Source: Truepera radiovictrix DSM 17093 (GTDB taxonomy: Bacteria; Deinococcota; Deinococci; Deinococcales; Trueperaceae). Taken from it: a stretch of 64,000 nucleotides of DNA. Below are positions 1-64,000 of the stretch, piece after piece. Position numbers and translations under genes: made by a program. The notes under the pieces are model-generated. The model was not told the origin of the DNA and searched no databases. It was given only the letters and a program-made list of their open reading frames with translations. Numbering within the stretch: position 1 is the first letter of the stretch; the number at the start of each line of letters is the position of its first letter. The DNA lies in contig NC_014221.1 in the NCBI RefSeq assembly GCF_000092425.1, positions 338,001 to 402,000 of the forward strand, written 5' to 3'.

Positions 1-471
1 CTTTTAGCAGGTTTCGCGGGTGGGGCGTTGGCCCAGTGGTTGCGGCTTCCGGGTGGGGCGGCGATCGGCGCCATGCTCGCCACGGCGGCGGTGAGCGTCC
101 TCTTGGGCGAGCGCGCGGCGGCGCTGCCACCCGGCCTGCCGTTTGTCGCCCTCGTGCTCGTCGGGGTCAGCGTCGGCAGCACGGTGCAGCGCGAGACGCT
201 CGCCCATGCGGGGCACCTGCTCCTACCCGCCCTGCTCATCCTGCTCTCGTTCTCCGTCTTCGGCGTCGCGCTGGCGCTCCTCATGCAGCGCGTTTTCGGT
301 TTCGACCTCACCACGGCGCTCTTCGCTACCGCTCCGGGCGGCATGTCCAACATGGCGATCCTGGCACAAGAGGCGGGGGGCAACGGGTTCGCCGTGGCGC
401 TGATTCACATGGTCCGCGTGATGGGAATTTTTCTCCTGCTGCCGCTTTTGACCGTGCTCTTCGGCCGGTAG
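1..471 (+). CDS. AbrB-family membrane protein, C-terminal part (5' end outside window)
   Basis: The reading frame is open from base 1, so the gene starts upstream and only the last ~156 codons are present. The visible part holds several hydrophobic segments and ends with the family hallmark: APGGMSNMAILAQEAG followed by VALIHMVRVMG. This matches the AbrB duplication domain of putative membrane transporters that were once annotated as ammonia monooxygenase or AbrB regulators. Function is unproven in the family; transport or membrane regulation is inferred. An in-frame TTG at 28 could be mistaken for a start, but the upstream codons read on as coding. Confidence 0.75.
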   Translation, partial: LLAGFAGGALAQWLRLPGGAAIGAMLATAAVSVLLGERAAALPPGLPFVALVLVGVSVGSTVQRETLAHAGHLLLPALLILLSFSVFGVALALLMQRVFGFDLTTALFATAPGGMSNMAILAQEAGGNGFAVALIHMVRVMGIFLLLPLLTVLFGR

Positions 472-493
472 CGTTTTAAGCCTCTAAATCTGC

Positions 494-499
494 TACAGT
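494..499 (+). promoter_or_regulatory. -10 box (TACAGT) of pspC gene, leaderless style
   Basis: TACAGT ends 5 nt before the ATG at 505. No good -35 hexamer and no Shine-Dalgarno are visible, which fits a leaderless transcript. Confidence 0.5.
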
Positions 500-504
500 A
501 GGCC

Positions 505-705
505 ATGAGCCAAGAAAAACGTCTGACGCGTTCGCAGCGCGACAAAAAGATCGGCGGGGTCTGCGCGGGGCTCGCCGAGTACCTAGGGATCGACGCCACC
601 ATCATCCGCCTCATCTTCGTGGTGCTCTTGTTCACGGGTGGGCCCGGGCTCATCCTCTACCTGGCGCTCTGGCTGATCCTGCCGCAGGGACCCAGCTACT
701 CGTGA
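505..705 (+). CDS. PspC domain protein
   Basis: A 66-aa protein made almost entirely of one PspC domain. The N-terminal part has the conserved stretch IGGVCAGLAEYLGIDATIIR (about residues 17-36), then one transmembrane segment (FVVLLFTGGPGLILYLALWL). PspC-domain proteins sit in the cytoplasmic membrane and in proteobacteria sense envelope stress, but stand-alone small versions are common and their role is mostly unknown. It stands alone, with its own -10 box and a terminator behind it. Confidence 0.88.
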   Translation: MSQEKRLTRSQRDKKIGGVCAGLAEYLGIDATIIRLIFVVLLFTGGPGLILYLALWLILPQGPSYS

Positions 706-727
706 GCGTTCGGCTGAACGTCTGACG

Positions 728-753
728 AAAGGGCGCGTTTTTCCGCGCCCTTT
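728..753. terminator. Bidirectional terminator between pspC and the epimerase gene
   Basis: A perfect 10-bp stem, AAAGGGCGCG / CGCGCCCTTT, with a T-rich 6-nt loop lies between two convergent genes. The stop codon of the minus-strand epimerase (752-754) lies at the edge of the stem. The A and T flanks let it work in both directions. Confidence 0.7.
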
Positions 754-1807
754 AGCGTGCGGGCGTCTGCGCTCTGGCTGCGTACCACGCCAGCGTCCGC
801 CTAAGCCCCTCCTCGACGGACACGTCGGGTTCAAAGCCCAAAAGCCGTTGCGCTCTGCTGATGTCCGCCCTCGAGTGGGCGATGTCGCCCGGACGGGGCG
901 GGTCGAAGCGCGGCTCGAGCCTCCGCAGGTCCTCGCGGCCCGTCACCTCGGCGAGCCGGTCTCGCAGCGTTTCGTATAACGCCCTGGTCGTCGTGGCGCC
1001 GCCGTTACCGACGTTAAAGACCTCGCCGAACGCCGCCGGATTCTCCGTCGTGGCGGCGAGCACGTTTGCCTGCACGACGTTACCGACGAAGCAGAAGTCG
1101 CGGGTGGCGGAGCCGTCGCCGAAGATCACCCCGCGCTGACCCGACAGCAGCCGCGCGGTCCACTTGGGGATCACCGCCGCGTAGGCGCCGTTGGGGTCCT
1201 GGCGCGGCCCGAAGATGTTGAAGTAGCGCAGCCCAATGGCCTCGAGGCCGTGCAGGCGGGTGAACACGCCCGCGTAGAGCTCGTCCATGGCCTTGCTCGC
1301 CGCGTACGGGGAGAGCGCGTCGCCGACCGCCTCTTCGCGCGCGGGGAGGGTTTCGGCGTTGCCGTAGACGGCGCTCGAGGAGGCGTACACAAAGCGCTTA
1401 AGCCCCCTTTCCTGCGCGGCAACGAGCAGGTTTAAAAACCCCGTGACGTTGCTCCGGTGGTTGAGAAGCGGGTCCTCGATGGAGCCCGGGACGGAGACGA
1501 ACGCCGCTTGGTGCAGCACGGCGTCGACGCCCGCGAGCGCCTCCCGGCAGGTCGCGAGGTCGCTGATATCCCCCTCGATAAAGCGCAAGCGCGACCAGGC
1601 GGCCTCGCCGACCGCCCGCTGGACCTCGTCTAAATTGTGGCGGTGGCCGGTCGCGAAGTTGTCGAGACCCACGACCCGTTGCTCGAGCTTTAGGAGCGTT
1701 TCGAGCAGGTGTGAACCGATAAACCCCGCGGCGCCGGTTACGAGCCACGTTCGGGGCGCCCTGCGCAAGCGCTCTTGCAGGAGGTGATAGGTTGTCGTTG
1801 TCGTCAT
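752..1807 (-). CDS. NAD-dependent UDP-sugar 4-epimerase, WbpP/TviC-like (SDR family)
   Basis: A 351-aa extended short-chain dehydrogenase. The NAD-binding motif TGAAGFIG is at residues 24-31 and the catalytic YxxxK at Y168/K172. The stretches LDNFATGHRHNLDEV, LRYFNIFGPRQDPNGAYAAV and GDGSATRDFCFV are those of the WbpP/TviC group of UDP-N-acetylglucosamine/UDP-GlcNAcA 4-epimerases used in surface polysaccharide synthesis. The start at 1807 was chosen because MTTTTTYHLLQERL lines up with WbpP N-termini; the frame stays open to 1960, and an ATG at 1819 is the alternative. Exact substrate (UDP-GlcNAc, UDP-GalNAc or the uronates) cannot be told. Confidence 0.88.
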   Translation of the reverse strand: MTTTTTYHLLQERLRRAPRTWLVTGAAGFIGSHLLETLLKLEQRVVGLDNFATGHRHNLDEVQRAVGEAAWSRLRFIEGDISDLATCREALAGVDAVLHQAAFVSVPGSIEDPLLNHRSNVTGFLNLLVAAQERGLKRFVYASSSAVYGNAETLPAREEAVGDALSPYAASKAMDELYAGVFTRLHGLEAIGLRYFNIFGPRQDPNGAYAAVIPKWTARLLSGQRGVIFGDGSATRDFCFVGNVVQANVLAATTENPAAFGEVFNVGNGGATTTRALYETLRDRLAEVTGREDLRRLEPRFDPPRPGDIAHSRADISRAQRLLGFEPDVSVEEGLRRTLAWYAARAQTPAR

Positions 1808-2056
1808 CACGCGTTCCATTCCCGGCGCCTGCGCTTCCCGCGTCCTGACGGGGGCGGTCTCAGCAGAGGTGCGCCTAGAGGCGCCGCAGCGCGTCTTGAG
1901 CGTTTTAGCCCATGGAAGCCATCGTAGCGCGCTGGCACTACGACAGCGGCGCACCTGCACCGCGCCTTCCGGGTACGCTGCACCTTACGCTACCGGCGTG
2001 TCGCGAGCGTGCCGCCCGCTGACGCGCGGCTGATATGGGGGTGATAGGCTTTAAGG

Positions 2057-2797
2057 ATGCGAATCTTGGTCTCGAACGACGATGGCATCTACTCCCCCGG
2101 TATCCGCGCGCTCGCCGAGGTCGCCAAGGAGTTTGGCGAGGTGCGCGTCGTTGCCCCCGACGTCGAGCAGTCGGCGATGGGGCACGCCATCACCATCTCG
2201 CGCCCCCTGACCTACCACGCGACCGCCATCAACGGCCTCGAGGGTTACCGCGTCAACGGTACCCCCGCCGACTGCGTCGCGCTCGGGGCGCACCTCTGGC
2301 AGGAGGTCGACCTCGTGCTCTCGGGGATCAACCTAGGGCTCAACTTGGGGCACAACGTCTGGCACTCGGGCACCGTGGCGGCGGCCAAGCAGGCGGCGTT
2401 TCTCGACATCCAGGCGATCGCCTTTAGCGCCCCCTACGAGGGGACGCCCCCCGACTACGAGGTGCTCAAACCCTTTGTCAAAGACATTATCGCGCGCCTG
2501 ATCGAGGATCCGCTCCCCTTGGTCAACGTCAACTTGCCGTACAACCCCAAGGGGGTGCGGTGGACGCGGCAGTCGGTGCGCCACTACGAGGGGAGCGTCG
2601 TCCCCGGCGAGGACCCGATGGGCCGCTCGCACTTCTGGTTCGCGGCCTACCCGCGCACGGGCGCTGAGAAGGGCACCGACCGCTGGGCGATCGAACACGA
2701 CTACGTCTCGCTCACCCCGTTGCGCCTCGACCTCACCGACGAGGGGCTCCTCGCCGACGCCGTCACCAAAGCCAAAGAGGCGCAGGTTGGCAAGTAG
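2057..2797 (+). CDS. surE: 5'/3'-nucleotidase SurE
   Basis: 246 aa, usual length for the family. It opens with [10 protein letters not shown], where D8 and D9 are the metal ligands, and continues with GTPADCV and [10 protein letters not shown] ... HSGTVAAA, all SurE signatures. The enzyme dephosphorylates nucleoside 5'- and 3'-monophosphates and is linked to stationary-phase survival. The ATG at 2057 has TAAGG directly before it, too close to work as a Shine-Dalgarno, so a short or absent leader is likely (possible -10 TAGGCT at 2045-2050). Confidence 0.95.
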
Positions 2798-2860
2798 GGG
2801 GTGACGTGTAGCGAGTGGCGCGTGGTCTGGGGCGCGGTTCCACAGGGCACGCGCCGCAAG

Positions 2861-3616
2861 CTATGCGCCCTCGGCTTCGGCGAGGTAGCGCGCGACCCAC
2901 GCGTCGGAGGTCTCGTCGGCGAGGCGCTCCATGGTGAGTCTCGGGAGCGACCAACCCGGTGGCGGCGCGAGCTCCAAAAAGTCGAGGATGCCCCGCACTG
3001 TCCCCTCGGGGTCGCGCACGTAGTCCTCGTAGACGACGGTGTAAGGGGTCGCCTCGAGGGCGTCGAAGAGCTCTTGCCAGCGCGCCTCGCGCAGGCTAAG
3101 CTCCTGGACGAGCCCGGAGAGCGCCGCGAAGTCGAAGTGAGCGCGCGCGCCCTCGCGGACCGCGTCGCCGTGGTAACGCTCCCACACCCCCGACTGCTGC
3201 GCGCGCCAAAAGGACACGGCTTGGCGCACCTTGTTGCGCCGCGTGAGGTAGACGAAGCGGACGCCCGGAAACACCGTCCGGATCAGCTCCGCCTCCGAAT
3301 GGGCGGCGCAGCCCCGAAGCGTCCGCAGCCCCGCGAAAAAGGGCGCCATGTCCGCGTCGAGCATCGCTTTGACGCCGAAGACGCCGTTTGGCGAGGCGGT
3401 CTGAAAGACGAGCGCGCGCAGGTAGTCGGGGACGGCCTCGGCCTCCTCGGCGCGGCCCGCTAGCCCGAAGCGCGCGAAGAGCTCCGGCCAGAAGCGGCGG
3501 TTGAAGTATTCGGTGGGCCGACCGGCGACGCCCGTGGCGCTAAGGGCGTCGCCGAGCGCCGAGGAGCCGCTGCGCGGGGTGGTGCAGAGCCAGTAGGTGG
3601 GGTTAGGCGGAGTCAC
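2861..3616 (-). CDS. Stf0-family sulfotransferase
   Basis: A 251-aa protein with the PAPS 5'-phosphosulfate loop PRSGSS at residues 14-19, GVAGRPTEYFN after it, and YLTRRNKVRQAVSFWRAQQ in the middle, which is the conserved core of the Stf0 (trehalose 2-sulfotransferase-like) family. It should move a sulfo group from PAPS to a sugar or glycolipid acceptor. It is the last gene of a minus-strand operon and starts with a GTG that overlaps the DUF6508 stop (GTGA), so the two are translationally coupled. Trehalose as acceptor is only a family precedent. Confidence 0.85.
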   Translation of the reverse strand: MTPPNPTYWLCTTPRSGSSALGDALSATGVAGRPTEYFNRRFWPELFARFGLAGRAEEAEAVPDYLRALVFQTASPNGVFGVKAMLDADMAPFFAGLRTLRGCAAHSEAELIRTVFPGVRFVYLTRRNKVRQAVSFWRAQQSGVWERYHGDAVREGARAHFDFAALSGLVQELSLREARWQELFDALEATPYTVVYEDYVRDPEGTVRGILDFLELAPPPGWSLPRLTMERLADETSDAWVARYLAEAEGA

Positions 3617-4017
3617 GCACCTTCTCCGTAAAGAACAGCCAGACGGTGCAAGAGCGCCGCGATGTGGCCCTTTGACACCATTAAGGGTAGATGGCCGTCA
3701 CAAAACCTGTCCTTGCGAACGTGCAGCGTGAGGAGCTTTAAGACGTCATCGAGGGGCGCCGTTTGTAACCGTTCGGGCTCGAGGTCGTAGCGCTCCGCTT
3801 CGCGCTGCCACTCTGGCCAGTTAAACCCCGGCATGATGAGACCAAAGGTGTAGAGCCGCTCGACAAACTCGGAAAGCTGCTCGTCCCAGAGGTGCGGACA
3901 AAAGAGGCTGACGCTAACGTCTATTCGGCTCGGTTGATAGTACCGATTCTCGAAAATCGGCAAAAACGTCAGCAGCTCGGCGACCTGTTTGGGGGTCGGT
4001 TCGGGTGTCCCCGTCAT
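3613..4017 (-). CDS. DUF6508 protein
   Basis: 134 aa, soluble. The signature [23 protein letters not shown], then [16 protein letters not shown] and [11 protein letters not shown], is that of the DUF6508 family of small bacterial proteins with no known function. Its ATG overlaps the permease stop (ATGA), and its own stop overlaps the sulfotransferase start. The coupling places it in one transcript with a sugar transporter and a sulfotransferase, but gives no direct hint of a role. Confidence 0.7.
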
Positions 4018-4880
4018 CCCTTTACCGAACCCGCTAGGAGCCCGCGGATAAAGTAGCGGCCCAAGATGACGTAAATCAGCAGCGTCGGCAAGGCAGCGAG
4101 GATGGCGCCGGCCATCGGCAGGTTCCAGGCGACCGCTTGGCCCCCCGCGAGGTTGGCGAGCGCGACGGTGATGGGTTGTGAGCGCTGGCTGGTGAGCGTC
4201 ACGGCGAAGAGGAATTCGTTCCAGATCTGTGTAAACTGCCAGATGATGACCACCACGAAGCCCGAGACAGAGAGCGGAAAGACGACGCGCCAGTAGAGGC
4301 CGAAAAAGCCGGCGCCGTCGATTTTACCAGCTTCTAACATCTCGTCGGGGATCTCGGCGTAGAAGTTGCGGAAGATGAGCGTGGTAATCGGCAGCCCGTA
4401 GACGATGTGGGTGAGGATAAGCCCCCACAGGCTGCCGTAGAGCCCGATGTCGCTCAAGAAACGAAAGAGCGGGATGAGGACGCTCTGGTAGGGGATGAAC
4501 ATACCGAACAAGATGAGTGGAAAGACGATGTTCGCCCCCGGAAAGCGCCACTTCGAGAGGACGTAGCCGTTAAGCGAACCCAAAAGGGCCGAGCCCAGGG
4601 TGGCGACCACGGTGAGCACGAGGCTGTTGCGCAGGGTAGGAGCGAAGGCGTTCCAAGCGTCGGCGAAAGAGCGCCAGTTGGGCGTCTCGGGGAGCCGCCA
4701 GGTGTTGGCTAGGGTGATCTCGGCGGGGGTCTTGAGGCTGGTAATTACCACCAGGTAGACGGGTAAGAGGTAAAAGAGCGACGCGAGCACGAGGAGCGCG
4801 TAGACCAGCCAGCGCCCGCGCGCGCTGCGTTTCGGGCGGGTGTGGGCCTCGGGCGCGGTGTAGGTGCGGACCGTGGTCAC
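4014..4880 (-). CDS. Sugar ABC transporter permease (MalG-type)
   Basis: 288 aa with about six transmembrane segments. The cytoplasmic EAA loop reads [20 protein letters not shown], the docking site for the ATPase. The GTG start at 4880 was chosen because AGGTGAGG lies just upstream and the start overlaps the stop of the MalF-type permease (GTGA); the longer open frame to 5162 is antisense-like read-through. With the next two genes it forms a CUT1-type importer, here most like the Thermus glucose/mannose system. No ATPase gene is nearby, so a shared MalK-type ATPase must be encoded elsewhere. Confidence 0.92.
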
Positions 4881-5995
4881 CGCCTCACCTCCGTTTTCAG
4901 GCTCGAGTACAGATAGGGGATGATCACCGCGGCGACCAGGATAAGGAGCACGATGGCAATAGCCGCCCCCTCGGCGAACTGGTTGGCGCGAAACGCGCGC
5001 AGGTACATGAGGAGCGCCGGCACGTCGGTCGTGGCGTTGTCGGCGCCGGCCATGGCGAAGACCAAGTCGAAGATCTTGAGGCTGATGTGGCCCAGGATGA
5101 TCATCGCCGAGAGCGTGATGGGGGCTAGCAGCGGCAAGATGACGTGCCGGTAGAGTTGCCATTCACTCGCCCCGTCGCTGCGGGCGGCTTCGCGCAGCTC
5201 GTCGGGGATGCCGCGCAGCCCCGCTAGGTAGAGCGCCATGGTGTAGCCCGACATCTGCCACACGGCCGCCAAGATAATACCGATGAAAGCGAGGTTAAAC
5301 CCGTGCGTCTCGGGAAAGGGGAGGATGACGGTGCGCCGCGCGCCGGTAAAGGTCCACGCGACGAGCCCGAGCGTGATCACCCCGAAGGCGAGGGTGCGGG
5401 TACGGTCGCCGCGCCTCAGCGCTCGCACGAAGAGCAGCGCGAAGATAAGCGACACGAGCAGGCCGGTGAAAAAAGGCAGATCCTGCCAGTTAAACTGCCA
5501 CACCTGCGTGCGCGACGCGAGCCAGCGGAAGTCGCCCGGCGGCAGCCCGACGAGCGTCGGCAGCACGTTGAGGCCCCCCTGCGGCTGCAAGAGCCAGCGC
5601 CAGATGGTCCCCGTGACGATAAACGCGAGCGCCATCGGGAAGAGGAACACGGTGCGAAAGAGCCCCTCGCCGCGGACGTTTTGCTCTAACAGCACCGCGA
5701 GCCCGAGACCCAGCCCCAAGCACCCCGCGAGGAAAAAGAGGGTGAAGAAAAAGGTGTTGACCAGGTCCTGGCGGAACCTCGCTTCGGAGGGGGCGGTAAA
5801 GAGCTGCCGGTAGTTCTCGAAGCCGATAAATTCGAGCTGGGGCTCGAGCGCGAGCGCCTGCAAGGGGTCTTTACCCCAGTTGGTCAAGGACACCCAAAAG
5901 GTTTGGCCGATAAAACCGTAGACGAAGATGCCGAGCAGAACGAGTGAGGGCAGCAGCATAAGGACTGCTGTCAGCCGGTCGCGTGAAAAGCGCAT
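4877..5995 (-). CDS. Sugar ABC transporter permease (MalF-type)
   Basis: 372 aa, longer than the usual ~300 aa because of an extra pair of hydrophobic segments and a loop near residues 170-225 ([20 protein letters not shown] region). The EAA loop is [20 protein letters not shown] near residue 285. It pairs with the MalG-type permease downstream (4-nt overlap) and the binding protein upstream. The enlarged periplasmic or membrane domain is also my memory of Thermus glucose/mannose permeases. Confidence 0.92.
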
Positions 5996-6053
5996 GGTGG
6001 TCGGGGGGACCCCGCACCCCCTTTCGTAGACTCGTGGGTTTGAAAGAAGATGA

Positions 6054-6073
6054 GGATACCGAGCCCGGTATCC
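6054..6073 (-). terminator. Stem-loop between binding-protein and permease genes
   Basis: An 8-bp perfect stem GGATACCG / CGGTATCC with a 4-nt loop in the 106-bp gap after the binding-protein gene. On the minus strand it is followed by a weak TCTTCTTTC tract. Such intercistronic stems commonly protect the upstream message or partly terminate, giving more binding protein than permease; that role is inferred here. Confidence 0.5.
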
Positions 6074-6101
6074 CCACCGTGAACCGACTGGGGTTGTGGC
6101 G

Positions 6102-7337
6102 CTACCCGCCGATACCCGTGCGGGTCGCCAGCTCCTGCGCCGCCGCGCCCGCTTGCTGCGCGTCGCCGGAGCTGAGGTAGGTCTCTAACACGTTGGCGAA
6201 CTCGCTCATAAAGGTCTGGTTGGCGGCAGCGCCGTGGACGAGCGAGCCGACTTGGCGGTCGGTGCTGTAGTCCTCGTAGGCCGACTGGAGATAGGCGTTG
6301 TAGAGGCTGATGTCCGAGTCCAGACGCGGCGAGATGGAGCCCTTAAGCGGGTTGAAGACGTCTTGGCCCTCGCGCGAACCCACCAGGCGCAGCCAGTTGA
6401 GCGTCGCTTCGCGGTTGGGGGCGCCGACCGGCAACCCGAAAGCGTCGGCCAGGAGCATAAAGACGCCGTCGGTGCCCGGCGACGCGGCCCAACCGAAGTC
6501 GGTTTCGGGTTCTAGGCCGAGCGTGGTGGTCATGTACCCCGCGGCCCAGTCGCCCATGATGTTAAAGGCGGCCTCGCCGGCGACGAGGCGGTCGGTCGCT
6601 TGCTGCCACGACAGCCCCGCCGCGTCGTCGTTCGTGCAGGCCATGATCTCGCCGAAAGTCTCCCACACCCCGACCGCTTCGGGGGAATCGAACGCCAGCT
6701 CCCCCGACCAGAGGGCGTCGTAGTTGTCGGGCCCTAAAACGGCCAGGGCGACCGACTCCCAAAGGTGCTGCTGCGTCCAGTTCTCGCCGAGCACCAAGGG
6801 GGTCACGCCCTGCTCTTGGAGCGTCGGGCAGACCTCCAAAAAGGCCTCCCACGAGGTCGGCACCTCGATACCCCACCCCTCTAAGTTAGCGGGCACGTAC
6901 CACATCACGTTCGAGCGGTGAACGTTGACGGGGACGCTCCAGATACCCTCGTCGGTGCTGCTCAGCTCGAGCAGCCCCTCGGGGAAGACCTCGTTCCACC
7001 CCTCCTCCTCGAAGAGCGGCGTGAGGTCCTCCATGCGGCCAGCCGCCACCCACGTGCCGATCAGCTCCTGGCCCGCGTGGACCTGGAAGGTGTCGGGGGG
7101 GTCGCCGCCCAACATGCGGGTGGTCAAAACCGCGCGCGCGTTGACCCCCGCGCCGCCCGTCACGGTCGCGTTGACGACCTCCGTGCCGGGGTAGCGCTCC
7201 TCGTAAAGGTCGATTAGCGCCTCTAGCGCCGGCCCCTCGTCACCGGCCCACCACGAGAAGATCTCGAGCTGCTGCGCCTGCGCCACCGATAGGGAGGACG
7301 CGCCAAGAAGAGCCCCGATGCAAAGCCGTTTCACCAT
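6102..7337 (-). CDS. Glucose/mannose ABC transporter substrate-binding protein
   Basis: 411 aa with a signal peptide cut after AQA (residue 21). The mature part is very close to the Thermus thermophilus glucose-binding protein: [67 protein letters not shown] and FNPLKGSI are conserved almost word for word. It should bind glucose or mannose in the periplasm and hand it to the two permeases downstream. GGAGGAGAG sits right before the ATG. It is the first gene of the operon. Confidence 0.95.
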
Positions 7338-7459
7338 CTCTCCTCCGGTTGACTTGCTACAGGTTTACGTCGCTTGTTTTGGTCAAGCAGGCTGATTCTA
7401 CACCATGCGGGGCGGGGTAGCGCGCTGCACCCCGGAAGCGCCCCAAACGCTCCTCGGGG

Positions 7460-8710
7460 CTAAACGCCGCCCGACTCGCCAAGGAGCCGCTCGAGCCGCG
7501 CTTTGACGAGCGCAAGCCGCGGGTCGCGTGCGGGCAGCAGCTGCGTCAGCCGCAGCAGCACCTCGAAGTCGCCCGGCGCCTGCGCCCCTTTGAGGGTGTA
7601 GCGCCACATCAGCTCGGCGTCGTCGCTGCTCGCCACGGCCGCCTGCACCGCGCTGGCGAGGTAGTCGCGCCACTCGCTCAGGAAAGGGGATTCGGAGGTG
7701 CAAAAAAGTGGACCACCGTAGTGCGCGAGCGCCCCCGCGACGTCGCCCGCTTGCAGCCGCCTTTCGACCTCGAGGGCGTCGACCGCGCACGGCGTGGTGA
7801 GCCGGTAGGGCCTCGAGGCGACGCCCCCCCCGAGCTGCTTGCGCAGCCCCGAGACCTCGGCTTTGAGGGTGCTTAGGCTGACGGGTTGGTCGCCGTAGAG
7901 GTGCGCGTGCAGCGCGTCGAGGGTGAGCCCCTGCGGGCAGAGCGCGAGGATCGCGAGGATCTCGAGGCGGCGTGGGGTGAGCTCGAGGCGCCGGTTGCTG
8001 GCGTAAGCGGCCGCTTCCCCGCAGAGGGTGAGCTGCAAAGGGGCGGGTGCTAGGGGGGTAGGGGGGCCGAACACCGCCGCGTAGCCGTAGCCCTCGAGCC
8101 GCGCCTCGATATAGCGCGCGAGCGCCGTTGCCGTGACCAGCCCCAGACCGTTGGCCTTTTGCCAGGTGGTCGAAAAGTCGAGCACGCCGATAGGGAGACC
8201 CGTGCGGGGGTCGCGGATGGGCGCCGAGTAGCACACCCAGTCGTGCACCGCCTGCAAAAAGTGCTCGGCGGAGAAGACCCGCGAAGGCTTGGCGGTGCGC
8301 AGCGCCAGCGCGAGCGCGTTCGTCCCCACGCTGCGCTCGTCCCAGTGACCGCCGGGAACGAAGTGCAGCCCCTCGGCGCGGCGCTGCATGTGGCGGCTGC
8401 TGTGGGTCCAAAGGAGCTTTCCCGAAGCGTCGGCGACCCCCACGATGAGGTCCTGGTCCTCGGCTGCGCGCTTCATCTCGGCGAGCAGCGGTTTGGCGGC
8501 GGCGTAGAGCAGTGAGCTCTGCCACTCGCGCAGGGTTTCGTCGGGGTCGTCGACGGGGGCGGCGGCGCGCAAGGGGCTCACAGCGCGCCTCGAGCGCTGC
8601 CACGAGGTCACGATGTCTCGGGGCGCTTCCGGTTGAACCTGGTCGTGGATATAAGAAGCCCAAGCGCGCTCGAGGCGTCGCCTCAAGGTTGCGAGTTCTG
8701 CTTCGTCCAC
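7460..8710 (-). CDS. GAF-type transcriptional regulator with C-terminal winged-helix/BTAD-like region
   Basis: 416 aa. The N-terminal half has the signature of AcoR-type GAF regulators: IVTSWQRSR, GVADASGKLLW, DERSVGTNALALAL, HDWVCYSAPIRDP, GVLDFSTTW. The C-terminal part (RRLEILAILALCPQGLTLDALHAHLYGD then STLKAEVSGLRKQLGG) looks like a winged helix of the OmpR/SARP kind, and a helical tail follows; there is no sigma-54 AAA domain. The GTG at 8710 is preferred because GGAGGG lies upstream. Lying upstream of the sugar-uptake operon on the same strand, it may control it; that is inference. Confidence 0.75.
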   Translation of the reverse strand: MDEAELATLRRRLERAWASYIHDQVQPEAPRDIVTSWQRSRRAVSPLRAAAPVDDPDETLREWQSSLLYAAAKPLLAEMKRAAEDQDLIVGVADASGKLLWTHSSRHMQRRAEGLHFVPGGHWDERSVGTNALALALRTAKPSRVFSAEHFLQAVHDWVCYSAPIRDPRTGLPIGVLDFSTTWQKANGLGLVTATALARYIEARLEGYGYAAVFGPPTPLAPAPLQLTLCGEAAAYASNRRLELTPRRLEILAILALCPQGLTLDALHAHLYGDQPVSLSTLKAEVSGLRKQLGGGVASRPYRLTTPCAVDALEVERRLQAGDVAGALAHYGGPLFCTSESPFLSEWRDYLASAVQAAVASSDDAELMWRYTLKGAQAPGDFEVLLRLTQLLPARDPRLALVKARLERLLGESGGV

Positions 8711-8867
8711 GCGACCTGTTACCCTCCCTCGCCCCCCGTCGCAGTGTTTACCAGCTGCGCTACTATGACGTGTTCCAGAATTATAGCCGCTTTCAGCTCT
8801 CGGTGGAGGTCGTCGGGGTGGTGTATTTGTATGCACGCTGGTCGTGAGCGCCATAAAAGCTGTTAAA

Positions 8868-8916
8868 CTTGCGCGAACCCCAAGCGAGTGCCCAACCCCT
8901 GGGGGGTTCGCGCAAG
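8868..8916. repeat. 14-bp inverted repeat in CRISPR leader region
   Basis: The 338-bp stretch 8711-9048 holds no convincing gene. It contains CTTGCGCGAACCCC (8868-8881) and its exact inverted copy GGGGTTCGCGCAAG (8903-8916) with 21 nt between. A third partial copy, GGTTCGCGCAA, lies at about 8994-9004, near the first CRISPR repeat. The region is the probable CRISPR leader, because the repeats end in ATTGAAAC reading away from it. A possible -10 (TATGCT, 9037-9042) ends 6 nt before the first repeat. Confidence 0.7.
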
Positions 8917-9048
8917 CCGCTTTTTGCGTGAGCGGCGAGAACTTTGATAACTAAGAAGCCGTGCCAAAGGCTGCGCGAAGCGCGTTGCGGACAGGTTCGC
9001 GCAAAGCGGTGCTGGAGAAACGTCTCTGACGCGTGCTATGCTGCGACC

Positions 9049-10383
<1,335 letters not shown>

Positions 10384-10611
10384 GCGGGTGTGACGGGCGA
10401 TGTCCTTCTCCCGTTTGGCGATGCGGTGCCGGTCGGGCTGCGGGCGTTGCTGCTCCGCCGCTATCCTCTTGAGGTGTTCGTCAACGACCCGAATTTCGCC
10501 CTCGATACGTGCGCAAACCCTCTTGTTTTGACCCACACTGTACCTTGTCCGTTGCCCCTCATCGGTCGTGGGCCCTGAAGCGCCGGAGGTCTGTGAAGGC
10601 TGCTGCGGCAC
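10384..10611 (-). pseudogene. Possible ORF truncated by the CRISPR array
   Basis: On the minus strand a frame opens with GTG at 10611 and runs 76 codons with a protein-like, charged, helical sequence ([34 protein letters not shown]) before entering the last CRISPR repeat. It continues through two repeats and stops at 10243. The repeat-encoded tail ([11 protein letters not shown]) is clearly not native. This may be a gene whose 3' end was lost to the array, or a chance ORF. I do not recognise a family. It is divergent from recG, whose -10 box lies at 10614-10619. Confidence 0.35.
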
Positions 10612-10613
10612 GC

Positions 10614-10619
10614 TAAACT
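10614..10619 (+). promoter_or_regulatory. -10 box (TAAACT) of recG, leaderless style
   Basis: TAAACT ends 6 nt before the GTG start of recG at 10626. No Shine-Dalgarno at a usable distance is visible. Confidence 0.45.
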
Positions 10620-10625
10620 AGAGGC

Positions 10626-13007
10626 GTGAGAGGAGCCGTCAGCGCGGACGAGCTTAGGGCGCGGTTGCGTCGGCCGCTCCTGCGGGAGCTGCAGGGTGGT
10701 TGTCGGGATCAGGCGGTCGTGGGCGGTCTGGAGAAGCTGCTCGAGACCGTCGGTCAGCCCTTTGCCGACGTGCGAGAGCTCATGGCGGGGTACGGCGCGC
10801 TCTCGCCCGAGGTGCGGGCCGAGCGGATCGCGCGGGCGCTCGAGCTGCTAGAGGCGCCCGCCCCGGAAGCGCCGAGCCCGGGCCGCGCAGTGAGGGTGGC
10901 AGAAGTGCTCGACGAGGACGCCGAAACGTCCTCTGCGCCCTTTTCGAGCGCTGAGCTCGACGCGACGCTCGAGTCGCGGCGTTTGGATCTCGGCGCGCAG
11001 GCGCCCAAAAAGCTCGCGCCCTTGGGCCTTAAGACCTACCGCGACCTGCTCTTTTACTACCCCAAGCGCTACGAAGACCGCCGCGCGCTGCCGCACTTCG
11101 GCGCGCTTCGCGAGCAGGAGTCGGCGACGGTCGTGGGCACCATCACGGGCCGTAAGGCGACAAAGAGCCGCAGCGGCATGGTGGTCACCCGCGCTTTTCT
11201 GGAGGACGCTCACGGCGGCCGCCTGACGGCCGTATGGTTCAACCAGCCGTGGCTCGAAAAGAGCCTCTTTCCCGGGCAGCGCGTCATCGTGACGGGTAAG
11301 GTCAAGCGGCGGGGGCGGTTGGTGGAGCTGAGCGTCGCCCACTTCGAGATCGACGACGACTCGGAGAGCCTCTCGGCGGGGCGCATCGTCGGGGTGTACG
11401 CCGCGACCCAGGGGCTCAGCCAGGCGTACGTGCGGCGCGCGGTGCATCGGCTGTTGGGGGCGCTGGGGGTCATCCCCGATCACCTGCCGCGGAGCGTCGT
11501 GGAGCGCTTCGGCCTCCTCCCCCTGGACGCAGCGCTGCGCGAGGTGCACTTCCCGACCTCTGAGGAGGGGCTCGCGGCGGCCCTGCGGCGGCTCAAGTTC
11601 GACGAGTTTTTGTTTCTCGAGCTGCGCGTGCTCCTAAACCGCGACACCACCCTTTTGGGCAAGCGCTTTACGGTGAAACGGAGCGACCTCGAGCGGTTCG
11701 CGGCGAGCTTGCCCTTTGCGCTGACGGGGGCGCAGCGGCGGGTGCTGGACGAGATCTTGGGCGACATGGCGGCGCCGAAGCAGATGGCGCGGCTTCTGCA
11801 GGGGGATGTGGGCTCCGGCAAGACGGCGGTGGCGGCGGCGGCCATCTATGTGGCGGTGCAAAACGGCTACCAAGCGGCGCTCATGGCCCCCACCGAGATC
11901 CTCGCGCGGCAGCACTACCTCAACCTGATCCAGTACCTCTACCCCTTGGGGGTCGAGTGCGACCTCTTCATCGGGTCGGCGGGTTCGCGCGAGCGCCGCG
12001 AGGCCAGGGAGCGTCTGAGCGCTTCGCAGACGGACCTGGCGGTCGGTACGCACGCGCTCATCCAAGAGGGGGTGACCTTTCGCAACCTGGGGCTCGCGGT
12101 GATCGACGAGGAGCACCGCTTCGGGGTCGAGCAGCGGCGGCGGCTGTTGAGCGGCAACCCCGACGTGCTGGTGATGAGCGCGACGCCGATCCCGCGCTCT
12201 TTAGCGCTCACCTACTACGGCGACCTCGAGCTCAGCGTCATCGACGAGCTGCCGCCGGGGCGCAAGGGGGTGCAGACGCGCCTCGTGAGCGACGCCAGGC
12301 GCCGCGACGTCTACCGCTTCGCCTGGAGCGAGATCAAAAAGGGGCGGCAGGTCTACCTGGTGACGCCTCTCATCGAGGAGAGCGAGGCCGAGGTGATGAG
12401 CGAGATCGTCTCGGCGACGAAGATGTTCGAGGACCTGCAGGCTTTGATGCCCGAGGCGTGCCGCTTGGGGTTGTTGCACGGGAAGATGACCGGCCCCGAA
12501 AAGGACGAGGTGATGGAGCGCTTTCGCCGCCACGAGTTCGACCTCTTGGTCTCGACGACCGTTATCGAGGTCGGCGTGGACATCCCTAACGCCTCGGTGA
12601 TGATCATCGAGAACGCCGAGCGCTTCGGGCTCTCGCAGCTGCACCAGCTGCGCGGGCGGGTCGGCCGCGGCGAACACGAGAGCTTTTGCATCCTCGTCGC
12701 CGGGGACCGCTCGAAGCGGACGCAGCATCGGCTGAGCGTCATCGAAAAGCACACCGACGGCTTTGTGATCGCCGAAAAAGACCTCGAGCTGCGCGGTCCC
12801 GGTGAGCTTAAAGGCACCCGCCAGTCGGGGATGCCGGACCTCGTGTTGGGCGACCTGAGCAAGGACACCGAGCTGATCGAGCGCTCGCGCGAGCTGGCCA
12901 AAAAGATGCTCGCGGCCGACCCCAAACTCGAGGCGCCGTGGGCGACGCGGCTGCGCGAGGAGCTCAAGCGCCGGAGCCGCGCGGTGGCGTTTCGGGAGAT
13001 CATCTAG
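10626..13007 (+). CDS. recG: ATP-dependent DNA helicase RecG
   Basis: 793 aa, about 100 aa longer than E. coli RecG because of an N-terminal extension (residues ~1-120) before the wedge/OB domain. The helicase core has Walker A GDVGSGKT at 393-400, DEEH at 494-497, SATPIPRSL after it, and the C-terminal QLRGRVGRGEHESFCIL. RecG remodels stalled replication forks and branch-migrates Holliday junctions. An N-terminal extension with a small helical domain is also my memory of Deinococcus RecG, consistent with the phylum guess. Confidence 0.96.
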   Translation: MRGAVSADELRARLRRPLLRELQGGCRDQAVVGGLEKLLETVGQPFADVRELMAGYGALSPEVRAERIARALELLEAPAPEAPSPGRAVRVAEVLDEDAETSSAPFSSAELDATLESRRLDLGAQAPKKLAPLGLKTYRDLLFYYPKRYEDRRALPHFGALREQESATVVGTITGRKATKSRSGMVVTRAFLEDAHGGRLTAVWFNQPWLEKSLFPGQRVIVTGKVKRRGRLVELSVAHFEIDDDSESLSAGRIVGVYAATQGLSQAYVRRAVHRLLGALGVIPDHLPRSVVERFGLLPLDAALREVHFPTSEEGLAAALRRLKFDEFLFLELRVLLNRDTTLLGKRFTVKRSDLERFAASLPFALTGAQRRVLDEILGDMAAPKQMARLLQGDVGSGKTAVAAAAIYVAVQNGYQAALMAPTEILARQHYLNLIQYLYPLGVECDLFIGSAGSRERREARERLSASQTDLAVGTHALIQEGVTFRNLGLAVIDEEHRFGVEQRRRLLSGNPDVLVMSATPIPRSLALTYYGDLELSVIDELPPGRKGVQTRLVSDARRRDVYRFAWSEIKKGRQVYLVTPLIEESEAEVMSEIVSATKMFEDLQALMPEACRLGLLHGKMTGPEKDEVMERFRRHEFDLLVSTTVIEVGVDIPNASVMIIENAERFGLSQLHQLRGRVGRGEHESFCILVAGDRSKRTQHRLSVIEKHTDGFVIAEKDLELRGPGELKGTRQSGMPDLVLGDLSKDTELIERSRELAKKMLAADPKLEAPWATRLREELKRRSRAVAFREII

Positions 13008-13112
13008 CTGGGGTACGCTTGGCGTGCGGGTCGGTGCAGGCCAACGCGTGGGTCGTGTGGTCTCACGCGGCGGGGCGGCGTCTTGCAGATACCCGCGGTT
13101 TGGAGGTTAGTC

Positions 13113-13577
13113 GTGCAGCTTTTTTGGCGTTTTAGCGTGTTCATCCTTATCGCGGGTTTTATCGGGGGGTGGTGGCTGCGCCTCAGGATCGGGGGCGACT
13201 ATCTCGCCGCGCTCGTACGCGTCATCTTCATACCCTGGCTGTTGCACCTGCTCTACGCCCTCGCCCACGTCGTCAGGCGGGAGGGGATCACGGAGCTCTG
13301 GATGCTCACCGCGATCTTGAATTTCGCGTTTGGTACAAGCCTGTTGGTGTTCGCGGGCTTTTTCTACCGCGCTAGGCCGCGGCTTGCGGCCGTCGTCCCC
13401 CTGACCCTAGGGCTCGTTCACCTGGCGCTGCTAGGCTTCTACCAGTCGTTTAGCGTCCACGGGATCGTCTTTCCCACCCTCCCCAACCTGTACTTCGTGG
13501 CCGCGGTGCTCTTTACGGTGGCGGGGCTTTTGGGGTATACGTGGCGCGCGGGTCGGTGGCTGGCGCGGCGCCCCTAG
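13113..13577 (+). CDS. Small four-helix membrane protein, unknown
   Basis: 154 aa with about four hydrophobic segments (FSVFILIAGFIGGWWL, VIFIPWLLHLLYALAHVV, LWMLTAILNFAFGTSLLVFAGFF, LYFVAAVLFTVAGLLGY) and an Arg-rich C-terminus. The GTG at 13113 is preferred over a TTG at 13083 because GGAGG lies 6 nt before it. I do not recognise a family. It stands between recG and serA with short gaps either side. Confidence 0.7.
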   Translation: MQLFWRFSVFILIAGFIGGWWLRLRIGGDYLAALVRVIFIPWLLHLLYALAHVVRREGITELWMLTAILNFAFGTSLLVFAGFFYRARPRLAAVVPLTLGLVHLALLGFYQSFSVHGIVFPTLPNLYFVAAVLFTVAGLLGYTWRAGRWLARRP

Positions 13578-13715
13578 GGCCGCGGGAGGGCGCCAACGGG
13601 TAGCGGGTGCCACCTGCTAGCAGGCGTCACCTGGTGCGCGGCGCTCTCGCGGAGTCGCCTGGGCGCGCACCGAGGCTGTCGGCAACGCGGAACCGCTGCA
13701 GCGGCGTCCCTACGG

Positions 13716-13721
13716 TACAAT
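13716..13721 (+). promoter_or_regulatory. -10 box (TACAAT) of serA
   Basis: TACAAT lies 9 nt before the serA ATG; there is no recognisable Shine-Dalgarno between them, so the transcript is probably leaderless or nearly so. Confidence 0.55.
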
Positions 13722-13730
13722 CCACCCGAT

Positions 13731-15305
13731 ATGGCGTTTAAGGTCCTGGTCACCGACACGATGCAACTAGGCGACAAAACCTACCCCCACCTCGAGGTGG
13801 ACTACCGCGAGGGGATCGCGCGCGAGGAGCTGCTCGAGATCGTCGCCCACTACGACGCGATCATCACGCGCAGCCGCACGCAGGTCGACGAGACGCTCAT
13901 CCGCGCAGCAGCGCGCCTTAAGGTGATCGGGCGCGGCGGGGTCGGGGTCGACAACATCGACATCGCCGCCGCGAGCCGCCGCGGCATTCTGGTCTTAAAC
14001 GCCCCCGAGTCGAACAACGTCTCCGCGGCGGAGCTGACGATCGCGCTGATGCTCTGCGCCGCGCGCGGGGTAAGCCGCTCCGACCGCCTGATTCGCGCCG
14101 GCAAGTGGGACCGGAAGTTTCTGGGCCGCGAGGTCAAAGGGGCGACGTTGGGCATCATCGGGCTCGGCCGGATCGGCTCGCTGGTGTCGCGGCGGGCGCA
14201 GGGGCTCGGGATGCAGGTGCTCGCTTACGACCCGTACATCTCGCGGCAGCGCGCCGTGGACCTTAAGGTCGAGCTCTTCGACGACCTCGCGGAGATGCTG
14301 AGGCGCGCCAACTTCCTGACCGTGCACACCCCGCTGACCGAGGAGACGAGCGGGATGATCGGCGACGCCGAGCTCGCGCTGTTGCCCGAAGGGGCGGTGG
14401 TGGTCAACGCCGCGCGCGGCGGCATCATCCAGGAGGAGGCTCTGGTGCGGGCGCTGGACGCGGGCAAGCTCTTCGCGGCGGGGCTCGACGTGTTCGTGCT
14501 CGAGCCCCCCGCCGCGGACCACCCCCTACTCGGGCGCGACGACGTGGTCTTGACCGCGCACCTGGGCGCCAACACCGCCGAGGCCCAAGCGCGCGTCGGG
14601 GCGGAGATCTTAGAGCGCACCGCGCTCGCCCTCAATGGCGACCTCTCGCGCGGGGCGGTGAACGCGCCCGCGCTCGCCCCCGAGGTGATGAGCGCGCTGG
14701 GGCCTTACCTCAAGCTCGGCGAGGCGCTCGGCAAGCTCGTCGCGCAGCTCGCGCACGGCCGGATGCGCGAGCTGCAGGTCGAGTTTTCGGGGACGTTTCC
14801 CATGGACCCCGACCCGGTGGCGGTGGCGGTGACCAAGGGGCTACTAGAACCCATCCTGGATGAACCGCCCAACTACATCAACGCCCCCAGCATCGCCAAA
14901 GAGCGCGACATCCGCGTCTCGAAGGTCATGGCCTCGCGTAGCCGCGGCTACACCGCGCACGTGCTCGTGACGCTCGTCACCAATGAGGGCCGCTTTAGCG
15001 TGGGCGGCTCGGTCCTGGGGACGGAGCCGCGCATCGTCTCGGTCGACGAGTACCCCATCGAGCTGCGCCCGGAAGGCACCATGCTCATCTGCACCAACTA
15101 CGACCGCCCCGGCGCGGTGGGTAAGGTCGGGACGGTTCTGGGCGACGCGGGGGTGAACATCTCGGGGATGCAGCTCTCGCGGGTCGGCGAGAACGGGCTC
15201 GCGCTCTTTGCCTTGGGGCTCGACCAGGAGCCGCCGGAGAGCGTGCTCGAGGTTCTGCGGTCGCTGCCGAACGTGTTGGTCAGCCTCAAACTGGTGCGGC
15301 TCTAA
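13731..15305 (+). CDS. serA: D-3-phosphoglycerate dehydrogenase
   Basis: 524 aa, the long SerA type: substrate/NAD domains (GLGRIGSLVSRRAQGLGM for NAD binding, NAARGGIIQEEAL with the catalytic Arg, LTAHLGANTAEAQ with the catalytic His), then an allosteric-substrate-binding domain and a C-terminal ACT domain (RPGAVGKVGTVLGDAGVNISGM). It oxidises 3-phosphoglycerate as the first step of serine synthesis; the ACT domain suggests serine feedback. Its stop overlaps the aminotransferase start by one base (TAATG). Confidence 0.96.
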   Translation: MAFKVLVTDTMQLGDKTYPHLEVDYREGIAREELLEIVAHYDAIITRSRTQVDETLIRAAARLKVIGRGGVGVDNIDIAAASRRGILVLNAPESNNVSAAELTIALMLCAARGVSRSDRLIRAGKWDRKFLGREVKGATLGIIGLGRIGSLVSRRAQGLGMQVLAYDPYISRQRAVDLKVELFDDLAEMLRRANFLTVHTPLTEETSGMIGDAELALLPEGAVVVNAARGGIIQEEALVRALDAGKLFAAGLDVFVLEPPAADHPLLGRDDVVLTAHLGANTAEAQARVGAEILERTALALNGDLSRGAVNAPALAPEVMSALGPYLKLGEALGKLVAQLAHGRMRELQVEFSGTFPMDPDPVAVAVTKGLLEPILDEPPNYINAPSIAKERDIRVSKVMASRSRGYTAHVLVTLVTNEGRFSVGGSVLGTEPRIVSVDEYPIELRPEGTMLICTNYDRPGAVGKVGTVLGDAGVNISGMQLSRVGENGLALFALGLDQEPPESVLEVLRSLPNVLVSLKLVRL

Positions 15306-16441
15306 TGTTTCGGCCGCGGCTTTACGCCCCCGGCCCCGTCGAGGTGCCGCCGCAGGTCCTGGAGGCCACCGCGCGCCCCGTGCTGCACCACCGCACGCAG
15401 GCGTTTCGAGAGCTTTTCGCGCGCACCCGCGCCCGCCTCGCCGAGGTCGCCTGCGTGCCCGGCGACGACGTGATCATCCTCGCGGGGAGCGGGACGGCGG
15501 GGTTCGAGGCGGGGTTGTTGGCCTGCGTGCCGCGAGGGGCGAAGGTCGTGGGGGTCAACGCGGGCAAGTTCGGCGAGCGCTGGGTCAAGCTGGCGCGGCA
15601 CTACGGTTGCGAGGTCGTCGAGCTCAAACTCCCCTGGGGGGAGGCTGTTGACCCCGAGGCGGTGCGGGCGCTTTTGCGCGAGCACCCGGACGTGCAGGCC
15701 GTCATGAGCACCCACTCGGAGACCTCGACGGGGGTGCTCCACGACGTGCAGGCCCTTGCGCAGGTGGTGCGTGAAACGGCGCCCGAGGCCCTCGTGCTCA
15801 TCGACGCCGTGACCAGCTTAGGGGTCGCCGAGCTGCGGCCGAAGGCGTGGGGCCTAGACGGGGTCTTCTCGGGCAGCCAGAAGGGGCTCATGACGCCCCC
15901 GGGCCTAGCCTTCGCGTGGCTCTCGGAGCGGGCCTGGGCGCGCTCGGAGGGGCTCAACCCGACCTTTTACCTCGACCTGCGCAAAGAGCGGGCGCAGCAG
16001 CGCGCCGGACAGACGGCGTACACGCCCGCGGTGAGTTTGGTGGCGGGGCTCGAGGTGGCCTTGGGGCTGCTTCTCGACGAGGGGTTGGAGGCGCTCTGGC
16101 GGCGCCGCGAACGCCTCAACGGGGCGGTGTTGGCGGGCGCCGCGGCGCTCGGCTGCCGCCCCTACGCCGCGCGCGTCAGCCCCGCCGTGGCCGCGCTCTA
16201 CGCCCCCGAAAGGGTGAGCGCGCCGGCCATCGTCAAGGGCTTCGCCGCGCGCGGGATGCGGATCGCCGGCGGCCAGGACGACGCCAAGGAGCACCTCTTT
16301 CGCCCCTCGGTCATGGGCTACGCCGACCGCTACGACGCGCTTACGATCGTCGCGGCGCTTGAAGAGGTGCTGCTCGAGCTGGGTCAGCCGGTCGCGCTCG
16401 GGCAGGGGGTGAGCGCGGCGCTGCGCGTGCTTGCAGGCTGA
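15305..16441 (+). CDS. Class V aminotransferase (probable phosphoserine or alanine-glyoxylate aminotransferase)
   Basis: 378 aa, PLP-dependent fold I, class V. The Schiff-base lysine is K193 in SGSQKGLMTPPGLAF, and LHHRTQAFRELF and HSETSTGVL are typical of the serine-pyruvate/alanine-glyoxylate group. The 1-nt overlap with serA strongly suggests it does the second step of serine synthesis (3-phosphohydroxypyruvate plus glutamate to phosphoserine), as some class V enzymes do in archaea and thermophiles where no canonical SerC is used. Substrate is inferred from context only. Confidence 0.85.
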   Translation: MFRPRLYAPGPVEVPPQVLEATARPVLHHRTQAFRELFARTRARLAEVACVPGDDVIILAGSGTAGFEAGLLACVPRGAKVVGVNAGKFGERWVKLARHYGCEVVELKLPWGEAVDPEAVRALLREHPDVQAVMSTHSETSTGVLHDVQALAQVVRETAPEALVLIDAVTSLGVAELRPKAWGLDGVFSGSQKGLMTPPGLAFAWLSERAWARSEGLNPTFYLDLRKERAQQRAGQTAYTPAVSLVAGLEVALGLLLDEGLEALWRRRERLNGAVLAGAAALGCRPYAARVSPAVAALYAPERVSAPAIVKGFAARGMRIAGGQDDAKEHLFRPSVMGYADRYDALTIVAALEEVLLELGQPVALGQGVSAALRVLAG

Positions 16442-16454
16442 TAGACTTGGGTTT

Positions 16455-16874
16455 GTGGAGCGGAGTCTGGATTGGTGGTCTCAAGCGAGGCGTGACCTGT
16501 CGCACGCTAGAGCAGATGTAGACGCCGCTTACTACGAGTGGGCCTGTTTCTCGGCGCAGCAGGCGGCAGAAAAGGGGCTCAAGGCCGTTTTTCAGGCTTT
16601 AGGCGCCGTCGTCTGGGGGCACTCCGTCGCCGACTTGCTGCGTGAACTCGGGAAGCACCAAAGGGTCCCACCAGAACTCGATGACGCCGCCCTAGAACTT
16701 GACAAAGCTTACATCCCCACGCGCTATCCGGACGCGCACCCATCGGGTTACCCCGGGGGACGCTATGTTAAAACGGAGGCGCTGCGGCTTGTCGCCCATG
16801 CGGAGGCTATCCTTGAGTTCTGTTCAGGTTTTTTACCCAGCGTGGACGGCGGCGACGCTGACAGAGACGCTTAA
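16455..16874 (+). CDS. HEPN domain protein
   Basis: 139 aa. ERSLDWWSQARRDLSHARA, YYEWACFSAQQAAEKGLKAVFQALG and WGHSVADLLREL are the conserved helices of the HEPN family. The start is the GTG at 16455, preceded by a -10-like TAGACT at 16442-16447, so it may have its own leaderless promoter inside the end of the aminotransferase gene. It is followed, with overlap, by a minimal nucleotidyltransferase. No clear RNase-type R-x4-6-H motif is visible, so RNA cleavage is uncertain. Confidence 0.85.
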   Translation: MERSLDWWSQARRDLSHARADVDAAYYEWACFSAQQAAEKGLKAVFQALGAVVWGHSVADLLRELGKHQRVPPELDDAALELDKAYIPTRYPDAHPSGYPGGRYVKTEALRLVAHAEAILEFCSGFLPSVDGGDADRDA

Positions 16875-17160
16875 GCAGCGGGTAGCCCAGTTACACGAGG
16901 TGCTGCCTCTCAAGCAGGCCGTCCTCTTCGGTTCTTGGAGCAAGGGGCGGGCGACCGTGGCCAGCGATATCGACGTGTTGCTCGTTTACCGCGGCGAGGC
17001 TCGTGAGGGTTGCTACGCGCTCGCGTGGCGGACGCTAGCTGTACCCGGCATAGAGCTGCACCTTTACAGCGAAGCGGAAGCCGCAGAGCATGAAAAGCTC
17101 CTAAGCGAGATGACAGCGGGGGGTATTACGCTCTTCGAGCCGCCCCAGGGCCCCCTCTAG
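16798..17160 (+). CDS. Minimal nucleotidyltransferase (MNT) partner of HEPN protein
   Basis: About 120 aa. The Pol-beta type motif GSWSKGRATVASDIDVLLVY carries the GS and the DxD metal ligands. Paired with HEPN it resembles HEPN/MNT toxin-antitoxin modules, where the MNT protein can AMPylate and silence the HEPN RNase. The start is unsure: an ATG at 16798 gives a 77-nt overlap with HEPN, a TTG at 16813 a shorter one. Toxin-antitoxin behaviour is inferred from the pair, not shown. Confidence 0.8.
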   Translation: MRRLSLSSVQVFYPAWTAATLTETLKQRVAQLHEVLPLKQAVLFGSWSKGRATVASDIDVLLVYRGEAREGCYALAWRTLAVPGIELHLYSEAEAAEHEKLLSEMTAGGITLFEPPQGPL

Positions 17161-17176
17161 AAGCGGCTACGTCACC

Positions 17177-17626
17177 GTGCGCCTCGACCTCACCACCCCC
17201 GCGCTGCTCTTTCCGGCCATCTCGCTCCTGCTGCTGGCCTACACCAGCCGCTTTTTAACCCTGGCGACCCTGATCCGCGAGCTGCACAAGCGCTACCTCG
17301 AGGGCGAAGGCGCGGCGGTGCTCGGTCAGATCAGCAACCTCCGGCGCCGCGTGCAGCTCATTCGCGCGATGCAGGCGCTCGGGGTGCTCAGCTTTTTCGG
17401 CTGCGTGTTCTCGATGTTTCTGCTCTTTATCGGCGCCGAGACCCTGGGGCAGGGGGTCTTCGGGCTCAGCTTGCTCCTCTTGATGGTGTCGCTCGCCCTC
17501 TCGGTGTGGGAGATTCAGATGTCGGTCGGCGCCCTCGACCTGCAGCTGCAAGACCTCGAGGATGAGGAGGGGCGCTTGCACCGGCGGCCGCGCAAGCGCA
17601 CGCCGCGCTCCAGAGCCCGCCGTTAG
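17177..17626 (+). CDS. DUF2721 membrane protein
   Basis: 149 aa. The N-terminal helix LLFPAISLLLLAYTSRFLTLATLIREL, the charged middle IRAMQALGVLSFFGCVFSMFLLFI and the next hydrophobic segment match DUF2721. The C-terminus is a basic tail (KRTPRSRARR). GTG start at 17177. Its end overlaps the end of the convergent antiporter gene by 4 nt. Confidence 0.75.
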   Translation: MRLDLTTPALLFPAISLLLLAYTSRFLTLATLIRELHKRYLEGEGAAVLGQISNLRRRVQLIRAMQALGVLSFFGCVFSMFLLFIGAETLGQGVFGLSLLLLMVSLALSVWEIQMSVGALDLQLQDLEDEEGRLHRRPRKRTPRSRARR

Positions 17627-18933
17627 CTCCCTTGCGCCGTGGGGGCGTAGTCGCCAGTGCGCTCCTCGGCCTCGCGTTTTTCGTCCAGGCGCTCGATGAC
17701 CTTGGGGGCCGTGACGCCGTGGACGAAGACCGACAGGAGCACCACGAAGCCCACGTCCGACCAGAGCGTCTCGGCGCCCGGAAAGTCGGCCTGGTTGACG
17801 GCGTAGGCCAGGTAGTAAAACGACCCGACGCCGCGGATACCGAAAAACGCCAGCGCCAAGCGTTCGCGCAAGGGCAGCAGCGAGCCCCAGAAACCGAGCA
17901 GGCCGAAAAGGGGGCGGACGACGAAGACGACCGCCGCCCCCGCCAGCACCCCCGCCCAGGTGAGGTCGTGCAAGAGGCCGCCGGCGATCGCCCCGCCGAA
18001 GAGCACCAAGACGATGACCATCAGGAGCCGCTCGGTCTGCTCGGCGAAGTCGTGGAGGCTGCTATGGTACTCGTGCTCGCGTTCAAAGTGCCGCAGCGCG
18101 AGCGCCGCGACGAACACCGCCAAAAACCCGTAGCCCTGCAGCAGTTCGGCGGCGCCGTAGACGAGCAGCGTCACGGCGAGCGCGACGAAGCCCTCGCCCG
18201 TCTCGGCGAGCCGGGTGTGGACCTTTGTGCGGAAGATGAGCTGCATCAGCAGCGTACCCAAAAGCCAGCCCACGGCGGCGCCCACAGCGAGCTTATAGGC
18301 CAGGTAGTAGCCCACCCACGCGCCTCACCACCCCTGCGGCGCGAGACCCGAGGTCACGGCCAAGATGGCGAGGTAGGTAAAGGGAAAGGCGAGCCCGTCG
18401 TTGAGCCCCGCCTCGGCGGTCAGGCCGAAGCGCACCTCGTCCTCTTGGCCCTCGCCGGGCGCGCCGACCTGCACGTCAGACGCGAGCACCGGGTCGGTCG
18501 GGGCGAGCACCGCGCCGAGTAGGAGCGCCGAGGCCGGCGCGAGGCCGATGACCCACCAGCCGAGGAGCGCGGTCGCGGCGATGGTCAGGGGCATCGTCAC
18601 GGCCAACAGCCGCCAGGCCACCCCCCACGCGCGCAGGCTAAAACCCCTGTCGAGCTTGAGCCCGGCGCCCATCAACGCGACGATCACGAGCAGCTCGGTG
18701 AGGTGCTCGGTGACCTGCCGGTTGTCCAGGGGCTGCACGTTGGGGAGCCCCAGCGGCAGGCTGAAGAGCAGGGCCCCGAGGGCCACGTAGAGGATGGGAA
18801 ACGACAGCGGGCGGCCCTGCAAAAAGCGCGGCAGCCACGCCGCGCCCAGGAAAGCGAAACCGAGAAGCAGCACGGCGACTTCGTAGGTCACGGGTGAGAG
18901 GAGGTCTTTAAGGAGGGTCTCGAGCATCGTCAT
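17623..18933 (-). pseudogene. CPA1-type cation/proton antiporter interrupted by one in-frame TGA
   Basis: The N-terminal 202 codons (18933 to 18328) and the C-terminal part (18324 to 17626) lie in the same frame, split only by TGA at 18327-18325. The join reads ...APQGW-stop-GAWVGYYLAYK..., within a cytoplasmic link between helices, and the total (~436 codons) is the size of an intact antiporter. The N-terminal half keeps LAPTDPVLASD and FGLTAEAGLNDGLAFP, which hold the ion-binding acidic residues; the C-terminal half keeps FGIRGVGSFYYLAYA. A GTG at 18315, 9 nt past the stop, could allow re-initiation. Nonsense mutation, sequencing error or a two-piece protein are all possible. Confidence 0.85.
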
Positions 18934-19042
18934 GGTGAGGGCGCTATCGTAGCGCCCCGGGGGGCGCGCATCTGTGCTTTGCGGGTGATTTGCGCGCGCC
19001 CCCTGCAGCCGCGCGCCGCCGTGAGCGCTCGGCGCGCCGTGC

Positions 19043-19048
19043 TATAGT
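19043..19048 (+). promoter_or_regulatory. -10 box (TATAGT) of glycosyltransferase gene
   Basis: TATAGT lies 10 nt before the ATG at 19059, which decides that start over an in-frame upstream codon at 18990. Confidence 0.5.
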
Positions 19049-19058
19049 CCTCCAAGCC

Positions 19059-20312
19059 ATGCCCCCGACGCTGCCCCCCGACAGGCTCACCCTCGCGTTT
19101 TACACCCTCGACTACCCGCCGGGGCGGTTCGTCTCGAGCATCGGGCTCTACACGCAAAAGCTCGCCGCCGCGCTCGCGGCGCGCGGCCACCGCGTCTTCG
19201 TGCTGAGCCGCAGCGAGGAAGGGGAGCGCGTCGAGCGCGACGGGGAGGTCACGGTCTTGCGCCTCGGGCCGCCGCGCGTCGCGGTGCCGGCGCGCGTAAC
19301 GCTCTTTAGCGCCTCGAGCCGCGCGCTCACCGGTCTGCGCGACGAGGTGCGGTTTCGCCGGCGGCTCGCCGATAAGCTCTCGGAGCTCGTCGCGCGCGAA
19401 GGGGTCGACCTCATCGAGGCGGCTGACTCGGCGGCAGAAGCGGGGTTTTACCGGCCGCAGCGCCACCCGCGGGTGCCGCTGGTGATCCGCCTGCACGGCC
19501 CCACGGCGGTCGCCGAGCTTTTCGACCGCAACGTGCCCGAGTTCGGGCGGCGCCTGATCCGGCGGGCCGAGCGCGCGCTCTTTGTCAAAGCGACCCACCT
19601 TACGACGCCGAGCGAGGTGTCGCGCCGGCTGTTCGCCGCCGAGCTCGGCCTCCATGACCGGCCGATCGCGGTGTTTCCGAACATCCCCACCGTCGACCCG
19701 ACGCGCATCACCCCCGCCGACCCCGCCGCCGCCGACCCCGACACGGTGCTCTACGTCGGCCGTTCGACCAAGCAAAAGGGGTTGCAGGTGCTCGTCAAGG
19801 CGATCCCGGGGGTGCTCGAGGCGCACCCGTCGGCCCGCTTCGTCTTCGTCGGACCGGACGGGCCGAGCGCGTCGGGGCACCCCTCGTTTCAGGCCTACTT
19901 GCTGAGCCAGGTCCCCGAGCGCTACCGGGGGGCGCTGCACTTCGTCGGTTACAGGGACCACGCGGCGCTCCGCTGCTTTTACGAACGGGCCGCCCTCTGC
20001 GTCTTCCCCTCGCTCTTCGAGTCGTTCGGCTACACCTGCCTCGAGGCGATGACCTACGGCAAGGCGATCATCGCGAGCCCCACGGGGGGGATGGGGGAGA
20101 TGCTCGCCGAGGGGCGCTGCGGGCTGCTCTACACGCCGCCCGACGCCGATGAGCTGCGCCGGCACATCCTGACGCTCCTCCAAGACGCCCCGCTGCGCGA
20201 GCGCTTGGGCCGAGCGGCGCGGGAGCGGGCGCTCAGCTGCTACCACCCCGAGGTGATCGTCGCCGAGACGGAGCGTTTTTACTACCGCGCGGTCGCCGAG
20301 TGCGCGCGCTAG
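19059..20312 (+). CDS. Family 4 glycosyltransferase
   Basis: 417 aa, GT-B fold. The N-terminus has the acceptor-side glycine-rich turn (PPGRFVSSIGLYTQKLAAALAARGHRVF), the C-terminal half the nucleotide-sugar site: VLYVGRSTKQKGLQVLVKAI and FPSLFESFGYTCLEAMTYGKAIIAS with the E-x7-E pattern. It should transfer a sugar from a nucleotide donor to a surface polysaccharide or glycolipid. Monocistronic; convergent with the methyltransferase (4-nt overlap of ends). Donor and acceptor unknown. Confidence 0.88.
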   Translation: MPPTLPPDRLTLAFYTLDYPPGRFVSSIGLYTQKLAAALAARGHRVFVLSRSEEGERVERDGEVTVLRLGPPRVAVPARVTLFSASSRALTGLRDEVRFRRRLADKLSELVAREGVDLIEAADSAAEAGFYRPQRHPRVPLVIRLHGPTAVAELFDRNVPEFGRRLIRRAERALFVKATHLTTPSEVSRRLFAAELGLHDRPIAVFPNIPTVDPTRITPADPAAADPDTVLYVGRSTKQKGLQVLVKAIPGVLEAHPSARFVFVGPDGPSASGHPSFQAYLLSQVPERYRGALHFVGYRDHAALRCFYERAALCVFPSLFESFGYTCLEAMTYGKAIIASPTGGMGEMLAEGRCGLLYTPPDADELRRHILTLLQDAPLRERLGRAARERALSCYHPEVIVAETERFYYRAVAECAR

Positions 20313-21079
20313 GGCGCCGCGGCCGCGGCGATCCCGACGAGGTGCGGCGCCGTGGCGCTCACGCGCGTGCGGTCGAAGCCGCCGTAGAGCCGCACGTTAG
20401 CGAACCCCGCCTGCAAAAGGGCGCGCTCGAGCTCGAAGCGCGTAAAGTAGCGCTGCGTGAGGCGGTAGCGCTGGCGCGTCAGCCGCCCGGCGGCGTCGGT
20501 GCGGTCGAAAAAGTAGTGCGAGGTAATGAGCTGCGCGTCGGGGTCGTGCTCCTGCAGCAAGAAGAGCTCGCCCGCGCCGCCGCGCTCGAGGGCCCCGGCC
20601 GCGCCGACGTGCGCCCACTCGGCCTCACGCCGCAAGACGCCGAGCTGCCCGAAGCGCGGGGTGTAGAGGTCGAAGGCGAAGCGGCCCCCCGCCTCGAGGT
20701 GTGCGCGCACCGTCTCGAGGGTCGCGTCCTGGTCTTTGAGGGTGTAGGCGTGCATGAGGGTGTTAAAGGGCGCGATGACGAGCGGGAAGCGCCGCCCCAA
20801 CCGGACGCTGCGCATGTCGCCCGGGACGTAGGTGACGCGCTCCTCAAGCCCCTCGCGCGCCAAGCGGGCGCGGCCGCGGAGGATCATCTGTTCGGCGGGC
20901 TCGAGCGCGACGACCTCGAAGCCGGCGCGCGCGAGCGCCGCCGCGACGCGCCCCGTACCCGCGCCGAGCTCGAGCACCGGCCCGCCGTAGTCGTGGGCGA
21001 GGCGGGTGTAGAAGGGGAGGTCGTCGCGGTAGTGCGCGTACTGCAGGTCGTAGAGTTCGGCCAAGGGGTCGTAGTTCAT
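20309..21079 (-). CDS. Class I SAM-dependent methyltransferase
   Basis: 256 aa. It opens with DPLAELYDLQYAHYRDDLPFY, then the SAM motif VLELGAGTGRVAAALARAG, VVALEPAEQM and GDMRSVRLGRRFPLVIAPFNTLMH. The C-terminal half is beta-rich (TRQRYRLTQRYFTRFELERALLQAGF). It is the last gene of the envelope cluster, 5 nt after the ABC exporter. Substrate unknown. Confidence 0.88.
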   Translation of the reverse strand: MNYDPLAELYDLQYAHYRDDLPFYTRLAHDYGGPVLELGAGTGRVAAALARAGFEVVALEPAEQMILRGRARLAREGLEERVTYVPGDMRSVRLGRRFPLVIAPFNTLMHAYTLKDQDATLETVRAHLEAGGRFAFDLYTPRFGQLGVLRREAEWAHVGAAGALERGGAGELFLLQEHDPDAQLITSHYFFDRTDAAGRLTRQRYRLTQRYFTRFELERALLQAGFANVRLYGGFDRTRVSATAPHLVGIAAAAAP

Positions 21080-21084
21080 ACCAT

Positions 21085-22725
21085 TTACACGTTCAAGGGC
21101 TCCGCAGGTGCGAGCTTGCCGCCACGAAGCACCAGCACCTGGTGGGCCGCGCGCACGAGCGCCGGGCGGTGCGCCACCACGAGCACCAACCGCGAGCGCG
21201 CCTGTGCCTGCAGCACGCGCGCCAGCACCGCCTCGCTGGCTTCGTCGAGGTTGGCGCTCGGTTCGTCCAACACGAGCACGTCGGGGTCGCTAAGCAGCGC
21301 GCGCGCGACCGCGAGGCGCTGCCGCTGCCCCCCCGAGAGCCCCGCGCCCCCCTCGGCGAGCGGCGCGCCCAGGCCGCGCGGGCGCAGCGCGCCCGCTAGG
21401 GCGACCGCCTCTAGAACCTCCCAGAGGGCGCTCTCGGGCAGCTCGCGGCCCAGTAGGAGGTTGTCGCGCACGCTGCCGCGAAAGAGCGTCACGTGCTGCG
21501 GGACGTAGGCGAGGCGCCGGCGGAGCTCCGCTTCGGGAAACGCCCCGAGCGGCGCCCCGGCTAGGAGCACCCGCCCCGCGCTCGGCTCGAGCAGGCCCAG
21601 GGCGAGGCGCAGCAGTGTGGTCTTGCCGCTCCCGCTCTCGCCGGTTAAAGCGACGAGCGCGGGGCCGCGCAGCGTGAGGTTGAGTTCATGGAGGACGGTA
21701 CGGCCCTCGGAGCGCCAGGAGACCCCGTCGAGCTGCAGCACCGGCGCGCGCGGCGGCGGGCTGCTCGCCGAGGGGGGCGGGAGCGGGGCGGGGGGGAGGG
21801 CGCGCAGCGCGTGGAGGCGCGCGGCCGCTGCGCGCGCCCCCTGCAGGAGGGCGTAGCCGCGCGGCAGGAGCTGGGCGGGGGTCGAGAGGAGCGCGAGGAG
21901 GGTGATAAAGGCCGTGACCTCGCCCAGACTCATCGCCCCCGCCCGCACGCTGCGGGTCAGCACGAAGAGCAGCAGCGCGAGCGCGGCGAACCCCAAGAGC
22001 TGCGCGAGCGGCGTCTGCAGCGCGGCCCAGAGGGCGCGTTCGGTCTGTGCCCGGGCGGCGCCGCGGTTCGCGGGGCCGAAGCGGCCCAGCAGAAAGCCGC
22101 CGAGGCCGAACGCGCGCCCCACCTCCCCCTGCGCGAGCCCCTCCTGGACGTGCGCGCTCACGGCCTCGAGGTGCGCTTGCGCGCGCGCCGTGCTCGCCTC
22201 GATGCGCCGCCCGACGACGGTGAGGGTGAGCGCCAAGGGGAGCGCCGCGCCGAGCAGAACAAGGGTCGCCTCGGGGTTGACGTAAAAGAGGTAGGCGAGC
22301 GACCCCAGGAGCGTCAGCGACTCCGCGACAAGCGTCCCCAGGCCGAACTGCACGTAGGTCTCGACCTCGCGCAGGTCGGCTAGAAGCCGCCCGGCGAGCC
22401 CGCCGCTGCTCTCGGCGCGCGTCAGCGGGCGTTTTAAGAGCGCCTCGTAGAGCCCCGCGCGCCAGCGTTCGCTGGTGCGCGCCGCGAGCGTGCCCAGCAG
22501 CGCGTCCTGCGCCCAGAGCGCGAGCGCGCCCGTCAGGAGCGCCGCGCCGCCCAGAGCGAGCACCCCGCCGAGCGCGTCAAAGTCGCCCTGAACGAACACC
22601 CGGTCGAAGAGCGGGGCGACGAGCAGCGGCGCCACGGCGACCCGCACGAGCGCGTTGAGGGTCGCCGCGAGAAAGCCGAGGAGGGCGAGCGGCGAGCGCG
22701 GCAGCAGCAGGGGGGGGAGCGTCAT
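21085..22725 (-). CDS. ABC exporter half-transporter (MsbA-like)
   Basis: 546 aa: an N-terminal six-helix exporter domain (~1-320), a proline-rich linker, and an ATPase with Walker A GESGSGKTTLL, signature [14 protein letters not shown] and Walker B VLVLDEPSANLD. Type IV exporters of this kind flip lipids or export peptides. Its 4-nt overlap with the LpxB-like gene and the lpx genes upstream suggest it flips a lipid A-type glycolipid, as MsbA does; that is inference. It should work as a homodimer. Confidence 0.88.
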   Translation of the reverse strand: MTLPPLLLPRSPLALLGFLAATLNALVRVAVAPLLVAPLFDRVFVQGDFDALGGVLALGGAALLTGALALWAQDALLGTLAARTSERWRAGLYEALLKRPLTRAESSGGLAGRLLADLREVETYVQFGLGTLVAESLTLLGSLAYLFYVNPEATLVLLGAALPLALTLTVVGRRIEASTARAQAHLEAVSAHVQEGLAQGEVGRAFGLGGFLLGRFGPANRGAARAQTERALWAALQTPLAQLLGFAALALLLFVLTRSVRAGAMSLGEVTAFITLLALLSTPAQLLPRGYALLQGARAAAARLHALRALPPAPLPPPSASSPPPRAPVLQLDGVSWRSEGRTVLHELNLTLRGPALVALTGESGSGKTTLLRLALGLLEPSAGRVLLAGAPLGAFPEAELRRRLAYVPQHVTLFRGSVRDNLLLGRELPESALWEVLEAVALAGALRPRGLGAPLAEGGAGLSGGQRQRLAVARALLSDPDVLVLDEPSANLDEASEAVLARVLQAQARSRLVLVVAHRPALVRAAHQVLVLRGGKLAPAEPLNV

Positions 22726-23945
22726 CGCTCGAGCACCCGCGAGACGAGCCGCGCGGCGGCGCCGGGGCGCGGCATCGTCGCCAAAAGCCGCGCGCGCCGG
22801 CGGTGTCGTTCGGCGTCGTCCCCGAGCAGCGCGAGCGCCGCCTGCGCGACGTGCTCGTGGGTGAGAACCCCTTTAAGCTCGAGCATCAGGTCTTCGCCGC
22901 TCAGGTGGTTGGGGAGCGAGACCGGCAGGTGCGGCGCGGCGAGGCGGACGGCGTGGCGCTTTAAGGCGGTGCCGACAAGGGGCACCAGCGAGAGCCAGTG
23001 GCCGGGCCCCTCGAGCGGGATGACCTCGGGTTTATTGAGCGGCAGCACGACGACCGCCGGCACCCCCGCGACGCCGAGCTCGAGGGTGTTGGTGCCGGGG
23101 AGCGTCAGGGCGAGGTCGGCGACGCGCATGTGGGCGTAGCGCGCCTCCTCGGGCACCAGCTCGACGCGCGCGCCGCCCGGGGTCAGGACGCTGTCGCCGT
23201 CGCGCCGCCCCGCGAGGCCGCCCAGGGTGTCTTTGTGCGCGCCCGCGATCCCCGCCGCCAGCGCCTCGGCGCTCAATAGGCGGCTCACCGGCCAGACGAA
23301 GCGCGCGCGCGGGAGGGCGTGGTGCAGCGCGTCGGCGACGGCGAGCATCAGGGGGATGAGGTGCACCGCGAAGGCGTCGCGGGAGCCGCAGAAGAGCAGC
23401 AAATGGGGCGATCCGGGCTCGGCGGCGGGTTCGGCGTCCTCGACGGCGTCGGCGACGAGGTTGCCGACGACCTCGAGGCGCGACGCGGGCGCCCCCAGGA
23501 GCCGCGCGCGCTGCGCCGTGCGCGGGCTGTCGACGAAGAGCGCGGTGAGGCTGGGGTGCCAGTAGGGGACGAAGGCGTAGCGAAAGGCGCGGAAGCGGAG
23601 CCGCTGCGCCAGCTTGAGGGTCAGCCCGGGGCCGCCGCCGAGCCCCAGCACGGCGCCCTCGCCCGCGCCGACCCCCGGCAGCGCCCCCCCCGCCATGAAG
23701 CGCACGAAGTCGCCCGGCGTCGTCACCGCGTCCGCCCCGAAGGTCGCGGCGATACGCGCCTCGCTGCCGCTCGCGAACTGACACGGTACGAGGCTGATCG
23801 CCGCGCGCACCGCGGGCGCTTGCCGCCGCAGCTCGCGCAGCACGGGCCGGACCCAGGTGTAGAGCTCACCGGGGCCGTTGCTGACGAGGACGAGTTGGGA
23901 GGGGGGGTGCAGTGTTGGGTGCGGTGGGGTGGGGTGTGGTGTCAT
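22722..23945 (-). CDS. LpxB-related glycosyltransferase (lipid-A-disaccharide synthase-like)
   Basis: About 407 aa, GT-B fold. Instead of the AGE-SGD motif of canonical LpxB it starts with VLVSNGPGELYTWVRPVL, the mark of a divergent LpxB-related family I know from cyanobacteria and some Deinococcota. The C-terminal donor site ALTLPGTNTLELGVAGVPAVVVLPLN corresponds to the LpxB GTATLEAAL region. Its position after lpxA supports disaccharide synthesis from UDP-2,3-diacylglucosamine, but the divergence leaves the acceptor uncertain. The start is a choice between ATG 23945 and GTG 23957. Confidence 0.75.
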   Translation of the reverse strand: MTPHPTPPHPTLHPPSQLVLVSNGPGELYTWVRPVLRELRRQAPAVRAAISLVPCQFASGSEARIAATFGADAVTTPGDFVRFMAGGALPGVGAGEGAVLGLGGGPGLTLKLAQRLRFRAFRYAFVPYWHPSLTALFVDSPRTAQRARLLGAPASRLEVVGNLVADAVEDAEPAAEPGSPHLLLFCGSRDAFAVHLIPLMLAVADALHHALPRARFVWPVSRLLSAEALAAGIAGAHKDTLGGLAGRRDGDSVLTPGGARVELVPEEARYAHMRVADLALTLPGTNTLELGVAGVPAVVVLPLNKPEVIPLEGPGHWLSLVPLVGTALKRHAVRLAAPHLPVSLPNHLSGEDLMLELKGVLTHEHVAQAALALLGDDAERHRRRARLLATMPRPGAAARLVSRVLER

Positions 23946-23988
23946 AGGGTTGGTCACGGGAGCCGTGGCGAGAGCGGCCGCCCCTACA

Positions 23989-24058
23989 GGCTACAAGCCA
24001 CGCGCCACCGGCTACAAGCGGGGCTACGAGCGGCGCACCACGAGCGGCGGGCCACGAG
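23989..24058. repeat. Degenerate short tandem repeats (GGCTACAAGC-type)
   Basis: In the 124-bp gap between lpxA and the LpxB-like gene, GGCTACAAGC occurs at 23989-23998 and 24010-24019, then GGCTACGAGC at 24022-24031 and two CCACGAGC units near 24038-24058. The units resemble the (a/c)acgagc words in the repeats at 55929 and 56905. Confidence 0.55.
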
Positions 24059-24069
24059 CCCTATGCGCC

Positions 24070-24864
24070 CTACACGAAGCCGCATAACCCCCGTTTGGAA
24101 CGCGCCCTAAAGTCGAGCATGGTGCGCACCTCGGCGCTCTCGAGCGCGAGCGCCTCCAAAAGCGCCCAGTCGCGGCGGCGAAAGGCGCGCACGGCGCGCT
24201 CGAGCGCCCGGTAGCGCTCGCCGGTGACGCCGTGGCGCGTCAGCCCGACGCGGTTGAGCCGGTAGTGCCGCGCCGGGTTGCCGCGCGCCATGCTGTAGGG
24301 CAAGATGTCCTGGTTGGCGGCGCTGCCCGCGCCGTACATGGCGTAGGCGCCGACGCGGCAGCCCTGGTGCAAGAGGGCCGCCGAACCGAGCACCGCGAAG
24401 TCGCCGACCTCGCTGTGGCCGCCGAGCTGCACCTGGGTGGTGAGCACGCACCCCTGGCCGACTTGCACGTTGTGCGAGACGTGCGCGTAGGCCATCACCA
24501 GCGTCTTGCGGCCGACCCGCGTCGCTTGGCCCTCGCCGCTCGCGCGGTGCACGCTGGCGAACTCGCGCAGCACCACCTCGTCCTCCAAAACGGCGTAGCT
24601 CGGCTCCCCCCGAAACTTGGTGTCCATCGGTTCGCCGCCCACGGTCGCGTAGGGCCCCAAGCGGCAGCGCGCGCCGACGCGGCTGCCGCGCTGGAGCACC
24701 GTACCCGCCTCGAGCACGCTCTGCGCCCCGACCGTGACGTCCGCCTCGACGACCACGAAAGGGCCGACGCGGCACCCCGGTCCGAGGGTCGCGCCGTCGT
24801 GAACAACCGCGCTCGGGTGCACCTCGGGGGGGGCGGGTTCGGGGTTCACGGGTTTGGGGCTCAC
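24070..24864 (-). CDS. lpxA: UDP-N-acetylglucosamine O-acyltransferase
   Basis: 264 aa, left-handed beta-helix of hexapeptide repeats from residue ~14 to ~200, then a helical C-terminus ending in FRARSKRGLCGF as in E. coli LpxA. The catalytic His is H131 in AYAHVSHNVQVG; GGEPMDTKFRGEPSYAVLE and SVHRASGEG match the substrate loops. It should put the first acyl chain on UDP-GlcNAc at O-3 in lipid A synthesis. GTG start 18 nt after fabZ. Confidence 0.93.
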   Translation of the reverse strand: MSPKPVNPEPAPPEVHPSAVVHDGATLGPGCRVGPFVVVEADVTVGAQSVLEAGTVLQRGSRVGARCRLGPYATVGGEPMDTKFRGEPSYAVLEDEVVLREFASVHRASGEGQATRVGRKTLVMAYAHVSHNVQVGQGCVLTTQVQLGGHSEVGDFAVLGSAALLHQGCRVGAYAMYGAGSAANQDILPYSMARGNPARHYRLNRVGLTRHGVTGERYRALERAVRAFRRRDWALLEALALESAEVRTMLDFRARSKRGLCGFV

Positions 24865-24882
24865 GGGTCGGCGGGGTTCACC

Positions 24883-25341
24883 CTAGGGCTGATCGGCGAA
24901 CACGAACGACAGCTCGGCCTCGGCCGCGACCTCCTCGCCGACGAGCGCGCGCGCCGCGACGCGGCAGAGGCGGCGGCGAAAGAGGGTGATGGTGCCCGTG
25001 AGCCGCAGCACGTCGCCCGGGACGACCTTGCGTTTGAACTTGGCGTTGTCAACCCCTGCGAGGTAGCCGATGGGCGCGTCCCCGCGGGGCCGTCGGTGCC
25101 ACCCCTCGCGCACCGCGAGCCCGACGCCGGCGGCCTGCGCGAGCGCCTCGAGGATCAGCACCCCCGGCATCACCGGCTCCTGCGGGAAGTGCCCCTGGAA
25201 AAAGGGCTCGCCGTGCGAGACGTTTTTGCGGCACTCGAAGGTGTCGCCCTCTTGCGAGACAAAGGCGTCGACGAACAAAAAGGGGTAGCGGTGGGGCAAG
25301 AGGGCGCGGATGTCGATGGGCGTTTCCTGGGCGTCGCTCAT
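24883..25341 (-). CDS. fabZ: 3-hydroxyacyl-ACP dehydratase FabZ
   Basis: 152 aa, hot-dog fold. LLPHRYPFLFVD at the N-terminus and GHFPQEPVMPGVLILEALAQ with catalytic H51 and E65. It makes enoyl-ACP in fatty acid elongation and shares 3-hydroxyacyl-ACP with LpxA and LpxD, which explains its frequent place in lpx operons. The start at 25341 follows AGAGGTGA; the frame upstream to 25461 overlaps the oxidoreductase gene and is not coding. Confidence 0.94.
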   Translation of the reverse strand: MSDAQETPIDIRALLPHRYPFLFVDAFVSQEGDTFECRKNVSHGEPFFQGHFPQEPVMPGVLILEALAQAAGVGLAVREGWHRRPRGDAPIGYLAGVDNAKFKRKVVPGDVLRLTGTITLFRRRLCRVAARALVGEEVAAEAELSFVFADQP

Positions 25342-25354
25342 GCTGGTCACCTCT

Positions 25355-26341
25355 TTAAGCGAGCACCGGTACGGCGCCCCGTTCGTAGCGCTGCACCTTG
25401 AGCTGCTCGATGAGCTGCGTGGCGAGCTTGAGCGAGCGCAGGTCGTCATCCAGGGTGCCAATAGGCGGCGCGCTGCGGCGGATGCGGGCCAAAAAGTGCT
25501 CGAGCTCGCGCCTTAAGGGGTTGTCCTCGTGAACCACCACGCGGTCGAGGCGCACTTCGGAGCGCCCCTGCGCTTCGGCAATCGGCCGGTAGACCGAGAC
25601 CTCGGTGTGCGGCTCTTTGCCGAAGTCGACGCGCAGGGTCTGCTGCGGTTCGGCCACCACGAGCGTGCGTTCGGCGTCGGGCGCCACGCGCGAGGCCAAA
25701 AAGCGCGCGATGCAGCCGTTTTGAAAGGTGATCTGCGCCGCCGCCACGTCCTCGTGCGGGTCGCCGTTTAGCACGTGCCCCGCGACGCTGACGCCCGTGA
25801 TGGGGCCCGGTACAATGCCCAAGACGATATCGATGTCGTGGATCATGAGGTCTAAAATCACCCCGACGTCCTTGATGCGGGCGTTGGGTGTGAGGCGCCG
25901 CGCCTCGATGAGGTACGGGCAGGTGATGCGTTTGCCGAGGAGCTCGACCGCCTGGTAAAAGCGCGTGATGTGCCCGACCTGCAAGGTGAGCCCGAGGCGG
26001 CGGCTGAGCGCCACAAGGCGTTCGGCGTGCTGCACGTTGGTCGCGACGGGTTTTTCGACGAGCACGTGCAAGCCGGCTTTGAGCAGCGTTTCGGTCAGCG
26101 GGTAGTGGTAGCTCGTCGGGGCAGCGACGCTGACGGCGTCGAGTTGCCCCCCTAGGCGCGCGAGCATGGCGCCGACGTCGGGAAACGTCTGCACCGCAAA
26201 GCGCTGCGCCGCCTCGGCGCGCCGCTCCTCGCTCGGGTCGACGACCGCGACGAGGTCGGTGTGGGGGAGCACCGCGTACACGCCGGCGTGGTTGCGGCCC
26301 ATCACGCCGAATCCGACGACGGCAACCTTAAGGCGCTTCAT
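25355..26341 (-). CDS. Gfo/Idh/MocA-family oxidoreductase
   Basis: 328 aa. Rossmann motif VGFGVMGRNH at residues 10-19 and the family EKPVATN near residue 95, followed by the C-terminal substrate domain (DLMIHDIDIVLG). Oxidoreductases of this family sit in many lpx operons, between fabZ/lpxA and lpxB. In some bacteria GnnA of this family oxidises UDP-GlcNAc at C3 to make amide-linked lipid A, but its partner aminotransferase GnnB is not seen here. Substrate therefore open. Confidence 0.88.
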   Translation of the reverse strand: MKRLKVAVVGFGVMGRNHAGVYAVLPHTDLVAVVDPSEERRAEAAQRFAVQTFPDVGAMLARLGGQLDAVSVAAPTSYHYPLTETLLKAGLHVLVEKPVATNVQHAERLVALSRRLGLTLQVGHITRFYQAVELLGKRITCPYLIEARRLTPNARIKDVGVILDLMIHDIDIVLGIVPGPITGVSVAGHVLNGDPHEDVAAAQITFQNGCIARFLASRVAPDAERTLVVAEPQQTLRVDFGKEPHTEVSVYRPIAEAQGRSEVRLDRVVVHEDNPLRRELEHFLARIRRSAPPIGTLDDDLRSLKLATQLIEQLKVQRYERGAVPVLA

Positions 26342-26481
26342 AGCGTCCGCGCGCCCGCCAGCGGGGCGCAGGGGGGGCGGGTTGAGGGGTCGAGAGTGTC
26401 AGCTAGAGTCAAGGCGGCTCCCCGGAGGTGACGTTGGTAGGGCGATCGTCGCGGCGCAGAGGGGCGTGGCTTACACCGGCC

Positions 26482-27264
26482 TCACGACGGCCTTAGGGAC
26501 AGTAACATAGCCTCACGTAACAGCGCCTGCGCGAAGGCGACGTGAGCGCTGTGCGAACCCCGGATGACCTCGACGCACCCCAAAAGCGGGCGCCCCAGCA
26601 AGTAGAGGTCGCCGAGGGCGTCGAGCGCTTTATGCCGAACCGGCTCGTCGGGGAAGCGCAGCGGTGAGAGCGGCCCCTCGCTGCCGTAAACAATAGCATT
26701 TTGCAAGCTCGCTGCGGTCGCCAACCCTTGAGCGCGCAGCGCCTCAAGGTCGCTCAAAAAGCCGAAGGTGCGCGCTTCAAGGAGCTCGCCGAAGCGCTGT
26801 GGGCCGCCGCACCAGCGCTGCTTGCCGATCGCGGGGTGGGCGAAGTGGATCTCGGCGCAGAGGCGCGCCGGACCGGGGTGCACGCGCAGGGTGCTGTGGG
26901 CGTGCCTCAAGGAGAAGGCGTTCTCGACCACCAGCCCCTGGGGCGGTGGCGGTGGGGGGCCGAGGTCACCGAGGAGCTCGAGCCACGGCGCCGCCGACCC
27001 GTCTAAGATGGGCAGCTCGTCGGCGGAGACCTCGATAACGAGCCCCTCCCACCACCCGCTCGCGTAGAGCGCGGCCAGCAGGTGCTCGACCGTGGCGACG
27101 CGCCCCCCCGCGGTGCCCAGGGTCGTGCTGCGGCGGGTGTCGACGACGAAGTCGACGTGCGCCGGAATGGTCGCCCCACCGCGGCGAAAGCGCACGGGCC
27201 CCGCCTCGCGGTAGAGGCGTACCCACGAGGGGGCCCCCGTGTGGAGGCCGTGACCGCTAATCAT
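26482..27264 (-). CDS. lpxC: UDP-3-O-acyl-N-acetylglucosamine deacetylase
   Basis: 260 aa, short for LpxC (~280-305) because it starts directly at MISGHGLHTG; no other start codon exists upstream before a stop at 27309. The zinc ligands are all present: H61 (TVEHLLAAL), H211 and D215 (RHKALDALGDLY); base E60 and H241 (GSHSAHVAF) too, as are ILDGS and ARTFGF. It is the committed step of lipid A synthesis. A proline run (GPPPPPPQG, ~102-110) links the two alpha/beta halves. Confidence 0.93.
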   Translation of the reverse strand: MISGHGLHTGAPSWVRLYREAGPVRFRRGGATIPAHVDFVVDTRRSTTLGTAGGRVATVEHLLAALYASGWWEGLVIEVSADELPILDGSAAPWLELLGDLGPPPPPPQGLVVENAFSLRHAHSTLRVHPGPARLCAEIHFAHPAIGKQRWCGGPQRFGELLEARTFGFLSDLEALRAQGLATAASLQNAIVYGSEGPLSPLRFPDEPVRHKALDALGDLYLLGRPLLGCVEVIRGSHSAHVAFAQALLREAMLLSLRPS

Positions 27265-27341
27265 GGCGGGTGTCCCCCGGTCGGCCGCGCCCCCGTGGCG
27301 CCCCCGCTAAGGTGCTACCGGTAGCCAGAGAGGCGCTCACC

Positions 27342-28394
27342 CTAGTCATCCCCCGTCCGCGCGCCGCTCACGGGACGTCCCTGCGCCCTGACGCTCGCCC
27401 AGATGGCCTCGAGCTTACCGATAAGGTAGAGCTCGCGCACCCATTTGCGCTGCGGTTTGGCGGGGTAGCCCGCCCAGGTCTCCCCGGCCGGGACGCTTTT
27501 GGTGACGCTCGAGCGCCCCCCGACGCGGGCGCCGGCGCCGAGGCGCACGTGGTCGGTCACGGCGACCGCGCCCCCCAAAAGGACGCCGCGCTCCAAAACG
27601 GTGCTGCCGCCGATTGCGCTCCCCCCCGCGATGACGCAGTCGGGGCCGATCTGCACGTTGTGGCCGATCTGGCAGAGGTTGTCGATCTTCGTGCGCGCGC
27701 CGACGCGGGTGTCGAGCAGGGTACCGCGGTCGATACAGGTGTTCGCGCCGACCTCGACGTCGTCTTCGATGACGACCCCGCCCAGGTGGTGGATCTTGAC
27801 CGCCCCTTGCGGGCCGAAGGCGTAGCCGAAACCGTCGGCGCCGAGCACCGCGCCGCTATGGACGATCACCCGCGCGCCGAGCGCGGTGCCGGGGTAGAGG
27901 GTGACGTTGGCGTGCAGCACGCAGTCGGGTCCGAGCGTGACGCCCTCGCCGAGCACGCACCCCGGACCGACGCGGCTCCCCGCGCCGATCACCGCCCCCG
28001 CGCCGATCACCGCCCCCGCGCCGACGCTAACCGCTTCGCCCAGGGTGGCGTCGGGCGCGACGACCGCCCCGTCGCTCAGCTGCGGTCGGGGTGGGGGCGG
28101 GGCGAAGAGGGCGCTGAGGCGAGCGAGCGCGAGGCGCACGTCGCGCACCCAGATGATCGGGCAGGCGACGCGGGGGGCTGGGCAAAGCGCGTCGGGGAGG
28201 ACGAGCGCGCCGAGCTGCGCCGCTACGGGTTGTGTGCTGAGCGCCTCTAGCGCGGCGGCGGAGGTGACCACGACGGCGCTGTCGGGGAGCGCGGCGGTAG
28301 GGTCGGCGAGGGCGGTGACGGGGCGGTCGTCGCCCTCGAGGCGCCCACCGAGCTGCGCGGCGAGCTGCGCGGCGGTGATGGGGTGCGGCCTCAC
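27342..28394 (-). CDS. lpxD: UDP-3-O-acylglucosamine N-acyltransferase
   Basis: 350 aa from a GTG at 28394 ([17 protein letters not shown]). N-terminal uridine-binding domain, then a hexapeptide-repeat beta-helix with [16 protein letters not shown] and [14 protein letters not shown] holding the catalytic His, and a C-terminal helix. It adds the second acyl chain on the deacetylated UDP-sugar. The frame is open upstream into the S55-like gene, giving an apparent 974-aa fusion, but the GTG overlaps a TGA in the neighbouring frame (GTGA), the usual layout of this genome. Confidence 0.93.
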
Positions 28395-30206
28395 GGCCGG
28401 GCCTCCGGCGGCGGGGTGAGGGGGGGATCGTCCAAGGGGGGCTCCTCGGGGGGTGGGGTGTCGTCGGCGGGGGGGAGCGGCCCCCCCCGTCTCGGGGTCG
28501 GTTTCGGTGTCGGCTGCGGGGTCGGCGGCGTCTGCCGGACCCTCGACGGTGACAGAGCGCGTCACGCTCCCCGACACGAGGTGGGGCAGCAGTTGGCGCG
28601 TGAGCAGCTGCAGCTCGCCGCCCACAAACGCTTCGACGACGAGCTCGCGGGCCTGAACGCTCCGTTCGAGCCCGGCGAGAAACTCCTCGAAAGAGAGCGG
28701 GGGGGCGCCGGCGTCGTCGGCCTCGAGGGGGGAGAGGCCGCCGCGCACGGTCAGCTCGACCTCCCCCGCGAGCGCCTCGGGGAGGGGCACGCTGAGGCGC
28801 TGCACCACGGGGTCTTGGCGAAAGGGTTGCAGCCGCACGTTGACGCCCACGCTCCCCCCCGCGGGGACGACCGCGTCTTCCAACACGACGTCGGCGATCT
28901 CGGCGACGCGCGCGTCGCGCTCCAAAGCGACGTGCAACGCGACGCGCCCCAGCCCGGGCGCCCGAAAGGGGTTCTCGGCGAGGAGCGCCAGGGGCTCGGC
29001 GGCGAGCGCCGCCGTCACCAGGGCGATGTCGGCGGGGTCGGTCGTCTGCGCCAGGAGCCGCAGCGTCCGGCCGCCGCGCAGCGCGATCTCCCAGGCGAGC
29101 TCGGCGGTGCCGCCGCGGGTCTCGGCCAAAAAGTCGTCGAGCAGCTGGAGGCTGGCGGTGGCCAGCAGGGGGGCGAAGAGCGCCTCTAACGCGGTGACCT
29201 CGAGGTGGGCTGAAGCCTGCGCTTCACCGCGCTGCAAGGTGAGCGTGACGGGGACGAACTGGGGCGCCTCGCCGAGCGTGCCGCTCAGCGCCGCGGGCCG
29301 GTCTTGCGTCACGGCGCCGAGCACCCGCCGGCCGCTGTCGGCGAGCTTAAAGGGCAGCGTGCGGTTGGGGACGACGGCGGTGACGTAGGCGGGGGCGAGC
29401 GCGAACGAGACCTCCCCCTGGTTGAGGAGCGGGTGCCCGAAAGCCCAGAAGCGCCCCCCCTCGACGAGCGTCAGGGTCCCGACGGCGGCCACGGTGAGGT
29501 CGCCGCGGACGAGCTGCACGCTCACCGCCCCGCCCGGCGCGGGTTCAAAGGCCGCGTCGGCGTCGGCGTGAGGCGGGGCGCCGGCCCGCCCCTGCACCTG
29601 GAGCCGGGTCGGCACCTGCAGGGTGGCCGGCAGCCCCTGCGCCGCCAACAGGGGCCCAAGCAGCCTCGCGGCGCGGCCCGAGAGCCCTTCGAGGAGGAGC
29701 GGCGTCCGGACCGGTGCGGCGGCGCGCGGGTCGAAGGGGGGGCCGAAGGCCGCGGGGCGCGCTTCGGGCGCTTCGGCCTGACGCATCGCCCCGATGGGCG
29801 TGACGAGGCCGAGCCCGCCGCTCCCGTCGGGAAAGGTAAAACCGATCGCGCCCAGGAGCGCGTCTTCACCCCCGTAAGGGAGGTAGACCGGGCTCCCGCT
29901 CATCCCCGCGGCGATCCCCCCGGCGCGCTCGACGAGCGGCCCCGAGGTCTCTACCAGCACGAGCGGAAAGGCCGTGCCGAGGTCGTACTGCAGGGCGATC
30001 ACCTCGACCTCGAGGCGCTCTGGGCGGTTGTTCGCGCCGGTCGTCAGGGCGTAGCCGCGGGCGCCGGCCTCGAGCGCCCCGAGCGGAAACAGCGGGGTGT
30101 CGCCGGCGCGCTCCGCTGGGGGCGGAGGCGCTGCGGCTCCCTGGGCGAGCGCGGTGGGCAACAAGAGCGCACCGAGGAGGGCGAGGCGGCGTAGAGCGGG
30201 GCGCAT
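28391..30206 (-). CDS. Secreted S55 (SpoIVB-type) peptidase-like protein, probable 1-nt frameshift near its 3' end
   Basis: About 604 aa if one base is removed. Signal peptide ([18 protein letters not shown]), then the S55 domain with [17 protein letters not shown] (Ser105) and [20 protein letters not shown]. Seen in SpoIVB and related proteins; the rest is beta-rich, unknown. Near 28469-28488 runs of 7 and 8 identical bases occur. One base fewer gives an acidic proline-rich tail ([16 protein letters not shown]) ending in a TGA that overlaps the lpxD start; as given, the frame runs into lpxD with an odd RRRHPTPRG linker. ATG at 30206, 4 nt after mreB. Confidence 0.75.
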
Positions 30207-30210
30207 GGGT

Positions 30211-31242
30211 TTAGGTGCGCGGCGCTGCCCGCAGGGGCTCGGGGCACGACAGCGCGCGCAGCGCACCCACCGCGGTGCAGTCCTCGGCGCTCGGTGCGCG
30301 CGTCACGGGGAGCCCCGTGTGGGTCTGCAGGTAGCTGTCGAGCCCGCGCAGGTAGCTCCCACCACCTGTCAGGACGAGCCCGCTACGCACGATGTCGGCG
30401 GTGAGCTCGGCGGGGGCGGTCTCTAAAAGGCGGCGCACGGCGCTCGCGAGGCGCGCGGCCCCCTCTTGCAGCGCTTCACCAACCTCGGCGCGGCTCACCG
30501 TGACCGTCTTGGGGAGGCCGCGGGCGACGTCGCGCCCCCGCACCTCGAGCGTCTCGTCGGCCGCAGCCTTCTCGGCTTCGCTGCTCACGCTCCCGATGCG
30601 GCGCTTGAGCTCCTCACCGCTGCGTTCGCCGATAAGGACCCCGTGGTGGCGCCGCACGGCGCGGACGACGGCCTCGTCAAAGGTGCCCCCCGCGACCCGC
30701 AGCGTTTCACCGACCACGACGCCGCCGAGGGCGATCACCGCGAGGTCGGTGCTGCCGCCACCGAGGTCGGCGACGAAGCACCCGGCCGCTTCGGTCACGG
30801 GGAGCCCCGCGCCGAGGGCGGCGGCGAGGGGGGGGTCGACCAGCTCGACGGCTCTGGCGCCGCCGTCTTGCACCGTGGCGAGGGCGGCGCGCGTCTGCGC
30901 CGGGGTCGCTGCGGCTGGGAGGCAGAGCGCTACGCTCGGGCCGAGCGCCCCTCGGAGGAGGCGGCGCGGCGCCGAGACGAGCCGCCGCAGCACCTCCCGC
31001 AGCACCTCCTCGAGCAGCGCCTCTTCGGTGATGAGCCCGTCTTGAAGCGGGCGTACGGGGATGACGTCGCCGGGGGCCTCGCCGAGCAGCTGCAGCGCCG
31101 CCCGCCCGACCGCGCGCGGCGTGCCCGTGGCCTTGTCGAGGGCGACGACGGTGGGTTCGCGCAGGATGACCCCGCGCCCCTTGACGCAGACCCGCACCGC
31201 CGTCGTGCCGACGTCGATCCCGACCCTTGCGCCCCTAAACAC
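30211..31242 (-). CDS. mreB: MreB-like actin homologue
   Basis: 343 aa. Phosphate loops [11 protein letters not shown] and [18 protein letters not shown], and [15 protein letters not shown] near the end, give the MreB pattern; [10 protein letters not shown] is also conserved. It should polymerise under the membrane and guide lateral wall synthesis. The GTG at 31242 is preferred (GGGGAG 5 nt upstream; MreB N-termini start close to this point); the frame is open to 31320, across the promoter. First gene of the envelope cluster. MreC, MreD and RodA are not in view. Confidence 0.85.
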
Positions 31243-31310
31243 GGGCTCCCCAGGGGGGAGAGCCCCCCACAGCGCGACGTGCAACGTAGAACGCAGCCAC
31301 AGTAGGGGGC

Positions 31311-31316
31311 AGTATA
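31311..31316 (-). promoter_or_regulatory. -10 box (TATACT) upstream of mreB
   Basis: TATACT on the minus strand, about 70 nt before the GTG of mreB. No clear -35. It may drive the whole mreB-lpx cluster. Confidence 0.45.
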
Positions 31317-31373
31317 CCACCGGCCCCCGAAGCCTCCGCGGTGGCCCCGGGCGACGGGGCTACCGGCTTGCCT

Positions 31374-31961
31374 CTACAGGTAGAGCGGGCGGAGGGCACT
31401 GGCGCCCCTCTGCGCGCAGCGCGCCAAGTAGCCGGCGTCGGGGGCGAGGTTTTCGAAGTAGGGCAGCGGGTGTGCGGCGCGGAGCGCGTCGCGGCTCGCT
31501 TTGACGATGTCGCCCGCTAGCACCGGCCCCTGCGGCGCGTAGCGGTAGACGCCGGCGTAGACGTTGCCGCGCCGCGCGTCGAGGGCGACGAGCGCTGCGG
31601 GCAGGTCGGGGCCGAGCACGCTCGCGGCCTGCGCGGCGAGGCTGGTCTCACCGCGCAGCGGCACCCCGAGCCCCCTGGCGAGCCCCTGCGCCGCCGCGAC
31701 GCCGACCCGCAGCCCGGTGTACGACCCGGGGCCCACACCTACCGCGACGCCCGCAAGGTCGCGCGGCGTTCGCCCCGCCCGTTCGAAAACCTCGTCCAGC
31801 GCCCTGGGCAAACGCCGCGCGTGTTCGCGCCCGACCTCTTCGCAACAGGCGGCGACGAGGCCGCCGTGCGGCGACCAGAGGGCGAGCGCGAGAAACGCGC
31901 TCGCCGTGTCGAGGCCGAGGTAGAGCGGGGTGCCGGTGAGGTTGGTCGCTGGGTCGGTCAC
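31374..31961 (-). CDS. tsaB: tRNA t6A threonylcarbamoyltransferase complex subunit TsaB
   Basis: 195 aa, ASKHA fold. LGLDTASAFLALAL at the start, EHARRLPRALDEVF and VGVGPGSYTGLRVGVAAAQGLA are TsaB hallmarks. It holds TsaD in the complex that makes t6A at A37 of ANN-decoding tRNAs. TsaE is encoded nearby on the same strand. The start is uncertain; the frame is open to 32018, and a -10-like TAAACT lies at 32003-32008, so a GTG at 31961 is preferred. Confidence 0.9.
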   Translation of the reverse strand: MTDPATNLTGTPLYLGLDTASAFLALALWSPHGGLVAACCEEVGREHARRLPRALDEVFERAGRTPRDLAGVAVGVGPGSYTGLRVGVAAAQGLARGLGVPLRGETSLAAQAASVLGPDLPAALVALDARRGNVYAGVYRYAPQGPVLAGDIVKASRDALRAAHPLPYFENLAPDAGYLARCAQRGASALRPLYL

Positions 31962-32110
31962 GGGAGCAGTCGTCGGGGGGGTGCCGAGAACGGCGTGGGA
32001 GCAGTTTACCCCGCCCACGCCAGACCCGCCAGCGGGGGTGTAAGAATCTCGTCAGGCGGCGTGCGTTACGGTGTGCGGGAAGCGCAACCGGCCACGCGCT
32101 TTTACCTTCC

Positions 32111-32180
32111 AAGCAGTTCTGGCCAAGCAGTTCTGGGCCCCCGAACCTCCCACCGGTCCCCGACGGTGGGAGTTCGGGGG
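32111..32180. terminator. Tandem 12-mer and large hairpin, probable terminator of the 78-aa gene
   Basis: AAGCAGTTCTGG occurs twice (32111-32122 and 32125-32136). Right after it, CCCCCGAACCTCCCACCG (32138-32155) pairs with CGGTGGGAGTTCGGGGG (32164-32180), an ~17-bp stem with one bulge and an 8-nt loop. It lies 13 nt after the stop of the minus-strand coiled-coil gene. Confidence 0.6.
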
Positions 32181-32193
32181 TTACACGCGCCGC

Positions 32194-32430
32194 TTAGCTG
32201 GCTCCGGCCTCGAGCTCTTTGGCCTCGTCGCGCAGTTCGTCGGCCTTGTGCAAAAGCTCGTCGGCTTTCTCCTCGAGGCGTTCGCCGAGTTCGTCGGGGA
32301 GGGCTTCGGCGGCCCGCTGAAGCCGCTCCGCTTGCGCGTGGATGTGCTCGATGAGTTTGCGGATGCGTTCGACTTCGCGCCCGTACTCCTCGCGGCTCGC
32401 GCGCTCCGGGGTGGGGGGTGGCGTCTGCAT
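32194..32430 (-). CDS. Small charged coiled-coil protein
   Basis: 78 aa, almost wholly helical with heptad-like spacing (REEYGREVERIRKLIEHI, LGERLEEKADELLHKADELR). No membrane segment or known domain. ATG at 32430 with AGGCGG just before it. The next minus-strand genes (tsaE above, tsaB below) are separated by gaps, so it may be its own unit. Function unknown. Confidence 0.65.
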   Translation of the reverse strand: MQTPPPTPERASREEYGREVERIRKLIEHIHAQAERLQRAAEALPDELGERLEEKADELLHKADELRDEAKELEAGAS

Positions 32431-32510
32431 CCGCCTAGTTTTTCGCCCCTCGCTGGCCGAGATTGCAGGTCAGCTTACGGTCAGCTGCACCTTGGCGACC
32501 GCCGGCAGCC

Positions 32511-32951
32511 CTAGAACAGGACCCGTCCCCGCTGCGTCACCGTGACGCGCCGCGCGTCGCCCGCTGCGGGCTCGAGCTGCACCACCCACGCCTCCGGTAC
32601 GACCTCCACGAGCCCCGCCCCCCACTCGGCCGCGACGAGCCGCGCGCGCGCGAGGTAGTCGTCTAGACCGAGGTCGAAGAGCGTTTGGGCGGCGCTGGCG
32701 TCGCCCCCGAGCCGGTACGCGTCGAGGTGTACGAGCGGCCCCGCGGGCGTAGGGTATTCGTGGATCAGCGTGTAGGTCGGGCTGGTGATCTGCGCGGTGC
32801 TGCCGAGCGCGCGCCCGAGCTGCTGGACGAGGGTCGTTTTGCCGACCCCGAGCGGCCCGAGCAGGACGAGGAGCGTCCCGGCGGGGGCGCTCTGGGCGAG
32901 CTCGCCGGCAAAGGCGGCGGTGGCGTCGAGCGTCGGCAACAAAAGCGGCAC
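32511..32951 (-). CDS. tsaE: tRNA t6A biosynthesis ATPase TsaE
   Basis: 146 aa. Walker A GPLGVGKTTLVQQLG at residues 32-46, TSPTYTLIHEY and VHLDAYRL after it, and VAAEWGAGL near the end, the TsaE pattern. It powers turnover of the TsaBD complex. GTG start at 32951, which fits TsaE lengths; a longer frame to 33071 lacks homology-like sequence. Confidence 0.92.
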   Translation of the reverse strand: MPLLLPTLDATAAFAGELAQSAPAGTLLVLLGPLGVGKTTLVQQLGRALGSTAQITSPTYTLIHEYPTPAGPLVHLDAYRLGGDASAAQTLFDLGLDDYLARARLVAAEWGAGLVEVVPEAWVVQLEPAAGDARRVTVTQRGRVLF

Positions 32952-33015
32952 CCATCTAGTGTGGCATAAAGACGCTCGCGGGTGCTTTGGGCACCTCGGC
33001 GACCGGCGGACGCGT

Positions 33016-34968
33016 TTAGGGGCCAAAGAGCGTCTGCAGGCGCCGCTGCAGCTCCGGCAAGGAGGCTTCAAGAAGCTGCCGCGCGGCGCTGCTCCACGTC
33101 GGGGCGGGGGTGGTCAGGGCGAGCGTCAACTGGGGGGTGGGGAAGCTCAGCAGCAGCGCGTGCGTCGGGGTTTCGATGGTGAGCCCCCGCGCCGCGCCCA
33201 CCCCCAGTTCGGCGCCGAGCGCCGCAGCGCGGCGCCGACAGAGGCGCGCCGCGCGCTGCAGCGCCTGCAGGTCGGCTTGGAGGGTGCCCGCAGCGAGCGC
33301 GGGGGTAGGGTGTGCGGCGTCGGCGGGGGTGTCGGCGAAGAGCGCGGCGCCCGCGACGCTCGGCGCCGCGCAGCGCGCCTCGAGCCACGCCTTAAGGGGC
33401 GCTAGCGCACCCGCTTCAGGTGGGGGCGAGGCGGGGGTGCGGGGGGGGCCGAGGAGGTCGTCGAGCACGGTGCTCTGGACGAGCTGCGCCGCTACCTCAC
33501 GCGTTGCGCGCGCCCCCCCTTGCAGCTCACCGAGGCGCGCTTCAACGTCGGCGATCTCGGCGGCGAGGTCGTGGCACACGTGGAGCGACCCGCGACCGGC
33601 GGCCTCGAGCTGCGCGCGCAGGCGCCGCAGGCGCCAGCGCAGCTCGAGCGCCTGCTCGTCGGAAGGCGCCCCCAACGCCTCGAGGGCTCTTTCAGCCGCC
33701 TGCAGCCGCCCCTCTAGCGTCTCACTCAGCGCGCGGCTCTCCTCCTGGGCGCGCTCGAGCGCGCTCCGGGCAGCGCTGAGGTCGGGGGGGGCGCCGTGCG
33801 CACCGAAGTGCTCGCGCGCCGCCTCGAGGGCGGTCCGCAGCGTCTGCGCCGCCTCGCCGGGCAGGTCGCGGTAGGGGGCGGCGTCGCTTTCGAGGCGGTG
33901 CAGCGCGCGCAGCGCCCGCCGGTCGCCCGCCGTGCGGGCGTAGTCGCGGACGCGTTGGATGTCGGTCGGGCTCGGCAAGGTGGTGTCGAGCACCTTGAGG
34001 GTGAGGGTGAGGTCGCGCAGCACCTCCTCGTCGGGCGCGGCTTCGGCCGTTTCGCGCGTCAAGACCTCCTCGACCTCGAGGCGAAGCGCCGTTTGCAGCG
34101 CGCTCTGGGCCGCGCTCAGCTGGGCGGGCAGCGCCTGCAGCGCCTCGCCGAGGGGTTCGCCGGCGCGGAGCTGGGCTTCGGCCGCGGCGAGGTGGCGCGC
34201 CGTCTCGGGCTCGAGCGCCAAAAGGGTCGCGAAGCGCTCCTGCAGCGCCGCGATCTCGCGCGCTTCGGCGGCGAGCTGCCGTGAGCGCCGGGCGCGCGCC
34301 GCTTCGAGGTCGGCCTCGAGCTCGCTGGCGAGCGCGTGCGCCCGCTCGAGTTCGGCGTCGGCGAGCTCGCGGCCCTCGTGGGCCCGCCGGACGAGTTTGA
34401 GCAGGGCCCTTAGCCTGCGCAGGCGCGCCTCGCCGCCCGCCTCGGTGAGCGCCGCGAGGCGCGCCTCGAGCGCCGTCAGCTCCCCCGCCTGGGCGGCGAG
34501 CCGCGCCTCGAGCTTGCGCAGGAGCTGCGCGTGCACCTCCTGCGCCTCGGCGAGGGGGGCGCTCGCGTCGCGGCCGAGGGCGTGTTCGGCGGCGATCAGC
34601 GCCAGAAGGGCGCGCAAGCGCCCGACCTCCCCCCACTCGAGCAGGAGGTGGGTGCCCTCGAGGCTGCGCGCCAAGACCTCGATGGCGCGCGCCTGCGCGC
34701 GGAGCTGGTCGGGTGGCTCGGGCGGCGTCTCGGGAGAGGGCAGCTGCGCCCGGAGGCGCCTGGCAGCCTCTTGCGCCGCTTCTGGGCCGAGGCTGAGGCG
34801 CAGGGACGGGAGGACGTGCGCTTCGATCACGGCGCCTAGGTCGTTTGGCGTAGCGCTCGCGGGGGTCAGACCACGCGCCTGGAGCCCGCTCGCCAGAAGC
34901 TGCGCCGCGCGGCGCGGGGGCAAGAGCGTCTTGAGTTCGCGCACGAGGCGGCAGTAGTCAGCGCTCAA
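33016..34968 (-). CDS. Long coiled-coil protein, unknown
   Basis: 650 aa, TTG start two bases after the stop of the membrane protein gene. Very Ala/Leu/Glu/Arg-rich, predicted helical from ~60 to ~520 with many heptads (AQLLRKLEARLAAQAGELTALEARLAAL), then a compact C-terminal domain (~550-650; GLTIETPTHALLLSFPTPQLTLALT). No motif recognised. Its coupling with the following membrane protein suggests a joint scaffold or envelope role; inference only. Confidence 0.7.
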   Translation of the reverse strand: MSADYCRLVRELKTLLPPRRAAQLLASGLQARGLTPASATPNDLGAVIEAHVLPSLRLSLGPEAAQEAARRLRAQLPSPETPPEPPDQLRAQARAIEVLARSLEGTHLLLEWGEVGRLRALLALIAAEHALGRDASAPLAEAQEVHAQLLRKLEARLAAQAGELTALEARLAALTEAGGEARLRRLRALLKLVRRAHEGRELADAELERAHALASELEADLEAARARRSRQLAAEAREIAALQERFATLLALEPETARHLAAAEAQLRAGEPLGEALQALPAQLSAAQSALQTALRLEVEEVLTRETAEAAPDEEVLRDLTLTLKVLDTTLPSPTDIQRVRDYARTAGDRRALRALHRLESDAAPYRDLPGEAAQTLRTALEAAREHFGAHGAPPDLSAARSALERAQEESRALSETLEGRLQAAERALEALGAPSDEQALELRWRLRRLRAQLEAAGRGSLHVCHDLAAEIADVEARLGELQGGARATREVAAQLVQSTVLDDLLGPPRTPASPPPEAGALAPLKAWLEARCAAPSVAGAALFADTPADAAHPTPALAAGTLQADLQALQRAARLCRRRAAALGAELGVGAARGLTIETPTHALLLSFPTPQLTLALTTPAPTWSSAARQLLEASLPELQRRLQTLFGP

Positions 34969-34970
34969 GG

Positions 34971-36245
34971 TTAGAAGTCCTCATCCCAATCGAGCTCGGT
35001 GCTCGCCAAACGGGGGGGCGCGGGGGCGGGGCGCGGTGTCCCGTCAGCTGGCGCCTTAGTGCGGCGCCAGCTGACGGCGAGGCAGAGGACGGCGACCGCG
35101 ACGAGGAGCACCCAGAGGCGCTGGAGGGCAGCGCTCTGCAAGGAGAGGCGCGCTAGGGGGGCCAACGCGGGCCAACCGCTTAAGGGCGCGAGCGCCGCCA
35201 GCCCCTCTAGGGAGGCGGGCAGCAGCAAAAGGGCGACGGCGAGGTGGTGCAGGGGCTGCTGGCCGGCGAGGGCGAGCGCCAGCGCCTGCACGAGCGCCAC
35301 GAGGGCGAGGAGGCCGAGGAGCACCCAGAGCGCCTGCAGCGCGTGATCGCTGAAAGCGCTGGTGGGCGGGGCGGCGGGGGCTGGGGTTGGCGGTAGGGTT
35401 GCGGGGGGTGCGGGCCCCTCGTGGCGCGTGGCGGCCGCCTCTAGCTCCGGCGCCGCGGGTGCCTGGGTGGGCGCCCGTGCGGGGGGAGCTGACGCGGCGG
35501 CAAAAGCGGCGAGGCCCTCGCGGAGCGCCGCGAGCGGCTCCTCCGGTGACCCCCCCGCGACGACCTGGTCGATGGCTGCGAGCAGCGCATCGGTGGTGGC
35601 GGCGGGGAGGCGCGGCGAGCCCTGTACGAGGAGGAGTTCGCCGTAGCGCTCGGCGAGGGTGCGGTAGTCGCGGTCGCGGTCGCCCGTCGGGAGCCCCCCG
35701 AGCGCCTCCAAGCCGTGCGCGGCGAGGCGGTGCTCGAAAGCGCGCTGCGGGTCGCCGCGGTCGCCCTCGGGCGCCGCCGCTAGCCCGTGCGCGCGCTCGA
35801 GCGCCGCGAAAAGCGCCGCGGCCTCCTCGGCGCGCCCCTGCGCGGCCTCCTCGAGCGCGCGTTCGTAGAGCGCGCGCCCCAGCGCGCCGCCGAGCACGGC
35901 GCGCTGCACCGCGAAGTCGGTAGCGCTGCCGCTGGCCAGCGCCGCCTCGGCGCGCTTAGCGGTCGCCTCGAGCCCCGCGCGCAAGCTCGGTGAGAGGGTC
36001 TCGGCGAGCGCGGGGAAGGCCGCCTCGGCGCGCCGCAGGCTGCGCAGCGCGGCCTCGCCTCCTTCGCTCTCGAGGAGCGCGAGGCTCTGCGAGAGCGCCC
36101 CTTGCGCCCGTTCGTAGGCGCCGAGCAGCTCCCCCGGGGTGGCGCGCGCCAGCGCCGCGTTAAGGAGCAAGCACGCGGCGCACACGAGCGCGGCGAGTCG
36201 GCGCGTACGGGCGAGCGGAGGGGGCGCGGTAGGGGGGGAGATCAT
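34971..36245 (-). CDS. Exported/membrane protein with helical repeat domain, unknown
   Basis: About 424 aa. A signal peptide or anchor (LAALVCAACLLLNAALARAT), a helical TPR-like periplasmic part (~35-260), a Pro/Ala-rich linker, then three or four hydrophobic segments and an acidic C-terminus (ELDWDEDF). Translationally coupled to the coiled-coil gene downstream. Start choice lies between GTG 36254 and ATG 36245. No family recognised. Confidence 0.65.
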   Translation of the reverse strand: MISPPTAPPPLARTRRLAALVCAACLLLNAALARATPGELLGAYERAQGALSQSLALLESEGGEAALRSLRRAEAAFPALAETLSPSLRAGLEATAKRAEAALASGSATDFAVQRAVLGGALGRALYERALEEAAQGRAEEAAALFAALERAHGLAAAPEGDRGDPQRAFEHRLAAHGLEALGGLPTGDRDRDYRTLAERYGELLLVQGSPRLPAATTDALLAAIDQVVAGGSPEEPLAALREGLAAFAAASAPPARAPTQAPAAPELEAAATRHEGPAPPATLPPTPAPAAPPTSAFSDHALQALWVLLGLLALVALVQALALALAGQQPLHHLAVALLLLPASLEGLAALAPLSGWPALAPLARLSLQSAALQRLWVLLVAVAVLCLAVSWRRTKAPADGTPRPAPAPPRLASTELDWDEDF

Positions 36246-36459
36246 CGGACTCACGCGGGGTGCGTTGCGGTCTCGCGCTTTACGCTGTGCCCAAGGGCAA
36301 AAGCCGGAGCGCTGCGAGCACGTTTAGCATAGCGAGCCGCCCACGCGGGAGGTGTGAAATATCCCTGCGGCTCCCCGCGGGCTCCGCGCGGGAGGATGTG
36401 TTACATTTCGTCCATGGCTCACGTCCTGCTCCCCCGTTGCGGCGCGCCCCGCTCTTCGC

Positions 36460-37080
36460 ATGTCTGCTAAACGCTCCGGCATCCTGTTCGTCATGACGGG
36501 GGCTTCTGGGGTGGGCAAGGATACCATCCGGCAGGCGGCCTTGCCCGACCTGGACAATCTCTTTTTCTCGATTTCGGCGACCACCCGCGCGCGCCGCCCG
36601 GGCGAGGTGCACGGCAAGCAGTACTTTTTTTACGACAAAGCGGCCTTCGAGGCGCTGCTGCGCGAGGACGCGCTTTTGGAGTACGCCGAGTACGTCGGCG
36701 ACTACTACGGCACGCCGGCGGCGCCCGTGCACGAGGCGCTCGCGAGCGGCCAGGACGTGCTCTTAGAGCTCGAGCTGGTCGGTGCGCGCGAGGTCAAAAG
36801 GCGGCTGCCCGAGGCGATCATGATCTTTATCGCCCCGCCCAGTTTGAGCGAGCTCGAACGCCGCCTGCGGGGCCGCGGCACCGACTCCGAGTCGCGCATC
36901 CAGAAGCGCCTCGCGCGCGCGCGCGAGGAGATCCGCGCCGTCAAGGAGTTCGACTACGTGGTCGTCAACGACACCTTGAGCACCGCCGTGCGCGACTTTT
37001 GCAGCATCATCCACGCCGAGCGCGCCCGCACCAAACACTTGAGCGCGCGCGACATCGCCAACTTTTTGCGCGAGCTCTAA
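36460..37080 (+). CDS. gmk: Guanylate kinase
   Basis: 206 aa. P-loop GASGVGKDT (14-22), SATTRARRPGEVHGKQYFF for GMP binding, and FIAPPSLSELERRLRGRGTDS. It phosphorylates GMP to GDP. As in many bacteria it is followed by rpoZ and coaBC on the same strand, so an operon or locus conserved across phyla. A possible -10 (TACATT) lies at 36402-36407. Confidence 0.95.
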   Translation: MSAKRSGILFVMTGASGVGKDTIRQAALPDLDNLFFSISATTRARRPGEVHGKQYFFYDKAAFEALLREDALLEYAEYVGDYYGTPAAPVHEALASGQDVLLELELVGAREVKRRLPEAIMIFIAPPSLSELERRLRGRGTDSESRIQKRLARAREEIRAVKEFDYVVVNDTLSTAVRDFCSIIHAERARTKHLSARDIANFLREL

Positions 37081-37211
37081 ACGACCGCGGCCGTGGGCGC
37101 TCACGCGGTTGCGGGGCGACCCGCTGCCCGCGCGCCGCTTCGAGGCCCCGCGCGGCGCTAGGTGACGCGCAGGGGGGCGGCTTCTCAGTAAGCTGACTAA
37201 GATGGAGGACT

Positions 37212-37520
37212 ATGGCACAAGAAGGCTTTGACACCCTGATGGCGCTGACCGACTCGCGCTACACCCTTTCGATGATCGTCGCGCGGCGCGCCGCGCAGCT
37301 TAAACTCGGTCTCCCCAGCGTGCTCCCCAAAGAGGAGCTGCCGGTAACGCGCAACACCGTCACCATCGCTATGAAAGAGCTCGAGCGGGGGGCGGCGCTG
37401 CGGTGGGGGCGGGACCTGCCGAGCACCGAGGAGCTGCGCGCGCTCGTCGAGCGCGAGCGGCGCGAGGAGTCGCCCGCCTACAGCGTCTCGCGGCGTCCGG
37501 CCGCCGAAGACGACCTGTAA
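37212..37520 (+). CDS. rpoZ: RNA polymerase omega subunit
   Basis: 102 aa. LTDSRYTLSMIVARRAAQL and NTVTIAMKELERG are the omega core that clamps the beta' C-terminus. ATG with GGAGG 5 nt upstream. Between gmk and coaBC, the usual neighbourhood. Confidence 0.93.
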   Translation: MAQEGFDTLMALTDSRYTLSMIVARRAAQLKLGLPSVLPKEELPVTRNTVTIAMKELERGAALRWGRDLPSTEELRALVERERREESPAYSVSRRPAAEDDL

Positions 37521-37586
37521 CGGCGACCTTGATCGGTGGCGCTCGGCAGTGGCGAGGCCTGTAGGAGCGCCCTCAGGAGGGGGGCG

Positions 37587-38774
37587 GTGAGGCTGCTCGT
37601 CGCCGCTTCGGGGGGGGTGGCGGCGATCAAGACCCCTTCGCTGCTGCGCCGTCTGCGGGAGGCAGGGCACGAGGTGCGCGCGGTCGCCACCGACGACGCG
37701 CTGCAGTTTGTCACCAAGCTCTCCCTGGCGGTGGCGGCGGGCGGGGAGGTCTTCGACCGCGCGGCGTGGTTTGCGCCGGACGGCCGCGCCCGTCACCTCG
37801 AGCTCGCGCGTTGGGCGGACGCGCTGCTCGTGGCGCCGGCGACCGCCGACGCGCTCGCGAGCGCCGCGACGGGGCGCGCTGACGACGTGGTCTCGGCGCT
37901 CGTCTTGGGCGGGGTGCGCCGGGTGTTCTGGGTCCCCGCGATGAACACCGCCATGTGGACGCACCCCTTGGTGCAGGCCAACGTGCGGACGTTGCAGGCG
38001 TTGGGTCACCGCTTTTTGGGGCCGGACGAGGGGCCGCTCGCGGCGCAGGGGGAGGGTTCGGGGGTCGGGCGCATGCTCGAGCCCGAAGCGGTCGTCGCGG
38101 CGCTCGGCTTTCCCGGCGACCTCGCGGGGCGGCGCGTGCTCGTCTCGGCCGGTCCGACGCGCGAGTACCTCGACCCGGTGCGCTTTCTCTCAAACCCGTC
38201 GAGCGGCCGGATGGGGTACGCGGTCGCCGAGGCGGCCCGCGACCGCGGCGCCGAGGTGGTGCTCGTCAGCGGGCCGACCGCGCTCCCCGCACCCGCGGGG
38301 GTGCACTTCGAGGCGGTCGAGACCGCCGAAGAGATGTTGGGGGCGCTGCTCAAGCACTTCGCCTGGTCGGAGCTGCTCGTGATGAGCGCCGCGGTTGCCG
38401 ACTGGCGGGCTGCGCACCCTAAAGGGGAGAAGGAGGCCAAGTCGGGCGAGCGGCAGACGCTCGAGCTCGTGCGCACCCCCGACATCTTGGAGACGCTCGC
38501 CGCGCGGCGGCGCAACCAGGTGCTGGTCGGGTTCGCCATGGAGACGCACGCGGGGGTCGCGCGCGCGGCCGACAAGGCGCGCCGCAAAGGGCTCGCTTTT
38601 ATCTGCCTCAACTACCCGACCCGCGAGGGGACGGCCTTCGGCGGCTCTGAGAACGAGGTGACGCTCGTGACCCAAGCGGGTGACGCCGAGCCGCTCCCGC
38701 GCATGCCTAAACGCGAGCTCGCCGACCGTATCTTAGACCGCGCCAAACCCCTCCTGCCGCCCCCCACACCGTAG
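37587..38774 (+). CDS. coaBC: Bifunctional phosphopantothenoylcysteine decarboxylase / phosphopantothenate-cysteine ligase
   Basis: 395 aa. The CoaC half has LLVAASGGVAAIKT, the FMN-site PATADALA and AMNTAMW; the CoaB half has VLVSAGPTREYLDPVRFLSNPSSGRMGYAVAEAA and MSAAVADWR. It makes 4'-phosphopantetheine from phosphopantothenate in two steps for CoA. GTG at 37587 chosen because AGGAGG lies just upstream and the protein then starts at the Rossmann-like strand; the frame opens earlier at 37536. Confidence 0.94.
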   Translation: MRLLVAASGGVAAIKTPSLLRRLREAGHEVRAVATDDALQFVTKLSLAVAAGGEVFDRAAWFAPDGRARHLELARWADALLVAPATADALASAATGRADDVVSALVLGGVRRVFWVPAMNTAMWTHPLVQANVRTLQALGHRFLGPDEGPLAAQGEGSGVGRMLEPEAVVAALGFPGDLAGRRVLVSAGPTREYLDPVRFLSNPSSGRMGYAVAEAARDRGAEVVLVSGPTALPAPAGVHFEAVETAEEMLGALLKHFAWSELLVMSAAVADWRAAHPKGEKEAKSGERQTLELVRTPDILETLAARRRNQVLVGFAMETHAGVARAADKARRKGLAFICLNYPTREGTAFGGSENEVTLVTQAGDAEPLPRMPKRELADRILDRAKPLLPPPTP

Positions 38775-38822
38775 GGCGGGCGGCGCGAACGTCGGTGTCG
38801 CCCCGCGCCCGCCGATACCTGC

Positions 38823-38828
38823 TATAAT
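38823..38828 (+). promoter_or_regulatory. Consensus -10 (TATAAT) of argR with overlapping ARG-box half site
   Basis: A perfect TATAAT ends 8 nt before the argR ATG. The bases AATGAATAAATAT run from inside the -10 to the start codon and match one arm of the ARG-box consensus (TNTGAATWWWWATTCANW), suggesting autoregulation. No -35 is visible. Confidence 0.65.
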
Positions 38829-38836
38829 GAATAAAT

Positions 38837-39295
38837 ATGCCGAGTAAAGAGTATAGACAACGGCTCATCGAAGAGCTTGTCGAAACCGAGTTTATCTCCA
38901 CGCAGTCGGAGCTGGCTGAACACCTCGCGGCGCGCGGCGTCAAGGTCACGCAAGCGACCATCAGCCGCGACGTCAACGAGCTGCGGCTCGTGCGCTTGCC
39001 CGCCGGCAACGGGCAGCACCGCTACCGCTCGACCCCGCTGGCCGCGCAGGAGGACGTGCTGGGCGAACTCAAGCAGCGCTTCCGCCTCTTCGTACGCGAC
39101 CTTAAGCGCGGGGAGAACATCATCGTCATCAACACCGACGAGGGGCACGCGGTCGGGATCGCCTACGTCATCGACAAACTCGACCGCGACGAGATCATCG
39201 GTTCGCTCGCGGGGCAAAACACCATCATGGTGGTCACGCGCAGCAGCGGCGAGGCGGAGAAGGTGCTGCACGAGCTAGAGGCGCTCTTGGAGTAG
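38837..39295 (+). CDS. argR: Arginine repressor ArgR
   Basis: 152 aa. The winged helix has STQSELAEHLAARGVKVTQATISRDVNEL; the C-terminal hexamerisation/arginine domain has GHAVGIAYVIDKLDRDEIIGSLAGQNTIMVV with the GT/N-type arginine contact. It should repress arginine biosynthesis when arginine is high. Monocistronic; no arg genes are near. Confidence 0.94.
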   Translation: MPSKEYRQRLIEELVETEFISTQSELAEHLAARGVKVTQATISRDVNELRLVRLPAGNGQHRYRSTPLAAQEDVLGELKQRFRLFVRDLKRGENIIVINTDEGHAVGIAYVIDKLDRDEIIGSLAGQNTIMVVTRSSGEAEKVLHELEALLE

Positions 39296-39336
39296 CGCCG
39301 CCCGGAGCCCGCGTTCCGGCGCCGCGCCGCTGAAAG

Positions 39337-41676
39337 GTGATCCCGATCAACACCCCCTACCGCTACTTTCGCTGCTGGCTGCTCCTGGGCGCGCTGCTGG
39401 CGCTTTCGCTAGCGCACGCGCAGCCGCGCCTGGCGGTCTTCCCCTTCGCCGCGACCGACGCCCGCCTCGGGGTCGCCGTGGCCGACCGCGTTGCCCAGGG
39501 GGTCGCCGCGCCGAAGATCGCGCCCGAGCTGGCGCTTACCCTGGTACCGCCCTATATCGTCCAAGAGGGGCGGTTCTTAAGCCCGCTGACGCTCCTGGGG
39601 GGGACGGAGAGCCGCCACGCGGCGCGGGTGTTGCAGGGCGCGCTCGGCGTCGAGGTCGCGGTCACGGGTGCGGTGCGCCTCGCCGCCGACGGGCTCGAGC
39701 TCACCCTGCACGTCGCCCGCGACGACGGGGCGCGTTCGTTTCGCTTCCGCGCGCCCGAGTCGGCGCCCGGGCGTCTGGTCGCGGCGGCGCGCGCGGCGAT
39801 TTGGGCCACGACCGACCTGCCGCCGCGCCGCGCCCCGGCGCACATCGACCTCGCCTCGCCTTACGGCGACTTCGTGCGGGGGCTCGTGCTGCTCGGCCAG
39901 GGCCGCGCCGCCGAGGCGGCCGAGCTGCTCGAGCGCGCGGCGCGCGCCCCGGGGGCCGAAGCGCGCTTTGAAAACCGGCGGCGCGCGCTCCGGGCGGCTC
40001 TCGCCGGCGACCCCGCGAGCCCACCTTTGCTGCGCGCGGCGCTCGCTCTGGGGGCGCAACCGCTCGACGTCGGGGGGGCGCGGCGCGCCTTTGCGGACGC
40101 CGAGCGCCACGCGGCGCTCCCGCTCGCGCAGCTCTGGCGGGCGCTGCTCGCCGTGCAGGCGGGGGAGGGCGCCCCTGAACTTGAGGCGCTCGCGCGGGGT
40201 TGGGCGAGCTACCCCTTCGGGGCGGTGCAGGCGGCGCTCGAGGCGGCGGTGCGCGAGGGGTCGCTAAGCGCTGCGGCGCGCGCCGAGCTCGCCGCGACGG
40301 AGGCGAGCGCCGCGCTGCTCGGCGGGGTGCTGCTCGCGCAGGTGCTCGCCGACCCGGCGCTCGAGGCGGCGCTCGCTTCCCGCTTGGGCCGCCGCCTACC
40401 CACCTTCGCCTACCCCTTCGAGCGCGTGTCGCAGCTCGCGCTGGCGGCGGACGACCCGCTCGCGGCGGCGCAGGCGCTGCGCACCGCGACCCGCCTCGAG
40501 CCCGCGGGTCCGCAGAGCGACCTCTACTGGACGAACCTCGGGTGGGCGTACTATCTGCTCGGCGTCCTCGGTGAGAGCGAGGCGGCCTCGAGGCGGGCGC
40601 TCGAGCTAAACCCCGGCGCGACGGTCGCGCGCTACAACCTCGCGCTCGTGCAGACCATTTCGGGGCGTTTGGGGGAGGCGCTCGCGAGCTACGAAGCGGC
40701 CACCGAGCGCGACCTCGCCGCGACGGGGACGGTCGACGCGGCGGCCATCGAGGACCTACGGGCGGCGCGCGCGCGCTTTCCGCAGGTCGCGGGGATCGAC
40801 TACGCGCTCGCCACCCTGTTGGAGGCGAGCGGCGAGGACGCGGCCGCGGCGCGCGCGCTCGGCCGGTTCGTGGCGCGCGCGGGGCCGCGCGACGCCCCCT
40901 TCGTAGCGGCCGCCGAAGCGCGGCGGGCGGCGCTACGCGCCCCCGCCCCGCCGCTCGAGCTGAGCCCCCCGACGGTCGGTCTGGGTCCCGAGCGGCTCGC
41001 CGTGGCGCGCTTTCTCCCCGGTGACCGCGTGCAGCTGCTTACGGAGCTCTCGACCCCCGGCGCGCAGCTGCCGCGGCGCGTGACGCTAGAGCTCGCCCTG
41101 CGCGCGCCGAGCGGCGAGGTGCTCGTGAGAGAGCGGCGCACCGAGCGCCTCGCGCTCCCCCCGCAGAGCGTCGCGGTGGTGCTCGAAGACCTCGCGCTGA
41201 CGCTGCCCGCCGGGCTTAGCCCGGGGCCCTACACGCTCCTCGTGCGGGCGCGCGAGGGCGGGCAAGCGGCGGCTCAGGTGACGCTCGAGGTCGGCGAGGG
41301 TCGCGCGTCGCTCGCGCGCCAGCTGGTCGCCAGCGGCGTCGTGCTCCGCGACCTCCGCACCCAGCGTCCGCTCTACGCCGCCGGACCCGCCATCACCCCT
41401 GACGACCCCGAGGTGGCCGACGCGCGGCTCTTAAACCGCCTGCTGGCGGAGCTGGCGCGCAGCGCGGCGGTGGCTGAGGCGCTGCCCGACGTCACCCAGG
41501 GGCGCTTCGTGGGGCTCGCGGGGGCGGAGGTCTTCGCGGCGAGCGGCGCGGACGACGTGCGCGACTTTCTGACCTTTCTGCTCCTCAGCGGTGAGGCGGT
41601 CGACGCGCCGTTCGCCGAGCTGTACGCGCGTTGGGCGGTGGCGGGGGCGCCGCGCGCGCCGTTAGCGAGCCCCTAG
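39337..41676 (+). CDS. Large exported protein with TPR repeats, unknown
   Basis: 779 aa, GTG start. Signal peptide (CWLLLGALLALSLAHAQ). Residues ~20-150 look like the CsgG/TolB-type fold used by proteins that begin RLAVFPF; the middle has TPR-like helices (WTNLGWAYYLLGVLGESEAASRRALELNPGATVARYNLAL); near 560-680 a beta-sandwich (VTLELALRAPSGEVLVRERR). Probably periplasmic or outer-membrane, perhaps a scaffold for protein assembly. Ends 4 nt inside the convergent proB. Family not recognised. Confidence 0.65.
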   Translation: MIPINTPYRYFRCWLLLGALLALSLAHAQPRLAVFPFAATDARLGVAVADRVAQGVAAPKIAPELALTLVPPYIVQEGRFLSPLTLLGGTESRHAARVLQGALGVEVAVTGAVRLAADGLELTLHVARDDGARSFRFRAPESAPGRLVAAARAAIWATTDLPPRRAPAHIDLASPYGDFVRGLVLLGQGRAAEAAELLERAARAPGAEARFENRRRALRAALAGDPASPPLLRAALALGAQPLDVGGARRAFADAERHAALPLAQLWRALLAVQAGEGAPELEALARGWASYPFGAVQAALEAAVREGSLSAAARAELAATEASAALLGGVLLAQVLADPALEAALASRLGRRLPTFAYPFERVSQLALAADDPLAAAQALRTATRLEPAGPQSDLYWTNLGWAYYLLGVLGESEAASRRALELNPGATVARYNLALVQTISGRLGEALASYEAATERDLAATGTVDAAAIEDLRAARARFPQVAGIDYALATLLEASGEDAAAARALGRFVARAGPRDAPFVAAAEARRAALRAPAPPLELSPPTVGLGPERLAVARFLPGDRVQLLTELSTPGAQLPRRVTLELALRAPSGEVLVRERRTERLALPPQSVAVVLEDLALTLPAGLSPGPYTLLVRAREGGQAAAQVTLEVGEGRASLARQLVASGVVLRDLRTQRPLYAAGPAITPDDPEVADARLLNRLLAELARSAAVAEALPDVTQGRFVGLAGAEVFAASGADDVRDFLTFLLLSGEAVDAPFAELYARWAVAGAPRAPLASP

Positions 41677-42800
41677 GGCGTCAACACCAAGTTGTCGCGG
41701 TGGATGACCTCGTCGTAGTCCTTGTAGCCGAGCACGCCGACGATCTCGCGGGTGTGCCGCCCGCGGATGGCGGCGAGCGCGTGGCTCGAGTAGTTGCAGA
41801 GCCCCTGTCCGACGCGCACCCCGCCGTGGGTGACGGCGACGGCGTCGCCGAAGGCGAAGTCGCCCGCGACCGCGGTGACGCCCCTGGGCAGAAGGCTGCG
41901 GCCGGCGCGCAGGGCGGCCAGGGCGCCCGCATCGATCTCGAGGGCGCCGCGCGTCGGCTGCCGGGCGAGCCAGCTTTTGCGCGCCGCGATGGGCGCTTGG
42001 GCGAGCAGCCGCGTCCCCCAGAGCTCGCCCTCGGCGAGCGCCTCGAGCGCCGCCCCGCCGCCGCCTATGATGAGCGTCTCCGTCCCCGCCCCCGTCGCGA
42101 GCGCGGCCGCGCGCAGCTTCGTCACCATCCCGCCGGTGCCGCGCTTTGTCCCCTCGCTCCCCGCGAGGTGCATCACCGCCCCGACGTCTTCGACGGTGTC
42201 TAGGCGTTTGGCGTCCGGGTGGGTGCGGGGGTCGGCGTCGTAGAGGCCGGGGACGTCGGTGAGGATCACCAGCACGTCCGCCCCGACGAGGTGGGCGACC
42301 CAAGCCGAGAGGGTGTCGTTATCGCCGAAGCGGAGCTCGGAGGTCGCGACCGAGTCGTTTTCGTTGATGACCGGCAGCGCCCCCAGTTTGAGGGAGGCGA
42401 GCAGGGTGTTTTTGGCGTTGACGTAGCGCTCGCGGTCCTGGATGTCGGCGGCCGTGAGGAGCAGCTGCGCGACGGGTTGGGGGGCAAAGGCCCGCGCCCA
42501 CTCGAGCATGAGGAGCGTCTGCCCGACCGCCGCCGCCGCCTGTTTGTCGGGGACCGTCAGGGGCAGCGAGAGCCTAAGCTGCTCGCGCCCAGCGGCGCCC
42601 GCCCCGGAGGAGACCAGTACGACCTTGCCGCGGGTGGCGCGCTGAAGCCGCTCGACGCCGCGCGCGAGCGCCCACAACAGAGGGGGGTAGATGCGCCCGC
42701 GTTCGTCGGTGAGGCTGCTCGTACCAACTTTGATGACGATGCGTCGCCACGCCGGCGTCGCGCCGCCAGCGCGCTCGGCGCTTGTCACAGCGTCTGTCAC
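41673..42800 (-). CDS. proB: Glutamate 5-kinase
   Basis: 375 aa. Amino-acid-kinase domain with VIKVGTSSLTDERG, SSGAGAAGREQL, INENDSVATSELRFGDNDTLSAWVA and GTGGMVTKLRAA; a C-terminal PUA domain (GVTAVAGDFAFGDAVAVTH). It phosphorylates glutamate in proline synthesis and is usually inhibited by proline. proA is not adjacent. The upstream gap holds several TGTCAC words (see repeat entry). Confidence 0.95.
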   Translation of the reverse strand: MTDAVTSAERAGGATPAWRRIVIKVGTSSLTDERGRIYPPLLWALARGVERLQRATRGKVVLVSSGAGAAGREQLRLSLPLTVPDKQAAAAVGQTLLMLEWARAFAPQPVAQLLLTAADIQDRERYVNAKNTLLASLKLGALPVINENDSVATSELRFGDNDTLSAWVAHLVGADVLVILTDVPGLYDADPRTHPDAKRLDTVEDVGAVMHLAGSEGTKRGTGGMVTKLRAAALATGAGTETLIIGGGGAALEALAEGELWGTRLLAQAPIAARKSWLARQPTRGALEIDAGALAALRAGRSLLPRGVTAVAGDFAFGDAVAVTHGGVRVGQGLCNYSSHALAAIRGRHTREIVGVLGYKDYDEVIHRDNLVLTP

Positions 42801-42943
42801 GAGGCCATTGTGCCACAGCGGGTGTCACGCGGCGACACCTGAAAGAGCGACCGGCGAACGGTGGCCGAGCGCCGCTTTGCGCCCGCCCTCCGAGACGATC
42901 CCGGTCGCCACGCGCCGACGCCGACGGTGTCACGCGGTGACCC
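42784..42943. repeat. Cluster of TGTCAC/GTGACA words upstream of proB
   Basis: TGTCAC occurs at 42784, 42795, 42823 and 42928. Two copies lie in a shared longer word, GGTGTCACGCGG (42821 and 42926), each completed to a small inverted repeat (GGTGTC...GACACC; GTCACGCGGTGAC). They straddle the proB start and its upstream region, so they could be operator sites. The 158-bp gap holds no gene. Confidence 0.5.
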
Positions 42944-42958
42944 TGTAAGCGCGCCGCG

Positions 42959-43477
42959 CTAGCGCGGCGCGATCCGGCGCACGAGTTTGGGGGGGAGCGC
43001 GGTGTGGAGCGCCATCCTGCCGGGTCCGAGGGAGCCCTCGAGGCGCACCAGCATCCCCTTGCGCATCCGGAGCGCCATCCCGCTCGCGTCGCCGGTGAGC
43101 AGGTACGCGGCGAGTTCGCCCAAGTAGGGTTCGTGGCCGACGAGCGCGACGCAGCGGTCGCTCGGCCCCAGCGTCGCCGCGAGGGTGCCCAAAAGACCGG
43201 GGTAGTCGTCGTGCGTCAGAGCGCTGAGGGGCTCTGCGCGGCCCCCTTTGGCGTGGGGCGCGAGGGGCGCTGCGGTCTCCGCGGCGCGCGTGTAGGGGCT
43301 CGAGAACAGCCGGTCGAAGCGCACCTCGAGCGCGGCGAGCGCGCCCCTAAGCGCCGCGGCCTGGGCGCGGCCCTTGGCGCTCAAGGGGCGCAGGTGGTCG
43401 TTCGGGTCGTTCGGGTCGCCCTGCCCCGCGTGGGCGTGGCGCACGAGGTAGAGCGTGAGGTGCTGCGCGTCCGGCAT
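42959..43477 (-). CDS. sixA: Phosphohistidine phosphatase SixA
   Basis: 172 aa, histidine phosphatase superfamily. The phosphate-accepting motif is LVRHAHAG, with DHLRPLSAKGRAQA, SSPYTRAAETA and VGHEPYLGELAAYL holding the second His. SixA removes phosphate from phosphohistidine on HPt domains or PTS proteins. The gene follows the CYTH gene with a 1-nt gap (TGATATG), a pairing often seen with polyphosphate-related CYTH/CHAD proteins. Confidence 0.88.
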   Translation of the reverse strand: MPDAQHLTLYLVRHAHAGQGDPNDPNDHLRPLSAKGRAQAAALRGALAALEVRFDRLFSSPYTRAAETAAPLAPHAKGGRAEPLSALTHDDYPGLLGTLAATLGPSDRCVALVGHEPYLGELAAYLLTGDASGMALRMRKGMLVRLEGSLGPGRMALHTALPPKLVRRIAPR

Positions 43478-43478
43478 A

Positions 43479-44138
43479 TCAAGCCCCCAGGAGCATCAGC
43501 GCGTGCGTGACCTTGTCGTGACGGTGCGGCGTGAGCGCGGCGTGCGCGGCGAGCGCCGCCGCGACCGCCTCGAGCGCGCCGGCCGGGGCGTCCGGGGCGG
43601 CCTCGAGTTCGAGCTCTAGAAACTGCACCGTCTGCGCGGGCGCGCTGGCATGTGGCCGCCGCGCCCGCACCGTATCGAAACTCAGCTCGGCGAGACCCCG
43701 CGCCCCCGGCTGCGGGGGGTGCAGGCCGACGCGGCGGCGGTGGGTGGCGATCCGCAGAAGCGGCGTGAGCGCGGCGAGGTCGTCCTCCGCAGCGAGCCCC
43801 CCCAACGCCGCGAGGCGCGTGCGGATCGCCGCGGGCCACGCGACGGCGTCCTCGGCCGCCGTCGCCAGCGGCAGCTCGAGCTCCTCGCGTTCGTGAAAGC
43901 CCCCCCGAACGCGCCCGGGCGCTTTAAGGGTGACGAGCTGCTGGCCCGCAAAGCGCCGCACGCGCAGCGCGACCCCGCGCCGGCGCAGCACCTCCCCCGG
44001 CAGGTCGTAGTAGAGGTCCTCCTGGTGCCGTTCGCCGAGCGGCTCGGGGACGAGGCCGCAGCTGCGCAGCGCCCCTTGCAACGCCTCGAGGGGGGGGAAG
44101 GCCGGTTCGACCAGCCACTTGTATTCGCGCTCAACCAC
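43479..44138 (-). CDS. CYTH domain protein
   Basis: 219 aa. Starts with the signature EREYKW (ExExK) and has EDLYYDLPGEVLRRRGVALRVRR and VTLKAPGRV, the tunnel strands of CYTH triphosphate-binding enzymes. Members act on inorganic triphosphate, thiamine triphosphate or adenylate. No CHAD domain is attached. Coupled to sixA. Confidence 0.87.
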   Translation of the reverse strand: MVEREYKWLVEPAFPPLEALQGALRSCGLVPEPLGERHQEDLYYDLPGEVLRRRGVALRVRRFAGQQLVTLKAPGRVRGGFHEREELELPLATAAEDAVAWPAAIRTRLAALGGLAAEDDLAALTPLLRIATHRRRVGLHPPQPGARGLAELSFDTVRARRPHASAPAQTVQFLELELEAAPDAPAGALEAVAAALAAHAALTPHRHDKVTHALMLLGA

Positions 44139-44209
44139 ACCCTACTTTAACGACTTTAACGCGAGCCGGCGCGGGGGGAGCACCCGAGGGGGTGACGTCG
44201 CGCGAACGC

Positions 44210-44238
44210 TTGACACACCCCCGAGCGCTGCCTATACT
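44210..44238 (+). promoter_or_regulatory. Strong sigma-70-type promoter of the lexA-like operon
   Basis: TTGACA (44210-44215), 17 bp, TATACT (44233-44238): one of only two near-consensus two-box promoters I found in the window. Confidence 0.85.
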
Positions 44239-44244
44239 GAGGCG

Positions 44245-44263
44245 TACCTTAATTGATTAGGTA
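44245..44263 (+). promoter_or_regulatory. Operator-like palindrome over the transcription start
   Basis: TACCTTAATTGATTAGGTA is an imperfect dyad (6 of 9 pairs; perfect TACCT/AGGTA arms). It begins 7 nt after the -10, so it covers the expected transcription start, and GCGTA/TACGC sequences extend it on both sides. AT-rich against a very GC-rich background. The first gene encodes a LexA-type repressor, so autoregulation through this site is likely. Confidence 0.6.
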
Positions 44264-44322
44264 TACGCGTCGAGGCCCCGCCTCCGCGTCCAAAAACCTC
44301 TGCTACCGGCAAAAGGACCTTC

Positions 44323-44937
44323 ATGAACGAGCTTCCCAAGATGCAGCGCAAAGTCTACGAACGCCTCTGCGAGTACAAAGAGCGCACGGGCCGTTCGCCC
44401 GAGCTGTCGGTCTTCGCGCGCGACCTCAACATCCACTACGTCTCGCTGCGCCAGCATCTCGAAGCGCTGCACCGCAAGGGCTACGTGATCTTTGAGAGCC
44501 GCGGCCGCGGCCAGTCGCCGCGCCTCGAGCTCCCCGCGCGGGCGACCGGGGTCCCCGTTTTGGGGAGCATCCCGGCGGGGCCGCTCAGCGAAGCGCTCGC
44601 CGAGCCCGAAGGGTTTTTGCCGCTCACGGGAGCCCGCCAGCAGTTTGCCCTGCGCGTTAGCGGGGACTCGATGGCTGACCTTATCCAAGACGGCGACATC
44701 GTGCTCTTTCGCAAAGGGATGCCGACGCGTAGCGGCGAGATCTGCGCGGTGCGGGTCGGTAACAGTGAGGTGACCCTGAAGTACGTCGACCATCACGAAC
44801 CGCAGACCGTCACCCTGCGCCCGCACAACCCGCAGTACCCCACGGTCGCCGTGCCCGCTACCGAGGTGCACATCGAAGGGGTGTACTTGGGGCTCGTGCG
44901 TGGCGAACTGATCGGCGCGCTTTACGAAGCGCTCTAG
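44323..44937 (+). CDS. lexA: LexA-type self-cleaving repressor (S24 family)
   Basis: 204 aa. An N-terminal winged helix (QRKVYERLCEYKERTGRSPELSVFARDL ... HYVSLRQHLEALHRKGYV), a predicted self-cleavage site A85-G86 in SIPAGPL, nucleophile S116 in SGDSMADLI, and general base K153 in VTLKYV. These spacings match LexA. RecA-stimulated self-cleavage should derepress its targets after DNA damage. AAAGGA precedes the ATG. First gene of an operon with DdrA/Rad52-like and zinc-finger genes; whether it is the cell's only LexA or a specialised paralogue cannot be told. Confidence 0.88.
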   Translation: MNELPKMQRKVYERLCEYKERTGRSPELSVFARDLNIHYVSLRQHLEALHRKGYVIFESRGRGQSPRLELPARATGVPVLGSIPAGPLSEALAEPEGFLPLTGARQQFALRVSGDSMADLIQDGDIVLFRKGMPTRSGEICAVRVGNSEVTLKYVDHHEPQTVTLRPHNPQYPTVAVPATEVHIEGVYLGLVRGELIGALYEAL

Positions 44938-45058
44938 CACCCGCACGTCCGGGTTGGGTCCGCGCCATCGGCCAAGATACCCGCGACCCACCCAGGCGTG
45001 CGCAACCCCTCGAGACGCGCCCCGCACCCTCGCGGTGCGGCGCAGCCAAGGAGAACCG

Positions 45059-45415
45059 ATGAACCATCCTGCCCTACTCTTTAGAGCGTTGTCAAGCGCG
45101 TGGCAGCACGACGCGGCGAGCCCGCACGTCGACCTCTTGGCGGCCGACCTGGCGGCCGCCGTGGGGCGCAGCCGCCACCCCCTATGCGTCGGCCTCGTCC
45201 GCAAAGAGGCGATCGCCAAGCTTTACGGCCTCGTCTACCTGCTCGACGGCTACGGCGTCACGCTGCGCCAGCGCTACCGCGACGGGGGCGGCGCGTTCGT
45301 CTACGCCGAGCGTCGCGGCGAGGTCCCGAGCGAGTTCGCCGGTGCGGTGGTGCTCGAGCACCGTTTGGCGGTGCTGAGCGCCCCGCCCGCCCCGGCGCTG
45401 GCAGAGGCGGCCTGA
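45059..45415 (+). CDS. Unknown 118-aa protein of the lexA-ddrA operon
   Basis: 118 aa, soluble, with AAGGAG before the ATG at 45059. Central stretch VGLVRKEAIAKLYGLVYLLDGYGVTLRQRYRDG is the best-ordered part; the C-terminus is Ala/Pro-rich. No motif recognised. It follows lexA by 121 bp (which holds a 7-bp stem-loop, CCGCACC/GGTGCGG at 45022-45040) and precedes ddrA by a single base, so co-expression with the DNA-repair protein is likely. Confidence 0.75.
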   Translation: MNHPALLFRALSSAWQHDAASPHVDLLAADLAAAVGRSRHPLCVGLVRKEAIAKLYGLVYLLDGYGVTLRQRYRDGGGAFVYAERRGEVPSEFAGAVVLEHRLAVLSAPPAPALAEAA

Positions 45416-45416
45416 G

Positions 45417-46352
45417 ATGGCCCCGCAAGAGCGTTCCGAAGCGCTGCTCGGCGCGGGCTACTTGACGTGGCCCGAGCTCCTAGCGCAGCTCGCCGAGCCC
45501 TTTCCGGTAGAGGCCATCTCCTGGCGCGCGGGCAGCGTCTCGCGCGACAAAAAGCGCGCCCAAGCGCTACCTTACGCCGAACCGCGCGTCTACGAAGACC
45601 GCCTCAACGCCCTCTGCCCGGGGCTCTGGAGCGTCGCCTTCCGGCCCTGGGGTGAGCGCATCATCTGCGAGCTCACCATCGGCGCCGTGGGGCCAGACGG
45701 GGCGATCCTCTACGCGACGCGCGCCTCGACCGGCGAGCCGGGCGACAGCCCCGCGGCGGTCGCTGGCACCGCCGCCGAGGCGCAGGCGTTCAAGCGCGCC
45801 TGCAGCAAGTTCGGCCTCGGCCGCTACCTCTACGACGTCCCCATCACGTGGGTCGACTACGACGACGCCAGCCGCAAGCTGCTGCAGACGCCGAGCTTGC
45901 CACAGTCACGGCCACTAGGCCGGCGGCTGGAGCCGCTAACTGAGCGGTCGCTACGCGCAACTTCGTACTCACGGCCACTAGGCCGGCGGCTGGAGCCGCT
46001 AACCGAGGCGCGCTTTGTGCCGGAAGCGCAGCCAGCTGCGAAGACGCCGCGCGCATCCCGAGAGGGGACGCAGGCGCCCCCCCAGAGTACCCCTGCGAGC
46101 GCTCCCGGCGCGCGGCTGCTGCCCCCGCCGGAGACCGCGCCACCGGCTGCGGCGCTGACGCCGGCCCGCGCCGAGGCGATGCACCGCGAACTGGAGAAGC
46201 TCGGGTTGTCGCGCTCCGCCCAGCAGCGGCTCGCTAAGAGCGTGCTGGGGCGCGACGTCGCCGCCTTCGACCAGCTTTTAGAGAGCGAAGCGCTAGAGGT
46301 GTGGAACGCGGCCAAGCGCGCCCAAACGCCGCGGCGCGCGGTGGGTTTTTAG
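45417..46352 (+). CDS. ddrA: DdrA / Rad52-family single-strand annealing protein
   Basis: 311 aa. The N-terminal ~155 residues carry the Rad52/22 core: VSRDKKRAQALPYAEPRVYEDRLN, TIGAVGPDGAILYATRASTG and EAQAFKRACSKFGLGRYLYDV. DdrA-type proteins bind 3' single-strand ends and protect broken DNA after irradiation. Residues 164-205 are two 21-aa units from a duplicated palindromic DNA element (SRPLGRRLEPLTE twice), a clear insert. A Pro/Ala-rich linker and a helical C-terminal segment (RAEAMHRELEKLGLSRSAQQRL) follow. Begins one base after the 118-aa gene stop. Confidence 0.85.
   Translation: MAPQERSEALLGAGYLTWPELLAQLAEPFPVEAISWRAGSVSRDKKRAQALPYAEPRVYEDRLNALCPGLWSVAFRPWGERIICELTIGAVGPDGAILYATRASTGEPGDSPAAVAGTAAEAQAFKRACSKFGLGRYLYDVPITWVDYDDASRKLLQTPSLPQSRPLGRRLEPLTERSLRATSYSRPLGRRLEPLTEARFVPEAQPAAKTPRASREGTQAPPQSTPASAPGARLLPPPETAPPAAALTPARAEAMHRELEKLGLSRSAQQRLAKSVLGRDVAAFDQLLESEALEVWNAAKRAQTPRRAVGF
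45906..46007 (+). repeat. Two in-frame copies of a palindromic element inside ddrA
   Basis: A 39-nt word occurs at 45906-45944 and 45969-46007 with one mismatch, spaced 63 bp (21 codons). Each copy holds two hairpins: CGGCC-acta-GGCCG and GCGGCT-gg-AGCCGC. It lies in the linker after the Rad52 core and keeps the frame open. Confidence 0.85.
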
Positions 46353-46355
46353 GGG

Positions 46356-46520
46356 GTGGCGAACGTGCCGACCCTAGAAGCCGGCGTTGAATCCGCCGGT
46401 ACGGTCTACCGCTGTCCGAAGTGCAAGCGCGACGTGACCGTGCTCCTCGCGCGCGCCTCGGTCAGCTGCAGCCGCTGCGGCCGCGCGATGCGGCGCGTCG
46501 CCGATGCGCGCCCCTCCTGA
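46356..46520 (+). CDS. 54-aa zinc-ribbon protein
   Basis: A short gene read directly from the sequence: GTG at 46356, TGA at 46518. The protein has two CxxC knuckles, YRCPKCKRD near residue 20 and SCSRCGRAM near residue 40, spaced as in a zinc ribbon. It begins 3 nt after the ddrA stop and overlaps the next zinc-finger gene by 17 nt, which supports it as coding. Possible role as a DNA-binding accessory to DdrA; inference. Confidence 0.75.
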   Translation: MANVPTLEAGVESAGTVYRCPKCKRDVTVLLARASVSCSRCGRAMRRVADARPS

Positions 46521-46743
46521 ACCTTCGCTCCCCGAGCTGCACCCCGTGGCCTGCCCAGCGTGCGGCGGGGACGGCTACACCCTCGTAGCGGGTAGCGGCG
46601 AGGACGAGGTGGGGTGCGCCGCGTGCGGCGGCTTCGGCGTCGTCGAGGTCTGCTCGGGGTGTGGGGCGGTGCCAGCGCTCGAGGGCGGTTACGAGGTGTG
46701 CCGCTGCACCGAGGCGGCGCTGCCGGAGCGGCGCGCCGCCTAG
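46504..46743 (+). CDS. DnaJ-type zinc-finger protein
   Basis: 79 aa. Cysteine motifs VACPACGGDGYT, VGCAACGGFGVV, EVCSGCGAVP and VCRCT: the CxxCxGxG repeats of the DnaJ central zinc finger, without a J domain. It overlaps the zinc-ribbon gene and is the last gene on the plus strand before a convergent HemC-like gene. A nucleic-acid or protein-binding adaptor is plausible; function unknown. Confidence 0.75.
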   Translation: MRAPPEPSLPELHPVACPACGGDGYTLVAGSGEDEVGCAACGGFGVVEVCSGCGAVPALEGGYEVCRCTEAALPERRAA

Positions 46744-46765
46744 CGGCCAGCGGTGCCGCGCGCCC

Positions 46766-47635
46766 CTAAGCGCGCGCCTTGAGCTGCTCTAACACGTCTT
46801 GGGCGAGTTCGCGGCCGAGCTCCTCGGCTTCGGCGGCGTCGCCCGTCACCTCCGCCTGGATCATCCAGTCGCCCTCGTCGCGGGCGGCGGCCCCCAAAAG
46901 GTGCAGCTCGCCGTCTGCCGTGACGCTGGCAAAAGCGCCGATGTGGTGCGCGGAGCTGCTCATCTGGCGGGCAAAGGCGCGTTCGGCGCAGGCGCGGTCG
47001 AACGAGGGGCGGTGTTGGAGGGTGTAGGCGAGGTCACTGGCGAGATCGTCGTCGTCGCGGACGACGAGCGCGAGCGCCCCCTGACCCGGTGCGGGGGGGA
47101 GCTGCTGCGGCTCCAACAGGGTCGTGACCCGTTCGCGTTGGCCGAGCTGGATAAAAGGTGCACTCGGCCAGACGAGGGCGCCGAGCTCCTGGGCGCTCAG
47201 GAGCGCGAGCGCGTCCTCGAGCTCACCGGTAAAGACCCTCACCTTGAGGTCGCGCCGCGCCGCTAAGACAAAGGCGCGGTCGCGCAGCGTCGGCACCCCG
47301 ACCTCGGCGCCCTTGGGGAGGTCGCCGAGGCTTTTGGCGCCGCGCGCTAGGAGGGCCGAGCGCGGCTCGAGGCGTTTGGTCACGGCCGCTACGCTGAGCC
47401 CGTCGGGGAGGGTGAGCGGCAGGGTGTCGAGGCTCTGCACGGCGATATGGATGCGCCCCCCCTGAAGCGCGTGCAGCAGTTCGTCGGCGCCCCCGCGGCT
47501 CTGGAGGGTGCGCTGGCTGATGCTGACGTCAGGCCACCCCTCGCTCAACTCGGCGAGCACGGCGCGCGCCTGGGCGAGCGCCGGCGCGCCGGTGCGGTTG
47601 CCTAGCACGATCCTAGGCACGGGGCGCCCTCTCAC
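46766..47635 (-). CDS. Degenerate porphobilinogen deaminase (HemC) homologue lacking catalytic residues
   Basis: 289 aa, close to the ~300-aa HemC length, and alignable by eye end to end: IVLGNRTGAPALAQA (vs IATRQSPLALWQA), LPPAPGQGALALV (vs LPAVGQGAVGIE), CAERAFARQM (vs TAERAMNTRL). But the dipyrromethane cofactor cysteine region reads SSSAHHIGAFA (E. coli GGCQVPIGSYA), and HSMKDVP, holding the catalytic Asp84, reads QSLDTLP. SLRRQ is TLRDR. It is unlikely to make hydroxymethylbilane; it may be a binding or structural paralogue. Start GTG 47635 or 47620. Confidence 0.8.
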   Translation of the reverse strand: MRGRPVPRIVLGNRTGAPALAQARAVLAELSEGWPDVSISQRTLQSRGGADELLHALQGGRIHIAVQSLDTLPLTLPDGLSVAAVTKRLEPRSALLARGAKSLGDLPKGAEVGVPTLRDRAFVLAARRDLKVRVFTGELEDALALLSAQELGALVWPSAPFIQLGQRERVTTLLEPQQLPPAPGQGALALVVRDDDDLASDLAYTLQHRPSFDRACAERAFARQMSSSAHHIGAFASVTADGELHLLGAAARDEGDWMIQAEVTGDAAEAEELGRELAQDVLEQLKARA

Positions 47636-47779
47636 CTACCTCGCGGCGGTGAGCCCGAAGGGTAGCGGGGGGAGCTTGAAGGGTTAGGGTGTCCACAGCG
47701 ATCGTCTCACCTGTTGTGTGTGCACCCCTCTAGTCTAGCTCGAGCCCCCCGCCCGCGCTAGCTGCGTTCCCGCGACGCC

Positions 47780-48982
47780 CTAGGCGGGTTCGGCGGCCTC
47801 GAGGGCTGCGGGCGCGAGCTTGGCGGCCTCGGCGCGCAGCTGCGTGACCTTGTCGAGGCGTTCCCACGGCAGCTCCGGCCGCCCAAAGTGGCCGTAGGCG
47901 CTCGTCGCTTTGTACATCGGCCGGTTGAGCCCGAGCTGCGCGATAATAGCCGCGGGGCGCGCGTCGAAAACCGTCCTCAAAAGGCGGCTGAGGTCGTCGT
48001 CGGAGAGCGCCGCGGTGCCGAAGGTGTCGACGTAGATGCCGACCGGGTGCGCGACCCCGATGGCGTAGGCGAGCTGCACGAGCGCGCGCCGCGCGAGCCC
48101 CGCACCCACCAGGTTTTTGGCCATGTAGCGGGCGTAGTAGGCGGCGCTGCGGTCGACCTTGGTGGGGTCTTTGCCGCTAAAGGCGCCGCCGCCGTGGGGC
48201 GCGGCCCCGCCGTAGGTGTCGACGATGATCTTGCGTCCGGTGAGCCCGGCGTCCCCCTCGGGACCACCGATCACAAAGCGGCCCGTCGGGTTGATGTAAA
48301 AGGCGGTGTCGTCGCGCAGGTACGCTTCGGGCAGCGCGGCGCGGATGACGTGCGTGTAGAGGTCCTCGTGCAGGGTCGCCTCGTCGACGTCGGGGTCGTG
48401 CTGCGCCGAGAGGACGACCGCCGTGACCGCCGTGGGGCGGTCGCCGTCGTAGGCGACGGTGACCTGCGCCTTGCCGTCGGGGCGCAGGTAGGGCAAGAGC
48501 CCCTCGCGGCGCACCGCAGCGAGCCGGCGCGTCAGCGCGTGCGCGAGGGTAATGGGTAGGGGCATGAGCTCGGGCGTTTCGTCGGTGGCGTAGCCGAACA
48601 TCATCCCCTGATCGCCCGCGCCGAGCTGGTCGAAGCGGTCGCCAGAGGGGGCCTCCTGAGCGCGCGACACCCCCTGGGCGATGTCGGGCGACTGCTCGGT
48701 GAGCGCGATCAGCACCGCGGCGTGGTCGGCGTCGAAGCCGTAGGCCGCGTCGGTGTACCCGACCTCGCGCACGGTGTCGCGGACGATGCGCTGCAGGTCG
48801 ACGTAACCGTTACAGGTCACCTCGCCGGCGATGAGCGCGAGCCCTTTGGTGAGGATCGTCTCGACCGCCACCCGCGCCTGCGGGTCGATCTGCAGCATGG
48901 CGTCTAGGACGCTGTCGCTGATGCGGTCGGCGAGTTTGTCGGGGTGCCCTTCGGTGACGGACTCCGAAGTGACGAGTCGCAT
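47780..48982 (-). CDS. metK: S-adenosylmethionine synthetase
   Basis: 400 aa. [28 protein letters not shown] at the start, [21 protein letters not shown], and [28 protein letters not shown] in the middle are MetK signatures, including metal and K+ ligands. It makes SAM from methionine and ATP. AGGAGG precedes the ATG. Confidence 0.97.
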
Positions 48983-49061
48983 AAAACCTCCTGGTGTCAG
49001 CGTGGTGAAGTGGGGCGTTGGGTCCCGGAACCGGGGTGCGGCGCGCGCACGAATAAAGGCG

Positions 49062-49067
49062 AGTATA
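49062..49067 (-). promoter_or_regulatory. -10 box (TATACT) of metK with ~73-nt leader
   Basis: TATACT on the minus strand, 79 nt before the metK ATG. The leader ends in AGGAGG. I looked for a SAM riboswitch and saw none of the known folds. Confidence 0.5.
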
Positions 49068-49141
49068 ACAGAGCCCCCGCGCAGCTTCCGTCGCCCTCGC
49101 CGCTATGGCGGCACCCCACAAAAGGCCTCGGGGGCGCCCCG

Positions 49142-49147
49142 TATACT
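49142..49147 (+). promoter_or_regulatory. -10 box (TATACT) of GNAT gene, leaderless
   Basis: TATACT ends 6 nt before the ATG at 49154; no Shine-Dalgarno fits between. Confidence 0.55.
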
Positions 49148-49153
49148 GAGACC

Positions 49154-49678
49154 ATGCCACGCGACTCCGAGCTGCGGCTCGAGCTGCGCCCCGCGCGCCC
49201 CGCCGACGCCCCGGCGCTCGCGGCGCTGCAGCGGACCATCTACGCCGAGGGGCGTTGGTTCGTCGGTGACGGCGCGCCGAGCGCCGAGGCGCTCGCGCAC
49301 AGGCTCCGCCGCCTCGAGGCGGCGCGCTCGCTCGTGCTGCTCGCCTACGCCGCCGACCCGGCGGAGGGGCTCGCCCTCGGCGGTTGGCTCGAACTCCACC
49401 GGCTCCGCCCCGCCCGCATGAGCCACGTCGCCGTGCTCACGCTCGCGGTCGCCCCCACCTTTCGGCAGCGGGGTGTCGCCTCGCGCTTGCTCGCCGAGGC
49501 CTACCGTTGGGCGCGCGCGGTCGGGGTGCGAAAGGTGCAGCTCAGCGTCCGCGAACATAACCGCGCGGCGCTCGCCCTCTACGAACGCGAGGGGTTTACG
49601 CTCGAGGGGCGCGAGCGCTGCCAGGTGTTCGATGCGGGGCGCTTTGAAGACAACCTGCTGATGGCGAAGTTTCTCTAG
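49154..49678 (+). CDS. GNAT-family N-acetyltransferase
   Basis: 174 aa. The acetyl-CoA motif is LTLAVAPTFRQRGVASRLLAEAYRWA, and VRKVQLSVREHNRAALALYEREGFTLEGR is the RimI-like C-terminal half. The start at 49154 is set by a -10 box 6 nt upstream; the open frame to 48944 runs back across the metK promoter. Target unknown: protein N-termini, amines or antibiotics are possible. Confidence 0.88.
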   Translation: MPRDSELRLELRPARPADAPALAALQRTIYAEGRWFVGDGAPSAEALAHRLRRLEAARSLVLLAYAADPAEGLALGGWLELHRLRPARMSHVAVLTLAVAPTFRQRGVASRLLAEAYRWARAVGVRKVQLSVREHNRAALALYEREGFTLEGRERCQVFDAGRFEDNLLMAKFL

Positions 49679-49782
49679 CGCTTGACTGGCGGCGCCGCGA
49701 AAAGCTACGCGCGGGTGTTCTCGGGCGACGCACGTCGCGGGCGCCGCCTAGCGCACCTTCCGAGATGACACCCGCTAGGGGG

Positions 49783-49788
49783 TATAGT
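49783..49788 (+). promoter_or_regulatory. -10 box (TATAGT) of NYN nuclease gene
   Basis: TATAGT 23 nt before the ATG at 49812, with AAAGG just before the start. Confidence 0.5.
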
Positions 49789-49811
49789 GCGAGGGGGCAC
49801 GTGCAGAAAGG

Positions 49812-50414
49812 ATGAGGGTGACGCAGCGAGACCCGTTGGACGAGGACCGATTGCAACCGACCAAGCCCGCCGCCAATCACCGCTTCGATCCGAACGCGGC
49901 GCGTATCGGGGAGTGGCCGGAGCAGCGCGTCGGGCTCTTTGTCGATACCCAAAACCTCTACTACGCCGCGCGCGACATCTATAGCCGCCACGTCGACTAC
50001 GCGGTTATGCTCAAGCTGAGCGAGCGCTCGAGGCACCTCGTGCACGCGACCGCCTACGTCGTCGAGCGCGAGGGCGAGGCGACCGCCTACGGTTTCGTCA
50101 CCAAGCTCTCGGCCCTAGGCTACCGCGTGCGCCGCCGCAAGGTGCGCGTGCACCGCGCCGACAGCGGCGGGCGGCCCGTTTTAGAGGGCGACTGGGACAT
50201 GGGCATCGCCGCCGACATCGTGCGCGCTTGGGACTACCTGGACGTGATCGTCTTGGCGAGCGGCGACGGCGACTTCGCGCCCATGCTCGAGCTCGCCCAG
50301 CAGCGCGGCAAACGGGTCGAGGTGCTGGCCTTCCGAGAGGCCGCCTCGCAGAACCTGCTCGACTTGGCGGACGCCTTTATGGGTTTGGCGGACGTGCCAG
50401 ACATCTTTGTGTAG
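49812..50414 (+). CDS. NYN-domain (LabA/DUF88) nuclease-like protein
   Basis: 200 aa. PIN-like fold: GLFVDTQNLYYAAR with the first acidic ligand, DWDMGIAADIVRAW and IVLASGDGDFAPMLELAQQRG with the others. NYN proteins act on RNA, and LabA relatives affect gene expression in cyanobacteria. An N-terminal ~38-aa extension is unrelated. Monocistronic. RNA target unknown. Confidence 0.87.
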   Translation: MRVTQRDPLDEDRLQPTKPAANHRFDPNAARIGEWPEQRVGLFVDTQNLYYAARDIYSRHVDYAVMLKLSERSRHLVHATAYVVEREGEATAYGFVTKLSALGYRVRRRKVRVHRADSGGRPVLEGDWDMGIAADIVRAWDYLDVIVLASGDGDFAPMLELAQQRGKRVEVLAFREAASQNLLDLADAFMGLADVPDIFV

Positions 50415-50495
50415 GTGCATCCCGTCACCTAAGCATCAAAAAGTCACAAATCAAACTCCAAACCACGTCTGTTGCTGTCAGGTACCGCTGTGACA

Positions 50496-51371
50496 TCAGG
50501 CCACCGTCACGAGTGCAATGCCAACCAGGGCCATAACGACCCCGAGGAGTTGAATGCGCGTGAGGCGCTGAGCCAGCACGAGGCGTGCCAGGATCATGGT
50601 CGGCAGTGGCGACAGCGCCGCTAGGACCGCCACGATAGAAAGCAAACCCGTTTGGGTGGCGAGGATAAAGGTGACAAAGCCCGTCGCCTGAATCACCCCG
50701 ATGGCCACGAGCAGGGGCCACTGCGCGAAACCTGTCCTTAAGGGCGGCCTGACGACGAGCGCCGCCAGACCCAGGACCACCAGCGATCCAGCGACTGCTG
50801 CCAGCTGTGGCCACAAGGGGTTTCCTGTACCCGTTTGATCAAGGCCGATGAAAAACAGGCCGTAACCAACGCCTGCCAGGATGCCTTCAAGACGGCCCGG
50901 TTGAGACGCGCGCCAAGCGCTGATTCCCACGCGCCGGGTAAACTGGGTATCGCCACCCCCTTGACCATCGCTCCGGCTCACCAAGCCCAGGGCTACGATG
51001 ACAGTACCAATCCCCCACAAAGCCAAAAGTGAAGGGCGCTCACCTAAGAGCAGGCCCGCAGCCACCGGCACGAGCGCCGACCACACCGCCGTATCCGTCG
51101 CGACGATGCCCATCTGTCCCAGCGACAACCCGCGGTAGTAGTAGAGGTGGCCTAGCCCCAGCGCGAGGCCGGCGGCCACACCCCAGGCGAGCACCGCCCC
51201 GCCCGGCAGCTCATCACGGACAAAAAGCGCAACGAATCCGAAGACGAAGAGGGCGGCAGCTTGTGAGAGGAGAGAGACGACGAGCGCAGGTACGCGTTTT
51301 GCCGCGAAGCCTCCCAAGAAGTCTCCTATGCCGAACGCCAAGGCGGTCGACAAGGCGAAGATTACCGCCAT
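50496..51371 (-). CDS. EamA/DMT-family transporter
   Basis: About 291 aa with ten hydrophobic segments in two EamA halves (VIFALSTALAFGIGDFLGG; LLSIVAVLAALSPLPTMILARLVLAQRLTRIQLLG). ATG at 51371 taken as the start because the first helix follows at once; the frame runs open to 51494. Base composition here is less GC-rich than around it, and it is divergent from an HxlR regulator, so it looks like an acquired efflux gene with its own regulator. Substrate unknown. Confidence 0.85.
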   Translation of the reverse strand: MAVIFALSTALAFGIGDFLGGFAAKRVPALVVSLLSQAAALFVFGFVALFVRDELPGGAVLAWGVAAGLALGLGHLYYYRGLSLGQMGIVATDTAVWSALVPVAAGLLLGERPSLLALWGIGTVIVALGLVSRSDGQGGGDTQFTRRVGISAWRASQPGRLEGILAGVGYGLFFIGLDQTGTGNPLWPQLAAVAGSLVVLGLAALVVRPPLRTGFAQWPLLVAIGVIQATGFVTFILATQTGLLSIVAVLAALSPLPTMILARLVLAQRLTRIQLLGVVMALVGIALVTVA

Positions 51372-51554
51372 GATGTAGCTCCCAGCTGAGTGCAAGGTAA
51401 CTGCCGGACGACTAGACGACCGGCGACCGAATGTGTGTGCATCCTCGAGCAACTCCTTCAAGACGAAGTGCACACCCGGGTAGTGCTCATTCAAGATAGC
51501 TCATCAGGCTAGTTACAGCAAGTACGTACAAAAATGTGCTATAGTGTCATTTTT

Positions 51555-51560
51555 TATACT
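51555..51560 (+). promoter_or_regulatory. -10 box (TATACT) of HxlR gene, with palindromic site upstream
   Basis: TATACT ends 9 nt before the ATG at 51570. Upstream, GTACGTAC (51522-51529) is a perfect palindrome in an AT-rich stretch between the two divergent genes, a candidate HxlR operator. Confidence 0.5.
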
Positions 51561-51569
51561 AAAGGGAGG

Positions 51570-51926
51570 ATGCAGGTGGCAAGGTCGTTGATAAAAGATA
51601 AGTATCACTGCGCGATGGAGGTCACGCTCGAGCTCATCGGCGGGAAGTGGAAACCGCTGCTTCTCTACTACCTGTTCGGGGGTACACGGCGGTTCGGAGA
51701 ACTCAAGCGCCTCTTGCCCGATGTTACTCAGCGGATGCTTACCCGCCAATTGCGCGAACTGGAGGGGGCCGGGCTCGTTCACCGGGAGGTGTTCAAGGAG
51801 GTGCCGCCGCGCGTCGAGTATTCCCTTACAGAGCTGGGCTGGAGCCTAAAGCCGCTCATCGAGGGGATGGATGCCTGGGGCGAGGTTTACGTCACCAAAA
51901 TCGTGTCCCAAAGCAATGTAGAGTAA
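51570..51926 (+). CDS. HxlR-family transcriptional regulator
   Basis: 118 aa. The winged helix is typical: YHCAMEVTLELIGGKWKPLLLYYL, GTRRFGELKRLLPDVTQRMLTRQLRELEGAGLVHREVF and PPRVEYSLTELGWSLKPLIEGM. C17-like Cys in YHCAM may sense thiol stress or quinones, as in related YodB/HypR regulators. Divergent from the EamA transporter, which it probably controls. Lower GC than flanking genes. Confidence 0.9.
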   Translation: MQVARSLIKDKYHCAMEVTLELIGGKWKPLLLYYLFGGTRRFGELKRLLPDVTQRMLTRQLRELEGAGLVHREVFKEVPPRVEYSLTELGWSLKPLIEGMDAWGEVYVTKIVSQSNVE

Positions 51927-52379
51927 AGCAATCTGACGGAGATGTGGGACATGCCTTGTAACAGTTGGTGCGCTGAGGTATGGTCGCTGGCGTAACTTTA
52001 GGGCCGAGGCAGTAAGCTACCTCACCGAACCGCTGCCCTACAGCTGTGGGCTGGTCGAGTGCATCCTGAGTGACACTACGAGCCTATGAGTGCTGGAGTG
52101 CTCGAGCTTCGGCGAGAATCTGAAAATGCTCCCGGAGCCGCTCAGCACCTTTCCAGCTCACCACATACACTATTTATGCTGAGGCCTTTAACCTGGCAGG
52201 AAGAGTGCGGTTCGCTGCTGCACACACTTTTCTTCTCTGGATGCTGGCTGAAGGGCCGGAGGTGAGACTAAAAAGTGGAGTGGGGATATTCGAACCCGAG
52301 CTGAGCGCCTACCGGTTAGGCGATGGGCATCAGGTTGAGGCATACAGCTTGGGCTTATCCGACCGCTAACCCGTACATC
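51927..52379. other. 453 bp without an intact gene; possible gene debris
   Basis: No ORF of usual size and codon use. In the plus strand three short frames overlap: ~52030-52089 (EPLPYSCGLVECILSDTTS), ~52088-52180 (FGENLKMLPEPLSTFPAHH) and ~52154-52369 (AEAFNLAGRVRFAAAHTF then VGIFEPELSAYRLGDG). They read like pieces of one decayed gene with frameshifts, perhaps part of the acquired islet. On the minus strand a GGGTTCGAAT word resembles a tRNA T-arm but no tRNA folds around it. Confidence 0.35.
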
Positions 52380-53810
52380 CTACTTCGGCACGCTCGCATT
52401 GGCCTTTAGCTTCCCCTCCAAAAGAGAGCGCACCCGCTCCGGGTTGGCGGTCCCCTTGCTCGCCCCCATCACGCGGCCTAGAAGCGCGTTGATGGCCTTT
52501 GGGTTCTCCCGCGCTTGCGCCACGACCTTGGGGTTTTGCGCCATGACCTCGTCGACGAGGACCTCCAAGGCGGCGCTGTCGCTGAGCTGCGTAAGCCCGC
52601 GTTCCTCGACCAACGCCTCGGGGTCGGCGCCGGCGATCACTTCGGGCAGGAGGTCTTTGGCGATCTTTCCCGAGATGGTCCCCGCGTCGACCAGGGCGAT
52701 CAGGGCGGTGAGCCCCTGCGGCGTGAGTTTTGCCGTCTCCAGCGTCCCCTTCTGCGCGTTGAGGTGGCCCGTGACCTCGCTGAGGAGCCAGTTGGCGAGC
52801 GTCTGTACCGGGCCGTTGTACGCCGCGAGGGCGGCGTCGAAAAAGCGTGCGAGCTCGCGGTCGTAAGCGAGCGTCGCCGCGTCGTCGGGCCGGACGCCGA
52901 GGGCGGTGTAACGCGCCTCCTTGGCGGCGGGAAGCTCCGGCATCGCCGCGCGCACGGCGTCGAGCCAGCCTTTGGTGAGGTGAATAGGGGGCAGGTCGGG
53001 TTCGGGGAAGTAGCGGTAGTCGGCCTCTTCCTCTTTGGTCCGCATCAGGTAGGTCTTCTGCCCCCCTTCGTCCCAACCGAGGGTGGCCTGGTGGACGTCG
53101 CCGCCATCCTCTAGGATGCGGCTCTGACGTTTGATCTCAAACTCGAGCGCGCGCTGCACGCTGCGAAACGAGTTGAGGTTTTTGACCTCGACTTTGGTGC
53201 CGAACGCTTCGCCGGGGCGCCGCACGGAGACGTTGACATCCGCGCGCATCTTGCCCTCTTCGGGGTTGGCGTCGGAAACCTCCAGGGCGCGCGCGAGGGC
53301 GCGCACCCGCACCAGAAACTCGCGCGCCTCTTCGGGGGTCCTTAAGTCGGGTTCGGTGACCATCTCGATCAAGGGAGCGCCCGCACGGTTGAGGTCGACG
53401 AGGCTGTAGTCGGCGTAGACGGGGTGCTGCAAGCGGCCGGCGTCCTCTTCGAGGTGGCAGCGGGTGATACCGACGCGCCGCCCGCTTGGGAGCTCGAGCG
53501 CCCCCCGTTCGCCGAAGGGGTGGTCGTACTGGCTGATCTGGTAGTTTTTCGGCGCGTCGGGGTAGAAGTAGTTTTTGCGGTGAAACTGCGTGACGGCCGG
53601 GATCTCGCAGCCGAGCGCGAGGGCGAAGGTGAGCGTTTTCTGGACGGCTTCGCGGTTTACGGTCGGGAGGCTGCCGGGGAGCCCTAAACAGACCGGGCAG
53701 GTGTGGGTGTTAGGGGGGCTGCCGAAGGTCTCGGCGGCGCACGCGCAAAAGAGCTTGGTGCGGGTTTTAAGCGCCAAGTGCACCTCGAGGCCGATGACGG
53801 GTTCGAACAT
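52380..53810 (-). CDS. gatB: Aspartyl/glutamyl-tRNA amidotransferase subunit B
   Basis: 476 aa. [75 protein letters not shown] and the C-terminal YqeY/tail domain ([18 protein letters not shown]). It converts Glu-tRNAGln and/or Asp-tRNAAsn to the amide form with GatA and GatC, which are not in view. Four cysteines (CAC, CPVC) form the zinc site. Confidence 0.96.
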
Positions 53811-53852
53811 AGGGCCAGTTTAGCAGCGCCGCCCCTCTGTGCTCGTGCGTGC

Positions 53853-54710
53853 TCAGTTGTCGTTACGTTGTGAACGTCTCACAGGGGACCGGTCCCCGCG
53901 GTAGGGTTCCGGGTGGTACTGCACGCTGGGTTTGTTGCCCCGTGGTTGTGGGTAGAGGCTAATAAGGTCGTAGACTTCGTAGGGCATGTCGGTAACGATG
54001 GGGAGACCGAGCTCGCGCGCTTCGGTAACGCTGATGGGGTAATCGTGCGTCCAGGTTCCCTGACTGAGTTGTCGCGCTACCCTTTCGACCTTAGCGGTGT
54101 CCCACCCCTTGTGACGCAGCAGGTCGACGACGGTTTGATACACCTGTGCGAGGGCTTTTTGTGCGACGTCAGCGAAGATGAGGGTCTGGTCATCGATGTC
54201 TTTGGGGTCTTTGCGCTCGAGCACTTTGAGCAGCGACGCGGCGGGGTACTGCCCCAGCTGAGGGTCGACGGGACCCAAAACAGCGTTTTCGTCCATAACG
54301 ATCTCGTCGGCAGCGAGCGCGATCAACGTACCCCCGGACATGGCGTAGTGGGGGACGAACACCGTTACCTTGGCGGGGTGACGTAAGAGCGCCTCGGCGA
54401 TCTGCTCAGCAGCCAGCACGAGCCCGCCGGGGGTGTGCAAGACGAGATCGATAGGGACGGATTTGTCGGTAAGGCGAATCGCCCTAAGGACGTGTTCGGA
54501 GTCGTCGATATTGATGTAGCGCGAGATCGGCACCCCGAGGAGGTTGATCGCCTCTTGGCGGTGGATAAGCGTAATGGCCCGGCTTTTGCGCTTTTCCTCG
54601 AGCTGCCGCAACCTGCGCGCGCGGGTAGCGAAAAGGGTCTGCTGCTGGAAGTAAGGGGTCAGCGAAGAAAAGATGAAAAAAAGCCAAAACAGCTGAAAAA
54701 AAACGTCCAT
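53853..54710 (-). CDS. SDH-type membrane serine protease (ClpP/crotonase-like)
   Basis: 285 aa. One N-terminal membrane helix (VFFQLFWLFFIFSSLTPYF), a linker helix, then the protease fold: IDLVLHTPGGLVLAAEQIAEAL, VFVPHYAMSGGTLIALAADEIVMDENAVLGPVDPQLGQYP with the nucleophile Ser in AMSGG. It belongs to the serine dehydrogenase proteinase family, related to SppA; membrane or quality-control proteolysis is likely. 9 nt after the rhomboid gene on the same strand, so the two proteases probably share a transcript. Confidence 0.85.
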   Translation of the reverse strand: MDVFFQLFWLFFIFSSLTPYFQQQTLFATRARRLRQLEEKRKSRAITLIHRQEAINLLGVPISRYINIDDSEHVLRAIRLTDKSVPIDLVLHTPGGLVLAAEQIAEALLRHPAKVTVFVPHYAMSGGTLIALAADEIVMDENAVLGPVDPQLGQYPAASLLKVLERKDPKDIDDQTLIFADVAQKALAQVYQTVVDLLRHKGWDTAKVERVARQLSQGTWTHDYPISVTEARELGLPIVTDMPYEVYDLISLYPQPRGNKPSVQYHPEPYRGDRSPVRRSQRNDN

Positions 54711-54719
54711 GGCGCTCTC

Positions 54720-55397
54720 CTAATCGAAGTCGAAACCCTGCTGGTAGCTCGGTTGGCTGCGGTAAGGTGGGTGGTAGCACAGATGCTTTGCCAAAAGGAG
54801 ACCTACGGCAAAACCGCCTAGGTGGGCCCACCAGGCCACGCCGGGAAGGCCGAGAAGCCCATAGAGAAACTGAAAGAGCACCCAGTACGCAATGTAGGTT
54901 GCTACGGGAAACCAGAAGAAAAAGGGGAGGACAAACCAGACCATCGTCAGTACCCAAGCGCGTGAAAAGAACACCAGGTACCCTCCGAGAACCCCAGAGA
55001 TGGCTCCGGAGGCGCCGACCATCGGGAGCTGCGCGTCCGGCATGGCTAGCCCTTGGGTGAAGGCGGCCCCGACGCCAGCTAGGAGGTAGAGGATCACGTA
55101 ACGACCGCCCCCCAAGCGACCCTCTAAAGCGGGGCCGAAGACCCACAAAAACCAGAGGTTGCCGAGGAGGTGCCCGACGCTACCGTGCAGAAACATGCTC
55201 GTTACAAGACGGTGGCTTTGCTCAAGGGGGGCGTTGAAAAAGAGGGCGGGGACGAAGCCGTAGCGCAAAATACTCGCTTCAAACGCGCGCGCACCCCCTG
55301 AGACCTGCCAGAAAAAGACGAGGATGTTAAGCCATAGCAGCAGCTTGGTGACGAAGGCTGGACCGTGGTGAGCGACCGAGTCGCGCAGCGGCAGCAT
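54720..55397 (-). CDS. Rhomboid-family intramembrane serine protease
   Basis: 225 aa with six or so membrane helices. HLLGNLWFLWVFGPALE has the conserved H and N, GASGAISGVLGGYL the catalytic Ser, and WWAHLGGFAVGLLLA the catalytic His. It should cut single-pass membrane proteins. AAGGAGG lies 5 nt before the ATG at 55397, which decides against the GTG at 55403; a TATACT -10 box lies at 55417-55422. Confidence 0.92.
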   Translation of the reverse strand: MLPLRDSVAHHGPAFVTKLLLWLNILVFFWQVSGGARAFEASILRYGFVPALFFNAPLEQSHRLVTSMFLHGSVGHLLGNLWFLWVFGPALEGRLGGGRYVILYLLAGVGAAFTQGLAMPDAQLPMVGASGAISGVLGGYLVFFSRAWVLTMVWFVLPFFFWFPVATYIAYWVLFQFLYGLLGLPGVAWWAHLGGFAVGLLLAKHLCYHPPYRSQPSYQQGFDFD

Positions 55398-55474
55398 GGA
55401 CACCTCCTTGGCAGGTAGTATAGCAGGGCTCTAAAACTGCGCCACGTTTCAGCCGCTAGGCACGCCAGACTGGG

Positions 55475-55480
55475 TAGACT
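55475..55480 (+). promoter_or_regulatory. -10 box (TAGACT) of DUF151 gene, leaderless
   Basis: TAGACT ends 5 nt before the ATG at 55486; divergent from the rhomboid promoter 60 bp away. Confidence 0.5.
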
Positions 55481-55485
55481 GAGCC

Positions 55486-55923
55486 ATGGACGGGATGGTT
55501 AGGGCGGTGCTAGAAGATATCGCGGTCGCGGGGAGCGGCGAGTTTTTCGTCATGCTCCTGAAAACCGCCAAGGGGGAGTTTGTTCCCATCACCATCGGGC
55601 ACCTAGAGGCGATGTCGATCTTAGCAGGGCGCAGCAAAGAGCGCCTGCCGCGGCCCCTGTCGCACGACCTGATGCTCTCGGCGCTCGAGCTCCTAGGCGC
55701 CCGCATCGTACGCGTCGAGGTGACCGATCTCGTGACCACCGACGAAGGTGGCACCTTCTACGCGCGCTTGGTGCTCGAAAACCGCGGCATCGAGCTCGAG
55801 CTCGACGCGCGCCCTTCGGACGCGCTCGCGCTCGCCGTGCGGGTCGACGCCCCCCTCTGGGTCGCCGAGCGCGTGGTCGAGCGGGCGGGGCTGTCGGACT
55901 TTACGGGGGGGGCGGAAGCTTAA
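55486..55923 (+). CDS. Bifunctional nuclease family (DUF151) protein
   Basis: 145 aa. VMLLKTAKGEFVPITIGHLEAMSI, RPLSHDLMLSALELLGARIVRVEVTDL and ARLVLENRGIELELDARPSDALALAVRVDAPLWVAE fit DUF151 along its whole length. Plant homologues have dual nuclease activity; the bacterial role is unclear. Convergent with the ABC ATPase gene, with an 18-bp inverted repeat between. Confidence 0.88.
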   Translation: MDGMVRAVLEDIAVAGSGEFFVMLLKTAKGEFVPITIGHLEAMSILAGRSKERLPRPLSHDLMLSALELLGARIVRVEVTDLVTTDEGGTFYARLVLENRGIELELDARPSDALALAVRVDAPLWVAERVVERAGLSDFTGGAEA

Positions 55924-55928
55924 AAGTC

Positions 55929-56003
55929 AGCAATGAGTACCGAGCAACGAGCAATGAGTAGAGTATTATCACTCATTGCTCGTTGCTCATGGCTCATTGC
56001 TGC
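55929..56003. repeat. 18-bp perfect inverted repeat of GAGCAA/GAGCAATGAG words between convergent genes
   Basis: GAGCAACGAGCAATGAGT (55942-55959) and its exact reverse complement (55971-55988) with an 11-nt AT-rich loop; extra copies GCAATGAG (55930) and CTCATTGC (55993) flank it. It fills the 80-bp gap between convergent genes and may end both transcripts. Lower GC than the genes. Confidence 0.85.
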
Positions 56004-56813
56004 TTATAACCCGATACTCGGGTTGTCCCGCGGCCTCAGCCCGTAAGGGATGCAGAGCGGCACGCCGCTGCGCGGGTCGGTGACGATGTCGGCTTCGATG
56101 GCGAACACGCGGCGCAGGTTCTCCGGGGTCATCACCTCGGCGGGCGTGCCGGCGACCGCCACCTCCCCGCGGACGATGGCGACCATGTGCTGCGCGTAGC
56201 GGCTCGCGTGGTTGAGGTCGTGCACCACCATCACGATGGTGCGCCCCTCCTCGCGGTTGAGGCGCTCTAAAAGCTGCAGCACCTCGAGCTGGTGCGCCAT
56301 GTCGAGAAAGGTCGTGGGCTCGTCCAGAAGCAGCACGTCCGTCCCTTGGGCGAGCGCCATAGCGATCCACGCCCGCTGCCGCTGCCCCCCCGAGAGGCTG
56401 CCCACCGGCCGTTCGGCGAACACCGTCATACCGGTGAGCGCGAGCGCCTTATGGATCGCGCGGTGGTCGTCTCGGTTGAGCCCCCCGAGGCCGCGCTGGT
56501 GGGGGAAGCGCCCATACGAGACGAGCTCGTGGACGGTGAGGCCTTCGGGGGCTTCGGGGTTTTGCGGCAAGATGGCGAGCGCTTTGGCGACCTGTTTGGT
56601 GGACAGGCGGTGAATCGCCTTGCCGTCGAGGTAGGCCGCTCCCGAGCGCGGCTTTAAAATGCGCGCGAGCGCCTTGAGGATGGTCGACTTGCCCGAGCCG
56701 TTGGCGCCGACGAGCGCGGTGATCTGCCCTTCGGGGATGGCGAGCGACAAATCGGGGACGATGAGCTGCTCGAGGTAGCCCAGCGAGAGGTGTTGGGTGT
56801 GCAAGGTAGGCAT
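56004..56813 (-). CDS. Iron/siderophore-type ABC transporter ATP-binding protein
   Basis: 269 aa. Walker [40 protein letters not shown], signature [17 protein letters not shown] and Walker [21 protein letters not shown] are those of the FecE/FhuC group that drives iron-siderophore or cobalamin import. Its permease and binding protein are not next to it, which is unusual. It has a strong two-box promoter. Confidence 0.9.
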
Positions 56814-56860
56814 TACAAAACTCCAAGCACATGAAAGCCGAGCACGAGGCTCGGATATGT

Positions 56861-56889
56861 ACTGTACGCGTTTCTGTGGGGGGTGTCAA
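56861..56889 (-). promoter_or_regulatory. Two-box promoter of the ABC ATPase gene with leader hairpin
   Basis: On the minus strand TTGACA (56889-56884), 17 bp, TACAGT (56866-56861). The leader then holds CCGAGC-ctcgt-GCTCGG (56839-56855), a 6-bp stem. Confidence 0.75.
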
Positions 56890-56904
56890 ATGAGGGGCAG
56901 CGAT

Positions 56905-56958
56905 AAGTGGAGGGAGCAACGAGCCATGCGTCGAGGCTTGTCGCTCACGGCTCATCGC
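56905..56958. repeat. Degenerate copy of the GAGCAACGAGC repeat
   Basis: GGGAGCAACGAGCCATGCG ... CGCTCACGGCTCATCGCT lies upstream of the ABC promoter and just after the permease stop. The words are shared with the repeat at 55929 and arranged as an imperfect inverted repeat. Confidence 0.55.
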
Positions 56959-58197
56959 TTAGCTTGCAAGCCACCACCACCCGAAGAGCAGCGTCAGCAG
57001 CGTGATCGGCGCGCCCAGCTTGAAAAACGCCCAGAAGGAGACCTTGACCCCCTCGCGGCGCGCGCGTTCGGCCACGATGAGGTTGGCGACCGCGCCCGCG
57101 AGCGTGAGGTTGCCGGCCAAGGTCGAGGCCATCGCGACGGCCAACCACGCCGTCTGCGGGTCGCTGAGCCGCGGCACCACCGGCGCGATGAGGAGCACGG
57201 TGGGGACGTTTGACAGCACGTTCGACAGGAGAGCGACGGCGGCGACCAAGGAGGCGAGCCCGGCGTCTAGGAGGGGTTGCACGGGCGCGAACAGGGGGGC
57301 GCTCGCGCCGCTCGCCCCGAGCGCCCCGACGGTGACGAAAAGGCCGGCAAAGAGCAGCAGGAGGTTCCAGTCGAGCTCGGCGAGGAGCTTGTCGGCCGGA
57401 ATCCCCCCGACGAGCAGCAGGGCGGTAGCGGCGAGCAGCGCGGCTTCGGCGACGGGCGCGCCGAGCGCAAAGGCGGCGAGCATCCCCGCGACGACCCCCC
57501 CGATGCGCCACCTCGAGCCCTCCCTGGGCGCCTTGAGGTCGTCGGGCAGGGCGCTCGGGTTGGGGGTGACGGGGCGCCGAAACTCGCGGGGGTGGCTGAG
57601 GGCGACGAGCGCGACGACCACGACGAGGCCAACGAGCGCCACGGGGGCCAAAGCCCGCGCGAAGGCGAGGTAGCCGATCCCCCCCTGCACCCCGACGACG
57701 AGGTTTTGCGGGTTGCCAGTCAGGGTCGCGACGCTGCCGACGTTCGCGCTCGCCGCGAGCGCGACCAGGTAAGGGACCGGTTTGAGCCCGAGCTCGAGGC
57801 ACACCCGCAGCACCAAAGGGGTAAACATCAAGACCACGGTGTCGTTGAGGAAAAAGGCCGAGATGACCCCCGCGGTGAAGCAGAGCACGACGAGGAGCCC
57901 CAACGCGCTGCGCGCGCGCGACACCGCCAGGCGGGTCAGCAGGCGGAAGAGCCCTACGTGCGTCAGGGCGGCGTTAACGACCATCAGCGCAAAGAGCAGC
58001 GTGAGGATCTCGCCGTCGATGAGCGCCCACGCCTCGCGCAGCTCGAGCACCCCGGCGGCGACGAGCACACCGGCGCCGACGAGGGCGATGGTGGCGCGGT
58101 TGAGGTGCAGCCCCGGCAGGCGCCCGAAGGCGACGCCCAAAAGGGTGACCGAGGCGGTGGCCAGCGTGAGGGTCTGGTCGGGGGTCAAGGGTGGCAT
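56959..58197 (-). CDS. ArsB/NhaD-superfamily anion permease
   Basis: 412 aa with about eleven hydrophobic segments in two halves. FFLNDTVVLMFTPLVLRV, ASANVGSVATLTGNPQNLVVG and LSNVLSNVPTVLLIAPVV are the two hairpin motifs of the ion transporter superfamily. Substrate may be arsenite, dicarboxylate/sulfate or Na+/H+; the sequence cannot decide. No arsenic genes nearby. Confidence 0.85.
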   Translation of the reverse strand: MPPLTPDQTLTLATASVTLLGVAFGRLPGLHLNRATIALVGAGVLVAAGVLELREAWALIDGEILTLLFALMVVNAALTHVGLFRLLTRLAVSRARSALGLLVVLCFTAGVISAFFLNDTVVLMFTPLVLRVCLELGLKPVPYLVALAASANVGSVATLTGNPQNLVVGVQGGIGYLAFARALAPVALVGLVVVVALVALSHPREFRRPVTPNPSALPDDLKAPREGSRWRIGGVVAGMLAAFALGAPVAEAALLAATALLLVGGIPADKLLAELDWNLLLLFAGLFVTVGALGASGASAPLFAPVQPLLDAGLASLVAAVALLSNVLSNVPTVLLIAPVVPRLSDPQTAWLAVAMASTLAGNLTLAGAVANLIVAERARREGVKVSFWAFFKLGAPITLLTLLFGWWWLAS

Positions 58198-58246
58198 GGG
58201 GACAGCTTATCGGGCTTTGCCGCCGCGCGGCGCCGCAGCCTGCGCC

Positions 58247-58711
58247 TCAGGGGCTCGCCGCTGCGCGGCAGCGCCCGCACCGGCCCGTGAGCACGGCGTG
58301 CGGTTCAAAGAGCTGCCAGCCGTGCGCGGCGCTCCGCGCCCGCAGCGCGTCTACGTACGCCGTCGGCAGCGTGAGCGGCACGACGCCACCGCAACGTCGG
58401 CAGAGGAGGTAGACACCCGCAGCCTCCGCCCGAACGAAGAGGGTGCTGCACCCGGGGGCGCGCAGGGCGCGGACGAGGCCGCGGCGCTCGAGCGCCCCGA
58501 GCGCCGTGTAGATGCTCGACAGCGCGAGCGGCAGACCGTCCTCTGCGAGCGCGCGCTGCACCCCTTCGGCGGTCGTCGGGCCGAGCCGTGGTAGCACCTC
58601 TAAAAGCGCCCCGGGCGCACCCGAGCGCACGCTCCGGAGGGGGGGCGGGGTACGTTCCGTCGGCCGCGGCGAGCGCCCGTGATGGGGTGGGGAGCGAAGA
58701 GGGCGTTTCAT
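58247..58711 (-). CDS. Fur-family transcriptional regulator, divergent
   Basis: 154 aa. N-terminal winged helix (LGPTTAEGVQRALAEDGLPLALSSIYTALGALERRGLVRAL) and the structural-zinc knuckles CRRCG and CGRCR. The usual regulatory metal signature HHHDHxxC is absent; the site reads GVYLLCRRCG. So it may sense something other than iron or use another metal site. Start ATG 58711 (GTG 58714 possible). Confidence 0.8.
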   Translation of the reverse strand: MKRPLRSPPHHGRSPRPTERTPPPLRSVRSGAPGALLEVLPRLGPTTAEGVQRALAEDGLPLALSSIYTALGALERRGLVRALRAPGCSTLFVRAEAAGVYLLCRRCGGVVPLTLPTAYVDALRARSAAHGWQLFEPHAVLTGRCGRCRAAASP

Positions 58712-58722
58712 CACCGGTTAAA

Positions 58723-58741
58723 CCCGAGTTTAACACTCGGG
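58723..58741. promoter_or_regulatory. Perfect palindrome over the fur-like promoter
   Basis: CCCGAGT-TTAAC-ACTCGGG, 7-bp arms. Its centre contains a minus-strand -10 (TAAACT, 58732-58727), 12-15 nt before the start. A repressor bound here would block its own gene. Confidence 0.65.
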
Positions 58742-58772
58742 ATTGGCTCATGCTAGCGGGTTCGGCCAAGGG

Positions 58773-59267
58773 TTAGGGGGCGCGGGGGCTGGCGCGTTGC
58801 ACCGTCTCCTCGTGCAGGAGGCGCAGCACGTAGTCGCGAAAGGCGCGGTCTTCACCCTCGAGCAGCGACGGGAGCGCCTCCCGGAAGTCCTCGCGGCGGC
58901 ACCAGCCGCGCAGGTAGTCCTCCCAGGTCTGCCAGAGCCGCGCCCGCCTTGCGGTCATGGGGCCGTCGTAGACGAGCATAAACGCCTGCTCAAAAAGGCC
59001 CAGGAGGGTGTCGAAGAGCGCGCGCTGCCGCTCGCGCTGTTCGTCGTCGAGCGTGGGGGTGCCGTGCCGGGTGAGGAGTTTGAGGTCGGCGTGCTCGAGC
59101 ACGAGCGCCATAAACTCGGTGTAGGCTTCGGCGAGCGACTGGTAGAGCGCGTCCTCTTCGTTGCGCCGCGCCTTGCGCTGCTCGAGGATAAAGACGACCA
59201 GGGCAAACGGCAAACCGACAATGGTGACGACGTGGCTGAGCACTTCAAGCCAGAACATGAGCTCCAT
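58773..59267 (-). CDS. Membrane-anchored helical protein, unknown
   Basis: 164 aa from ATG 59267. One N-terminal membrane helix (LSHVVTIVGLPFALVVFILEQRK) then a long charged helical part (RRNEEDALYQSLAEAYTEFMALVLEH, WQTWEDYLRGWCRREDFREALPSLL). It resembles membrane-anchored proteins of unknown function seen in many bacteria. A TTG at 59282 is an alternative start. Stop 32 bp before the fur palindrome. Confidence 0.7.
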   Translation of the reverse strand: MELMFWLEVLSHVVTIVGLPFALVVFILEQRKARRNEEDALYQSLAEAYTEFMALVLEHADLKLLTRHGTPTLDDEQRERQRALFDTLLGLFEQAFMLVYDGPMTARRARLWQTWEDYLRGWCRREDFREALPSLLEGEDRAFRDYVLRLLHEETVQRASPRAP

Positions 59268-59359
59268 AGCGTGCCGCTCCAAAGCGCCTCAAGTGAGAGT
59301 TGGCGGTAGGGGTCGGTCGAAGGGGTCGTAGCGGTCTGCAAGGTGCCCGGAACCGAGGT

Positions 59360-60553
59360 TCACGCCGGGGGTGGCGTGAGCGCCCGGGAGGCGGCCTCGA
59401 GGGCCTCTGGCACCCGTGCGGTCTCGGGGCCGCTCCCTTGAGCGCGCGCTGGTGTGCCGCCGCCGCGCCCGCGGAGATAGGGTAGCGCTGCCCGCAGCGC
59501 CGCGCGCAGGTCGCCCTCCCCCGCGGCAGGCCGCGCAAAGAGGAGCTGGGCGCGGCCCTCGCGGGGTGCGGCGAGCAGGGCAGTGAGCCCCCGTTCGGTG
59601 AGCTGCCCAGCGAGCGGCTCCAAGAGGTCAGCCTGGTCCTCGCGCAGCGCGTAGCACACCACCCCGCCGCTGGCGCTTCGTCCGAGCTCAGCGGCGAGTC
59701 CCGCGGCGAGGCGGGCTCGGGCCGCCTCGAGGTCGCGCTGAAGGTCGTGCAGCGCCGCCTGCAGAGCGCCTACGCGGGCGCTGAGGTCGCTGGGGCGCGC
59801 GCTAAAGCGCGCGGCGAGGTCGCTCACGAGCTGGTGCTTGACCCCGTAGTCGGCCTGCGCCTCCCACCCCGCCGCGAAGTGGACGCGGGTCAGGGCGCCC
59901 CGGATGCGCTCTAACTTGAGCACCTTGAGCGGGAGCGCCTCACCCGTGCACCGCACGTGCGTTCCGCCGCACGCCGAGAGCTCAAAGTCGCCCATCTGCA
60001 CGAGCCGCACCCTGCCGGTGACCTTGGGGGGGCGGCGAAGCGGGTAGCGGCTCAGCTCCCCCTCGTCGACCTCGAAGGTCGTGACCGCCAGCGCGGCGTA
60101 CATGGCCTCCAGGGCGAGCGTTTCGGCCTGCGCCGCATCCTCGGCGCTCGGCGCCCCCGCGAGGTCGAGCGTGCACACCGACCCCGCGAGGCTGACCGCG
60201 CGCGTCTCGAAGGCGGGCGCAAGGCGGTAAAACGCCTGCGACAGGAGGTGCTGGGCACTGTGGCGCTGCATGTGGCGGTAGCGCCGCGACCAGTCGAGCG
60301 CCCCCTCCACGCGCGCGCCCACCTCGGGGCGCCCCGCGACGAGGTGCCAGACCGCGTCGCCTTCGAGCTTGACGTCGGTCACCGCTGCGCCCCCGAGCGT
60401 ACCCGTGTCGTGAGGCTGGCCGCCGGAGGTCGGATAAAAGAGCGTGTCCTCTAGGCGCACCCAGCTCTGACCCGTAGCCCCCGGTGCGGGTCGAACGTCA
60501 AGCACCGCGCTCGCAAACGTCCTCTGGTAGCTGTTACGCTGGTAGAGCTGCAC
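59360..60553 (-). CDS. AlaX-type alanyl-tRNA editing protein with DHHA1-like tail
   Basis: 397 aa. The AlaRS editing fold: TLFYPTSGGQPHDTGTL, HMQRHSAQHLLSQAFYRL (HxxxH zinc ligands) and FELSACGGTHVRCTG (CxxxH). A coiled-coil link and a DHHA1-like domain (~290-370) follow, so it is the long AlaX form. It hydrolyses Ser or Gly wrongly loaded on tRNA-Ala. Confidence 0.9.
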   Translation of the reverse strand: MQLYQRNSYQRTFASAVLDVRPAPGATGQSWVRLEDTLFYPTSGGQPHDTGTLGGAAVTDVKLEGDAVWHLVAGRPEVGARVEGALDWSRRYRHMQRHSAQHLLSQAFYRLAPAFETRAVSLAGSVCTLDLAGAPSAEDAAQAETLALEAMYAALAVTTFEVDEGELSRYPLRRPPKVTGRVRLVQMGDFELSACGGTHVRCTGEALPLKVLKLERIRGALTRVHFAAGWEAQADYGVKHQLVSDLAARFSARPSDLSARVGALQAALHDLQRDLEAARARLAAGLAAELGRSASGGVVCYALREDQADLLEPLAGQLTERGLTALLAAPREGRAQLLFARPAAGEGDLRAALRAALPYLRGRGGGTPARAQGSGPETARVPEALEAASRALTPPPA

Positions 60554-60613
60554 ACGCTACTTTACCAGCGGCGTGGGCGTCGCTTGCCGAAACCCCCGGG
60601 AGACCCCGTTCGG

Positions 60614-60619
60614 TAGACT
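60614..60619 (+). promoter_or_regulatory. -10 box (TAGACT) of folE
   Basis: TAGACT 16 nt before the folE ATG at 60636, with AGAGGT between; this decides the start. Confidence 0.5.
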
Positions 60620-60635
60620 GAGCCAGAGGTACGCG

Positions 60636-61253
60636 ATGCACCAGATTCCACCCCCCGCCCCCAGCCCCCTCGAGCTCGATGACCCCAGCCCGCTCCCCGA
60701 AGCGCAGGCGCTCGAGGCGACCGTCGCGCGCCTTATCGCGCAGCTCGGCGAGGACGTCACGCGCGAAGGCCTGCAGCGCACGCCCGCGCGCGTCGCGCGC
60801 TCGCTGCGCTTTTTGACGAGCGGTTACGCCCAAGACGCCCAGAGTGTGGTGCGCGGCGCGCTCTTTCGCGCCGAGGGCGCGGAGCTCGTCGTGGTCAAGG
60901 GGCTCGAGTTCTACTCGCTCTGCGAACACCACCTGCTGCCCTTTTTCGGCCGCGTCCACATAGGCTACGTGCCCGGCGAGCACATCCTGGGTCTTAGCAA
61001 GTTCGCCCGCGTCGTCGACGTGTTCGCGCGGCGCTTGCAGGTGCAGGAGCGGCTGACGGTGCAGGTCGCCGACGCCCTCGAGGGGGTGCTGCGCCCCCGC
61101 GGGGTCGGGGTCGTCGTCGAGGCGAGTCACCTCTGCATGATGATGCGCGGGGTGCAGCAGCAGGGCTCGAGCACGCGCACGAGCGTCTTGCGCGGGGTGC
61201 TCGGGGACCCCGGGGTGCGGGAGGAGTTTCTGCGCGCGATCAACACGCCTTAG
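60636..61253 (+). CDS. folE: GTP cyclohydrolase I
   Basis: 205 aa. Zinc site FYSLCEHHLLPFFGRVHIGYVP, then GLSKFARVVDVFARRLQVQERLT and VVVEASHLCMMMRGVQQQGSSTRTS with the second Cys. It opens GTP to dihydroneopterin triphosphate for folate or queuosine. The proline-rich first ~20 residues are variable in the family. Other folate genes are not near. Confidence 0.95.
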   Translation: MHQIPPPAPSPLELDDPSPLPEAQALEATVARLIAQLGEDVTREGLQRTPARVARSLRFLTSGYAQDAQSVVRGALFRAEGAELVVVKGLEFYSLCEHHLLPFFGRVHIGYVPGEHILGLSKFARVVDVFARRLQVQERLTVQVADALEGVLRPRGVGVVVEASHLCMMMRGVQQQGSSTRTSVLRGVLGDPGVREEFLRAINTP

Positions 61254-61340
61254 CTCGCGAGCGGCCGGCCCACGCGCTTCTAGCGACCGTGGCGACCGTT
61301 GGTGGCCGGCTGCTCCCCACACGACCTGATGTGGCCCGGT

Positions 61341-61360
61341 ACACAACTGGACACAACTGG
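61341..61360. repeat. Exact 10-bp tandem duplication
   Basis: ACACAACTGG occurs twice head to tail in the 253-bp gap after folE; the rest of that gap shows only the terminator at 61427. Confidence 0.7.
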
Positions 61361-61426
61361 CCAGATACCCAACGCGCCTCGGCCACGGCGCCGTCCGAGA
61401 CGCGTTGCGTCCGGTTCGCCCAAGCG

Positions 61427-61460
61427 AAAACCCTCGCTAGGCGGCGCCCAACGAGGGTTT
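61427..61460 (-). terminator. Rho-independent terminator of the 121-aa gene
   Basis: AAACCCTCG / CGAGGGTTT, 9-bp stem with a 15-nt loop; on the minus strand the stem ends in TTTT. It lies 47 bp after the stop at 61507. Confidence 0.7.
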
Positions 61461-61506
61461 CGGGGTAGCCTCCGGCCTGGAGGACGCGACGCGCGGCTCA
61501 TCCCCC

Positions 61507-61872
61507 CTACGCGTCGCCGGCGAACAGCGCGTCGTAGTGCGCCTGCACCAGGGGCTCGAGGTCGCGGCCGTCCTCGAGGTAAACCCACACCTTGGCGAGC
61601 GACGAGAGCCCTCCGTAGAGGCGGCAGACGTCGCGCTGCAGGGCCTCGGGATCGGCCTTGCCAGCGCGGCAGAGGTTGCACGAGGTCGCCTCGAGCTGCT
61701 CCGCTACCATCCCCTCGAGACCGGCGACGGTGCGGGCGGCGGTGGCGTAGTTGGGGTGCGCGCGCACCGCTTCGGCGAGTTTGTGCAGTTCGAAAAGGGC
61801 GCGTCGGCGGTCGCAAAGGAGCGCGTAGCGGGTGCGGTTGGTGGCGGCCGTGTTGCGTGCAGTGTGGTCCAT
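61507..61872 (-). CDS. Small soluble helical protein, unknown
   Basis: 121 aa, mainly helical (RRALFELHKLAEAVRAHPNYATAARTVAGLEGMVAEQLE), with one CNLCRAG pair of cysteines and a following C. No known motif. Own terminator behind it. The 275-bp gap upstream (61873-62147) holds no gene apart from the dps terminator. Confidence 0.6.
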   Translation of the reverse strand: MDHTARNTAATNRTRYALLCDRRRALFELHKLAEAVRAHPNYATAARTVAGLEGMVAEQLEATSCNLCRAGKADPEALQRDVCRLYGGLSSLAKVWVYLEDGRDLEPLVQAHYDALFAGDA

Positions 61873-62083
61873 AGCGTCCGTTACGGGGTGTGGTGTGGGC
61901 AGCGCGTGCCGAGAAGACTCTACCAGGCGCCGCCCCTAATGTCTAGCATTATAGTCGGAATTGGTCACGTGAAGGCATGCTGCGCGACCTCGAGCGGTTC
62001 CGGTAGCGGGCGCCGCCGCAACCGCTACGCACCCCAGCCGCCCTGGGAAGGGGCTGCAAGCTGACCAGACCGCTCCAAGCCAA

Positions 62084-62105
62084 AGGAGCGGGGTTCCCCG
62101 CTCCT
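62084..62105 (-). terminator. Terminator of dps
   Basis: Perfect 10-bp stem AGGAGCGGGG / CCCCGCTCCT with a 2-base TT centre, followed on the minus strand by TTTGG; 42 bp after the dps stop. Confidence 0.65.
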
Positions 62106-62147
62106 AGAGGTGCTCGTGATCGTTATGAAGGGCTTCTGGGCAAGCCG

Positions 62148-62651
62148 CTACTGGCGCTGGACGTGCGCCTCGAGGAAGTAGAGCGACTCGTCGACCTCGC
62201 GGGAGATCTCGGTCAAGAGGTCCTCGGTGGTCGGCTCGTCGAGCTCGCCGGAGCGGCGGATCGCCGCGCGGGTCGAGGCGGCGTAGGCGGCCCAGCGCTC
62301 GACCATCAGGTCGACGACCTCGTGGCCCTGCACGGTCTCGAGGGGGTATTCGGGGAGCGTGGTCGCCTCCGCGGCCATGCGCACGGTGCCGAGCGCCGCC
62401 CCACCGAGGGCCGTCACGCGTTCGGCGAGCAGGTCGGCGAAGTTGCGGGCGCGTTTGGCGAGGTCGTCGAAGAGTTCGTGAAGCTGGAAAAAGTCCATCC
62501 CCTTGACGTTCCAGTGCGCCTGCTTGGTCTGCGTAAAGAGGTCCGTGGCGTCGGCGAGCTGTTGGTTAAGGATGTCGATGAGCTCCTTGCGGACGCCCTC
62601 TTCGATGTCGATGCGGGTGCTAAAGGTCAGCTGCTGCGTGGTTTTGGTCAT
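62148..62651 (-). CDS. dps: Dps-type DNA-protecting ferritin
   Basis: 167 aa. QTKQAHWNVKGMDFFQLHELFDDLAKRARNFADLLAERVTALGG holds the ferroxidase ligands at the dimer interface; the four-helix bundle is complete. Dps oxidises and stores iron and shields DNA from peroxide. GGAGG and a TAGACT -10 box (62675-62680) lie upstream. No long N-terminal DNA-binding tail. Confidence 0.94.
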   Translation of the reverse strand: MTKTTQQLTFSTRIDIEEGVRKELIDILNQQLADATDLFTQTKQAHWNVKGMDFFQLHELFDDLAKRARNFADLLAERVTALGGAALGTVRMAAEATTLPEYPLETVQGHEVVDLMVERWAAYAASTRAAIRRSGELDEPTTEDLLTEISREVDESLYFLEAHVQRQ

Positions 62652-62717
62652 GGTCGTAACAACCTCCAGAGGCCAGTCTAGCGGGTCGGCGCAGCGGGCA
62701 TGTCGCGTTGGGACACA

Positions 62718-62738
62718 AAATCGGAATAGTTCCGATTT
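62718..62738 (-). terminator. Inverted repeat after the 98-aa gene (terminator)
   Basis: AAATCGGAA-TAG-TTCCGATTT, perfect 9-bp arms, 4 nt past the stop of the upstream gene, followed by TTTGTGT on the minus strand. It also lies ~40 bp upstream of the dps -10, so a regulator site cannot be excluded. Confidence 0.6.
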
Positions 62739-62742
62739 GGAC

Positions 62743-63039
62743 TTACGCGTCGAGTTCGACCCCGCGCCCCTTGGCTTTGCGAATCGCTAGGGCGAGCCCC
62801 TGCAGCTGCAGGGTGATGTGTTGGGCGACCCACACGAGGTCGTCGGGCGCGGTCGGCGCAGCGTCGCCGAGCTCGCGCTCAAGGCGCTCAACCTCGCTTG
62901 CAGCGTAGAGGTAGGGCGCTTCACCGCAGAGGTCGCGGTAGACGGGGAGCAGCGCCTGCATGTGCTGCAGCGCGCGGCGCGCCTCTTGGTGGTGGTGCTG
63001 GCGTTCCGGGTCGTCGTAGCTCAGCTGGGTGGACGTCAT
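62743..63039 (-). CDS. Small soluble protein, unknown
   Basis: 98 aa from ATG 63039 (AGGTGAG upstream). Charged N-terminus (DDPERQHHHQEARRALQHMQAL) and a helical rest (LVWVAQHITLQLQGLALAIRK). Possibly a small helical bundle; no family recognised. Upstream of dps on the same strand but separated by a hairpin. Confidence 0.6.
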   Translation of the reverse strand: MTSTQLSYDDPERQHHHQEARRALQHMQALLPVYRDLCGEAPYLYAASEVERLERELGDAAPTAPDDLVWVAQHITLQLQGLALAIRKAKGRGVELDA

Positions 63040-63108
63040 AGGGGAGCTCACCTCGCAAGCGTGCGATGACGCGGGGACGGCTGGGGCCGCTCGTAGGGCA
63101 CGCTGCTA

Positions 63109-63174
63109 CCCTAGCAGGCGCCTTGGTCGCCTGCCTAGGGGTCGGTGTACCACCGAGCTCGGTATTCAAATACC
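63109..63174. terminator. Three consecutive inverted repeats after the HAD gene
   Basis: CCCTAGCAGGCG / CGCCTGCCTAGGG (63109-63140, one bulge), then the palindrome ACCGAGCTCGGT (63152-63163), then GGTAT-TCAA-ATACC (63161-63174). They lie downstream of the minus-strand HAD gene and probably end its transcript. Confidence 0.55.
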
Positions 63175-63218
63175 TCGGCATGCAAGTAGCACGCGCTGCG
63201 ACCAAAGCGCAGCGAAGG

Positions 63219-64000
63219 TCAGGACAGCACCCCCTGCACGTGCGCCTCGAGCCAGGTCGCCACCCCGAGCGCTTCAGGCTCTTCAATGCGCTCGTCGGCG
63301 ACCGCGAGGACGTCGGGGTGAGCGTCGCCGACCGCGACGGCGTGTCCCGCCCACTCGAGCATGGTGACGTCGTTGATGCCGTCGCCGAAGGCGACCGTGT
63401 CGCGCTGCGCGACGCCTAGCACGCGGCAGATGTGCGCGAGCGCGGCCCCTTTGTGCGCCCCCGGGCCGGTCACCTCCAAAAAGCCGTCGGGCCAGAGGTA
63501 GCGCATCAGCTCGGGGTGTTCGTCCCGAATCTCTAAGAGCATCCGCGGCCCGGCGGCGTCGGCGCTAAAGACGATCTTGTCGGCGTCGCGCACCCGGTCT
63601 TTGTGAAAGGCGAGCACGTTGCGGTTGAGCGTGTGCGCCCAGCTCCAGCGGGGGTCTTCGGGGTCGCGGACGTAGATGTCGTCGTCGAACATAAAGGCGT
63701 ACTCGAGCCCCTCGTCGACGCCGTAGCGGTGCACAAGCCGGTCGACGACGGGCGCGGCGATGAGCGAGCGCGAGAGGACCGCGTCGTCCTCACCGAAGAC
63801 GATCGCGCCGTGGTTGACGGCGTAGGGACCGGCGACGCCAAGCGTGTCCAGAAAAGGGAGCGTCGAGGCCTTTGGACGCCCGGTGAGCACCGTCACGAGA
63901 TGCCCCGCGCGGCGCGCGGCGGCAACGGCCCGCACGATGGGGTCGGGGATCTCGTTGCCGCGCGTGACGACGGTGTTGTCGAGGTCGAAAGCGAGTAGCA
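63219..64000 (-). CDS. HAD-superfamily phosphatase (Cof type), start at the window edge
   Basis: At least 260 aa. Motif I AFDLDNTVV begins 3-4 codons from the window edge, so the ATG is probably completed by base 64001. Motif II LTGRPK, cap domain with DDDIYVRDPEDPRWSW, then KGAALAHICRVLGV and motif IV FGDGINDVTMLEWAGHAVAVGDAHPDV. Cof-type HADs dephosphorylate sugar phosphates, nucleotides or pyridoxal phosphate; the substrate is unknown. Confidence 0.9.
   Translation of the reverse strand, partial: LLAFDLDNTVVTRGNEIPDPIVRAVAAARRAGHLVTVLTGRPKASTLPFLDTLGVAGPYAVNHGAIVFGEDDAVLSRSLIAAPVVDRLVHRYGVDEGLEYAFMFDDDIYVRDPEDPRWSWAHTLNRNVLAFHKDRVRDADKIVFSADAAGPRMLLEIRDEHPELMRYLWPDGFLEVTGPGAHKGAALAHICRVLGVAQRDTVAFGDGINDVTMLEWAGHAVAVGDAHPDVLAVADERIEEPEALGVATWLEAHVQGVLS

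Follow-up and report, generated by a model that had tools for sequence, protein, structure and literature searches.

In the genome of Truepera radiovictrix (G000; a single contig of 3,260,398 bases), a lexA gene heads a row of five co-directional ORFs, followed by genes for a 118-aa protein, a Rad52/Erf-type single-strand annealing protein, a 54-aa zinc ribbon and a 79-aa CXXCXGXG protein, and the whole set is probably (about three chances in four, in our estimate) one LexA-repressed, damage-inducible operon. The best reading of the four genes behind lexA (hereafter, the cassette), drawn from sequence comparison, is that of a putative SOS-inducible, phage-derived single-strand-annealing module. 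The locus lies within the analyzed window (G000:C1:338001-402000, the whole stretch of 64 kb), and its features are collected in Table 1. The intervals between the five ORFs are, in order, 121, 1 and 3 nt, with the last pair overlapping by 17 nt; both the positions of the ORFs and the close packing after the 118-aa gene agree with the initial annotation of this DNA.

Table 1. Features of the lexA/cassette locus (positions within the window)
Feature	Position	Strand	Remarks
SixA-like gene	42959-43477		with the CYTH-domain gene, a synteny anchor; not a cassette member
CYTH-domain gene	43479..44138	-	synteny anchor outside the cassette; lies close to the cassette in G017 and G018 as well
Sigma-70 promoter TTGACA-N17-TATACT	44210..44238	+	11/12 consensus; sole match in 3.1 kb (0.1 expected)
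LexA box TACCTTAATTGATTAGGTA	44245..44263	.	6 nt 3' of the -10; 0 mismatches to TACCTNANNNNNTNAGGTA
lexA, 204 aa	44323..44937	+	Pfam LexA_DNA_bind and Peptidase_S24, both over cut-off; PDB LexA matches
118-aa protein	45059..45415	+	no Pfam, NCBIfam or PHROG match
Rad52/Erf-type single-strand annealing protein, 311 aa	45417..46352	+	PF04098 weak but over cut-off; PHROG 1097 Erf-like, 1.1e-17
In-frame insert in the disordered linker of the annealase	45910..46003	+	two 31-nt repeat copies (45910, 45973)
C-terminal helical domain of the annealase (residues 247-303)	46155..46325	+	conserved in alignment A2; confident helices in the model
Terminator-like hairpin at the end of the annealase gene	46327-46343		scan: 3 found vs. 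1.7 expected
54-aa zinc ribbon (CPKC...CSRC)	46356..46520	+	four Cys invariant in four relatives; weak zinc-ribbon profile matches
79-aa CXXCXGXG protein	46504..46743	+	G018 and G002 have homologues immediately downstream; similar protein beside the G008 annealase

The product of the first gene combines an N-terminal wHTH domain with an S24 peptidase domain, and its A85-G86, S116 and K153, already pointed out in the initial annotation, align with the Ala-Gly cleavage site and the Ser/Lys catalytic dyad of solved LexA structures, so that its identity as LexA is upheld by both profiles and structural alignment, with a score narrowly below the NCBIfam equivalog cut-off (97 of 110.95 bits). An operator common to SOS genes is found in its own promoter, in the layout TTGACA-N17-TATACT-N6-palindrome; this near-consensus promoter and its dyad, likewise proposed at the outset, are both present, and the dyad is the only copy with up to two mismatches in the 64-kb window. 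A search of the 3.26-Mb genome with TACCTNANTNNNTNAGGTA returned few strong sites vs. one control match, and a relaxed pattern returned nine sites with at most one mismatch vs. none for the reversed-pattern control (the list of boxes and regulon members was built by pattern search, not by a full matrix scan). The palindrome TACCTNANNNNNTNAGGTA is, as judged from these patterns, the genome-wide LexA box, to which LexA would bind; no description of this Trueperaceae box was found in the open-access literature.

Genes neighboring the box in G000 include, besides lexA, DUF3072-uvrB, a photolyase gene, and genes for a RecA-like AAA_24 ATPase and a GemA-like protein, as well as a BrnT/BrnA toxin-antitoxin pair, an amylase-like gene and a CRP-family gene. 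There are two recA genes (756345-757361, L265; 2330466-2331467, L266), and the stand-alone second one (G000:C1:756345-757361) has an upstream box with two mismatches, while a search at the cinA-recA copy found none. Across the family, at least 19 of 30 lexA genes have an upstream box with no more than two mismatches, and boxes are also found 5' of recA in five genomes (G008, G006, G017, G020 and G018), of imuB in G017 and of dnaE2 in G006. Within the G000 set, the toxin-antitoxin pair lies directly 3' of a perfect box (L083:3012-3754; G000:C1:2311611), the 166-aa GemA-like protein, of a type known from phage Mu, is likewise encoded 3' of a box (L087:2502-3002; G000:C1:2742307), and the AAA_24 ATPase gene, with a box at its start (L085:2001-3026; G000:C1:1595185), possibly encodes a Sak4-like second recombination protein of the SOS set. 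In several relatives recA is fragmented in the assemblies, which suggests two copies there too.

The link between box and cassette is kept in relatives that carry the cassette without lexA. Genomes G018 and G002 hold all four genes in the order seen in G000 (118-aa protein, annealase, zinc ribbon, CXXCXGXG protein), and G017 holds the first three; homologues of the small proteins thus do accompany the annealase, as a check of conserved gene order proposed earlier had called for. In all three, an exact LexA box is placed 6 nt 3' of TATACT in a TTGACA-N17/18-TATACT promoter, as in G000, and between G018 and G002 promoter and box are conserved where the flanks have diverged. The chance of finding boxes within 300 bp upstream in all three genomes is ~1e-9 by genome-wide densities, a figure to be read with the fact that G018 and G002 share a genus and thus represent fewer independent events. 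Since the link persists at loci without lexA, the wiring is no accident of neighborhood, and regulation of the cassette by LexA (with its presumed binding and induction) is strongly supported at the level of sequence. Hence the LexA-governed annealing module of the initial annotation stands with respect to its control but not with respect to its annealase, which is not DdrA (see below). The distribution of the cassette is patchy, with full or three-gene versions in 4 of 37 family genomes and none in the congeneric G001. Partial versions include an annealase alone behind a two-mismatch box (G005), a second copy in G017 (annealase and zinc ribbon behind a three-mismatch box) and, in G008, an annealase accompanied by a CXXCXGXG protein and by a 112-aa protein that shares 29% identity with the 118-aa one; no LexA box was found at this G008 locus, which has an integrase gene and an ArdC-like gene nearby.

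The adjacency of lexA and cassette appears to be a derived state. In G017 and G018, the SixA-CYTH genes and an EF-G-like gene are within a few kb of the cassette, with lexA elsewhere; in G000, SixA-CYTH adjoins lexA, which in turn adjoins the cassette. The lexA genes of G017, G003, G005, G006 and G008 have CRP/Fnr-like genes as neighbors, in most cases together with a NifU-like gene. Because lexA is elsewhere in the relatives, it has apparently moved into the place of the cassette in G000, and the ancestral arrangement in the family would be a cassette with its own LexA box and a distant lexA. Of 20 other lexA promoters in the family, 18 have a box that overlaps the -10, whereas that of G000 follows the cassette-type layout, suggestive of lexA having been inserted downstream of the cassette promoter and ahead of the 118-aa gene, with the direction of the move presumed. 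Such promoter capture is only suggestive, since in G011 and G013 the lexA boxes are likewise downstream of the -10.

The annealase has a Rad52 fold by profile (PF04098, PHROG 1097) and by structure: an AlphaFold model built with 17 sequences shows, besides a disordered linker, a Rad52-like domain predicted with confidence and a C-terminal domain made of helices, and the first 16 Foldseek matches are Mgm101 and RAD52 (probability 1.00, E 8e-5), with no PDB match at the sequence level. The 311-aa protein would anneal complementary single strands. The 31-nt repeats of its linker are missing from relatives; they belong to a GC-rich dispersed tandem repeat (GGCCACTAGGCCGGCGGCTGGAGCCGCTAAC), of which related copies are found at G000:C1:1770166-1770408 (L092).

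For the 118-aa protein, the AlphaFold model (pLDDT about 90) predicts an alpha-alpha-beta-alpha-beta-beta domain (residues 1-87) and a disordered tail, with no significant fold match in the PDB or among viral folds; its family occurs in 4 of 111 genomes of the phylum, always beside an annealase (homologues in G002, G017 and G018), and a search of viral contigs returned no homologues. A match in G006 was discarded as a stretch within an unrelated reductase ORF. The last protein of the cassette, initially called a DnaJ-type zinc finger, does carry the CXXCXGXG motif, but in two repeats vs. the four of DnaJ, and the DnaJ name does not hold by profile (no Pfam DnaJ match; NCBIfam DnaJ E 0.98). Outside Trueperaceae, annealases of the cassette group often adjoin genes for SSB or small Cys-rich proteins, which fits a recombination module, and the 118-aa and zinc proteins are plausibly accessories of the annealase. 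In three Acidobacteria loci (L175, L191 and L194), an SSB gene, a Rad52-type annealase gene and a gene for a small two-CxxC protein stand in a row, so that small Cys-rich partners of this annealase group recur in another phylum.

The strong RNA structure predicted for the 121-nt gap between lexA and the cassette (-57.5 kcal/mol), as well as the fact that lexA adjoins the cassette in G000 alone, would suit an arrangement of separate transcription units that are neighbors by chance, in which case the G000 cassette would be expressed constitutively or under some other control. Against such an arrangement, which we consider unlikely although deserving of some weight, a sequence scan of the gap returned neither a promoter-like site nor a LexA box, a search for a T-tailed terminator there found none, and the cassette itself is headed by the box in all three relatives (G017, G018 and G002). 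The reading as one operon, with transcription presumably running through from lexA into the cassette, is thus preferred, although the terminator-like hairpin of Table 1 and the patchy distribution of the cassette count against it. An Rfam search of the region yielded no match, and PADLOC no convincing defence-system match.

Two further alternatives concern the origin of the annealase. A Rad52-family protein in a member of the radiation-resistant Deinococcota invites its assignment as a DdrA orthologue within a Deinococcus-type radiation/desiccation response, and the initial annotation had named it DdrA/Rad52. In a 48-sequence tree, the six Trueperaceae cassette annealases form a clade (100/99) within a group of phage, Chloroflexi and Acidobacteria proteins, and AU tests reject their union with the DdrA-like proteins of f5, a Deinococcus-like family (p 2.8e-5), and with the Rad52 paralogues of Trueperaceae (p 2.9e-4), one of which G000 encodes separately, at 1878816. 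Family f5, linked to RDRM and ddrO, serves as the DdrA reference in this tree in place of D. radiodurans DdrA; it is a reasonable reference, since its DdrA-like gene (L243-L246, in the same order) adjoins genes for a ddrO-like repressor and an M78/IrrE-like peptidase, and its common intergenic sequence TTACGTCTTGACCGTAA is one base from the RDRM TTATGTCTTGACCGTAA carried by ddrA (PMC1978522). The f5 DdrA-like protein has a Cys-rich N-terminus and a 116-aa partner, and its gene diverges from the ddrO-like/M78 pair over the RDRM-like palindrome, an annealase gene beside a master regulator that parallels the pairing of lexA and annealase in G000. Searches of G000 for an RDRM, M78/IrrE or full-length DdrO found none, which also disposes of RDRM/IrrE/DdrO control of the cassette. 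The Rad52 half of the earlier name therefore stands, but the DdrA half is rejected by the AU tests, and we regard orthology with DdrA as highly unlikely. The company of viral, Chloroflexi and Acidobacteria proteins in the tree, together with the G008 copy near an integrase and an ArdC-like gene, would fit a cassette left over from a phage or an integrative element, with lexA acting as the repressor of the element itself. We find this very improbable: the G000 LexA shares 58-67% identity with LexAs encoded at unrelated loci in the family, no second close LexA match occurs in its genome, its box is found at uvrB, recA and photolyase genes, and a profile search found no phage genes flanking the locus. 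A mobile origin of the annealase is accepted; its present-day control by an element is not.

In the operon as we read it, LexA would bind the box over its own start site and repress both lexA and the downstream cassette. Upon damage, RecA on single-stranded DNA would trigger self-cleavage of LexA, and the annealase would be made together with the second RecA, UvrB, photolyase and the RecA-like AAA ATPase. It might then pair resected complementary single strands in break repair, assisted by the 118-aa and the two zinc proteins. A bolder version, which we put forward tentatively and would sooner doubt than accept, holds that the small proteins may be dedicated annealase partners (loader/mediator, end recognition), that they may form an SOS-induced annealing machine with the SOS-induced second RecA, and that in Trueperaceae a LexA-run response may have taken the place of the IrrE/DdrO radiation response known from Deinococcus.

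Among known systems, DdrA of D. radiodurans (DR0423) is likewise a damage-controlled annealase of the Rad52 family from the same phylum, but it belongs to another subfamily, has other companions and is governed by RDRM and DdrO/IrrE, in place of which G000 has a LexA box. The lexA-imuB-dnaE2 operon of G001, a congener without the cassette (L104), shares with it a lexA that heads SOS-controlled DNA-processing genes, although its effectors are translesion polymerases rather than an annealase and zinc proteins. Phage Erf/Rad52-type annealases (PHROG 1097; Thermus phage MN1, Rhizobium phages) have the same domain (35-37% identity over it) within recombination modules; in contrast, the G000 cassette is chromosomal, lacks an adjoining exonuclease, and joins its annealase to a LexA box and to the 118-aa and zinc proteins as partners. 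Other LexA regulons of bacteria likewise combine an autoregulated lexA with recA, uvrB, dnaE2 and imuB, the difference in Trueperaceae being the box TACCTNANNNNNTNAGGTA; 17 LexA motifs had been reported by 2021 (PMC8565304). A search of the open-access literature found no description of an SOS-controlled Rad52-type cassette.

In Deinococcus, recA, uvrA/B and ddrA are under IrrE/DdrO, LexA being known for the dnaE2 mutagenesis cassette only (PMC8072749), and no targets of D. radiodurans LexA are known (PMC8072749, PMC4148983). The earlier suggestion that ddrA there answers to another pathway is thus borne out by the literature (PMC8072749, PMC1978522), and the wiring in Truepera, where the cassette lies behind a LexA box, does differ from it. 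Since relatives place the cassette behind a LexA box at other sites, Trueperaceae appear to wire to LexA a job that Deinococcus gives to an unrelated regulator. Overall, this family, which includes the radiation-resistant Truepera, has LexA boxes on recA, uvrB, dnaE2 and the annealase, with no IrrE/DdrO found in G000, and offers with Deinococcus a clean comparison of two regulators over overlapping repair toolkits, as well as a defined annealase with three small partners open to biochemical study.
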